The notes beneath the pieces are model-generated. The model did no database searches and was not told where the DNA came from. It was given only the letters and a program-made list of their open reading frames with translations. From a virus: a DNA stretch of 35,192 nucleotides. The stretch is from IMG/VR virus record IMGVR_UViG_3300025711_000264, positions 1 through 35,192 of that record; one strand, 5' to 3'. Shown here piece after piece: positions 1 through 35,192 of the stretch. Numbering within the stretch: the first letter of the stretch is position 1; each line of letters starts with the position of its first letter. The translations under genes were made by a program, and so were the position numbers.

Positions 1-1365
1 ATGAGCGCCTCAAAAACATTTAATAGCAAATTCTCCAAGCGCAACCTATCAAAGACATATCTAGAACGCATCAAAAATTCCGGCGCCATCGGAATTGACA
101 GGGTTCGCCCGATCAATCTTGAAAAATCACTAAAGTCCGAAGTTGAATTTATATCTGACAAAGTCAAGGAAGGATCTTACAAGTTCACCCCTTACAAAGA
201 AAAGCTAATCCTAAAAGGGGCTAATTCCTTTCCGAGACAAATATCAATACCTACAGCTCGAGACCGCATAGTACTTCGTGCGCTTTGCGACTGTCTGACA
301 GAAATATTTCCAGATTCAAAACTCGCCTTACCGCAAACCGTTATCGAATCGCTAAGCGAAGCTCTGTCAAGCAATAAATACTCAGAATATGCCAAAATCG
401 ACTTGCAAAGATTTTACCCTTCAATACCACATGAGCTGATTGAAAAGTCCATCAAAAACAAGATACGCAAGCTAGAACTTCGTGAACTCATAAATGGAGC
501 CATCACCACTCCTACGGTTCCTGAGGCAAAAGGCGGACGAAATGCTCCCAAAAACGTTAGAGGAGTGCCGCAAGGACTCGCCATCTCCAACATCTTGGCG
601 GAAACAGCCCTGCAGTCGATTGACCACAGGTACAAAACCGACAATACGATATGGTTTAAACGTTACGTAGATGACATTCTGATTTTGACCGCAAAAGGTC
701 AAGCAACAAAAGTCGCAACCCAACTAATTAGTGACCTTAGACAACTTGGTCTGTCACCACACGCCATCGAACCGGGCTCCAAATCAAAAATCGACAAATT
801 GTCGGTAGCATTTGACTTCCTAGGTTACGATATAGACAAAAATGAAATAAAAATCAAAAGCTCTAGCATTTTGCGCTTCGAATCATCACTGGCGAATATT
901 CTTACAGCCTATAGACACAGGCTTGCCAGCGCAAAATCCAAAAAAGACAAGGAAAGAGCAGTCGCCTATTGCGCTTGGAAATTAAACCTTAGAATTACCG
1001 GATGCATATTGGAAGGCAAACGCTTAGGATGGGTGGCTTATTTCTCGCAAATATCAACCACCACTCAGCTACGCAACGTAAACCATACCATAGCAAAGTT
1101 AATTAATCGCGCCGGACTTACAAGCGAAATCAAACCAAAATCACTTATCAAGACATTTTACGAACTCAAACACACCGAAAAAAACGGGCACAAATATATT
1201 CCCGACTTTGACAATCTGACTATCAAGCAAAAGCGCGAAAGGTTGAAAATGTGGTTCGGGGATCTTGTCAACAAATTCTCAGATACAAAAGTCGAACGAC
1301 TCTTTATGATAAAAATCAAAAAAGCCGTGCGAGAGCTTGAAGAAGATATCGCTCAAAAATCCTGA
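1..1365 (+). CDS. Reverse transcriptase, probable phage-defence (Abi/DRT-like) cargo
   Basis: This 454-residue protein has a reverse transcriptase palm. The first catalytic aspartate is D134 in KIDLQRFYPSI, the RGVPQG motif stands near residues 187-192, and the YVDD box is Y222-V-D-D225. The roughly 160 residues after the palm form a thumb plus a helical, lysine-rich C-terminal region, with no maturase, endonuclease or integrase domain visible. The gene is clearly richer in A and T than the phage genes beside it, which suggests separate acquisition. It sits at the left edge of the prophage, convergent with the portal gene; as I recall, phiCTX carries its cytotoxin gene in this slot. Standalone RTs of this size in prophages are often anti-phage (DRT, AbiA/K/P2 groups); I cannot assign the group. 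The ATG is at the first base of the window, so an upstream start, promoter or template RNA would be unseen. Confidence 0.85.
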   Translation: MSASKTFNSKFSKRNLSKTYLERIKNSGAIGIDRVRPINLEKSLKSEVEFISDKVKEGSYKFTPYKEKLILKGANSFPRQISIPTARDRIVLRALCDCLTEIFPDSKLALPQTVIESLSEALSSNKYSEYAKIDLQRFYPSIPHELIEKSIKNKIRKLELRELINGAITTPTVPEAKGGRNAPKNVRGVPQGLAISNILAETALQSIDHRYKTDNTIWFKRYVDDILILTAKGQATKVATQLISDLRQLGLSPHAIEPGSKSKIDKLSVAFDFLGYDIDKNEIKIKSSSILRFESSLANILTAYRHRLASAKSKKDKERAVAYCAWKLNLRITGCILEGKRLGWVAYFSQISTTTQLRNVNHTIAKLINRAGLTSEIKPKSLIKTFYELKHTEKNGHKYIPDFDNLTIKQKRERLKMWFGDLVNKFSDTKVERLFMIKIKKAVRELEEDIAQKS

Positions 1366-1576
1366 TACCGTGACTGGAACACAATGTCATAAATATTCCA
1401 GCGTTGCAGCAAGGTAGGCGTCCCATCGCAAAAGCCCATGCTTGCGAGTGCAGGAAGTTTCGCGAACTTCTAGCCGTGCGTGTTCGGGCCGCATGTGAAT
1501 AGTGAGGTTCTACGTTTTTTTGACGATGGGTCCCGAAGATGGGTGTTAAGTCGCATTAATTCTCATTGAACTTATC
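1366..1576. other. Hairpin-rich intergenic spacer between RT and portal gene
   Basis: No gene is seen in these 211 bases. They hold several pairing elements. TCGCAA at 1426-1431 pairs with TTGCGA at 1442-1447. GAAGTT at 1454-1459 pairs with AACTTC at 1465-1470. A long-range pair joins CCCATCG at 1422-1428 with CGATGGG at 1524-1530. A run of seven T lies at 1515-1521, and the heptamer GATGGGT is repeated at 1525-1531 and 1538-1544. The spacer could be the 3' end or terminator of the RT transcript, a structured RNA partner of the RT, or simply phage DNA downstream of Q. I do not recognise a P2-type cos sequence here. Confidence 0.4.
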
Positions 1577-2617
1577 TCAAGGTGCTGGAACCTCGTAAGG
1601 TCGAAAACGCACAACTTCCTCCCCAAGCCAATCGTTGATTTGCAACAGCCGGGCCTGCTCAGGCTCCAGCTCGTTGACTGCCCACACCTCAGCCGCATCG
1701 CGGATCGAGCCGAATCCCCCCGCGTTCTGTGGCACCACCCCCATCAATTGAGGCGGGATACGCAACATCGCCAGCTGGTCGTCGCGACTGATGTTCTTGA
1801 TCGCAGCGAAGTCATCCTTCGCGGCCACCTCACTGATCGGGATCAACTGCAGGCCGTCCTTCTTGCCACCTGGTGCATACATGAACAGGTTGCGGAAGTT
1901 GCCCGGCCCCTTGCTGTTCTTCATCGCCGTTCGCAGGTCGTTGACGAAGTCCTCATTCTGGGCCGCATCGGTCATGTACATGATGAAACCGGCATGACTG
2001 CCATTCTGGTAGTACTTGCGCCGAAACAGCGTGGCGCTCTCGTTCAACAACGCACTCTGCAGCGCCGGTAGCCACTCGGGCAGCCCGTAGATTTCCTGGC
2101 TGATATCGGCCACCCGCAGGTGGCACACACTGCCGGCCTTGAACTGATGCTCGTCCTTCCAACCGCGCACCTGGTAGTAGGTGACCAGGTCATTGCCCCG
2201 ACGCATGTACTTGGCCAGGCATGGCAGCAGGCCGATCGCCTGCCGCAGCATGTTGTCCCGCTTCTCCAGGTACAGATTGCCTGACCACCCCCAGTCCATG
2301 ACGATCTGCTCGAACGCCTGCCTGCTCAGCAGTCGGTGCGGAACGAATGTGCGAGCCAGCGCGTTGCGCTTGAAGATCAGACCCGACTGCAGGTAGACGC
2401 TCGCCTTCGACGACTTCGCCAGGCCATCCAGCGAAACCGGGGGCTCGTACCAACGTCCGTTGGACCAACACTCCAGGTAGTCGAGAATCTCCCTGCCATC
2501 GAGCACCGGTACCGGATCGCCAAAGGTGAACGCCATTGGTTGACCGCCTCCGGTCTTGACCAGGAGCTCACCTTCGGTGGCTGGCGAGGTGGTGGGCTGT
2601 TCCTGGGTGCTGTTCAT
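1577..2617 (-). CDS. Q: Phage portal protein (P2 gpQ family)
   Basis: This is the portal vertex protein through which DNA enters and leaves the capsid. The protein is 346 residues, close to P2 gpQ (344 as I recall). It shows the family pattern of a SNGRWYEPPVSL-type N-terminal segment, a central region with RRKYYQNGSHAGFI, and the C-terminal LRIPPQLMGVVPQNAGGFG segment typical of PBSX/P2 portals. The reading frame is open further upstream (to 2698), but the start at 2617 is preferred. It overlaps the terminase stop as TGATG, which implies translational coupling, and it gives the family length. The gene is transcribed leftward with P, as in P2. Confidence 0.93.
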   Translation of the reverse strand: MNSTQEQPTTSPATEGELLVKTGGGQPMAFTFGDPVPVLDGREILDYLECWSNGRWYEPPVSLDGLAKSSKASVYLQSGLIFKRNALARTFVPHRLLSRQAFEQIVMDWGWSGNLYLEKRDNMLRQAIGLLPCLAKYMRRGNDLVTYYQVRGWKDEHQFKAGSVCHLRVADISQEIYGLPEWLPALQSALLNESATLFRRKYYQNGSHAGFIMYMTDAAQNEDFVNDLRTAMKNSKGPGNFRNLFMYAPGGKKDGLQLIPISEVAAKDDFAAIKNISRDDQLAMLRIPPQLMGVVPQNAGGFGSIRDAAEVWAVNELEPEQARLLQINDWLGEEVVRFRPYEVPAP

Positions 2618-4371
2618 CAGTAGATCTCCATAATGCCGGTGTTGGCCACGGTCTGACCCTCCAGCGGCTCGTTGTGCAGTGCATGAAAGAGTGCCCACGC
2701 CAGATCAGCGTGGCCGGTGTTGTCGGTGCGTCCAGCGGTGTAGGTGAACTGCCGCCCGCCTGGGGTAACAGTCTTGCGGATGGCCATCAGCGATTGCGCC
2801 ACGTCCGTCCAACCGGCATCGAACTCCAGCCGCCCCTTGCTGATCACGTCCCAGGCCTTCATCACCAGACGGGTCTTGACCTCCGGGTTGTAGGAGAAGG
2901 TGCGCAACGCCGGGAAGAACGGACGCACCAGCTGCGCCACGGCACTGCCCAGCCCGGTCGTGTCGATCCCGATGTAGGTCACCCAATAGCGCAGCGTGAC
3001 CTGACGAATCGTCTCGGCCTGGGCGGTGAAGTCCATCCCTCGGAACTGGTGCCGCTCCAGGATCCTGAACTTTCCGCCCGGTACCAGCGGTGGCGCCACT
3101 ACGATGAGTCCGGCGGTGTCGCCCGTCTCAGCAGGGTCGTACCCCACCCAAACCTGCCGATCGGCAAAGGGTCTGGCCGCGAATGGCTTGTAGTCCTCCC
3201 AGACCGACCAGCTGTCCACCATGCAGGGCTGCAGCATGTTCAGCGGGAAGATGCTCGCGCCGTCGTCGACGAACTGGCACATCAACAGGTTCTGGAATGC
3301 CGCGGCGTCGTACTCCAGCCGCAATTCGTCGATGTCGAACAGGTCGCAGCCCCGCTCTTCCGCGTCCAGGATGGTGACAATCTGCCGCCAGATCCGGTCG
3401 TCGCAGAGCTTACCCTGCTGCAGCACGTCGTGGCTGACATCCAGTTTCAGGTGCTGGGCGCTGGGCTTGCCCTTGTTGAACCGTTCACCGGTCCAGAAGG
3501 TGTAGGCCTCATGCGCCATCGAGCTCGGCGTCGAGAAGTAGGTCCGGCGGTACAGTTTCTGCATCGCCATGCCGGACGCGACCTTGTTCAGTTCATTGAA
3601 CTTGAAGGTCCAGAAGAATTCGTCGAAGTAGAAGTTGCCGTGGTAGCCCTGGGCCGTCCTGGCGTTGGTGCCGAGGAAGTGCAGCTCGGCCCCGTTCGGC
3701 AGGATGATCGGATCACCGGTGAGCTCGACGCCTACCGTGTCCCGCGCGAACGCCTGGATGTAGGCCTTGAAGATATGCGCCTGGGCCTTGCTGGCCGACA
3801 GGAAAATCTGGTTGCGCCCGGTGGTCAACGCATCGATCAAGGCCTCGCGGGCAAAGTAGAAGGTTGCCCCGATCTGCCGGCTTTTCAGAATGGCGCGAGT
3901 GCGCTGATTGCCCGCCCGGTACCAGTCTTTCTGGTAGTCGAAGCACCCTTCTAGAAATGCCTCGACCAGCTTCTCGACCAGTTCCTCTGGGATGTCGTTG
4001 CGTTTGGGCTTACGCTTCTCCTCGGCGTTGCGCTTGGCCAGCTCAGGGTTGAGATCCGTCTCGGTGCCGCCCTCCTGGTAGCGCTGGATTCGGGCCTGAC
4101 GCTCCAGTTGCCGGTGGAGCAGGTCGATTTCCTTGAAATCCGCACCAGACTTGGGGTCCTTGAGGAGCAGCTGTACCAGGCGGGCTTCGGTAGCCGCCTG
4201 GATACGCTGCAGCGGTGTGGCCCGGTCCCATTCGTCGCGGGCCTTCCAGCTGTGAAGGGTCTTCTCCTTCTCGCCGATCAGCTCGGCGATCTCGCACACA
4301 CGGTAGCCCTGCCAATACAGGTGTTTGGCATGGCGGCGGTGATCGGTTGGCAATTCGCAGATAGCGTTCAT
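2617..4371 (-). CDS. P: Terminase large (ATPase) subunit (P2 gpP family)
   Basis: This is the DNA-packaging motor ATPase, 584 residues against about 590 in P2. Residues 20-50 form a helix-turn-helix segment (GYRVCEIAELIGE). SRQIGAT at 164-170 is the Walker A-like P-loop region and FYFDEFFW at 247-254 is the Walker B site, with D250 and E251. YDPAETGD at 411-418 begins the RNase H-like nuclease domain. The ATG at 4371 starts the leftward P-Q operon from the divergent promoter region it shares with O. It overlaps the portal start by one base. Confidence 0.94.
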   Translation of the reverse strand: MNAICELPTDHRRHAKHLYWQGYRVCEIAELIGEKEKTLHSWKARDEWDRATPLQRIQAATEARLVQLLLKDPKSGADFKEIDLLHRQLERQARIQRYQEGGTETDLNPELAKRNAEEKRKPKRNDIPEELVEKLVEAFLEGCFDYQKDWYRAGNQRTRAILKSRQIGATFYFAREALIDALTTGRNQIFLSASKAQAHIFKAYIQAFARDTVGVELTGDPIILPNGAELHFLGTNARTAQGYHGNFYFDEFFWTFKFNELNKVASGMAMQKLYRRTYFSTPSSMAHEAYTFWTGERFNKGKPSAQHLKLDVSHDVLQQGKLCDDRIWRQIVTILDAEERGCDLFDIDELRLEYDAAAFQNLLMCQFVDDGASIFPLNMLQPCMVDSWSVWEDYKPFAARPFADRQVWVGYDPAETGDTAGLIVVAPPLVPGGKFRILERHQFRGMDFTAQAETIRQVTLRYWVTYIGIDTTGLGSAVAQLVRPFFPALRTFSYNPEVKTRLVMKAWDVISKGRLEFDAGWTDVAQSLMAIRKTVTPGGRQFTYTAGRTDNTGHADLAWALFHALHNEPLEGQTVANTGIMEIY

Positions 4372-4522
4372 GCCGCAGATGCTGCCGTTCGCGCGCGCGG
4401 GGCCCTAACGGCGGGCCCTGTAGGATTCCCCGCTACAACTCCCCCGCATTGCCGCGCCATCGCGCGATGCCGACCATGCCCTCATCGCCAGGCACAACGC
4501 CACCGCAATGAGGACTCCCAGC
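4372..4522. promoter_or_regulatory. Divergent late promoter region between P and O with Ogr-type dyad
   Basis: This 151-base gap separates leftward P from rightward O and holds no gene. TGTAGGATTCCCCGCTACA at 4419-4437 is a TGTA-N11-TACA dyad. The same pattern recurs before V and before the sheath gene in this window. P2-family late promoters carry a dyad of the TGT-N-ACA type bound by the zinc-finger activator Ogr near -55. The centre at 4428 would put a rightward start near 4483, ahead of the O ribosome binding site. The -10 elements are not obvious, and a second site for the leftward promoter was not found. Confidence 0.6.
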
Positions 4523-5377
4523 ATGGCCGGCAAGACCGACACTCCAGCCAAGAAGTACCGCTCCAAATGGACCCGAATCGCCGTTGAAGGCGCCACCACC
4601 GACGGACGCAACATCGAGCGCAGCTGGATCGAGGACATGGCCAGCACCTACAGCCCCAACACCTACGGCGCCCGGATCAACTGCGAGCACATCAAGGGCT
4701 ACTGGCCCGGTGGCGAGTTTGGTGCCTATGGCGACGTCCTGGCGCTGAAGGCTGAAGAAGTCGAAATTGCCGGCGTCAAGAAGCTGGCCCTGTTCGGTCA
4801 ACTCCAACCCAACGATGCCCTGCTCGCCCTGAACAAGGCCGGCCAGAAGATCTACACCTCGATCGAAGTTCGACCGAAGTTCGCCGACAGCGGCAAGGCC
4901 TACCTGGTCGGCCTCGCCATCACCGACACCCCGGCCAGCCTCGGTACCGAGGCGCTGTCCTTCAGTGCGCAGCACGGCACCCTGACCAGCCGCAAACAGG
5001 ACAAGGACAACTTATTCACCGCAGCCGAAGAAACCACACTGGAATTCGAAGAGTTCTCCGACGCCTCCAGTATGTTCACTGCGCTGAAAGAAAAAGTCGG
5101 CGAGCTGCTCGGCAAGACCAAGGACAAAGAAGGTAAGGACGCTGCCAGTTTCGCCGAATTGGGCGAGCTGATCGAATGTCTGGCCAACCATGGCAGCCAG
5201 CAGGCCGAAGCCTTCACCGCTGAACAGAAAGCCCGCCAGGAACTGCAAACCCGTTTTGAGCAGCTCGAATCCAAGTTCAGCGACCTGGTCAAGCGCCTGG
5301 GTGACACCGAAGACCACAGCCAGACGCCACGACCGCCGGCATCGGGCGGCAATGGTGCCCTGCTGTCTTCCTTCTAA
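4523..5377 (+). CDS. O: Capsid scaffolding protein / prohead protease (P2 gpO family)
   Basis: The protein directs procapsid assembly and then cleaves capsid proteins and itself. It has 284 residues, the length of P2 gpO. The protease domain is N-terminal. Residues placed like the P2 catalytic triad are D27 (TTDGRN), H56 (NCEHIKG) and S113 (YTSIE). The C-terminal third (about 190-284) is charged and helical (scaffold part). The frame is open to 4508, but the ATG at 4523 is preferred: GAGG lies nine bases upstream and MAGKTDTPAKKYRSKW aligns with the family N-terminus. It is the first gene of the rightward O-N-M-L transcript. Confidence 0.92.
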   Translation: MAGKTDTPAKKYRSKWTRIAVEGATTDGRNIERSWIEDMASTYSPNTYGARINCEHIKGYWPGGEFGAYGDVLALKAEEVEIAGVKKLALFGQLQPNDALLALNKAGQKIYTSIEVRPKFADSGKAYLVGLAITDTPASLGTEALSFSAQHGTLTSRKQDKDNLFTAAEETTLEFEEFSDASSMFTALKEKVGELLGKTKDKEGKDAASFAELGELIECLANHGSQQAEAFTAEQKARQELQTRFEQLESKFSDLVKRLGDTEDHSQTPRPPASGGNGALLSSF

Positions 5378-5407
5378 CCCGCCCGACCGATCACCGGAGA
5401 ATCACCC

Positions 5408-6415
5408 ATGCGTAACGAAACCCGACTCGTCTACAACGGCCTGCTGGCCCACATCGCCAAGCTGAACAGCGTGCCCAATGCTGCCGAGAGCTTCAGTGTT
5501 ACCCCGTCCGTCCAGCAAGTACTGGAGACAGCTATTCAGGAGTCCAGCGACTTCCTCAAGCGCATCAACATCATCGGCGTCAACGACCAGGAGGGCGAAG
5601 CCATTGCCCTGGGTGTTAATGGCCCGACCGCCAGCCGCACCAACACCGCCGGCGGCAACCGCCGCAATCCGGCAAACGTGGCCAACCTGAAAAAGGACAC
5701 CTACAGCTGCAAGAAGACCGACTTCGACACAGCCTTCCCCTATCAACTGCTGGATGCCTGGGCCAAGTTCCCCGACTTCCAGGTGCGCCTTGCCAACGCC
5801 ATCGCTCAGCGCCAGGGTCTCGATCGCCTCATGATCGGCTTCAACGGCATCAGCGCCGCACCGGTCACCGACCGTGCCACCAACCAGTTGCTGCAGGATG
5901 TAAACGTCGGTTGGCTGCAGAAGATCCGCATCGCTGCCCCGGAACGCGTACTCGACGAAGGCGCTACCCCGGGCAAGGTCACCGTGGGCGCCACCGGCGA
6001 CTACAAGACTCTTGACGGTCTGGTCTTCGATGCCGTGCAGATGCTGGATCCGTGGCACCGCAAGCGCCCTGACCTGGTGGTCATCGTCGACCGCGCGTTA
6101 CTGCATGAAAAGCAACTGGCAGCCGTGGAAAAAGGGGCGGCCTCCAACCAGGAAGAAAACGCTGCAGACGAAGTCGTCACCAAGGGACGCCTGGGTGGCC
6201 TGAAAATCGAAGACGCCCCGTTCTTCATCGAGGGCGGCGTTCTGGTCACCACCCTGGCCAACCTCGCCATCTACTGGCAGGAAAGCGCGCGCCGCCGTCA
6301 CCTGAAAGACGAGCCGGAATACGACCGCATTGCCGACTACCAGTCCTCCAACGACGCCTACGTCATCGAAGACCTCGGCCTGGTCGCCTTGGTCGAAAAC
6401 ATCGAGCGGGTGTAA
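5408..6415 (+). CDS. N: Major capsid protein (P2 gpN family)
   Basis: This is the main shell protein of the icosahedral head, 335 residues (P2 gpN about 357). The N-terminus MRNETRLVYNGLLAHIAKLN and the segment VSRTNTAGG-like TASRTNTAGGNRRNP are characteristic of the P2 capsid family. In P2 this precursor is trimmed at its N-terminus by gpO. The gene lies 30 bases after O with a GGAG ribosome binding site, and is followed immediately by the small terminase gene. Gene order O-N-M-L supports the assignment. Confidence 0.93.
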   Translation: MRNETRLVYNGLLAHIAKLNSVPNAAESFSVTPSVQQVLETAIQESSDFLKRINIIGVNDQEGEAIALGVNGPTASRTNTAGGNRRNPANVANLKKDTYSCKKTDFDTAFPYQLLDAWAKFPDFQVRLANAIAQRQGLDRLMIGFNGISAAPVTDRATNQLLQDVNVGWLQKIRIAAPERVLDEGATPGKVTVGATGDYKTLDGLVFDAVQMLDPWHRKRPDLVVIVDRALLHEKQLAAVEKGAASNQEENAADEVVTKGRLGGLKIEDAPFFIEGGVLVTTLANLAIYWQESARRRHLKDEPEYDRIADYQSSNDAYVIEDLGLVALVENIERV

Positions 6416-6418
6416 GCC

Positions 6419-7120
6419 ATGGCCCTGACCCTTGCCCAACGCAACCAGCTGCGCAAGCGCGCAGCCCAGGAGGCGGCAGCCGTCGCCCCTGCCGCCCTGA
6501 TGGAAGGCGCCACCGGCTATGAAGTGATGCTCGCCGCACTGCAGCAGGATCAGTTCCGCCTGAAGCAGGTGCAATCCCAGGAGGGCAAGGCACAGCTCAA
6601 GGTCGAGATGCTGCCGGCATACGTGCCCTACGTGGACGGCGTGCTCTCGGCAGGCCAAGGCGCCCAGGACGACGTGCTCACCACCCTGATGGTCTGGCGC
6701 TTCGACGCGGGCGACTTCGGCGGCGGATTGCATATCGCTGAATACGTGCTGCGCCACGGGCTGAAGATGCCGGACCGTTTCAACCGCACTACCGGCTGCC
6801 TGGTGGCAGAGGAAGTGGCGACAGCGGCGCTCAAGGCCCAAAAGGCTGGAAGCACCTTCGCCCTGGACATCCTCACCACCACTGCGGTGCTGACTGACGA
6901 CCAGGACATGCCGGACGAGGTCCGCGCCAAGCTGACTCTGGCCCTTGGCCGCGCCACCCTGGAAGGCATCACCGACGAAAACCCTGGGCAGCCTGGCCAG
7001 TTGCAAGCAGGCATCGAACTGCTCAAGCGCGCCATCGAGCTGCACAGCAGCTGCGGCGGCAAGAAAGACCTGGAGCGCGCCGAGCGCCTCCTCAAGAAAC
7101 ACGCTGGTCCGACCAGCTAA
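6419..7120 (+). CDS. M: Terminase endonuclease (small) subunit (P2 gpM family)
   Basis: In P2, gpM works with the ATPase gpP to recognise and cut cos during packaging. The protein has 233 residues against about 247 in P2. It is mostly helical, with a hydrophilic N-terminus (LAQRNQLRKRAAQEAAA) and a C-terminal segment (ADEGITDENPGQPGQLQAGIELLKRAI-type) typical of the family. The ATG lies three bases after the capsid stop, so translation is probably coupled. The assignment rests on family pattern, length and gene order. Confidence 0.88.
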   Translation: MALTLAQRNQLRKRAAQEAAAVAPAALMEGATGYEVMLAALQQDQFRLKQVQSQEGKAQLKVEMLPAYVPYVDGVLSAGQGAQDDVLTTLMVWRFDAGDFGGGLHIAEYVLRHGLKMPDRFNRTTGCLVAEEVATAALKAQKAGSTFALDILTTTAVLTDDQDMPDEVRAKLTLALGRATLEGITDENPGQPGQLQAGIELLKRAIELHSSCGGKKDLERAERLLKKHAGPTS

Positions 7121-7223
7121 CCGAGCGTCCCCACGCACCCGGCGGCTCGGGGCGGATCAGCAGGCTTACTCCTTGGCTCAGCTGTGAAGCCCCGACCACC
7201 GCCGACCTATTCGAGCGACAAGC

Positions 7224-7688
7224 ATGAGCGGATTTATCGCCGGTGGCATTCCAACCACTGCCTTCCCGATCAGCAACGGCACCTTCTGGCCAGAGATCAA
7301 CGGTCAGCACTTGCGCGCCGCCATGCGCATCACCGACGCCGTGACCGACGACCGTCTGGAGGTTGCGGCGGTCAACGCCATGATCGAAGCCAACCGGGAG
7401 CTTGCCGGCTACCGGGATGCACAGCAGGCCCAGGGCCATGCCGCCCTGGCCGACGTACCGGCGGAGCCGATCAAAGGCGAAAGTCAGTTACTGCACCTCT
7501 ACCGCCGGGTCATTTATTGCAACGCCCTGGCCGAGCTGGTGGAGCGTTACAGCAGCTTCGATGCCACCAACAGCGGCGAGAAGAAGGTCACCGAGGAAGA
7601 AACCAGCGCCGACCAGCTGCGCCGCGATGCCCGCAAGGCGTTGCGGACTCTGCTCGGCATCAGCCACACCACCGTGGAGCTCCTGTAA
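7224..7688 (+). CDS. L: Head completion / stabilisation protein (P2 gpL family)
   Basis: In P2, gpL binds filled heads and prepares them for tail joining. The protein has 154 residues (P2 about 169). It shows the family beginning (MSGFIAGG, FWPEI) and the conserved LLHLYRRVIYCNALAEL segment near 90-107. A 103-base gap separates it from M. Its stop overlaps the next start as TAATG. Confidence 0.88.
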   Translation: MSGFIAGGIPTTAFPISNGTFWPEINGQHLRAAMRITDAVTDDRLEVAAVNAMIEANRELAGYRDAQQAQGHAALADVPAEPIKGESQLLHLYRRVIYCNALAELVERYSSFDATNSGEKKVTEEETSADQLRRDARKALRTLLGISHTTVELL

Positions 7689-7882
7689 TGGAAAGAGTGA
7701 AGGTCATCGACTGGAACGAGATTTCCCGTCTCGGCCTGCTCGAACGGATCAACCGCGAAATCATGCACCCACTGGGCTATGCCGTGTGCCGTCAGGTTGA
7801 GACCGGAATCTCTCCCGGCGCCTTGGTCTCCTCCGATGGCACCTGGTGCTATCCAGACAGCGACACCAAGGAGGGTGAGTGA
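7688..7882 (+). CDS. Small conserved phage protein of unknown function
   Basis: This is a 64-residue protein between head completion L and tail X. No domain is recognised. It has two tryptophans and two cysteines, with no membrane segment or signal peptide. The ATG overlaps the L stop by one base, and its own TGA overlaps the start of X, so it is embedded in a translationally coupled chain. It may be a small head-tail joining or assembly protein; that is inferred from position only. Confidence 0.7.
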   Translation: MERVKVIDWNEISRLGLLERINREIMHPLGYAVCRQVETGISPGALVSSDGTWCYPDSDTKEGE

Positions 7883-8091
7883 TGCCCGCTGTGATCGCCA
7901 ACCAGGGCGACACTGTGGATGCCATCTGCTGGCGTTTCTACGGTCGCACCGCCGGCGTCACCGAGGCGGTGCTTGAGGCCAACCCCGGCTTGGCCGATCA
8001 CGGCACCACTATCCCGCACGGCACGCAAATCACCCTGCCCGATGCCGCGCCACAAGTTGAACAACGCCAGGTGGTGAACCTATGGGACTGA
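7882..8091 (+). CDS. X: Tail protein X, LysM-like (P2 gpX family)
   Basis: This 69-residue protein has the LysM-like fold pattern of P2 gpX. It runs from GDTVDAICWRFYGRT, through VLEANPGLADHG, to the closing IPHGTQITLP. P2 gpX is needed for tail assembly and is thought to act near the tail tip or hub. The start is the ATG at 7882, which overlaps the preceding stop; the frame is open three bases earlier at a GTG. The stop is followed by a 27-base gap and then the lysis cassette. Confidence 0.9.
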   Translation: MPAVIANQGDTVDAICWRFYGRTAGVTEAVLEANPGLADHGTTIPHGTQITLPDAAPQVEQRQVVNLWD

Positions 8092-8118
8092 CCACCACCA
8101 ACAAAAGGACCCCGTGCC

Positions 8119-8472
8119 ATGGCTGATCCGACTTCCAGCTCCATCACCGGCCTGCTGATGGGCCTTGGCCTGGCCACCGCCGTGCCTCAAATCGATGGCG
8201 AGGCGCTGTTCGGCGCCCTCCTCGGCGCCTGGCTGGTGACCAGCATCAAACGCGATCTCAAGGCCTGGCAGCGGCTAGGTTCGCTGCTGCTCTCGGCCGG
8301 CGTGGGCTACCTGTTCGCGCCGGTGGCCCTGAAGATCGCGCCGATTATCAACAGCGGCGGCGCCGCGTTCGCCTGCGCCCTGGTCGTGATCCCGATCAGC
8401 ATCAAGGCCATGCTCTGGGTCGAGCAGGCCGATCTGTTCGACATCCTGCGCCGCATCAGAGGGGGGAGCTGA
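8119..8472 (+). CDS. Putative holin (first small membrane protein of the lysis cassette)
   Basis: This 117-residue protein has about three hydrophobic segments: near 28-45 (LFGALLGAWLVTSI), 55-73 (LGSLLLSAGVGYLF) and 82-98 (AAFACALVVIPISI). The ends and loops are charged. Size, membrane character and position upstream of the muramidase fit a holin, the inner-membrane pore former that times lysis. The ribosome binding site is AAGGA upstream of 8119. A second small membrane protein follows at once, so one of the two may be an antiholin (the LysA-like role). The sequence alone does not decide which. Confidence 0.7.
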   Translation: MADPTSSSITGLLMGLGLATAVPQIDGEALFGALLGAWLVTSIKRDLKAWQRLGSLLLSAGVGYLFAPVALKIAPIINSGGAAFACALVVIPISIKAMLWVEQADLFDILRRIRGGS

Positions 8473-8473
8473 G

Positions 8474-8752
8474 ATGTCCATTGTCGCCCTGGTCATTCCG
8501 CTGATCACCGCCAGCGCCTACTTGTTTGGCGCCCTGCGGTTGGCCTGCTACAGCCGAGGCAATGCCCGCTACCGGCGCGGCATCTCTCTGCTGGCCAGCC
8601 TGTTCGGCGCCGCGCTGTGCATGAGCGGCCTTGAGCTGCTGCTGTACCGCCCACCGGTAAGCCTCTGGCAGGCCGTGACCGCCGTACTGCTCTGCACCCT
8701 GATTTATCGATCACGCGGCAATGTCGCCGCCCTGCTGAGGCCAAGCGTATGA
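8474..8752 (+). CDS. Phage holin family protein (second small membrane protein)
   Basis: This 92-residue protein has three clear hydrophobic segments: about 4-26, 35-57 and 62-79. They are separated by basic loops (YSRGNARYRRG), giving the holin-like pattern of a short polytopic membrane protein. It begins one base after the previous stop and ends overlapping the endolysin start (ATGA). It is the holin or the antiholin of the lysis cassette, paired with the preceding gene. Confidence 0.75.
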   Translation: MSIVALVIPLITASAYLFGALRLACYSRGNARYRRGISLLASLFGAALCMSGLELLLYRPPVSLWQAVTAVLLCTLIYRSRGNVAALLRPSV

Positions 8753-9594
8753 CCCTCACCCTGCGCCACGGCGACCGTGGCCAAACCGTCAGCCAACTGC
8801 AAAAGCAGCTCAACCAGGCCGGTGCCAAGCCTGCGCTGGTCGTCGACGCCGACTTCGGCGACGCCACGGAAAAGGCGGTGCGCGCCTTCCAGGCCAAAGT
8901 CGGCCTGGTCAACGACGGCATTGCCGGCAGCAAGACCCTGGCGGCCCTGACCGGTGCCGATTGCCGCCTGCTGCTGGGCAACGCCACCCTGGCGGCGGGC
9001 GCCGAGCGCCTGGGCGTCGAGCTGGCCTCGATCTATGCCGTCAACGAGCTAGAGAGCCACGGCCAAGGCTTCCTGGCCAACGGCAAGCCGAAAATCCTGT
9101 ACGAGCGGCATGTCATGTACCAGCGCTTGGCGATGCCACGCAACGAGGGTGACGACGTCGTCGAGCTGCAGCGCCATGCCGATGAACTGGCCACCGCCTA
9201 CCCGCAACTGGTCAACCCCCGCCCGGGTGGCTACATCGGCGGTACCGGCGAGCACCAGCGCCTGGCCCAGGCCCGTATGCTCGATGCCGACCGAGCCGCC
9301 GAGTCTGCGAGCTGGGGGGCTTTCCAGATCATGGGCTACCACTGGCCGCGTCTGGGCTATGCAAGCCTGGCTGACTTCGTCACCCGGATGCACCAGGACG
9401 AACGCGAACACTTCGAAGCCTTCGTCCGCTTCATTGAGTCGGATCCGGCGTTGCACAAGGCGCTCAAGGGCAAGAAGTGGGCGCAGTTCGCCAAGCTCTA
9501 CAACGGCCCGGCCTACGCCAAGAACCTCTACGACGTGAAGCTTGAACGCGCCTACGAACGGCACGCCACCTGCGGCTGCACCCTCGCCGCGTAA
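8749..9594 (+). CDS. Endolysin: N-acetylmuramidase with peptidoglycan-binding domain
   Basis: The protein (281 residues) cleaves cell-wall peptidoglycan at lysis. An N-terminal peptidoglycan-binding domain spans about residues 6-68 (GDRGQTVSQLQKQL to DGIAGSKTLAAL). A DUF3380-type N-acetylmuramidase domain follows to the C-terminus. E102 in NELESHG is the probable catalytic glutamate, and KILYERH and the SWGAFQIMGYHW segment are family hallmarks. No signal peptide is seen, so it should need the holin for export. It replaces the unrelated P2 gpK endolysin. Confidence 0.92.
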   Translation: MTLTLRHGDRGQTVSQLQKQLNQAGAKPALVVDADFGDATEKAVRAFQAKVGLVNDGIAGSKTLAALTGADCRLLLGNATLAAGAERLGVELASIYAVNELESHGQGFLANGKPKILYERHVMYQRLAMPRNEGDDVVELQRHADELATAYPQLVNPRPGGYIGGTGEHQRLAQARMLDADRAAESASWGAFQIMGYHWPRLGYASLADFVTRMHQDEREHFEAFVRFIESDPALHKALKGKKWAQFAKLYNGPAYAKNLYDVKLERAYERHATCGCTLAA

Positions 9595-9621
9595 CCCGCC
9601 ACCAGCAGTCCAGGAGTCCCC

Positions 9622-9828
9622 ATGATCGACATTGCCCAGATCCGCAAGCACAGCCCCCAAGATGGTGACGTCTTCGTTTTGCCCGAGGGTACCGACCACC
9701 AGGACGCCCAGGCCTTCGCCGAGGCCTTGCATGTGGCGTGCCCGGGCGTGAAGTGCCTGGTACTCACTACCGATGTTCAGCGCCTGGATGTCGCCGCGAT
9801 GAACGCCGCCGGCTGGTACCGGCCGTGA
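9622..9828 (+). CDS. Small unknown protein in the lysis cassette
   Basis: This is a 68-residue acidic protein with no recognised domain, membrane segment or signal peptide. It lies between the muramidase and Rz, has a ribosome binding site (GGAG, upstream of 9622), and its TGA overlaps the GTG start of the Rz gene. It is probably real because the frame is sealed into a coupled chain. Function unknown. Confidence 0.65.
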   Translation: MIDIAQIRKHSPQDGDVFVLPEGTDHQDAQAFAEALHVACPGVKCLVLTTDVQRLDVAAMNAAGWYRP

Positions 9829-10268
9829 TCGATCTGCGGCAGGCCGGATTGACTGTAGCGGTGGTAGCTGCGCTGGCCCTGCTGTTCTGGGGCCAGCATC
9901 AGCGCCTTGAAGTGGAAAAGGCCAAGTCCGCCAACGCCGTAGAGCGCCTGCAGACAATCCAGGAGCGCAGCGATCGCCAGACCGCCACCATCGTTCGCCT
10001 CGACGCCGAGGCGAAGGCCGAACGCGCCGCCCAGACCGCCCTGCGGACCACCCAGAACCAACTGCGCCAGAACCTGGCCGACAGCCTCAACCAGATTCAG
10101 GAGCTCGAACATGAGAACGATGAACTTCGCGATTGGTCCCGCCAGCCTCTGCCTGCTGTTGCTCGCCGGTTGCGCGAGCGCCCCGCCATCACCGGCGCCG
10201 CAGATTATCGTGACTGGCTGTCCCGCCGTCGTGCCCTGCAGCCTGCCACCGGCGGCACCGATCGGTAA
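9825..10268 (+). CDS. lysB: Rz-like inner-membrane spanin (LysB)
   Basis: This is the inner-membrane spanin subunit, about 147 residues (P2 LysB is about 141). It has one N-terminal membrane anchor (about residues 7-24, LTVAVVAALALLF) and a long coiled-coil periplasmic part rich in Q, E and R. It pairs with the lipoprotein encoded in the overlapping frame to fuse inner and outer membranes at the last lysis step. The frame is open upstream, but the GTG at 9825 overlaps the previous stop and puts the membrane anchor at the N-terminus. Confidence 0.85.
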   Translation: MIDLRQAGLTVAVVAALALLFWGQHQRLEVEKAKSANAVERLQTIQERSDRQTATIVRLDAEAKAERAAQTALRTTQNQLRQNLADSLNQIQELEHENDELRDWSRQPLPAVARRLRERPAITGAADYRDWLSRRRALQPATGGTDR

Positions 10269-10374
10269 CGGCGAGTTGCTGCGCGATGCCGAAGAGGTGG
10301 AAGCCGCCTGGGCTGACTGCGCCGCCCAGGTCGATACGGTGTACCAGGCGCAACAGAAGGCCCCTCGTCCATGA
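10111..10374 (+). CDS. lysC: Rz1-like outer-membrane lipoprotein spanin (LysC), nested in Rz
   Basis: This 87-residue protein begins inside the Rz gene in another reading frame and runs past its end, the classic nested Rz/Rz1 arrangement. A lipoprotein signal peptide with lipobox LLAGC predicts cleavage before C21. It is followed by a proline- and serine-rich segment (ASAPPSPAPQ), as in other Rz1 proteins. The last codons overlap the start of the tail completion gene R at 10371. Confidence 0.87.
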   Translation: MRTMNFAIGPASLCLLLLAGCASAPPSPAPQIIVTGCPAVVPCSLPPAAPIGNGELLRDAEEVEAAWADCAAQVDTVYQAQQKAPRP

Positions 10375-10895
10375 ACAAGCCCGATTCCCTGCGCAACCAC
10401 CTACTTGCCGCCGTGCCAGGATTGCGCAATGACCCCGACCGCCTGCTGGTGTTCATCGACAACGGCACCGTCCGCAGCACAGCAGCGGTGGGTCTTTCAT
10501 TCGAGTACGCCTACACCCTCAACGTGATGCTGACGGACTTTGCCGGACACCCAGATGCGCTGATGATTCCCCTGCTGGCCTGGTTGATGGTCAACCAGCA
10601 TGAGCTGATCGCCAATCTGGAAAAGGGCAAGGAAGCCATCAGGTTTGAAGCCGACGTCCTGGACAACAGCAAGGTCGACCTGTCGATCGAGCTGGCCCTC
10701 ACCGAACGGGTGATCGTCAAGAAACAGGACGACGGCACGTTGCAGGTCAGCCATCCGGACGAACCTCAGCTTGAGCCGTTCCTACCGGCCGGGGACTGGA
10801 AGCTGTACGCCGGCGGTGAACTGCTCGCCGAATGGCAGAGCACCGCCCAGGACGGCGGCGATATCGCCGGCTCGCACCCCCGCCGTCATGGCTGA
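10371..10895 (+). CDS. R: Tail completion protein (P2 gpR family)
   Basis: The protein has 174 residues (P2 gpR about 155) and lies between the spanins and S, as in P2. P2 gpR is required to finish the tail at its head-proximal end. Family features are the N-terminal LRNHLLAAVPGLRNDPDRLLVFIDNG segment (positions about 6-31, shown here only in part as LRNHLLAAVPGL), a hydrophobic PLLAWLMVNQ core near 65, and the EPFLPAGDWKLY ending. It overlaps the following S gene by eight bases. Confidence 0.87.
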   Translation: MNKPDSLRNHLLAAVPGLRNDPDRLLVFIDNGTVRSTAAVGLSFEYAYTLNVMLTDFAGHPDALMIPLLAWLMVNQHELIANLEKGKEAIRFEADVLDNSKVDLSIELALTERVIVKKQDDGTLQVSHPDEPQLEPFLPAGDWKLYAGGELLAEWQSTAQDGGDIAGSHPRRHG

Positions 10896-11340
10896 TAACC
10901 TCAACGCCTTGGAAGACTGGGCCGGCGCCTTGCTGGCCAAGCTGGAGCCGAGCGCCCGCCGCAAGCTCAACCAGGAGATTGCCCGGGATCTGCGCCGCAG
11001 CCAGCAGCAGCGCATCGCCGCACAGCGCAACCCTGACGGCACCCCTTACGCCAAGCGCAAGCCGCGTCAGCTGCGTGGTAAGGTCGGCCGGATCAAGCGC
11101 CAGATGTTCACCAAGCTGCGCCAGGCCAAACACCTGAAACTGCAGAGCACACCGAACTCGATCGCCATTGGCTTCCTGGCCCGCACGGCCCGCATCGCCC
11201 GGGTCCACCAGGAAGGCCTGCGTGATCGCCCAGGCAAGGGCGCAGCTGACATCCAGTACGAGCGCCGCGAGCTCCTGGGCTTCAGCCCGGCAGACATCGA
11301 GCTGATCCGCGACCGCCTGCTCGAACACCTCACCCGCTGA
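10888..11340 (+). CDS. S: Tail completion protein (P2 gpS family)
   Basis: The protein has 150 residues, the same length as P2 gpS. Family signs are the N-terminal LEDWAGALLAKL helix, the strongly basic PYAKRKPRQLRGKVGRIKR region, and the ending LIRDRLLEHL. The frame is open from 10771, but the ATG at 10888 is preferred because it gives the family length and overlaps the R stop in the sequence ATGGCTGA. In P2, S acts with R in tail completion. It ends the first late transcript before a new late promoter. Confidence 0.9.
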   Translation: MADNLNALEDWAGALLAKLEPSARRKLNQEIARDLRRSQQQRIAAQRNPDGTPYAKRKPRQLRGKVGRIKRQMFTKLRQAKHLKLQSTPNSIAIGFLARTARIARVHQEGLRDRPGKGAADIQYERRELLGFSPADIELIRDRLLEHLTR

Positions 11341-11415
11341 CCCTGCCGCTGTAACAAGGCCTCCTACAAGCTGCGCGCCGTGCGCTTCACGCGCGCGCAT
11401 CGCAGCATCACCGGC
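11341..11415 (+). promoter_or_regulatory. Late promoter region for the baseplate operon, Ogr-type dyad
   Basis: TGTAACAAGGCCTCCTACA at 11350-11368 is the second copy of the TGTA-N11-TACA dyad. It lies in the short gap between S and V, where P2 has its V promoter. If the activator binds about 55 bases before the start of transcription, RNA would begin near 11414. That is very close to the chosen V start, so the true distance may be shorter. No clear -10 was identified. Confidence 0.6.
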
Positions 11416-11994
11416 ATGAACATCGCCGAACTCGCTCGTCTCATCGAAAACCTTGTCCGCCTCGGCACCGTCGAAGCGGTCCAGGTGCAGCCGCCCCGCG
11501 TCAAAGTGAAAAGCGGCAACATCGTCACCGCCTGGCGGCCGTGGCTGAGCCTGCGTGCCGGCGCTGACCGCGAATGGGACCCGCCCACCATTGGCGAGCA
11601 GGTCGTACTGTTGAGCCCGTCAGGGCTACTTGCCCAGGCCGTCGTGCTCACCGGCCTGTTCAGCGACCACAACCCGGCCAACGGTGACCGCGAAGGCCTG
11701 CACCGCCGCACCTACCGCGATGGAGCCGTGATCGAGTACGACAGCGTCGCTCACCAACTGCGCGCCATCCTCCCCGAGGGCGGCGTCACCGATATCACCA
11801 GCACCGGCGGCATCAACATCACCGGTCCGATCAACCACACCGGTGATTACACCCAACAGGGCAACCAGCAGGTTACTGGCACCGTGACCGTGTCCGATGA
11901 CGTGGTTGCCGGCGCCGACGGCATCAGTCTGGTCAAGCACCGCACCTCCGGCGTTATGCCTGGACCAGGTGAATCAGGAGCGCCCGTGCCATGA
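11416..11994 (+). CDS. V: Baseplate assembly protein / membrane-piercing spike (P2 gpV family)
   Basis: The trimeric spike punctures the outer membrane. The protein has 192 residues (P2 gpV 211). An N-terminal helix (NIAELARLIENLVRLG) leads into the OB-fold domain (WLSLRAG to GEQVVLLSPSG). A beta-helix with TSTGGINITGPI-type repeats follows, then a glycine-proline-rich tip. The usual tip motif HxH, which binds iron in P2, reads H-R-T here (LVKHRTSG). The ATG at 11416 is preferred over one at 11380 because it matches the family N-terminus. V, W, J and I overlap as ATGA. Confidence 0.92.
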   Translation: MNIAELARLIENLVRLGTVEAVQVQPPRVKVKSGNIVTAWRPWLSLRAGADREWDPPTIGEQVVLLSPSGLLAQAVVLTGLFSDHNPANGDREGLHRRTYRDGAVIEYDSVAHQLRAILPEGGVTDITSTGGINITGPINHTGDYTQQGNQQVTGTVTVSDDVVAGADGISLVKHRTSGVMPGPGESGAPVP

Positions 11995-12344
11995 CCGGTA
12001 TGAATGCCCAGACCGGGCGCGTGATCTCCGATCGCCTGCACCTTGCGCAGTCAATCGCCGACATCCTCACCACCCCGATCGGCAGCCGCGTCATGCGCCG
12101 AGATTACGGGAGCCAGCTGGTCGACCTCATTGACTGGCCGCTGAATAACGCCACGCGCCTGCAGGCATACGCCGCGACCGCTACGGCCCTGATGCGCTGG
12201 GAACCACGCATCCGCCTCAGCCGCGTGCTGTTGAGCCTGGGTGACGTACCTGGGCAAGCGATCCTCGACGTTGAAGGCTCACTCACAGACAGCAACGAGC
12301 CGTTGAACCTGCGCATTCCATTGAACCTGGGGGCTGGGGCATGA
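11991..12344 (+). CDS. W: Baseplate wedge protein (P2 gpW family, T4 gp25-like)
   Basis: The protein has 117 residues (P2 gpW 115) with the gp25-like lysozyme-fold baseplate pattern. Recognisable segments are QSIADILTTPIGSRVMRRDYGSQL-type (positions about 18-41), LIDWPLN, and a C-terminal strand-rich tail. gp25-like proteins join the wedge to the sheath. Its start overlaps the V stop and its stop overlaps the J start, both as ATGA. Confidence 0.93.
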   Translation: MTGMNAQTGRVISDRLHLAQSIADILTTPIGSRVMRRDYGSQLVDLIDWPLNNATRLQAYAATATALMRWEPRIRLSRVLLSLGDVPGQAILDVEGSLTDSNEPLNLRIPLNLGAGA

Positions 12345-13255
12345 ACACGTTCACCCCGATTGACATCAATTTGCTGCCTGCCCCGCAGGTGGTGGAACAG
12401 ATCGACTACGAGCAAATCCTCAGCGAGCGCAAAGCGTCCCTGGTCAGCCTCTGGCCGGTCGATGAGCAGGCCGGCATTGCCGCCAGGCTTGCCCTGGAGT
12501 CGGAACCCCTGACCAAACTGGTGCAGGAGAATGCTTACCGGGAAATGGTATGGCGCCAACGGGTCAATGAAGCGGCACTTGCCACCTTGCTGGCCAAAGC
12601 GGCAGGGAACGATCTTGACCAGGTAGCAGCCAACTACAACGTGTCCCGGCTTGTCGTCACCCCGGCAGCTCCCACTGCTACCCCGCCTGTCGCCGCCATC
12701 ATGGAATCGGACGACAGCCTGCGAGAGCGCGCCCAGATGGCCTGGGAAGGATTGTCGACCGCAGGCCCGCGCAACAGCTACATCCTCCATGCCCGCAGCG
12801 CCGAGGGCAGCATTGCGGATGCCACGGCAGAAAGCCCTTCGCCAGCGGTTGTCGTCGTGACTGTTCAATCGCTCCTGGGCGACGGCAGCGTCGAAGCCGA
12901 AGTGCTTGAGATCGTTCAGCGCTATTTGAGTGATGATGACCGGCGCCCTGTCGCCGATCGGCTCACTGTTCAATCCGCCCAGGTGATCACCTACGCGGTC
13001 GAGGCAACGATCTACCTCTCTACGACCGGCCCGGAATCCGAGCCAATCCGGGCAGCCGCGGAAGCCAAACTGAACGCTTTTGTCGGTCAGCGGCGGCGCT
13101 TGGGCGTCGAGGTTTCAGAGTCGGCCATATTCGCCGCGCTGCATGTGGAAGGCGTCCGCAAGGTCGAGCTCGCCGGTTGGGTCGACCTGAAACCCACCCC
13201 CGCCCAAGCGGCCTACTGCGAAAGCGTCAGCGTCAAAGTCGGAGCGTCGGAATGA
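12341..13255 (+). CDS. J: Baseplate assembly protein (P2 gpJ family)
   Basis: The protein has 304 residues (P2 gpJ 302). It belongs to the baseplate J family, which builds the baseplate wedge with W and I. Typical parts are the N-terminal IDINLLPAPQVVEQIDYEQI region (about 6-25), the AGNDLDQVAANYNV segment near 87-100, and the central AGPRNSYILHARSA. The C-terminal segment is strand-rich. ATGA overlaps join it to its neighbours on both sides. Confidence 0.93.
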   Translation: MNTFTPIDINLLPAPQVVEQIDYEQILSERKASLVSLWPVDEQAGIAARLALESEPLTKLVQENAYREMVWRQRVNEAALATLLAKAAGNDLDQVAANYNVSRLVVTPAAPTATPPVAAIMESDDSLRERAQMAWEGLSTAGPRNSYILHARSAEGSIADATAESPSPAVVVVTVQSLLGDGSVEAEVLEIVQRYLSDDDRRPVADRLTVQSAQVITYAVEATIYLSTTGPESEPIRAAAEAKLNAFVGQRRRLGVEVSESAIFAALHVEGVRKVELAGWVDLKPTPAQAAYCESVSVKVGASE

Positions 13256-13953
13256 CCGCCCTGCTGCCGCCCAACGCCAGCCAGCTGGAACGCCTGGCCG
13301 CTGAGGCGCTTGCACAGATCGACCAGGTGCCAGTCCCGGTCAGGGATCTGCTGAATCCTGATCGCTGCCCGGTAGCGATGCTCCCGTACCTGGCCTGGGC
13401 GTTCTCTGTCGATCGCTGGGATGCCAACTGGGGCGAAGCAACGAAGCGGCAGGTGATCAAGTCGTCCTACTACGTCCACTCGCGCAAGGGCACCATCGGC
13501 GCGTTGCGGCGGGTGATTGAACCGCTGGGCTATCGGATCAAGGTCAACGAATGGTGGGAGACCCAGCCCGAAGGCACCCCCGGCACGTTCTCGCTTGACA
13601 TCGAAGTGCTCGATGCCGGCATCAGCGAGGCCACCTTCGAGCTGCTCAATGCCCTGATCGGGGATGCGAAGCCGCTGAGCCGCCATGTTGCCGAGCTGAA
13701 TCTTATCGGCGTCGTCGCCGGCCCGTTGACGGTCGCCACGACCCTGCAGGATGGCCACGAAACTTCCATCTATCCCTACGCCCCCCGGCAAATCGAAAGC
13801 GCGGGCCAGGTCTTCTTCAGCGTTGCCATTTACGACGGCGACTCAACCTCCATTTTCCCGAAAGCCCCGGCGGCTATTGAGTCGCAGATCTCGATCAACG
13901 CCGCATCCACGATCGTGAGTATCGACACGGTCGCGGTATACCCCCAAGTTTAG
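13252..13953 (+). CDS. I: Tail protein I (P2 gpI family) with a repeated C-terminal extension
   Basis: Residues 1-150 match the P2 gpI family (LLPPNASQLERLAAEAL, PYLAWAFSVDRWD, VHSRKGTIGALRR), which connects the baseplate wedge with the tail fibre. The protein has 233 residues against about 176 in P2. The extra C-terminal part contains two copies of a 17-residue unit at 167-183 and 195-211, sharing 11 identical positions (pattern DG-TSI-P-AP-IES). The extension may adapt the baseplate to the unusual tail fibre encoded next; that is inference. The ATG at 13252 overlaps the J stop. Confidence 0.88.
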   Translation: MTALLPPNASQLERLAAEALAQIDQVPVPVRDLLNPDRCPVAMLPYLAWAFSVDRWDANWGEATKRQVIKSSYYVHSRKGTIGALRRVIEPLGYRIKVNEWWETQPEGTPGTFSLDIEVLDAGISEATFELLNALIGDAKPLSRHVAELNLIGVVAGPLTVATTLQDGHETSIYPYAPRQIESAGQVFFSVAIYDGDSTSIFPKAPAAIESQISINAASTIVSIDTVAVYPQV

Positions 13954-13961
13954 GAGCAGGC

Positions 13962-16367
13962 ATGGCTAGCTATTTCACTCTTTTGACCGCTGTTGGCGCA
14001 GCAAAACTGGCCAATGCAATCGCGTTGCAACAAGACTTCACCATCAGCCAGATGGCCATTGGCGACGGTGGAGGCTCGATGCCCGTGCCGAGCACTTCGC
14101 GCACTGCCCTGGTCAACGAGGTGCGGCGCGGCCCGGTCAATCGGGTCGAGAAGGACGCCAACAACCCGGCCTGGGTGGTGGTTGAACAAGTTCTCCCACC
14201 TGAAATCGGCGGGTGGACCATTCGCGAGGTCGGCCTCTACGACGCTGACGGGGATCTCGTCGCGTACGGCAACTACCCGGAAACGTACAAACCTGTACTC
14301 GCCGAGGGCAGCGCCAGAACGCAAACCATCCGCTTCATCGCCGAGGTGGGAAGTGCTGAGGCCGTTACCCTCAAGGTTGACCCCTCGATCGTGCTGGCCA
14401 CCCGCGAATGGGCTGAACAGCAGGCCGCAGCAAAGGTCCTGGCTCATGACCAGGACCCCACAGCTCACATCGGAAACCACCCGATGGGCATGGGAATGCT
14501 CATTGGTCGGATGCGTGCCGGCGAGGCCGTCAAGATTGCCTTCTATGGCGATAGCACGACTGATGGCGTGGGCACATCCGGATGGACCGCAAACCCGCTG
14601 ACCGGTAACTCGGCGATCGGCACCACTGACCATGGCGCAGCTGGCGGGTACAACGCCTTCCCGCGTCGTCTGCAAGAGCTGCTGCGGTTGTTCTACGCCA
14701 ACGACCAGGTCCGCTGCTACAACGCTGGCTACAGTGGTAAGCGCATGGACAACGGTTGGGCGATGGAAAACCTTGATGCTGCGGTGTTAAAAAGCCCGGT
14801 TTACAAGGACTGCGACGCCGTGGTGGTGGCTTTCGGGCTCAATGATGCCGCACAGGCGGGTAGCCGACTGAATCAGCACGTGGCTGAAAGCAGAAAGGTG
14901 ATCGAGGCCATTCTCAAGGCCGGAAAGCTACCGATCCTGATGTCGGCAGACGCCCACTGGCGTAGCCATGATGACTTTGACAACACCGGAAATAACTACG
15001 AAAACACCGAAATCTCCGAGATGAATGCTGCCAAGCGGGCACTGTGCACGCAGTACGGCATTCCTTACATCGAAATGCACGACCGCCAGCGCGACTGGAT
15101 GAACCGCAATGGAGGCGCCACCTGGTGGCGCAAGGTCGCTCCTGACGGGCTGCATGCGAACAACGAGGGCCATCAGATCAAGGCCTGCATCCTCGCGGAG
15201 CAGCTCATCCCCGAGCTGTACCGCGTGGGCCGTAACTTCCTGGAGCGCATCAACTGGCAGGACTCCCGCACCCGGTACCCTTATGCCCATGAAACGTACT
15301 TCGCACCGATCGTGGACTCGGCATCCATCCAGAACAACTTCCAGGTGACACCAGGCCGTTTCGTACCAGGCGCGGTGCTGCTGGATGCGTGGGTATGGTG
15401 TGAAGAAGGCGACTTGCCTTTGCTGCACCGGATGATTTCGGACTCCGGACAGGGGCACACTGACCTGACCATCGCCGAGGTCGGAAGGATCAAGATCTAC
15501 CACCTGGGCGGAGCAGATCCGTCGGTGCCGATCTACGACAAAGAGGTCAACGGCGCGGGGACAGCGGCTTACATCAACCATGTTTTCGACCGCCCTTGCC
15601 GGCTGCTGCGTCTGCCCTACGGATTGTGCCGAATCACGTTGACAGCGCCCGGGAAGACCCTCAGCCGGAACCTGTTCGGCGGCCACTTCGAGATCAACCC
15701 CAGCTACAAGATGATGGAAAAGAAGCCATTTTTCCTCGGTGATCTGGGTGACGTATCGCTGCTTAAATCGCCGGTTTGGCAGCAGAACCTGATTGAGCGC
15801 GCGGGCCCGCACAAGTACACCGTGAACGTGCCTACTGCTGGTCGGTTCGTCTACGCGGCCCGCGAGGAACGGGACGGGTCCAACACCGTAGATTTCGGGG
15901 TACCAGGTCAAAAGCGAGAGATCTACCTCCGGGCCAAACTTTCTCCTGGTACTGGTGTCATGCTGTTCGCCGGCCCGTCTTACCGTGAAAACGGGGAGAT
16001 CACCACCAACGAAGGCGCCTTCTTCGTGTTCAGGCCTGCTACGACCGGTGTCGTTCGCCTCTATGTCTATGGCGATGAGGGCTCGATTCCAGTACTTGGC
16101 GAGGGCACAGTATCGACTGGCCTGGTCAACGATCTACTGGAATGTGTGCTCGTCTTCGAGCGAGCCCTCACTGGTGAGCAAATCGTTCGTCTCTACGAGG
16201 GCGCGAAGGCGAGCGGCACACCTCTGATCTCATGGACCTCAGGCGCAGGGCTCTGTGGTCCATGGGCCGGCACTATGGGTGGTGCGTACTTCAATATCGT
16301 GCAGTCGTATGTGAACACCGACGTGTCGGTGGAGATCCTGGAAATGGTCGCCCGCCACTACGGATGA
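13962..16367 (+). CDS. H: Tail fibre (P2 gpH-like N-terminus) with SGNH/GDSL hydrolase domain
   Basis: This 801-residue receptor-contact protein starts with the phage tail-collar fibre domain of the gpH family (about 1-160: FTLLTAVGAAKLANA, GWTIREVGLYDADGDL). From about 180 to 420 it carries an SGNH hydrolase. Block I is G196-D-S198 (nucleophile), block III is G292-L-N294-D295, and block V is D395-G-L-H398. The C-terminal half is strand-rich and unidentified. SGNH domains deacylate sugars or lipids, so the fibre probably trims acetyl or acyl groups from the surface glycan it binds. No tail-fibre assembly (gpG-type) chaperone follows; a terminator does. Confidence 0.88.
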   Translation: MASYFTLLTAVGAAKLANAIALQQDFTISQMAIGDGGGSMPVPSTSRTALVNEVRRGPVNRVEKDANNPAWVVVEQVLPPEIGGWTIREVGLYDADGDLVAYGNYPETYKPVLAEGSARTQTIRFIAEVGSAEAVTLKVDPSIVLATREWAEQQAAAKVLAHDQDPTAHIGNHPMGMGMLIGRMRAGEAVKIAFYGDSTTDGVGTSGWTANPLTGNSAIGTTDHGAAGGYNAFPRRLQELLRLFYANDQVRCYNAGYSGKRMDNGWAMENLDAAVLKSPVYKDCDAVVVAFGLNDAAQAGSRLNQHVAESRKVIEAILKAGKLPILMSADAHWRSHDDFDNTGNNYENTEISEMNAAKRALCTQYGIPYIEMHDRQRDWMNRNGGATWWRKVAPDGLHANNEGHQIKACILAEQLIPELYRVGRNFLERINWQDSRTRYPYAHETYFAPIVDSASIQNNFQVTPGRFVPGAVLLDAWVWCEEGDLPLLHRMISDSGQGHTDLTIAEVGRIKIYHLGGADPSVPIYDKEVNGAGTAAYINHVFDRPCRLLRLPYGLCRITLTAPGKTLSRNLFGGHFEINPSYKMMEKKPFFLGDLGDVSLLKSPVWQQNLIERAGPHKYTVNVPTAGRFVYAAREERDGSNTVDFGVPGQKREIYLRAKLSPGTGVMLFAGPSYRENGEITTNEGAFFVFRPATTGVVRLYVYGDEGSIPVLGEGTVSTGLVNDLLECVLVFERALTGEQIVRLYEGAKASGTPLISWTSGAGLCGPWAGTMGGAYFNIVQSYVNTDVSVEILEMVARHYG

Positions 16368-16384
16368 CCTTTTGGCTCCCAGTA

Positions 16385-16409
16385 GGCCTCGCTTCGGCGG
16401 GGCCTTTTT
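16385..16409 (+). terminator. Rho-independent terminator after the tail fibre gene
   Basis: GGCCTCGC at 16385-16392 pairs with GCGGGGCC at 16397-16404 (one G-T pair) around a TTCG loop, followed by five T. It lies 18 bases after the tail fibre stop and ends the V-W-J-I-H transcript ahead of the next late promoter. Confidence 0.88.
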
Positions 16410-16517
16410 GTTCGGGCTTGTAAGCCTGGCTCCTACAGCTCGCCAAGCTCGCAGCTTCTGTGCGCGCGCATCAATCTCAGGGCTCACTGAATTGCGATCC
16501 TGCGCAGGAGCCGCCAC
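16410..16517 (+). promoter_or_regulatory. Late promoter region for the sheath-tube-tape operon, Ogr-type dyad
   Basis: TGTAAGCCTGGCTCCTACA at 16419-16437 is the third TGTA-N11-TACA dyad. Its centre at 16428 predicts a transcription start near 16483 if the activator sits about 55 bases upstream. That leaves room for the AGGAG ribosome binding site before the sheath ATG at 16518. The terminator just upstream isolates this promoter from the fibre operon, matching the position of the P2 F promoter. Confidence 0.62.
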
Positions 16518-17690
16518 ATGGCAACCGATTATCACCACGGCGTTCGCGTCCTCGAAATCAACGAGGGCAGCCGCCCTATCCGTACTGTCGCCACGGCTGT
16601 GGTTGGCATGGTCTGCACTGCCAGCGACGCAGACGCCACTGTTTTCCCGCTCAACAAGCCGGTCCTGCTGACCGACGTACTGACCGCCTCGGGCAAGGCC
16701 GGCGAAGCCGGCACCCTGGCCCGAAGCCTGGATGCGATCGCCGACCAGGCCAGTCCTGTCACCGTCGTGGTACGGGTGCAGGAAGGCACCAGCGAAGCGG
16801 AAACCACCACCAACATCGTCGGCGGCGTCACGCCAACCGGTCAGTACACCGGGCTCAAGGCGCTGCTGGCCGCTGAAGCCCAGCTCGGTGTGAAGCCGCG
16901 CATCCTCGGCGTACCGGGCCTGGACAACCTGGCCGTGACCACCGAACTGGTGGCCATCGCCCAGAAACTGCGGGGCTTTGCCTACGCCAGCTGTTTCGAC
17001 TGCGAGACAGTCTCCGAGGCACTGGCCTACCGCGAAGGCTTCGGCGCTCGCGAGCTGATGCTGATTTGGCCAGACTTCATCAACTGGGACACCGCCACCA
17101 GCAGCGCCCAGCCGGCCGCCGCCGTAGCCCGGGCCCTGGGCCTGCGCGCCAAGCTCGACGAGCAAGTTGGCTGGCACAAAACCCTGTCCAACGTGCCGGT
17201 CAACGGTGTGTCGGGTCTGTCAAAGGACATCTTCTTCGACCTGCAGAACCCGGCCACCGACGCCGGCCTGCTGAACGCCGACGAGGTCACCACCCTGATC
17301 CGTCGTGAGGGCTTCCGCTTCTGGGGCTCGCGCACCTGCTCGGCTGACCCGCTGTTTGCCTTCGAGAACTACACCCGCTCGGCGCAGGTCCTGGCCGACA
17401 CCATGGCCGAAGCGCACTTCTGGGCGGTGGACAAGCCAATGCACCCAAGCCTGGTACGCGACATCGTCGAAGGTATCAACGCCAAGATGCGCGAGCTGGT
17501 GCGCAATGGCTACCTGCTGGGCGGCGAGTGCTGGTACGACGAGGCAGCCAACGACAAGGACACCCTCAAGGCCGGCAAGCTGTACCTGGACTACGACTAC
17601 ACCCCGGTTCCGCCGCTGGAGAACCTGCTGCTGCGCCAGCGCATCACCGACCGCCACCTGGTGCAGTTCGCTGCCGCCGTCAACGCCTGA
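16518..17690 (+). CDS. FI: Contractile tail sheath protein (P2 gpFI family)
   Basis: The sheath contracts to drive the tube through the envelope. The protein has 390 residues (P2 gpFI 396). Family segments are the N-terminal HHGVRVLEINEGSRPI, the central GFAYASCFDCETV and LIWPDF, and RFWGSRTCSADPLFAFENYTRS (about 271-292). The C-terminus includes LYLDYDYTPVPPLENL. An AGGAG ribosome binding site precedes the ATG at 16518. It is the first gene of the third late operon. Confidence 0.95.
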   Translation: MATDYHHGVRVLEINEGSRPIRTVATAVVGMVCTASDADATVFPLNKPVLLTDVLTASGKAGEAGTLARSLDAIADQASPVTVVVRVQEGTSEAETTTNIVGGVTPTGQYTGLKALLAAEAQLGVKPRILGVPGLDNLAVTTELVAIAQKLRGFAYASCFDCETVSEALAYREGFGARELMLIWPDFINWDTATSSAQPAAAVARALGLRAKLDEQVGWHKTLSNVPVNGVSGLSKDIFFDLQNPATDAGLLNADEVTTLIRREGFRFWGSRTCSADPLFAFENYTRSAQVLADTMAEAHFWAVDKPMHPSLVRDIVEGINAKMRELVRNGYLLGGECWYDEAANDKDTLKAGKLYLDYDYTPVPPLENLLLRQRITDRHLVQFAAAVNA

Positions 17691-17702
17691 TCCCATTTGC
17701 CC

Positions 17703-17720
17703 GCGCGGCCCCGGCCGCGC
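17703..17720. other. GC-only hairpin between sheath and tube genes
   Basis: GCGCGGCC at 17703-17710 and GGCCGCGC at 17713-17720 are perfect complements, folding as a six-pair stem with a six-base loop or longer. There is no T run, so it is not a standard terminator. Its position between two highly expressed structural genes suggests a role in transcript processing or stability; that role is inference. Confidence 0.55.
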
Positions 17721-17737
17721 CGTAGGAGAGCCCGACC

Positions 17738-18253
17738 ATGGCCCTGCCCAAGAAACTCAAACACCTCAACCTGTTCAACGACGGCAACAGCTACCTGGGC
17801 GTGGCCAAGTCGGTCACCTTGCCCAAACTCGGCCGCAAGTTCGAGGCCTACCGTGGCGGCGGTATGGAAGGCCCGGTCAAGGTCGACCTGGGCCACAGCG
17901 ACGACGGTCTGCAGCTGGAATGGACACTCGGCGGTTGGGACCTGATCGCCCTGCGCCAGTTCGGTGCGGTGAAGGCGGACGGTGTGCAACTGCGATTCAC
18001 TGCCTCGGTGCAGCGTGATGACACCGGCGAAGTCAGCGCCGTGGAGATCGTCACCCGTGGCCGCCACGAAGAATTGGACTTCGGCGATGCCGAACCCGGC
18101 GAAGACACCGAGCACAAGATCAACACCGCCCTCACCTACTACAAGCTCACCGTTGACGGCGAGGACATCGTCGAGATCGACCTGCTCAACTTCATCTACG
18201 TGGTTGATGGCAAAGATCTGCTTGAAGCCCACCGCAAGGCCCTGGGCATCTAA
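17738..18253 (+). CDS. FII: Tail tube protein (P2 gpFII family)
   Basis: This is the inner tube subunit around which the sheath assembles. The protein has 171 residues (P2 gpFII 172). Family hallmarks are the start ALPKKLKHLNLFNDG, SVTLPKLGRKFEAYRGGGM (about 28-46) and the closing NFIYVVDGKDLLEAHRKALGI region. A GGAG ribosome binding site lies upstream of the ATG at 17738. Confidence 0.95.
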   Translation: MALPKKLKHLNLFNDGNSYLGVAKSVTLPKLGRKFEAYRGGGMEGPVKVDLGHSDDGLQLEWTLGGWDLIALRQFGAVKADGVQLRFTASVQRDDTGEVSAVEIVTRGRHEELDFGDAEPGEDTEHKINTALTYYKLTVDGEDIVEIDLLNFIYVVDGKDLLEAHRKALGI

Positions 18254-18307
18254 CACCCTCTGCCGCCGGTGTCGCCGGTGGCCACCTAATCACCAAGGAG
18301 CAACCCC

Positions 18308-18634
18308 ATGAAAACCACCGAAACCGCAGCACCTGCGAAGAACCTCAACGAAGAAACCATCGCCCTGGACACCCCGATCATCCGTGGCGAGACCCAGATC
18401 GACACCCTGACCCTGCGTAAACCCATGAGCGGCGAACTGCGCGGCGTCAGTCTGGTCGATCTGGCCAACATGGACGTACAGGCACTGCGCAAGGTCCTGC
18501 CACGCATCAGCAGCCCCTCCCTCACCGACATCGAGATCGGCCGCATGGATCCCGCCGACTTGCTCCAGTGCGGCGTGGCGGTCGGCAGTTTTTTGCTGAA
18601 GAAGTCGGACAGGGAAGCTGCCCTCGTTGCGTAG
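18308..18634 (+). CDS. E: Tail assembly protein E (P2 gpE family)
   Basis: This 108-residue protein is the short product of the E/E' locus and is thought to be a tape-measure chaperone. Family features are ETIALDTPIIRGETQIDTLTL (about 17-37) and the ELRGVSLVDLANMDVQAL segment. An AAGGAG ribosome binding site precedes the ATG. Near its end lies a slippery heptamer from which a minority of ribosomes would shift to make the longer E+E' protein. Confidence 0.92.
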   Translation: MKTTETAAPAKNLNEETIALDTPIIRGETQIDTLTLRKPMSGELRGVSLVDLANMDVQALRKVLPRISSPSLTDIEIGRMDPADLLQCGVAVGSFLLKKSDREAALVA

Positions 18635-18765
18635 ATGAGGCGATGGCCGACCTGGCCATTGTCTTTCACTGGGGGCCGGCGGACATGGATCCGCTGTCCC
18701 TTTCTGATCTGATGGAATGGCGCGAGCGGGCCATAACGCGCTGGGAGCAAACCCATGGCAAATGA
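18308..18765 (+). CDS. E': E+E' tail assembly fusion made by -1 ribosomal frameshift
   Basis: The slippery site T TTT TTG lies at 18589-18595 in the zero frame of E. A -1 shift re-reads G18595 and continues in the frame holding AEEVGQGSCPRC and AMADLAIVFHWGP, ending at the TGA at 18763-18765. The join is 18308-18595 plus 18595-18765, giving about 152 residues. Programmed -1 shifting at this gene is known for P2 (E+E') and for lambda gpG-T, and the E' part matches the P2 family (DMDPLSLSDLMEWRERA). The E' stop overlaps the tape measure ATG. Confidence 0.9.
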
Positions 18766-21727
18766 CCTGAAGATGGAAGTGGTACTCCAGGCCATCGACC
18801 GCGCCACCCGGCCTATTCGTGCCATCACCCAAGGCAGTGTTGGCCTCGGCCGGGCGCTCAAGCAGTCCCGCGACAAGCTCAAGCAACTGCAGGCCACCCA
18901 GGCGGATGTCTCCAGCTTCCGCCAGGCCAAGGCTGCCAGCCTTGAACAAGCGGCCGCCATGAAGGCCAGCCGTGACCGGGTCAGCCAGCTATCTGCTGCG
19001 TTGATGGCCCATGAGAAGACAGTCCGACCGCTACAAACCAGCTATGACCAGTTGATGGGCGAAACCACAGCGCTCAAAGATCGGCAAAAGGAACTGTCCC
19101 AGCAGGTGCGCCAGACGCGAGAATCAGCCCAAGCGGCCACCCAAGTCTGGAAGAACAATACTGCCCGCATCCGTGAACTGCGCTCACAGATCGCCAGCAG
19201 CGCCCAGCCCACGCAGAAACTACGCAACGAATACGACGCCCTGGTCACCAAACAGCAGGCCCAGCTGGAGACAGTGCGCCGGCTGACCGTGGTGCAGAAA
19301 GAGCTCCAGCAGCAACACCGCGCCACTGCCGACAGTGCCCGCCAGCAGAGAGAGCGCATGTCGGAACTGGCCGGGCAGCTCCAGGAGGCCCGGGCCCCGA
19401 TGCAGGGGCTCAATCAGGACTATCGCACCGCCGTGCGTGAGGCCCAGGCACTCAAGACCAAGCACAGCGCACAAGCTCAGACACTCCAGGGGCTACGGGA
19501 TAAGCTGCGTGCCGCCGGCATCAACACCAAAAGCCTCAGCGATGGTGAGCGCCAGCTACGCCAGTCCATCGCCAGCACCACCCAGGCAATGGGTGAGCAG
19601 GAGGCCCGGCTTAAGCGGCTGGCTGCCCAGCAACGGCAGATGGCGGCAGCAAAACAGAGCTTCGAGAAGTCGCAGGCACTGGCCGGCAGTATGGCGGCGG
19701 GCGGCGCGGCTGGACTGGCCAGCGGCTATGCCATGTCCAGACCGCTGCAGGGCATGGTGGACGCCTTTGCCCCAGCCGAAGACGCGGCCACCCAACTAAA
19801 AGGCTCCATGATGGACGGCACCGGCCAGGTCTCTGAAGACTTCAGGAAAATTGCCGACTTAGCCACCAGCCTGGGCGACCGCTTGCCGGGTACCACCGCC
19901 GACTTCCAGAACATGATGACCATGCTGCGCCGCCAGGGTTTGAGCGCACAGAGCATCCTCGGCGGTACCGGGGAGGCGGCTGCGTACCTGGGCGTTCAGC
20001 TGAAAATGCCGGTGGAAGAAGCTGCCGAGTTCGCGGCCAAGATGCAGGACGCGACCCGCACCTCGGAAAAAGACATGATGGCGCTGATGGATACCATCCA
20101 GCGCGGGTTCTACAACGGTGTTGACCCGACCAACATGCTCCAGGGCTTCAGCAAAACCGCCCCAGTCATGGACATCATCAAGAAGTCGGGCATCGACGCG
20201 GCCAAGGAGCTGGGCCCCCTACTGGTGATGATGGACCAGGCCGGCATGGAGGGCGGCGCAGCGGGTAACGCCTACCGCAAGATCTTCCAGGCCGGCCTGA
20301 ACAAGGACGGCGTCGATGACGTCAACAAGAACGCAGCCCTGAGCCAACGCGGGATCCAGCTCAACTTCACCAACAAGGACGGCAACTTTGCCGGGCTTGA
20401 AAACCTCTACAACCAGATCGAGAAACTCAAGGTCCTGAACGATGAGGACCGCACTGCCGTGATCAAGGACTTGTTCGGCGACGACTCCGAGACCATGACG
20501 GTGCTCAACACCATGATGAACAAGGGGCTGGCAGGCTACCAAGAGGTGCAGCAGAAGCTGCAGAACCAGGCCGACCTGCGCGCTCGCGTCAACGAGCAGC
20601 TCAGCACCCTGACCAACACCATCGAAGCCGCTCAGGGCAGCTGGACGAATGCCATGTCTGAGATCGGCGCCACCATCGCACCTCAGCTCAAGGAGCTCAT
20701 CAACGGCATCGGCGGTGTCGCAGTCAAGGTCAAAGAGTGGGTAAGCGCCAACCCCGCATTGACCGCAGCCATCTTCAAGACTGCGGCGGGCCTGGCCATA
20801 TTGCTGGCTGCCGGTGGTGGCATTTCCATCATGCTGGCCAGCATGCTCGGCCCGTTCGCCATGGTGCGCTACGCCATGACCCTGCTCGGTATCAAGAGCC
20901 TCGGCGCCGTGACGGCCTTCAAAGCCTTGGGCACCGCCCTGCTCTGGGTGGGCAAGGCGGTGCTGTTCATCGGTCGCGCGCTGCTGATGAACCCGATCGG
21001 CCTGGCCGTCGCCGCGATCGCCGGCGCGGCGTACTTGATTTACACGTATTGGGAGCCGATCAAGACGTTCTTCATTGACCTGTGGAGCAAAATCCAAACG
21101 GGTTTCACTGCGGGGATCACCAGCATTCGCAACACGATCGCCGGCTTCAGTCCGATCACCCTGTTCAACAGCGCCTTCGCCGCCGTGGTGAACTACTTCA
21201 CCGTTGAGCTACCGACCCAGTTCACCAGCTTCGGCGGCATGCTCATCGATGGCCTGGTCTCCGGCATCACCAGCAAACTCGGCGCTGTAAAGACGGCCAT
21301 CACCGGCGCCGGGGAATCCACGATCGGCTGGTTCAAGGAAAAGCTCGGTATCCACTCCCCTTCCCGGGTGTTCGCCGAACTGGGTGGCTTCACCATGGCT
21401 GGTCTCGAACAGGGCTTGACGGGCAACCAGGGCGGGCCGCTGGGCGCCGTCACCAGCCTGAGTAAGCAGCTCACTGATGCGGGTGCATTCGCCATCGGCG
21501 CCAGCGCCCAGGGCATCGCTATGGACAACCGTCCGCCGCTGTCTGCAAGGCCGGGTGGAGGCCAAGCGGCCGGAGCCAGCGCTCAAGCGGCGCCAGTGGT
21601 CTTCAACATCTACCCGGCCGCAGGCATGGATGAGCAGGCCCTATCCCGGTTGGTGGCGGCCGAAGTGGCCAAAATCCAACGTACCAACCAGGCGCGCAGC
21701 CGTAGCGCGCTGTCCGATGGGGAGTAA
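18755..21727 (+). CDS. T: Tail tape measure protein (P2 gpT family)
   Basis: The protein sets tail length and is held inside the tube. It has 990 residues against 815 in P2, which predicts a somewhat longer tail. Residues about 20-310 are glutamine-, arginine- and lysine-rich coiled coil. The TP901-type tape core starts near 345 (AEDAATQLKGSMMDG, QGLSAQSILGGTGEAA). Hydrophobic segments lie at about 674-700 and 730-765 (LAILLAAGGGISIMLAS, NPIGLAVAAIAGAAYLIY). The C-terminal segment carries KLGIHSPSRVFAELG, a common tape-measure ending. Its ATG overlaps the E' stop. Confidence 0.93.
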   Translation: MANDLKMEVVLQAIDRATRPIRAITQGSVGLGRALKQSRDKLKQLQATQADVSSFRQAKAASLEQAAAMKASRDRVSQLSAALMAHEKTVRPLQTSYDQLMGETTALKDRQKELSQQVRQTRESAQAATQVWKNNTARIRELRSQIASSAQPTQKLRNEYDALVTKQQAQLETVRRLTVVQKELQQQHRATADSARQQRERMSELAGQLQEARAPMQGLNQDYRTAVREAQALKTKHSAQAQTLQGLRDKLRAAGINTKSLSDGERQLRQSIASTTQAMGEQEARLKRLAAQQRQMAAAKQSFEKSQALAGSMAAGGAAGLASGYAMSRPLQGMVDAFAPAEDAATQLKGSMMDGTGQVSEDFRKIADLATSLGDRLPGTTADFQNMMTMLRRQGLSAQSILGGTGEAAAYLGVQLKMPVEEAAEFAAKMQDATRTSEKDMMALMDTIQRGFYNGVDPTNMLQGFSKTAPVMDIIKKSGIDAAKELGPLLVMMDQAGMEGGAAGNAYRKIFQAGLNKDGVDDVNKNAALSQRGIQLNFTNKDGNFAGLENLYNQIEKLKVLNDEDRTAVIKDLFGDDSETMTVLNTMMNKGLAGYQEVQQKLQNQADLRARVNEQLSTLTNTIEAAQGSWTNAMSEIGATIAPQLKELINGIGGVAVKVKEWVSANPALTAAIFKTAAGLAILLAAGGGISIMLASMLGPFAMVRYAMTLLGIKSLGAVTAFKALGTALLWVGKAVLFIGRALLMNPIGLAVAAIAGAAYLIYTYWEPIKTFFIDLWSKIQTGFTAGITSIRNTIAGFSPITLFNSAFAAVVNYFTVELPTQFTSFGGMLIDGLVSGITSKLGAVKTAITGAGESTIGWFKEKLGIHSPSRVFAELGGFTMAGLEQGLTGNQGGPLGAVTSLSKQLTDAGAFAIGASAQGIAMDNRPPLSARPGGGQAAGASAQAAPVVFNIYPAAGMDEQALSRLVAAEVAKIQRTNQARSRSALSDGE

Positions 21728-21733
21728 CCCGCC

Positions 21734-22174
21734 ATGATGATGGCCCTGGGCATGTTCGTGTTCAGCCTGGAAACCCTTGCGTACCAGGAGTTCCAACGTC
21801 AGACCGACTGGCGACACGCCAGCACCTCGCGCATTGGTACGAACCCGGCGCGACAGTTTCTGGGCAAAGGCGATGACAGCATCACCTTGCCCGGCGTGCT
21901 GCTGCCCGCCCTGGCCGGCAGCCAACTGAGCCTCGACGCCTTGCGCATGATGGGCGACACCGGCAAGGCCTGGCCGCTGGTAGAGGGCACCGGGAGGATC
22001 TACGGCCTGTGGGTGATCGAGTCGCTCAGCGATACCCGCACCGTGTTCTTCCCCGACGGTGCCGCCCGCCGGATCGAGTTCACCCTCAAGCTGACGCGCA
22101 TCGACGACGGCCGAGTTGATCTGCTGGGATCGCTGGTAGGTAGTGCCGGCAGCCTTCTGCGAGGTGTGCTGTGA
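21734..22174 (+). CDS. U: Tail protein U (P2 gpU family)
   Basis: This 146-residue protein (P2 gpU 159) is a baseplate or tail-tip component placed between T and D as in P2. Family segments are MALGMFVFSLETLAYQEFQR (about 3-22), FLGKGDDSITLPGVLLP and LWVIESLSDTRTVFF. A GGGGAG ribosome binding site lies nine bases before the ATG at 21734. The stop overlaps the GTG start of D. Confidence 0.93.
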   Translation: MMMALGMFVFSLETLAYQEFQRQTDWRHASTSRIGTNPARQFLGKGDDSITLPGVLLPALAGSQLSLDALRMMGDTGKAWPLVEGTGRIYGLWVIESLSDTRTVFFPDGAARRIEFTLKLTRIDDGRVDLLGSLVGSAGSLLRGVL

Positions 22175-23430
22175 GTCTCCTGGAACAAGCCGAGAACCTG
22201 CTCCAGGACGCGGCCAGCCAATACCGCAAGGCCGCCGCTTACCCGCAACCGATCTGCCGCGTGGTGGTCAATGGCCAGGACATCACCCACTCAATCGAGA
22301 AACGCCTGGTCAGCATCGAGCTCACCGATAACCGCGGCATGGAAGCGGACCAGCTCGACATCAACCTCAGCGACCATGACGGCCTGCTGGCAATTCCGCC
22401 ACGCGGCGCCACCGTTCGACTGTGGCTGGGCTGGAGCGATACCGGCCTGGTCGACAAGGGCAGCTTCACCGTCGACGAAACCGAGCACAGCGGCGCCCCG
22501 GATACCCTCAGCATTCGTGCCCGCAGTGCGGACCTACGCGGCGGCCTCAAGACCAAACGTGAGCGCAGCTGGAGCGGTACCCTCCTGGGCACAGTAATCG
22601 GCTCGATCGCCGCTGCCCACGGCCTGCAGGCGGTGATCAGCCCGCTACTCGCGGCGATCCAGCTGGTGCATCTGGACCAGGCCAACGAGAGCGATGCCAA
22701 CCTGCTGACTCGTCTGGGCCAGGAGCACGACGCCATCTCAGCGGTGAAGGCTGGGCGATTGCTGTTCATGCCGGCGGGCAAGAGCACCACCGCCAGCGGT
22801 AAGGCCCTGCCGCATGTGATGCTGACGCGCGCAGACGGCGACCAGCATCGTTTCCTGCAGGCCGACCGTGACAGCTACACCGGGGTCAAGGCGTATTACT
22901 ACGAGATCAACAGCGCCGAAAAGAAGGAGGCCATCGCCGGCAGCGGCGACAACCTCAAGGAACTGCGGCACAGCTACACCGACCAGGCCAGTGCATTGCA
23001 GGCCGCCCGGGCCGAGTGGAAGCGCCTGCAGCGCGGTACCGCCACGCTGAGCTACACCCTGGCCAAAGGCCGACCGGAGCTGACGCCTGATCAGACGTAC
23101 AGCCTCTATGGGGTCAAGGCTGAAATCGGCGCCATTGTCTGGCTGGGCGGCAATCTGCGTCACAGCTTCACCCCTGACCGTTTCATCACCAGCCTGGACT
23201 TGGAATCCAAGTTGCCCGACCAAGAAGAAGTCGAAGACCTGGTCGAGAAGAGCGTCGATTACACCGGCGTTACCGCAACCTATCGTGACGAAAAGGACGG
23301 CAGGCAAAAGACGGTCACGGCTGGGGACCAGACCAATCCACTGCGGCTCACCCATCTCTACGCCAGCAAGGGCAGTGCGAAGCGTGCAGTGGATCGGGAG
23401 TGGAAACGGTTGCAGGCCAGTAGCACCTGA
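22171..23430 (+). CDS. D: Late control protein D, baseplate hub (P2 gpD family)
   Basis: The protein has 419 residues (P2 gpD 387). It forms the baseplate hub under the spike and shares the VgrG/gp27 fold. Family features are the LVSIELTDNRGMEADQLDI segment near 45-63, RSWSGTLLGTVIGSIAAAHGL (about 131-151), and the YTLAKGRPELTPDQ region. The GTG at 22171 overlaps the U stop as GTGA. It is the last late gene and is followed by a hairpin whose T run serves the opposite strand. Confidence 0.93.
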   Translation: MSLLEQAENLLQDAASQYRKAAAYPQPICRVVVNGQDITHSIEKRLVSIELTDNRGMEADQLDINLSDHDGLLAIPPRGATVRLWLGWSDTGLVDKGSFTVDETEHSGAPDTLSIRARSADLRGGLKTKRERSWSGTLLGTVIGSIAAAHGLQAVISPLLAAIQLVHLDQANESDANLLTRLGQEHDAISAVKAGRLLFMPAGKSTTASGKALPHVMLTRADGDQHRFLQADRDSYTGVKAYYYEINSAEKKEAIAGSGDNLKELRHSYTDQASALQAARAEWKRLQRGTATLSYTLAKGRPELTPDQTYSLYGVKAEIGAIVWLGGNLRHSFTPDRFITSLDLESKLPDQEEVEDLVEKSVDYTGVTATYRDEKDGRQKTVTAGDQTNPLRLTHLYASKGSAKRAVDREWKRLQASST

Positions 23431-23434
23431 GCAC

Positions 23435-23457
23435 AAAAAACCCGGCGCTTGGCCGGG
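23435..23457 (-). terminator. Terminator of the leftward repressor-cargo block
   Basis: CCCGGC at 23441-23446 pairs with GCCGGG at 23452-23457 around a five-base loop. The six A at 23435-23440 become a T run only on the minus strand, so the element ends leftward transcription. On the plus strand the hairpin still follows the D stop and may end late transcription less well. Confidence 0.82.
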
Positions 23458-23472
23458 CTCTCTGCAATTACC

Positions 23473-23589
23473 TTACTTCGCCGACTGACGAAGCGCCTCT
23501 AAGATCCTCATCACATCCTCTCGCTGCTGATCGTTCAAGCTTCGCAGCAATTCCAGGAAAGACTGCTCAAGCTGGGTAAGGTTTTCCAC
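23473..23589 (-). CDS. Micro-ORF resembling the tail of a phage repressor
   Basis: This is a 38-residue helical protein starting at the GTG at 23589, with GGAG eight bases upstream. The frame is open further, to an ATG at 23655, but that start has no good ribosome binding site and would add a poorly structured segment. The sequence LEQSFLELLRSLNDQQRED followed by VMRILEALRQ has the spacing of the C-terminal helices of the immunity repressor in this window (KEFFEVYQQVAESDREVLL). It may bind or modulate the repressor, or be a repressor remnant. Function unknown. Confidence 0.5.
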   Translation of the reverse strand: MENLTQLEQSFLELLRSLNDQQREDVMRILEALRQSAK

Positions 23590-23690
23590 TGTAGGATCTC
23601 CGTTTCCATGTGACGGCGCTCTAATCGATGGCACCCTTCGCCAGGTCGGGAACAACTAAAGCTATACAACCTCCCCCAGTTCAGCCCCTC

Positions 23691-25382
23691 TTATACAGCT
23701 GCCAACATTTCAGCAAGAATTGCCTGCCGCTTAAGTCTATCAGGTGATATCTCACCAAGCCCTTGGCAAATCTCTACAACCCTTGCATACGTCTCTGTTG
23801 CCTTCTGGCTGTGCTGCCCCATGACTTTAATAATCGCGTCCGCCTGCTGAAGCGCTTTTTTGGAATTGAGATTAACTTGATCCTTTCCACAAATTATCGC
23901 ACGCACCACCGGCAACATATGCCATTTCAGACGTTTCAGGTTCTGCGGAATAGTGCTATTGGAAACCAGCAGATTAAAACGATACATGGCAACACAAGAC
24001 GCATAAAAAACCGCCTCCTTAACATCATCAGCAAAGATCACATCCGTCAACTCATCATACATCTGCTTAGTATAACGAGAAGCCAGCTCAGGTCTATTGC
24101 AGAACATCGACGCAACGCACTTTGCAGTATTATGGAGGGTAAAAATTCTTGTAGCAGGAATATCCTGACCTACATACTGCCTATCACGCCGCTCTAGGTG
24201 AAGTCTACTTTCAGCCCCTTCATAAGTATTAAAATACTGCTCAACCCTCTTCACAATTGGTTTAAGAGAAAGGAACTGAGTGCCTTCAACCTTGCTCTGG
24301 CTATTTGTCGCCTTTACCAATTCTGAAAAAACGTCTTCAAGCTGAGTCTTAACCAGCTTAACGTTCACCATCACGTCATTCAATAGTTCTCTATTCTCAA
24401 AAAGAACGTTTGATGTCTGACACCCATTTACAATTTGGTAGTTTGTCAAATGCAGCGTGGTACCTTGCAGCTTTATTTCCGGACTAACAATCGTGATCCC
24501 ATTATTCAAAACAGGAAACCTACTTGCTGAGTCCGAGGCAAGCGTAGCCGCTATAGACTGGTTAACCGGATTATCCTGACCAAGGAAAGAGCGGACGTTC
24601 TCCTCGAAAACCTGTGAACGAAGATTACCATCCTCCGTCGTTAGCAAATTCGACACGAAATCCTGAGCCCTCACAACTGCAAGATATGCCTCATCAATGC
24701 CATTGATAATTGGAAGTGCTGCAATACTAAACGCAGGCAGACTTGCATTCACACTAGAATAAGTACTAACCCAAAGCCTAGTAAGCTCGTCACGATCAAT
24801 AAACTTCACGTCGATCTCATGAAACAACCCCAATCCTTCGAGCTGTACAACAAAATCCCGCAAAGCTGTTTCAAGCGCGTCTGGTTTTAGGTAAACGCCT
24901 GTTGTGATATAGCGCGCAATCAAAGATGGCTTACCATATCGAATTTTAGGAACTTCATTTAACGTAAGATCGAATATCTCTCGCGCATTAACAAGAACTG
25001 AATCCTCATTTGCATACGGAGTCTGAGAGGCAAATCTTAAAATCCCCTCCTTGAACTTTAAGAAATCACCAAGATCAAACGCCTCCGACCTTTTTGCCTG
25101 AACAAAAATTACGTCAACATCGTGATTTCTTTTCGGACCAGCAAATATGGCAGAACTATCGTCGACAGAAACCGCCACAGACTCATCAATTACAACAGCG
25201 ACGCCATCTATCCCTTCATCCCCTGGCCCTGTCGTAACATCATCAAGGTCAAATGCCGAAGCAAATCTATTTGAAAGAACACAGTAAGTAGAAAATTTTT
25301 CAAACTGAACAGATTGCTCTTCAGCATTCAACCCAAAGCTAGCAACAAAACTTTTAAGATGAGACTCTACAATCCTATGCAT
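23691..25382 (-). CDS. AIPR-family abortive infection protein
   Basis: This 563-residue protein belongs to the AIPR (abortive infection phage resistance) family. The family core is RFPVLNNGITIVSPEIKL followed by YQIVNGCQTSNVLFENR, about residues 281-328. The N-terminal part has a PD-(D/E)XK-like nuclease pattern: G57-I-D59-G60 followed by VIFVQAK with Q95 and K97. It is clearly more AT-rich than the phage genes, a sign of transfer. It starts 35 bases after the membrane protein in the leftward repressor block, with a GGGGTG ribosome binding site. Likely role: anti-phage defence in the lysogen, perhaps by nucleic acid cleavage. Confidence 0.85.
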   Translation of the reverse strand: MHRIVESHLKSFVASFGLNAEEQSVQFEKFSTYCVLSNRFASAFDLDDVTTGPGDEGIDGVAVVIDESVAVSVDDSSAIFAGPKRNHDVDVIFVQAKRSEAFDLGDFLKFKEGILRFASQTPYANEDSVLVNAREIFDLTLNEVPKIRYGKPSLIARYITTGVYLKPDALETALRDFVVQLEGLGLFHEIDVKFIDRDELTRLWVSTYSSVNASLPAFSIAALPIINGIDEAYLAVVRAQDFVSNLLTTEDGNLRSQVFEENVRSFLGQDNPVNQSIAATLASDSASRFPVLNNGITIVSPEIKLQGTTLHLTNYQIVNGCQTSNVLFENRELLNDVMVNVKLVKTQLEDVFSELVKATNSQSKVEGTQFLSLKPIVKRVEQYFNTYEGAESRLHLERRDRQYVGQDIPATRIFTLHNTAKCVASMFCNRPELASRYTKQMYDELTDVIFADDVKEAVFYASCVAMYRFNLLVSNSTIPQNLKRLKWHMLPVVRAIICGKDQVNLNSKKALQQADAIIKVMGQHSQKATETYARVVEICQGLGEISPDRLKRQAILAEMLAAV

Positions 25383-25417
25383 ACAACACCCCAGCCAAAA
25401 TTGAAATCACGTATAGT

Positions 25418-26209
25418 TTAAATTGCGCGTAGAGGCCGGAGATTCAGGTACATACCACTCTCCCCCCATCCCTCTAGAGATCCATCTTTTTGGAGAATAT
25501 AGTATTCACCAAATTTGTTATTAGGAATCTCAAGACGCAAACCACCTTCCGGCATCAACTTTGCCGCATAGCCTTTGGTGCTTCGGCCACCGCTCGCAAA
25601 CAAGGAATCCATGAAGTAATTGCCATCTTTCTTGTAGAGGACCATCACATGGCCCAGAGCTCCGTCGCGCAGCCAACTGCCAACCTGCTCCGTGTAATCT
25701 GAGAGGTCCAGAGCAATTAGCGTTTGGTAGTCAGAGTGGCTCAAGCCGATCAGGTTACTCTTATATTCGGGCTCAAAGCTGACATTCGCCCAGAAGCTGG
25801 TGTAAGTTTGACCTTCAACACGGAAACCGATAAATGTCTTCTCTGCCTTGGCATCAGAATCATCACGGATCGCCTTGGACAGTTCAGCCAGTTCGGAATC
25901 GGTCAAGCGATGAGTCAACATTACCTCGACCTTGCGTGGTCGGCCTTCTCGGAAGTCATCTTTCACGATCGTGTACTTGATGGCGGGCTTTGCTGGCTGT
26001 TCGCTTTGCACTGCCTTTTGTGGCTTCGCCTCGATAATACCCATCGATACGGCAACGCCAGCGACCAACAAGCTTGCCATCCACCCAGCGGCACATCCCA
26101 GAACATGGCGGACTAGGAAACCCCGACCACTCTTGCGCATCTGTTTCACAAGCCACCACCAGACGCCGATGAACACCACCAGGGCAACTATCGCTACAAC
26201 TCCATCCAT
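25418..26209 (-). CDS. Unknown two-helix membrane protein with a large C-terminal domain
   Basis: This is a 263-residue protein. Hydrophobic segments lie at about 5-22 (AIVALVVFIGVWWWLV) and 36-58 (LGCAAGWMASLLVAGVAVSM), with a basic loop between them (KQMRKSGRGFLVRH). By the positive-inside rule, the ~200-residue C-terminal domain would face the periplasm. That domain is soluble and strand-rich, and I do not recognise it. A GAGGA ribosome binding site precedes the ATG. It lies between the repressor and the AIPR gene, so it is probably lysogen-expressed. A superinfection-exclusion role is possible but only inferred. Confidence 0.72.
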   Translation of the reverse strand: MDGVVAIVALVVFIGVWWWLVKQMRKSGRGFLVRHVLGCAAGWMASLLVAGVAVSMGIIEAKPQKAVQSEQPAKPAIKYTIVKDDFREGRPRKVEVMLTHRLTDSELAELSKAIRDDSDAKAEKTFIGFRVEGQTYTSFWANVSFEPEYKSNLIGLSHSDYQTLIALDLSDYTEQVGSWLRDGALGHVMVLYKKDGNYFMDSLFASGGRSTKGYAAKLMPEGGLRLEIPNNKFGEYYILQKDGSLEGWGESGMYLNLRPLRAI

Positions 26210-26301
26210 TCAAATCGTCCTCGACTGATCGCTGGCCACCATGGCCCACGTGTTACTTCCATTGAGCGGGTGGCCCGCTGAGCGAGCACGCCTCGCCCTA
26301 T

Positions 26302-26634
26302 CTACTTTGCTGAATACGCCTTAGCAAAGGCCTGCGCCGTTCGTAACAGCACTTCTCGATCAGATTCAGCCACTTGCTGATAGACCTCGAAAAACTCTTT
26401 CGCTTCTTGACTCAAGCATGTGCTCGGAAGCGCTTTGCGCTCTCCCGTCACGACGTAAAGCACGTCCACTCCCTTCTCAGCAACGGCCGCAAGGTAGGCA
26501 GCGTCGGGGCTCCGTTCACCTTTCTCGTAATTGAACTGGGAGGTCTTGGCTACCCCAGCAAAAGCGGCAAATTCCGCCTGGTTGAAACCCAGTCGGGCGC
26601 GCTCCTCTTTCAGCCTTTCGCCAATATTCAACAA
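26302..26634 (-). CDS. Immunity repressor, XRE-type helix-turn-helix
   Basis: This 110-residue protein has an N-terminal HTH (about 5-60: RLKEERARLGFNQAEFAAFAG, then YEKGERSPD). A short helical C-terminal region (EFFEVYQQVAESDREVLL) probably dimerises. It should hold the lysogenic state by blocking the early promoter. The start is one of two adjacent TTG codons (26634 or 26631), with AAGGGG upstream. It is divergent from the early operon across a palindromic operator. It has no RecA-cleavage peptidase domain, so induction probably needs an antirepressor or Cox-type switch. Confidence 0.85.
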   Translation of the reverse strand: MLNIGERLKEERARLGFNQAEFAAFAGVAKTSQFNYEKGERSPDAAYLAAVAEKGVDVLYVVTGERKALPSTCLSQEAKEFFEVYQQVAESDREVLLRTAQAFAKAYSAK

Positions 26635-26717
26635 AACGACCCCTTAAGACGTTGACGATTCAACATTTGTTGAATAGTCTTCCCCTGTCATCACACGAAA
26701 TCACACGAAACGGAACT
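26635..26717. promoter_or_regulatory. Genetic switch region: early promoter, operator palindrome, tandem decamers
   Basis: ATTCAACATTTGTTGAAT at 26658-26675 is a perfect 8-bp inverted repeat with a two-base spacer. It sits between a rightward -35 (TTGACG, 26652-26657) and a weak -10 (TAGTCT, 26675-26680) at 17-base spacing, so a bound repressor would block the promoter. A further half-site ATTCAACA at 26626-26633 overlaps the repressor's own start codons. Downstream, the decamer TCACACGAAA is repeated in tandem at 26691-26700 and 26701-26710, one helical turn apart, just before the first early gene. Confidence 0.75.
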
Positions 26718-26930
26718 ATGCACAACAGCTACCCCAGCGAGCAAGCATGCGAGCAGGCACGCCAACGGTTGGCCAACCAAGGATTATCGGCCAAGAGATG
26801 GGCGGAAATGCATGACCTCACACCCTCAACGGTATACGCCGTGCTCAATCGACAGAAAAAGTGCCTGCGCGGCGAATCGCATCGTGCCGCAGTGCTGCTC
26901 GGCATTAAAGACGGATCGCCCACAAACTAA
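26718..26930 (+). CDS. DNA-binding protein of the BcepMu gp16 family (Cro/Cox-position)
   Basis: This 70-residue protein matches the BcepMu gp16 phage family: SAKRWAEMHDLTPSTVYAVL followed by KKCLRGESHRAAVLLGIKDG, a helix-turn-helix pattern. As the first rightward gene opposite the repressor, it occupies the Cro/Cox position. It probably represses the repressor promoter or helps excision, perhaps through the tandem decamers just upstream. The frame is open from 26652, but that start would fall inside the promoter, so the ATG at 26718 is chosen. Confidence 0.83.
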   Translation: MHNSYPSEQACEQARQRLANQGLSAKRWAEMHDLTPSTVYAVLNRQKKCLRGESHRAAVLLGIKDGSPTN

Positions 26931-26960
26931 GCCCCCCTGGCTCATGGAGGAAACCAGAAC

Positions 26961-27434
26961 ATGAAACGCCCCGTTCTAGAAACCCTGCGCCAGGTGGTAA
27001 GCGCCGTTGTCTGCGCTTATCCAGGTGGTCGCGAATGCGCGTCTGCTCGCCTCGGCTATGAGCTGAAGCGGTTCGATAACCATGTGTACGAGAACGCTGG
27101 CAGTCGTCCATTGAGCTACGACCAGATTCACCTGTTGGAGCGTGATGCTGGCACGACATTTCTACCGGAGTTCATTGCCACCCTGTACGGCGGCCTTTAC
27201 GTACCACTGGCTGCGCCCGACACCTTGGATAATGTCGAGCTGTATACCCGCTCGGTGAACACTGCCGCCAAGCGTGGCGTAGTCGACCAAATCATCGCCA
27301 AGGCCCTTGCCGATAACGTCATTGAAGAAGCTGAGGCCAAAGCCATCCTGCAAGCGCACCGCCAGTACCAGGCCGCTCGCCATGCGGAGGTGATTGCCAC
27401 GATCCAGTTGCACAGTGAAGGGGGTGCCCAGTGA
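26961..27434 (+). CDS. YmfL / phage CII-like regulatory protein
   Basis: This 157-residue protein has the YmfL-type regulatory pattern: LETLRQVVSAVVCAYPGGRE, LGYELKRFDNHVYENAGSRP (about 32-51) and LLERDAG, then a helical C-terminus. Such proteins sit at the start of early operons in P2-like phages and are annotated as CII-like. A GGAGG ribosome binding site precedes the ATG, and the TGA overlaps the GTG start of the Ogr-like gene. Confidence 0.8.
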   Translation: MKRPVLETLRQVVSAVVCAYPGGRECASARLGYELKRFDNHVYENAGSRPLSYDQIHLLERDAGTTFLPEFIATLYGGLYVPLAAPDTLDNVELYTRSVNTAAKRGVVDQIIAKALADNVIEEAEAKAILQAHRQYQAARHAEVIATIQLHSEGGAQ

Positions 27435-27724
27435 GCACTTACAAGCTCGTCTGCCCTCACTGCAACCAGCGCATGCGCATCCGTACCAGCGAAGGCACAC
27501 ACATTTTCCTTCGGGTGGCCTACCTGCAATGCACCAACGAGGCCTGCGGCTGGTCGGTACGCGCCCAGTTCGAAATGACCCACGAAATGAGCCCAAGCGG
27601 TATGGCCAACCCGGCCGTGCGGTTGCCGGTCGCTCCGGTAGTGATGCGTCGTCAGGCGATGAAGTCCGCCGAAGATCAGCCCGATTTGCTGGACCAACTG
27701 GACATGGAGGTAGCCACCGCATGA
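27431..27724 (+). CDS. ogr: Ogr/Delta-type zinc-finger late gene activator
   Basis: This 97-residue protein has cysteines C8, C11, C34 and C39, exactly the C-X2-C-X22-C-X4-C spacing of P2 Ogr and P4 Delta. Ogr binds zinc and activates late promoters through RNA polymerase alpha. The probable targets here are the three TGTA-N11-TACA dyads. In P2, ogr lies after D. Here it lies inside the early operon, between the CII-like gene and the replication genes. Start GTG at 27431, coupled to the previous stop. Confidence 0.9.
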   Translation: MSTYKLVCPHCNQRMRIRTSEGTHIFLRVAYLQCTNEACGWSVRAQFEMTHEMSPSGMANPAVRLPVAPVVMRRQAMKSAEDQPDLLDQLDMEVATA

Positions 27725-28095
27725 ATACCGCAGCCCTGACCTTGAATCCTGAAACCGACTACCGCGCTGCAATGCAGCAGGCGGCCGTGGCCTTCCTGTT
27801 CCGCCGGGAGGGCTTGCATCTCGCCGGCGACCAGCAAGTGCTGGAGAACTGCGCTCAATACCTGTGCCAGTCGCTTGAAGTCCCTGAGCACCTGGTGCAG
27901 CGCATCGCCGAGATGGCGGTCGCCGAGTTCGAAAGCAAAACCACTGGCCGCCTGCGCCTGCTGGGGGTGTGCCCCACAAGCGGGATCTTCCGGGCACGGC
28001 TGATCCTGCTCGATACCGCCACCCAAGAGCGGTACCAGGTGCCAGCGCGCCACCTGCCTCGACGCATGCGGCAACCTCACCACACCTCGAAGTAA
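27721..28095 (+). CDS. Unknown early-operon protein
   Basis: This 124-residue protein starts at an ATG that overlaps the Ogr stop as ATGA. The first half is helical (AAMQQAAVAFLFRREGLHLAG). The second half is strand-rich and basic (LRLLGVCPTSGIFRARLILL, RYQVPARHLPRRMRQ). No domain is recognised. The coupled overlap and typical phage codon use make it a real gene. Confidence 0.72.
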   Translation: MNTAALTLNPETDYRAAMQQAAVAFLFRREGLHLAGDQQVLENCAQYLCQSLEVPEHLVQRIAEMAVAEFESKTTGRLRLLGVCPTSGIFRARLILLDTATQERYQVPARHLPRRMRQPHHTSK

Positions 28096-28105
28096 CCCGA
28101 TCAAA

Positions 28106-28141
28106 CCCCTTCCCGATGCCCCGATTCGCGTGGGTAAGGGG
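28106..28141 (+). other. Hairpin before the replication genes
   Basis: CCCCTTCCC at 28106-28114 pairs with GGG at 28132-28134 and AAGGGG at 28136-28141, giving nine pairs with one bulged T around a 17-base loop. There is no T run. It stands in the 71-base gap before the next gene and could affect translation or processing. Confidence 0.45.
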
Positions 28142-28166
28142 AAACTGCATTCAACCGGTGGCCGAA

Positions 28167-28412
28167 ATGAGCAAGATCACCCTCCAACTGAAGCTGAACG
28201 AGCAGCAGGCGAAGCACTACCTGCAGTGGCTCAACAGCCAGTACGACACCACCATGGCCGAAGTCTGGTACTCCGATCGCTATCGCCATGTACCCAGTGG
28301 CGAGCGCGGCCCTATGGTCCTGCTCGACCTTCCGCACCTTGCTGGTATCTGCCGTACGCGCAGCGAGCTGAAGAAGCAGCTCGACGCCTGCGCGACGGAG
28401 CGTGTCCAGTGA
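28167..28412 (+). CDS. Small unknown protein upstream of the primase
   Basis: This 81-residue protein starts at the ATG at 28167 (MSKITLQLKLNEQQAKHYLQ). It has a helical N-terminus, a central strand region (EVWYSDRYRHVPSGERGPMV) and a helical C-terminus. Its TGA overlaps the GTG start of the primase. An upstream ATG at 28116 is in frame but would start inside a hairpin. No domain is recognised. Confidence 0.7.
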   Translation: MSKITLQLKLNEQQAKHYLQWLNSQYDTTMAEVWYSDRYRHVPSGERGPMVLLDLPHLAGICRTRSELKKQLDACATERVQ

Positions 28413-31150
28413 ACCACAAGCCCATGGAACACCAGCTGCGCAGTGAAGTGCTGCGACGCCTGCAGGATCAGTACGGGCTGAAGCCCCGGGCCGGCACGCA
28501 GTACCTGCGCCAGGGCACCTGCCCGAGTTGCGGAAAAAAGGAGCTGTACTCGCGCCAGGACGAGCCCTGGTTTATCAAATGTGGTCGCGAGAGCAAGTGT
28601 GGCGAGCAATGGCACGTCAAAGAGCTGTTCGACGACCTGTTCGACGACTACAGCAAGCGCTATCCGACCACACAGGACGCTCCCCGGGCCTCTGCCGATG
28701 CCTATCTACAGTTCGCCCGCGGATTCGACCTGGGTCTCGTCAAGGGGTGGTACACCCAAGAAAACTACTGGGACCGTGAGCAGAGCATCGGCAGTGCGAC
28801 GGTGCGCTTTGCCCTGGAAAAAGGCGGCTACTGGGAGCGCCTGATCGACCAACCACACCGGTTCGGCAAGAAGAAAGCGCGATTCGCCCCAGGTCAATCG
28901 CCCAAAGGCTACTGGTGGTGCCCGCCCAGCATGGACCTGCTGGAGGTCCAGGAACTGTGGATCGTCGAGGGCATCTTCGATGCCATCGCCTTGCTGCACA
29001 ATGGCCTTGATGCCGTGGCCGCGATGAGTTCGGGCGCATTCCCTTTCGAATCGCTCAAGGCACTGGCCAAGTCATGCACCGACGCTGGGAAAAAGCTGCC
29101 TACGTTGGTCTGGGGATTGGACAACGAACCCGGCGCCCACTACTTCACCCGCAAGCACACCAACCTTGCTCGCGAGCTCGGCTACAAGTGCGAGGCCGCG
29201 CAAATTCCGCAACGTGGCCGCAAGGTCGACTGGAACGACCTGCATCAACGCTGGGCTTTCGTCGACGATACCGCCAAGCGACTGGACCAGGTTGATCGTG
29301 ACATTCGTGAGGCCCGTCACCACGGCGGCCTGCTGCTGGCCGAATCCGCTGCCGAGAAAGGCGCGCTGATGTATGAATGGCGCGAGCGCCATGAGTTTCA
29401 CTTCACGTTCGAGAACCGCCTCTACTGGTTCAAGATGGATCTGGACAAGTTCAACAAGTCCATGCAGCACCTGGAGGAATCCGAGCGCCACGAAGACGTG
29501 TTGCTCAACGACAAGCAGCGCCGCGACAAGGCCCTGCGCCAGTGCGGCGCAGTGGTGGAGATCGCCAACTGCAACCCGCAGGCCCTGTACTTCCAGCGCA
29601 ATGAAGTGACGGACGAGTCCTGGTACTACTTCCGCGTCGACTTTCCGCACGACGAGCCGAGTGTCCTGAACACCTTCACCGGTGGTCAGGTGGCCGCTGC
29701 CAGCGAGTTCAAGAAGCGCCTTCTCGGCATGGCAGCGGGTGCCGTGTTCACCGGCACCGGCTCGCAGCTCGATCGCATCATGCAGAACCAGCTGTTCGGG
29801 CTGAAGACGGTGAAAACCATCGACTACATCGGCTACAGCAAAGAGCACGGATGCTACGTGTTCGGTGACCTGGCCGTGCGCGGCGGGGTGCTGGAACAGG
29901 CCAACGCCGAGGACTACTTCGAGTTCAAGGGCCTGCGCCTGAAGTCGCTGCAAAAGTCGATCAAGCTGGAGATCAACCGGGATGCCTCTGCGTATCAGAC
30001 CGAGTGGTTTAACTGGCTGTGGACCTGTTTCAACACCCAGGGTGTGATCGCGCTGGTCTTCTGGTTCGGCTCGCTATTCGCCGAGCAGATCCGCGCCGAG
30101 TTCCAGTCCTTCCCCTTCCTGGAAGTGACCGGTGAGGCCGGTGCCGGTAAGTCCACCCTGCTGATGTTCCTGTGGAAACTGCTCGGCCGCCAGGACGAGG
30201 AAGGCGACGACCCGATCAAGATGACCAAGGCAGGCCTGCGCCGCTGGCTGAGCCAAACCGCCGGCATGCCCATCGTCATGCTGGAAGCCGACCGCAGCGA
30301 TGCCGAGGGTTCAGCGGGCAAGGCGTTTGACTTCGACCAGTTCAAACCGTTGTTCAACGGTCGCGGCCTTGGCCTCACCGGCGTGAAGAACGGCGGCAAC
30401 GACACCAACGCCCCCCCCTTTCGCGCAACCATGGTGTTCAGCCAGAACGCCAGCGTGGTGGCATCCGAGGCGATCCTCACCCGTATCGTGAAACTGCATT
30501 TTGTTCGCCCGGAGGTCACCAGCAACAGTCGCGCCGCAGCCGACAACCTCAACCACCTGCAGGCCAGTGAAGTCAGTCAATTACTGCTGATGGCGGCCAA
30601 GGCCGAGCAGCAGGTCATGGAGACGTTTCGCAAGCAGGTCAAGGTGCATGAACAGACCCTGCGGGAGCTGCGCGAAATCCGCATCGAGCGCCTCATCAAA
30701 AATCACGCCCAGCTCATGGCCCTGGTCGATGCGCTGCGGGAAATCGTGCCGATGAGCGATCGCCAGCACGCGGCCGTGCAGCGTGAGCTGACCTGCATGG
30801 CCATCGCCCGCCAACACGATGTGAACGCGGATCCGAAGGAAGTGGCCGAGTTCTGGGAGGTGTTCGAGTACCTGGAATCGCTCAGTGATGAACCTGTGGT
30901 CAACCACAGCAAAAAAGACGACCTGGTCGCCATCAACCTCAACGACTTCTGCGAACGCGCCGCCGAGCACAAGCAAAAGCTGGCCGATGTGGCCACCTTG
31001 CGCACCCTGCTACGCAACAGCCGGTCGCGGCCGTTCATTGAAAGCAATCGCGCCGTCGACAGCGCCGTGCGCGCCGCCTTCAACAACCGCAACAACGCTG
31101 CGAATCAGCGCAGCACCACAGTGAAGTGCTGGACCTTCAAGGCCAGCTGA
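28409..31150 (+). CDS. Primase-helicase replication protein (zinc finger, Toprim, P-loop ATPase)
   Basis: This 913-residue protein is the likely replication initiator. A zinc finger of the primase type holds C38, C41, C58 and C64. A Toprim-like domain follows (LWIVEGIFDAIALLHNGLDA, with E187, and D238 in WGLDNEPG). The C-terminal half is an SF3/DUF927-like ATPase with Walker A GEAGAGKST at 575-583. The architecture is like P4 alpha-type primase-helicases and differs from the rolling-circle gpA of P2. The frame is open back to 28130, but the GTG at 28409 overlaps the preceding stop; an ATG at 28424 is the alternative. Confidence 0.88.
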   Translation: MNHKPMEHQLRSEVLRRLQDQYGLKPRAGTQYLRQGTCPSCGKKELYSRQDEPWFIKCGRESKCGEQWHVKELFDDLFDDYSKRYPTTQDAPRASADAYLQFARGFDLGLVKGWYTQENYWDREQSIGSATVRFALEKGGYWERLIDQPHRFGKKKARFAPGQSPKGYWWCPPSMDLLEVQELWIVEGIFDAIALLHNGLDAVAAMSSGAFPFESLKALAKSCTDAGKKLPTLVWGLDNEPGAHYFTRKHTNLARELGYKCEAAQIPQRGRKVDWNDLHQRWAFVDDTAKRLDQVDRDIREARHHGGLLLAESAAEKGALMYEWRERHEFHFTFENRLYWFKMDLDKFNKSMQHLEESERHEDVLLNDKQRRDKALRQCGAVVEIANCNPQALYFQRNEVTDESWYYFRVDFPHDEPSVLNTFTGGQVAAASEFKKRLLGMAAGAVFTGTGSQLDRIMQNQLFGLKTVKTIDYIGYSKEHGCYVFGDLAVRGGVLEQANAEDYFEFKGLRLKSLQKSIKLEINRDASAYQTEWFNWLWTCFNTQGVIALVFWFGSLFAEQIRAEFQSFPFLEVTGEAGAGKSTLLMFLWKLLGRQDEEGDDPIKMTKAGLRRWLSQTAGMPIVMLEADRSDAEGSAGKAFDFDQFKPLFNGRGLGLTGVKNGGNDTNAPPFRATMVFSQNASVVASEAILTRIVKLHFVRPEVTSNSRAAADNLNHLQASEVSQLLLMAAKAEQQVMETFRKQVKVHEQTLRELREIRIERLIKNHAQLMALVDALREIVPMSDRQHAAVQRELTCMAIARQHDVNADPKEVAEFWEVFEYLESLSDEPVVNHSKKDDLVAINLNDFCERAAEHKQKLADVATLRTLLRNSRSRPFIESNRAVDSAVRAAFNNRNNAANQRSTTVKCWTFKAS

Positions 31151-31153
31151 CCC

Positions 31154-31179
31154 TACCCGGGCGCGGCAACGCCCGGGTA
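31154..31179 (+). promoter_or_regulatory. CGGCAA-loop hairpin 1
   Basis: TACCCGGGCG at 31154-31163 pairs perfectly with CGCCCGGGTA at 31170-31179 around the loop CGGCAA (31164-31169). It lies three bases after the primase stop and is followed by AAGGAG and the next ATG at 31201. There is no T run, so it is unlikely to be an intrinsic terminator. Two further hairpins with the same loop precede the next two genes. Confidence 0.75.
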
Positions 31180-31200
31180 TCGACCCCAAGGAGAAGCACC

Positions 31201-31344
31201 ATGCGCAATGAAGACCATGACGAGCTGTACCACCCCAGTCGGCGCGAAACGCTGACCACTTTGGTGGCCAGCGGATTGACTTTGGCCCTGCTGGCTGCGG
31301 TTGGCTATGCCGTACCAGATCTGCTGACCACCCTGCTCCATTGA
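31201..31344 (+). CDS. Small single-pass membrane protein, unknown
   Basis: This 47-residue protein has a charged N-terminus (RNEDHDELYHPSRRETL) and one hydrophobic segment at about 21-42 (LVASGLTLALLAAVGYAVPDL). AAGGAG lies eight bases before the ATG at 31201, which decides the start although the frame is open from 31126. It follows hairpin 1. Function unknown. Confidence 0.7.
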   Translation: MRNEDHDELYHPSRRETLTTLVASGLTLALLAAVGYAVPDLLTTLLH

Positions 31345-31351
31345 CCTACTG

Positions 31352-31373
31352 CCCAGGCTCGGCAACGCCTGGG
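31352..31373 (+). promoter_or_regulatory. CGGCAA-loop hairpin 2
   Basis: CCCAGGC at 31352-31358 pairs with GCCTGGG at 31367-31373. The eight-base loop TCGGCAAC contains the same CGGCAA (31360-31365). It lies seven bases after the preceding stop and is followed by GAGGAG and the ATG at 31392. The stem differs in sequence from hairpin 1, while the loop is kept. Confidence 0.72.
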
Positions 31374-31391
31374 AATCCGAGGAGAAGCTCC

Positions 31392-31754
31392 ATGAACGAT
31401 CAACTCGCTGAGAATCTGGAATTGCTATTCGCCTTTGAAGACTGGGCTACGCCACGTGGCTACGACATGTCACGCGGCGCCTCTGAATTCCAGAACCTGG
31501 AAACCCGCAACGCTTGGCTCGGTTTTGAGGCTGCGCACGGTCCAGACGGCTGCCGCCCTGTCGGGCAACAGCTTTATGCCCTGATCAAGAAAAACAGCGA
31601 GTACGCCCACCAGACCGACAAGTTGTTCCCGGTCCTGGTCGGCAAACCACCCTACGACGACTTCTTCGTCCACGGCGGCCCAGGTGGCCTGTACCGCCTG
31701 CGAGATGTGGATTTCTACGTGATCGAGGACGGCAAACAGTACCGCCTCAGCTGA
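31392..31754 (+). CDS. Unknown early-region protein
   Basis: This is a 120-residue soluble, mixed alpha/beta protein (LAENLELLFAFEDWATPRGYD is its first segment by pattern, about 5-25, followed by NAWLGFEAAHGPD). The C-terminus is RLRDVDFYVIEDGKQYRLS. No domain is recognised. The GAGGAG before the ATG at 31392 sets the start. It follows hairpin 2. Confidence 0.72.
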   Translation: MNDQLAENLELLFAFEDWATPRGYDMSRGASEFQNLETRNAWLGFEAAHGPDGCRPVGQQLYALIKKNSEYAHQTDKLFPVLVGKPPYDDFFVHGGPGGLYRLRDVDFYVIEDGKQYRLS

Positions 31755-31776
31755 CACCGGCCAGGCCGGAAAAAGA

Positions 31777-31808
31777 AGGTGCTGGGGAGCGGCAACTCAC
31801 CAGCACCT
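31777..31808 (+). promoter_or_regulatory. CGGCAA-loop hairpin 3
   Basis: AGGTGCTGG at 31777-31785 pairs with CCAGCACCT at 31800-31808. After one G-A mismatch, GAG at 31787-31789 pairs with CTC at 31796-31798, closing the loop CGGCAA (31790-31795). AAGGAG and the ATG at 31832 follow. The stem has nothing in common with hairpins 1 and 2, yet the loop is identical. Confidence 0.75.
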
Positions 31809-31831
31809 GACCAACCCCAAGGAGAAGCACC

Positions 31832-32068
31832 ATGCAAGTACAAACCCAAGAAGTCAGCGACATGAAGGCTACCACAGGGAGGCGCCCGAGGCTGGCAAGC
31901 CATTCACTTGACCTGCCTAACCACTGCGATATCTGCAACAGAGCACGTTCCCACGGTAGCCATCAGCGCTGCAGCAAAATTCGCCAGCAGCGCAAGTCGC
32001 TGGAGTGGGAAGCCTACATGGCAAACGTCGAAGCAAAGCGCACCCAGAAGGCACGCCGCCATGCTTGA
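31832..32068 (+). CDS. Small putative zinc-binding protein
   Basis: This 78-residue basic protein has C32, C35, H41 or H44, and C47 in HCDICNRARSHGSHQRC, which could bind zinc. The rest is charged and helical (KIRQQRKSLEWEAYMANVEA). AAGGAG precedes the ATG at 31832. It follows hairpin 3 and overlaps the next gene by eight bases. Possibly nucleic acid-binding; function unknown. Confidence 0.68.
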   Translation: MQVQTQEVSDMKATTGRRPRLASHSLDLPNHCDICNRARSHGSHQRCSKIRQQRKSLEWEAYMANVEAKRTQKARRHA

Positions 32069-32285
32069 GATCATCGTGAAGCCGACACTGGGAAGCTATT
32101 GCGCCCGCGCAAAGGGATACAAGCCCAGTGCTAGCCGGTCGGAAGGCCCACTGCAGGCAGCGCAGGCTCTGCTGCGAAAACTTGAACTCACGGATGGTCA
32201 GCTGAAGGAGCAAGAGAATACCCAACTCCAGCAAGGGCGAAAGCTTTTCCACTTTGTACAGGACAGCGAGGCGCAATATGACTGA
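32061..32285 (+). CDS. Unknown small protein
   Basis: This 74-residue protein begins MLEIIVKPTLGSYCARAKGY and continues with a helical, glutamine-rich C-terminal half. Its ATG overlaps the previous gene's end (ATGCTTGA) and its end overlaps the next gene's start, so it is part of a coupled chain. No domain is recognised. Confidence 0.68.
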   Translation: MLEIIVKPTLGSYCARAKGYKPSASRSEGPLQAAQALLRKLELTDGQLKEQENTQLQQGRKLFHFVQDSEAQYD

Positions 32286-32904
32286 ACGCTTCATCCTCCA
32301 GGACAGCCGTACTAGTGTTGGAAGCCGAGCCATGTTTTGGCGTGCCAGCGGCGGCTACACCTCGAACCTCGACCAGGCCGAGCAATTCACACGTGAACGG
32401 GCATTTCAGCAGTACGAAAGCCGAGAAACCGACCTGCCCTGGCCGGTGGATTACGTCAGGGCACGGGTCGAAACAGGTGTTGACTGCCAATGCCTCAGCC
32501 GCTCCGAAGCTGAGAGCTACCGCAACACCGACGGCCGTTTCTACGTGGCATATGCACGCGAATGGGATGGGAACGATCTTGTCTGGCTCGGTGGGACAGG
32601 CTCGACGGCCAACCTGGAAGACGCAATTCACCCTGGGGGCTCGGATGCTTCTGGCTATTTGTCGCAGGGCTTTGAGCTCTGGCCTTGTGGTTACATCGTC
32701 GAACGGTCGCGCCCAGTTGTGCGAACCTCGGTACTCGATCACAAGCAAGCGCTATGCGCAGTAGGTCTTCGGCTCCCCAAGGTAAAACAGCAGTACACCA
32801 GGACCTACATCGACCGCTACAACTGCGAAGGATGCGGCCGCTTTATCAGCGAACGTCAGCGCTTCTACGACTGCCCGAACTGCGGCGCGAGGAATGCACC
32901 ATGA
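32278..32904 (+). CDS. Unknown protein with C-terminal zinc ribbon
   Basis: This is a 208-residue protein. The C-terminus has C183, C186, C199 and C202 (CEGC and CPNC), a zinc-ribbon pattern. The N-terminal 170 residues have no recognised domain (FWRASGGYTSNLDQAEQF, SYRNTDGRFYVAYAREWDGN). The ATG at 32278 overlaps the preceding gene. A nine-codon frame overlaps its stop at 32901-32930. Last gene of the early run before two hairpins and the integrase. Confidence 0.72.
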   Translation: MTERFILQDSRTSVGSRAMFWRASGGYTSNLDQAEQFTRERAFQQYESRETDLPWPVDYVRARVETGVDCQCLSRSEAESYRNTDGRFYVAYAREWDGNDLVWLGGTGSTANLEDAIHPGGSDASGYLSQGFELWPCGYIVERSRPVVRTSVLDHKQALCAVGLRLPKVKQQYTRTYIDRYNCEGCGRFISERQRFYDCPNCGARNAP

Positions 32905-32937
32905 CCAAGCGTCCAGAACCAGCCCAGTGATCTTCTA

Positions 32938-32984
32938 GGCCCGGAAACGGGCCATCCCTGAACACGGCCCATAGACTGGGCCGT
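32938..32984 (+). terminator. Two tandem hairpins before the integrase, probable terminator
   Basis: GGCCCG at 32938-32943 pairs with CGGGCC at 32948-32953 around a GAAA tetraloop. ACGGCCCA at 32964-32971 pairs with TGGGCCGT at 32977-32984. The second is followed by ATCTTCGTTTTCG, a weak T-rich tract. Together they probably end early transcription and insulate the integrase. The T tract is imperfect, so termination could be partial. Confidence 0.6.
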
Positions 32985-33008
32985 ATCTTCGTTTTCGAGT
33001 GAAAAATA

Positions 33009-34178
33009 ATGGCAGCTGGAGTCGAAGTACGAGGCAACCACGTCCGCGTGTATTTCCGTTACCAGGGCGAGTTATGCCGGGAAACCATCCCTGGCGACGC
33101 CTCACCCGCAAACCTGGCCAACGCCGAGCGTCTGGTCGGGATCATCAACTACGAGATTGAGGCCGGCACGTTCAACTATGCCCGTCACTTCCCCGACTCA
33201 CCGCGAGTCAAGACCAACACCCTCGGCCATTACATCGACCTGTGGCTAGAAATAAAGGGCAACCAGATGGCAGCCAGCGGCTTCGCCATGTACCGCAGCC
33301 GCACCGAGAAGCACATTCGCCCGCGCTGGGGCGACCTGCAGGCAGATCGAATCGACCACCTGGACATTCAGCACTGGGTGCAAACCGTGCTGATGCCCAA
33401 GCTGCACAACAAGACCGTACGCGAGATCGTCAGCCACCTGCGTCAGATCTTCCAGCTGTACCGCACCCGGAACCGCTTCGCGTTCGACCCGACCGACGGG
33501 ATCACCATCTCGCTGCCAGACGCTGACGACCCAGACCCGTTCACCCGGGAAGAAATAGCCGCGATCCTTGGGCAGCAGACTGAACGGCAGCAGGAAATCA
33601 ACTTGACGGAATTCATGATCTGGACTGGCCCGCGCGTCAGCGAAGCGATTGCCCTGGCCTGGGAAGACGTCGACCTGGTGGCCGGTACCGTGGAGATTCG
33701 TCGCGCGCGGGTGGCCGGCCAGTACAAGGTGACCAAGACCCGGCGATCTACGCGCAAGGTAAAACTGCTCGCACCTGCCCTGCGCGCCCTCAAAGCACAA
33801 GCCACGCTCACCCAGAACTTGCCGACGGAACTGATCGAAGTTGTCGATCGCGACAACCGGACTGTGCGCGAGCAGCGCGTGAGGTTCGTCTTCCACAACA
33901 CTGCCACGGATGAGCCGTACCGCTCCTCTGATGTGCTGCAGCATGGCTGGTGGATCTCGCACCTGGAGAAGGCCGGCGTCCGCCAGCGTGGGCCGAACAC
34001 CTGCCGACACACGTTCGCCAGCCAGCTGTTGAGCAGCGGCATTGCCACGCCAGAGTGGATTGCAGATCAGATGGGTCACACGTCGACGGCGATGATCTTC
34101 AAGCACTACGCGAAGTGGATCAGCGAGGACGGACCAGATGTGGTGGGATTGTTGAACCAGGCGCTCAGGTTGACCTGA
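33009..34178 (+). CDS. int: Tyrosine-type site-specific integrase
   Basis: This 389-residue recombinase inserts and excises the prophage. Residues about 1-65 match the DUF3596 arm-binding domain (VRVYFRYQGELCRETIPGD, FNYARHFPDS). A SAM-like core-binding domain spans about 75-170. The catalytic domain has R209 (WTGPRVSEA), R333-H334 (NTCRHTFAS), an H in MGHTS, and the nucleophile Y367 (KHYAKW). The usual histidine three residues before the second arginine is asparagine (N330). It reads toward a tRNA-Ser gene, as expected for an integrase next to its attachment site. Confidence 0.93.
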   Translation: MAAGVEVRGNHVRVYFRYQGELCRETIPGDASPANLANAERLVGIINYEIEAGTFNYARHFPDSPRVKTNTLGHYIDLWLEIKGNQMAASGFAMYRSRTEKHIRPRWGDLQADRIDHLDIQHWVQTVLMPKLHNKTVREIVSHLRQIFQLYRTRNRFAFDPTDGITISLPDADDPDPFTREEIAAILGQQTERQQEINLTEFMIWTGPRVSEAIALAWEDVDLVAGTVEIRRARVAGQYKVTKTRRSTRKVKLLAPALRALKAQATLTQNLPTELIEVVDRDNRTVREQRVRFVFHNTATDEPYRSSDVLQHGWWISHLEKAGVRQRGPNTCRHTFASQLLSSGIATPEWIADQMGHTSTAMIFKHYAKWISEDGPDVVGLLNQALRLT

Positions 34179-34188
34179 ACGCAATAAA

Positions 34189-34216
34189 AAAGGGGCCGCA
34201 AGGGCCCCTTTCTTTT
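34189..34216 (+). terminator. Terminator after the integrase
   Basis: AAAGGGGCC at 34189-34197 pairs with GGCCCCTTT at 34203-34211 around GCAAG, followed by CTTTT. With A runs before and T runs after the stem it could act in both directions. It lies 10 bases after the integrase stop. Confidence 0.88.
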
Positions 34217-34224
34217 GCCTGTCA

Positions 34225-34256
34225 TTCCCAAAATGTTCCCAAAACGCTCCCATTTG
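34225..34256. repeat. Three tandem ~11-base repeats near attR (possible integrase arm sites)
   Basis: TTCCCAAAATG (34225-34235), TTCCCAAAACG (34236-34246) and CTCCCATTTG (34247-34256) repeat the core TCCCA at 11-base spacing, one helical turn. They lie between the integrase terminator and the tRNA gene. This fits arm-type binding sites for the N-terminal domain of the integrase; the role is inferred from position and spacing. Confidence 0.55.
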
Positions 34257-34299
34257 AGGGTTCAGCGGTAGCGAACATCAATAAAATCAAGCACTTGTA

Positions 34300-34344
34300 T
34301 GGCGGAAGCGTAGAGATTCGAACTCTAGGATAGTTGCCCATCGA
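34300..34344. other. attR: Probable attR, 3' part of the tRNA-Ser gene
   Basis: The integrase gene lies directly before the 3' end of the tRNA gene, where P2-like and other phages commonly insert and restore the tRNA. The core identical to attL would lie within the 3' half of the tRNA. No second copy is present in the window, so attL must be left of position 1 and the exact core cannot be fixed. Confidence 0.6.
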
Positions 34345-34387
34345 CGGTTTTCAAGACCGTTGCCTTAAACCACTCGGCCACGCTTCC
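34300..34387 (-). tRNA. tRNA-Ser (anticodon UGA)
   Basis: On the minus strand GGAAGCG at 34387-34381 pairs with CGCTTCC at 34310-34304, forming the acceptor stem, and CCA is encoded at 34302-34300. The anticodon loop CTTGAAA gives UGA at 34353-34351, reading UCA codons. The T arm holds GTTCGAATC, and a long variable arm, as in all serine tRNAs, gives 88 bases with CCA. Confidence 0.95.
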
Positions 34388-34406
34388 AGCTCGTTTTGCG
34401 GCCGCC

Positions 34407-34434
34407 ATAATACCGTAATGAAACACGCTGTCAA
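34407..34434 (-). promoter_or_regulatory. Promoter of the tRNA-Ser gene
   Basis: On the minus strand TTGACA (34434-34429) and TATTAT (34412-34407) stand 16 bases apart. A GC-rich stretch follows before the tRNA start at 34387, as in stable-RNA promoters. Confidence 0.75.
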
Positions 34435-34451
34435 ACTCTCTGTGTCGCGGG

Positions 34452-34480
34452 TTGCAGGACGTCTGATAGACTCCTAGCAT
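34452..34480 (+). promoter_or_regulatory. Possible promoter of the Bax-inhibitor-1-family gene
   Basis: TTGCAG (34452-34457) and TAGCAT (34475-34480) are spaced by 17 bases and match four of six consensus positions each. The gene's ATG is 40 bases further on, after AAGGAG. Confidence 0.5.
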
Positions 34481-34520
34481 CTGAACGTCTGAAACCACAG
34501 GTTTACCAAGGAGCCTCGCC

Positions 34521-35192
34521 ATGCGCGAACAGGATTACGCCGTACACCACGGCCAGCAGGTCGAGCAGCAGGAGATCAGCAAAGTCCTGCGCAACACGTA
34601 CAGCCTGCTGGCACTCACCCTCGCCTTCAGCGGTGTCATGGCCTTTGTGGCCCAGCAGATGCGCGTCGGCTACCCGAACGTGTTCGTGGTGCTGATCGGC
34701 TTCTACGGGTTGTTCTTCCTCACCAACAAACTGCGTGATTCGGCCTGGGGCCTGGTGTCCACCTTTGCCCTCACTGGCTTCATGGGCTTCATCCTCGGCC
34801 CTATCCTCAACCGTTACCTGGGCATGGCCGGTGGCGCTGAAGTGGTCAGCTCGGCATTCGCCATGACCGCACTGGTGTTCGGTGGCCTGTCGGCCTATGT
34901 GCTGATCACCCGCAAAGACATGAGCTTCCTCAGCGGCTTCATCACGGCAGGCTTCTTCGTGCTGCTGGGTGCGGTGGTTGCCAGCTTCTTCTTCCAGATC
35001 AGCGGCCTGCAACTGGCGATCAGCGCTGGCTTCGTGCTGTTCTCGTCGGTCTGCATTCTGTTCCAGACCAGCGCGATCATTCATGGCGGCGAGCGTAACT
35101 ACATCATGGCGACCATCAGCCTGTATGTATCGATCTACAACCTGTTCGTCAGCCTGCTGCAGCTGTTCGGCATCATGGGCCGCGACGACTGA
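34521..35192 (+). CDS. Bax inhibitor-1/YccA family membrane protein (host gene)
   Basis: This 223-residue inner-membrane protein has about seven hydrophobic helices. The BI-1/YccA pattern shows in VLRNTYSLLALTLAFSGVMA (about 21-40), FALTGFMGFILGPILNRYL, and the C-terminal aspartates and helices (NYIMATISLYVSIYNLFVSL). The E. coli relative YccA modulates the protease FtsH; the family also includes pH-sensitive calcium-leak channels. The complete gene lies beyond the tRNA-Ser and marks the start of host DNA. AAGGAG precedes the ATG. Confidence 0.9.
   Translation: MREQDYAVHHGQQVEQQEISKVLRNTYSLLALTLAFSGVMAFVAQQMRVGYPNVFVVLIGFYGLFFLTNKLRDSAWGLVSTFALTGFMGFILGPILNRYLGMAGGAEVVSSAFAMTALVFGGLSAYVLITRKDMSFLSGFITAGFFVLLGAVVASFFFQISGLQLAISAGFVLFSSVCILFQTSAIIHGGERNYIMATISLYVSIYNLFVSLLQLFGIMGRDD

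Follow-up and report, generated by a model that had tools for sequence, protein, structure and literature searches.

DRT10 is a tripartite defence system made up of a non-coding RNA (ncRNA), a SLATT membrane protein and a reverse transcriptase (RT), and it makes protein-primed, telomerase-like tandem-repeat cDNA from the small RNA (PMC12632851). Its RT is that of the family UG17, already listed in classification studies of RTs (PMC8934634) and identified with DRT10 in 2025 (PMC12632851). The published primers are the C-terminal Ser456 in Eco3-type systems and a tyrosine in Eco1 (PMC12632851). Telomerase likewise adds repeats from a short template that includes an alignment segment, and kinship of the two is a claim of the cited preprint (PMC12632851); DRT10 differs in being protein-primed and in having no action on chromosome ends. 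DRT9 resembles DRT10 in its Class 2 UG RT and its ncRNA-templated, protein-primed repetitive synthesis, but produces a poly-dA homopolymer from a poly-U template (PMC12632851). In E. coli P2-like phages, diverse defence systems are found in a cos-proximal hotspot between gpA and gpQ, where P2 itself has old and tin (PMC9122126).

The locus considered here lies at the start of the window, by which is meant the whole 35,192 nucleotides of the virus record IMGVR_UViG_3300025711_000264. An open reading frame at 1–1365 (+), running from ATG to TGA, encodes an RT of 454 amino acids and adjoins the portal gene of a phiCTX/P2-like Pseudomonas prophage. It is highly probable that this RT belongs to a DRT10 system that a phiCTX-like prophage has as cargo in its cos-proximal hotspot, with the SLATT gene and the ncRNA lying upstream and trimmed off. 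Homology to tested E. coli systems suggests that the window's system would serve in anti-phage defence.

A preliminary description of this DNA had credited the protein with a full catalytic set, and the alignments bear this out: D134, D224 and D225 are invariant in all 28 aligned sequences, the YVDD active site is intact, and the equally invariant GVPQG motif (188–192) reads RGVPQG in the window. The extra domains of group II intron or retrotransposon RTs were said to be missing, and RVT_1 is indeed the sole Pfam domain; the Pfam search found no maturase or endonuclease domain in the 454 residues. The composition had been called AT-rich and unlike that of the phage, in agreement with a GC content of 0.42 compared to 0.60–0.64 (~61%) in the phage genes for structural proteins, primase and integrase, and a GC3 of 0.43 compared to 0.76–0.84. 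Confidence in the predicted fold is high (pLDDT 89, pTM 0.80), with pLDDT < 50 in the last three residues, which include Ser454. The nearest solved folds are those of group II intron RTs, followed by DRT9.

The same description had found no named group for the RT and had thought of an undescribed lineage. Placement in a named group is possible because the UG17 profile is far ahead of all others and UG17 has been published as DRT10. The PADLOC RT_UG17 model spans residues 1–453 of 454 with 523 bits (E 1e-157), followed by Drt3a with 112 bits; the Drt9 profile gives 63 bits. In NCBIfam the window RT reaches the cut-off of none of the Drt3a (102 bits, cut-off 200), Drt2, Drt4, retron and group II models, and no equivalog lies above its cut-off. 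With Rfam also offering no RNA family, the product of such annotation is a generic RT, as would be expected of a new lineage. An undescribed lineage is nevertheless scarcely credible, since the UG17 model covers the whole protein and the family was already classified, with its function and mechanism published in 2025 (PMC12632851). It is refuted by the UG17 profile match together with the operon shared with relatives.

A group II intron-derived or DGR RT, in place of a defence RT, would fit the nearest solved folds and a match of 1.4e-38 to TIGR04416 (NCBIfam group_II_RT_mat). That match, however, amounts to 132.9 bits, below the cut-off of 300, and the comparison with UG17 is 523 bits vs. 133. 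The protein has neither maturase nor endonuclease domain, the tree separates UG17 from group II and DGR RTs, and the conserved neighbours in relatives are SLATT and the DRT10 ncRNA rather than an intron or a DGR template repeat. The probability of such an origin is vanishingly small. In the tree, a check that the preliminary description had proposed, the window RT clusters exclusively with UG17 rows and not among group II intron or DGR RTs. Ten proteobacterial UG17 RTs, including that of the window, are joined with support of 99. A weakly supported branch (71) sets all UG17 rows apart from Drt2, Drt9, Drt3a, DGR and group II, the last label being read for seven rows from weak profile matches, open-frame sizes and clustering. 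The tree was built quickly and has several long branches (Drt9, DGR, retron-like), for which reason it serves here for the placement within UG17 and not for deeper relations. Profile scores and tree rule out an assignment to group II introns, DGRs or other DRTs. By profile score the window RT falls clearly into UG17, the RT family of DRT10. No phage record exceeded 60% identity to it in a search of phage proteins, and a search of plasmid proteins gave one relative at 61% identity.

The window RT is about 62% identical to the E. coli-type RTs of 456 residues, and its host element is a phiCTX-like Pseudomonas phage. Like Eco3DRT10 (PMC12632851), it is a UG17 RT with a serine at the very C-terminus (S454 in the window, S456 in Eco3), and in the alignment Ser454 falls opposite the Ser456 that closes the E. 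coli-type proteins. Of the 27 aligned rows other than the window, 25 end in Ser and two in Tyr, in line with the published Ser and Tyr primers. Tyr closes two distant Pseudomonas copies of the family, L017 and L018, like the published primer of Eco1; the window RT, which ends in Ser, is about 28–33% identical to them. From its position in the alignment, Ser454 is predicted to be the priming residue.

The first base of the record is the A of the RT start codon, and at the other end the record stops with the final base of a stop codon, that of the host Bax1-I gene following tRNA-Ser. Gene boundaries at both ends fit gene-based provirus trimming, we infer. The preliminary description had placed the RT, as a standalone gene, in a slot at the left edge of the phage. 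The slot holds, being the P2/phiCTX position next to the portal gene, whereas the edge is that of the record and not of the phage or the operon. For this reason the window does not establish that the RT is standalone. That appearance is probably an artefact of trimming, the record having been cut exactly between the RT and its partner genes.

Among relatives with about 58–88% identity, a SLATT gene lies directly upstream of the RT in 29 of 29 records with upstream sequence, several of these records being near-identical to one another. The SLATT gene reaches or overlaps the start of the RT gene; in Pseudomonas the overlap is 4 nucleotides, with the SLATT stop TGA overlapping the RT ATG, as in the context 'gcATGAgcgcc' of P. 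donghuensis. The first bases of the record, ATGA (1–4, +), are accordingly the expected end of a SLATT gene, given this TGA/ATG overlap in the Pseudomonas relatives. Wherever a record extends far enough upstream, the ncRNA precedes SLATT. The window itself has neither SLATT gene nor ncRNA, and both would fall outside the record. A covariance model search of the window for the DRT10 ncRNA gave nothing above chance, with filters also off for 1–3000, and the intergenic stretch from RT stop to portal stop (1366–1576) is likewise devoid of it. In Rfam, where no family fits the DRT10 RNA, the tRNA alone was matched. When viral contigs were scanned for an exact match to the window's first 33 bases, as a route to the upstream flank, none was found.

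The alternative of a true standalone UG17 RT, which has lost SLATT and ncRNA or uses another partner, so that the record shows everything, accords with the presence of the RT alone in the window. Operons of this kind do break up, as seen in one Pseudomonas genome with an orphan ncRNA but no RT or SLATT. The edges of the record, however, are gene edges on both sides, as gene-based trimming gives; SLATT is directly upstream in every close relative with upstream sequence; the ATG stands in the ATGA context of the SLATT/RT overlap; and the reading frame is intact. A solitary RT is thus very unlikely. From these comparisons a SLATT gene and a structured RNA of about 140 nucleotides very probably lie directly upstream, lost in trimming, and the description of the RT as standalone gives way to that of a gene whose partners very probably lie just outside the record. 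The window's own operon would then be complete.

The closest relative of the window RT, 88% identical, belongs to a prophage of Pseudomonas donghuensis HYS (L003), where a complete DRT10 operon fills the same portal-side slot. The ncRNA (2295–2431) is upstream of the SLATT gene, which ends at 2985; the RT occupies 2982–4346 and the portal begins at 4515. The SLATT protein matches SLATT_5 of both Pfam and NCBIfam, and RTasSLATT of PADLOC. This prophage appears to be a deletion remnant: 4515–7144 holds partial portal and terminase followed by gpD, and capsid and tail genes are missing, yet the DRT10 operon is intact. Directly upstream of the ncRNA, in the same slot, are PADLOC matches to RmrT and RmrA (170–2118). 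At a second cargo position, the one taken by AbiU in the window, lies a protein of 303 residues (8405–9316, −) that matches the retron Ec48 effector membrane protein below threshold.

Nineteen distinct ncRNAs were gathered from upstream of SLATT in relatives. They agree with the DRT10 plan of an RNA of ~137 nucleotides with a central stem and side stem-loops, and have in common a long closing stem and smaller stem-loops. In the consensus structure 97.8% of cells pair, and 13 pairs have changed on both sides, a number as high being reached in 0 of 500 shuffles. Sliding the partners lowers pairing to 46–58%; this control is partly circular in that the structure was built from the same 19 sequences, and the double changes are the stronger point. 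In an independent search with the covariance model, the ncRNA was found in 9 of 400 Pseudomonas genomes. Eight of these are the genomes with a close intact RT, and the ninth (L051) has an orphan copy without RT. This copy, at about 1501–1639 with 77.9 bits and no RT or SLATT adjoining, is probably a relic. Another Pseudomonas DRT10 operon (L056, 1440–6790), with an RT 61% identical, lies a few kb from tRNA-Ser (TGA) and Bax1-I, the same host genes that flank the right side of the window's prophage.

As in Eco3DRT10, the relatives of the window RT with SLATT directly upstream have an ncRNA of the same plan, with an A-B-A′ loop. In most relatives this arrangement is found in the loop after the last stem-loop. 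It reads TCAA-CGATAC-TCAA in P. donghuensis and TCAA-CGGTAC-TCAA in other Pseudomonas relatives. In the viral-contig relative L039 it reads CAAT-GATTC-CAAT, which predicts GAATCATTG, exactly the published Eco3 repeat (PMC12632851). The RT genes of L039 and of two further viral-contig relatives, L040 and L041, look broken, shortened or frameshifted. The mean length of A over 11 distinct loops is 3.64, compared to 2.29 ± 0.27 in shuffled loops (maximum of 2000 shuffles, 3.45); the weakest repeat, in L015, is 2 nucleotides. From its template the P. donghuensis RNA is predicted to yield (GTATCGTTGA)n cDNA, a repeat of 10 nucleotides compared to the 9 of Eco3. The repeat of the window's own system may be similar to that of its nearest relative, at 10 nucleotides. 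It is conceivable, if rather doubtful, that phage-borne Pseudomonas DRT10 forms a branch of its own, with repeats of 10–11 nucleotides on TCAA alignment segments matched to the co-carried SLATT. If so, the DNA of each system would act on its own effector alone.

The portal protein (gpQ; 1577–2698, −; Pfam Phage_portal 5.9e-13) is the conserved border of the cargo slot, and the terminase (2617–4371, −) lies beyond it. The closest named phages are Dobby, a phiCTX-like phage of the genus Citexvirus, and Sirocco. The portal is 66% identical to that of Dobby, which has different genes in the same portal-side slot. The phiCTX cytotoxin gene presumably sits in this slot as well. The gpQ side of the P2-like hotspot is present in the window and the opposite border falls outside the record. 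Highly variable cargo beside gpQ on the cos side is common to both settings; the published survey covered phages of E. coli (PMC9122126), whereas the window phage is a phiCTX-like phage of Pseudomonas. The view that the RT is of an anti-phage type and is foreign cargo in the P2/phiCTX slot, which corresponds to the published defence hotspot (PMC9122126), is upheld.

Between the gpD gene and the repressor, the phage has a second defence candidate, an AbiU/AIPR protein of 563 residues (23691–25382, −; GC 0.43; PADLOC AbiU 1.7e-108, Pfam AIPR 6e-44). A protein of 263 residues at 25418–26209 (−) has no Pfam, PADLOC or NCBIfam match; the P. donghuensis prophage has a 77% identical copy at nearly the same location (about 9737–10342).

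By analogy with the published mechanism, the RT would bind the ncRNA and begin DNA synthesis on its C-terminal serine, Ser454 in the window. It would copy A-B, a short template in the loop that follows the last stem-loop, and then release it; the new DNA end would re-anneal to the second copy, A′, downstream, and the cycle would repeat. The RT would in this way become covalently joined to its product, a long single strand of tandem-repeat DNA. This DNA is proposed to restrain the two-helix SLATT membrane effector until infection disturbs the restraint, a step that is speculative in the source paper as well (PMC12632851). The freed effector would stop the cell and shield the lysogen population from competing phages.

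The system itself is known, and the additions made here are its setting in a Pseudomonas prophage and a testable repeat for the nearest relative, in which GTATCGTTGA is the concrete sequence to seek. Gene-based provirus trimming can divide a defence system of three parts, so that a known enzyme resembles an orphan novelty. Standard annotation will keep missing this RT and its RNA, since they had no specific match in NCBIfam or Rfam. For the biology of these phages, the finding is that a temperate phage of Pseudomonas has a telomerase-like defence RT in a slot where accessory genes are swapped.

Follow-up and report, generated by a model that had tools for sequence, protein, structure and literature searches.

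Hairpins with a genome-wide loop allele precede start codons in P2-like Pseudomonas phages and may serve as translational operators

Results

Genes and hairpins at the locus

The DNA analysed here (the window) is a virus record of 35,192 bases from a P2-like Pseudomonas phage. Its capsid and primase regions are matched by the Pseudomonas phages Dobby, Sirocco (Peduoviridae, Citexvirus) and vB_PaeM-D14A. Three hairpins are located in the interval from the primase to the integrase gene, each 3' of a stop codon (of the primase, a 47-aa gene and a 120-aa gene, respectively). The features are listed below; the hairpins were assigned from the sequence, RNA folding and a covariance model, for which the E-value is given.

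27721–28095, plus strand: gene for a 124-aa protein (phrog_3461)
28167–28412, plus strand: gene for an 81-aa helical protein (phrog_3967)
28409–31150, plus strand: primase with a Toprim-like domain (phrog_1139), a candidate reader of the hairpins
31154–31179, plus strand: hairpin 1, 10-bp stem (31154–31163 / 31170–31179), loop CGGCAA at 31164–31169 (E 2.2e-5)
31188–31205, plus strand: start-associated sequence 1, AAGGAGAAGCACCATGCG, start codon at 31201
31201–31344, plus strand: 47-aa gene downstream of hairpin 1 (phrog_21697), product with a hydrophobic C-terminal half
31352–31373, plus strand: hairpin 2, 7-bp stem (31352–31358 / 31367–31373), CGGCAA at 31360–31365 (E 0.01)
31379–31396, plus strand: start-associated sequence 2, degraded, GAGGAGAAGCTCCATGAA, start codon at 31392
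31392–31754, plus strand: 120-aa gene downstream of hairpin 2 (phrog_18597)
31777–31808, plus strand: hairpin 3, 12-bp stem with one G.A mismatch, loop CGGCAA at 31790–31795 (E 0.005)
31819–31836, plus strand: start-associated sequence 3, AAGGAGAAGCACCATGCA, start codon at 31832
31832–32068, plus strand: 78-aa gene downstream of hairpin 3 (phrog_10699), product basic and containing Cys and His

Elsewhere in the window, the prophage encodes an AIPR (abortive infection phage resistance) family protein (23691–25382, minus strand, E 6e-44), and a tRNA gene (34303–34387, minus strand) adjoins the integrase and is the likely attachment site. This tRNA was the sole match at the curated gathering score when the window was searched with Rfam 15; no family matched the hairpins at that score, and only weak sub-threshold matches were seen there. 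A second small perfect inverted repeat without a T run, CCGGCCAGGCCGG at 31757–31769, lies between the stop codon of the 120-aa gene and hairpin 3.

Structure of the three hairpins

Hairpin 1 (TACCCGGGCG-CGGCAA-CGCCCGGGTA) begins 4 nt 3' of the primase stop codon, and hairpin 3 reads AGGTGCTGG(G)GAG-CGGCAA-CTC(A)CCAGCACCT. In hairpin 2 (CCCAGGC-TCGGCAAC-GCCTGGG) the closing G is replaced by T, so that CGGCAA lies within an 8-nt loop. Because the closing G-C pair is lost and the loop at this position is CCGCAA in a close relative (L124), hairpin 2 is probably a decaying copy. A preliminary description of this DNA had reported the positions of the hairpins and their shared CGGCAA loops; both were confirmed in the sequence, and RNA folding yields all three structures. 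The folding z-scores were moderate (−1.6 to −2.2), and a single copy alone would therefore prove little. The stems had been described as completely different. This holds for stem 3, which is unrelated to the others, but stems 1 and 2 (CCCGGGC/GCCCGGG and CCCAGGC/GCCTGGG) are related by one compensatory change. The view that the hairpins are not ordinary terminators was upheld: none is among the terminator-like sites of the window, T runs are absent, and 122 of 140 relatives have 0–1 T within the 8 nt 3' of the stem.

Allowing up to 3 mismatches, the start-associated sequence AAGGAGAAGCACCATGCA occurs at exactly 3 sites in the window (0.02 expected), each directly 3' of one of these hairpins. 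A chance origin of the trio was rejected on this count, on scans made without prior knowledge of the loop and on the ranks given by the covariance model. The Shine-Dalgarno sequence is outside the hairpin. Folding predicts short, weak extra pairing in the window copies (strongest, a 4-bp mini-hairpin at copy 2), so that accessibility of the Shine-Dalgarno sequence is not certain.

The hairpins belong to a widespread element

The three hairpins are members of a widespread RNA element of P2-like Pseudomonas phages (Citexvirus-like, with the phrog_1139 primase). The element consists of a covarying stem of 6–12 bp, a closing G-C pair and a hexaloop C-G/U-G-C-A-A, followed by C. The start codon lies inside AAGGAGAAGCACCATGCA, usually 16–26 nt 3' of the hairpin; from stem end to start codon the distance ranges over 13–36 nt (mode 22–23). 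The conserved start sequence extends to ATGCA, since 183 of 255 downstream proteins begin with MQ and 29 with MH. The expectation that related phages would carry the pattern in front of their genes was borne out by hundreds of copies, on the coding strand and before start codons; each phage has 2–5 copies, every one before a different gene, and the genes 3' of them belong to many unrelated families.

The pattern CGGCAAC + 4–30 nt + AAGGAGAAGCACCATG was found in at least 119 stretches of the viral collection, with as many as 4 copies on one contig (redundancy among the viral contigs was reduced only roughly), and in 30 stretches of bacterial genomes, of which 24 are titled Pseudomonas or Stutzerimonas. 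As this search presumes the loop, three independent sets of loci were used, with stem thresholds and required start patterns being our own settings. In set (a), 78 loci retrieved by the primase protein were scanned for any hairpin before any ribosome-binding site. CTGCAA (18 of 72) and CGGCAA (13 of 72) were the most frequent loops, the next best occurring 3 times; the reverse strand and the reversed sequence gave no comparable loop peak. Loops recurring within one locus of the primase-anchored set were CTGCAA (14 loci), CGGCAA (9) and CTGCCA (1), plus one chance loop. Set (b) was retrieved only by the start sequence AAAGGAGAAGCACCATGCA and comprised 147 sites, 120 of which had hairpins (111 with hexaloops: CTGCAA 104, CGGCAA 3, CGCCAA 2). 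For set (c), 300 Pseudomonas genomes were searched with loop position 2 left free; 30 matched, mostly in prophage-like clusters, as against 0 in the reversed control. A host repeat of the REP type was rejected on this result and because the best matches of the covariance model in host genomes are mostly these elements.

At the hairpin-3 position (window 31777–31880 and homologous sites in many loci) the downstream gene starts with a conserved leader of ~15 codons (MQAQTPEVSAEKATT, MQVNQPKEGGAELNP and similar). This is a cargo position with a constant start module, whose leader is fused to many unrelated protein families across phages; other phages have unrelated genes in the slot of the 78-aa gene. 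Hairpin and start sequence are separable: in seven loci (L189, L190, L191, L193, L196, L198 and L200) a start sequence of this type, AAGGAGAGACACCATGCA or AAGGAGAAACGCCATGCA, is present directly 3' of the primase, and the hairpin is absent. Six others (L158, L164, L165, L166, L169 and L186) have at the hairpin-1 place a hairpin with a different, variable loop (CTGTAG, CTACAG, CCACGG, CCGTAG, CCATGG), and these may be another class. On the minus strand of L033 (~3280–3370) one hairpin with its flank is tandemly duplicated before a single start site. A pre-gene hairpin in L201 (~9300–9340) has the mRNA-strand loop TTGCAG, the reverse complement of CTGCAA, as if inverted.

Covariation of the stems

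Base pairing was assessed in contexts collected without regard to the stem (167 with CGGCAA, 97 with CTGCAA). The closing pair was G-C in 158 and 96 of these, respectively. The Watson-Crick fraction of pairs 2–6 was 0.75–0.92 for CGGCAA (shuffled means 0.37–0.74) and 0.69–0.94 for CTGCAA (shuffled means 0.36–0.82), with three or four pair types at each of these pairs in both sets. Loop and closing pair are constant while the stems vary. In 47 diverse copies, which we chose as being in register, 89.1% of the cells were paired, compared with 64.2% after shuffling and at most 45.6% after sliding, and the covariation score was 0.588 (0.150 shuffled). The preliminary description had proposed a selected RNA structure, and this proposal holds when tested by stem covariation around a fixed loop. 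A DNA operator palindrome was rejected, as the arms vary and the loop is fixed.

A covariance model was built from the 47 copies, with those of the window excluded. On the 35-kb window its best matches were the three hairpins (E-values of 2.2e-5, 0.005 and 0.01; next 0.74). It also recovered the two copies of Sirocco and copies of other phages, picked mostly prophage copies in six host genomes, and gave no match in six control loci thought to be without the element.

Loop alleles and their switches

Within a genome the loop is nearly always uniform. In 99 non-redundant multi-copy clusters (255 copies), 62 had only CGGCAA, 32 only CTGCAA and 1 only CTGCCA, making 95 uniform; the other 4 hold one single-base variant, and none of the 99 mixes CGGCAA with CTGCAA; a previous tally gave the same picture. 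L380 has two copies with the loop CGCCAA, and L306 and L405 have one each; CGTCAA is a further rare loop. Strict selection does not act on every copy, since the loop or the closing pair is altered in hairpin 2 and in a few others. Seven identical 7+7 stems were found with both loops, and orthologous genes bear the loop of their own genome.

The primase tree requires 6 or more changes of allele (the starred branches force 6); 5–8 changes were counted on trees of six other genes in the region and 10 with an enlarged primase set, all of these counts depending on single-gene trees. Prophages that are all-CGGCAA and all-CTGCAA are both present in the genus Pseudomonas, also in close hosts. On a gyrB tree of 26 hosts (rows G001 and G005 left out) the alleles are partly clustered by host lineage, yet differ between close relatives, which makes a host-encoded reader of the loop less likely. 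Gene conversion does not explain the pattern, because the loop is homogenised within a genome and the stems are not. Block transfer of the whole region is disfavoured, since it predicts a single split by allele in the linked gene trees, contrary to what these show. Uniform loops on varied stems are explained by a reader common to all sites, and a phage-specific, loop-reading trans factor fits the coherence of the loops better than gene conversion or host control.

Discussion

A two-part start module

The element is most likely a translational operator module. We consider it fairly probable, judging from sequence comparison, that the hairpins are cis-acting RNA operators in an early polycistronic mRNA and that a phage-specific trans factor reads them to control the early genes together. 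The module would comprise the hairpin with its CGGCAA or CTGCAA hexaloop and the near-constant ribosome-binding and start sequence. We infer a factor that is probably a phage-encoded protein and would read the loop at all 2–5 copies, so that a single factor could govern the early gene set jointly. Its binding would most likely block initiation, giving timed repression, as the DNA polymerase of T4/RB69 does at its own operator hairpin. Blocked initiation is favoured because the Shine-Dalgarno sequence is strong and not part of the hairpin, which ends close to the 5' boundary of the 30S footprint; the direction of control is thus probably repression. The idea of a binding element for an RNA-binding protein, raised in the preliminary description, gains support from the genome-wide loop allele, with the mechanism being a proposal drawn from sequence.

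More tentatively, the loop may be a specificity code. Each P2-like Pseudomonas phage would then run a post-transcriptional regulon of early genes through one allele (CGGCAA, CTGCAA, CTGCCA or CGCCAA) read by a co-evolving phage factor, co-resident prophages would not cross-regulate each other, and all sites would switch together with the reader.

Alternative explanations

An mRNA processing or stability function, which the preliminary description had offered as another reading, appears unlikely. The hairpins would mark cistron boundaries and shield RNA ends after cleavage; the early mRNA of phage T7 has intergenic RNase III sites. Stable stem-loops without T runs, each following one stop codon and preceding the next start codon of an operon-like series of genes, agree with such a function. 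End protection, however, requires a stable stem and not an invariant hexaloop, the genome-wide loop allele is not predicted, and the stems are short for RNase III.

We regard boxB-like antitermination sites, at which an N-like phage protein would read the hairpin in nascent RNA and modify RNA polymerase, as quite improbable. The lambdoid N/boxB systems use small hairpins with a loop, and a protein, specific to each phage group, and phage-specific loop alleles are found here too. N/boxB acts on transcription and has boxA near promoters, whereas the present copies precede individual start codons, away from any promoter, and are without a boxA-like sequence (CGCTCTTTA with up to 1 mismatch has one match in the window, at 24585, and none near the hairpins). 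There is no excess of terminators downstream.

Little probability, again, attaches to an exchange module acting at the DNA level, in which the repeated hairpin, start sequence and first codons provide short homology for cargo swaps and are conserved through recombination. The constant 5' module with its ~15 shared codons, joined to so many unrelated families at the hairpin-3 position, is what such swapping would produce. Recombination would homogenise stem and loop alike, however, and the stems differ within a genome and covary while the loop is uniform. Cargo exchange at the DNA level may be a by-product.

It is very improbable that the hairpins act as single-stranded DNA structures at which the phage primase would prime or be loaded. 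The phrog_1139 primase adjoins the elements and is the only gene family present in all 40 genomes compared. Of the 231 loci with the element, 209 encode this primase, and in the remaining 22 the sequence available upstream is short, at 4.5 kb or less. The association is weaker than it appears because the sets were partly chosen by primase, several being anchored on it. Against priming sites, the element lies on the coding strand and is coupled to a start codon with its ribosome-binding site, primases of up to 0.90 normalised similarity accompany different alleles, and none of the primase segments screened separates the alleles.

Candidate readers of the loop

The primase, as the one family shared by all 40 genomes, is a candidate reader, and an Ogr-like protein is a further candidate. 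The best allele clustering was given by phrog_3967 (5 switches against 17.0 at random), whose predicted structure is a confident all-helical bundle (pLDDT 92.5) with no significant match in the PDB; this family is missing from four element-bearing phages (L159, L180, L187 and L405). The best single allele-separating column was in phrog_3461 (2/51 errors), being the best of many columns in a gene that is not universal. Pairing of a trans RNA with the loop was rejected, because the two allele groups have TTGCCG- or TTGCAG-looped hairpins at similar frequency once the palindromes themselves are allowed for.

Relation to known systems

In phage Mu, the small Com protein acts on a hairpin of the mom mRNA and sets its translation. 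There, a single target is controlled and the start site is concealed by the hairpin, whereas here the targets are many and the ribosome-binding site is outside the hairpin. The nearest analogue by layout is SAS/ESAS of the cluster K mycobacteriophages; these temperate phages each have it many times, in front of non-structural genes from various families (Pope et al. 2011, PMC3203893). The ESAS is an inverted repeat just 5' of a conserved ribosome-binding start sequence and has lineage-specific versions (PMC3203893). Multiple copies, a start sequence with an upstream inverted repeat, varied downstream genes and lineage-specific versions are thus shared. The 17-bp inverted repeats of ESAS have a conserved arm sequence that does not support RNA pairing, for which reason its authors favour DNA-binding sites (PMC3203893); here, in contrast, a fixed loop is flanked by variable, covarying arms. 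For the 13-bp SAS GGGATAGGAGCCC, the window has a single match with 2 mismatches, which is not near the hairpins and is expected by chance.

In the T4/RB69 gp43 operator a replication enzyme, the DNA polymerase, reads hairpin loop bases at a ribosome-binding site, and the loops differ between phages (PMC3014915). The present element likewise places a conserved hairpin, whose loop bases are fixed, beside a ribosome-binding site. The gp43 operator is one autoregulatory site before one gene, whereas the present element has 2–5 sites before unrelated genes and a putative reader. The element is apparently undescribed so far: no description was found in the open-access literature, and earlier notice in subscription papers is possible.

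Significance for the phages

Most of what is known about translational control by phages comes from single operators of model coliphages, and the present element would be a natural family of multi-site RNA operators, occurring in a common group of Pseudomonas prophages. Hundreds of natural variants separate loop from stem and at least 6 natural loop switches are available, so that co-evolution of loop and reader is directly testable. The element would also offer small orthogonal RNA tags for Pseudomonas. In the phages themselves, it points to the genes that may be under joint control, and to a site where cargo is swapped downstream of an unvarying start module.
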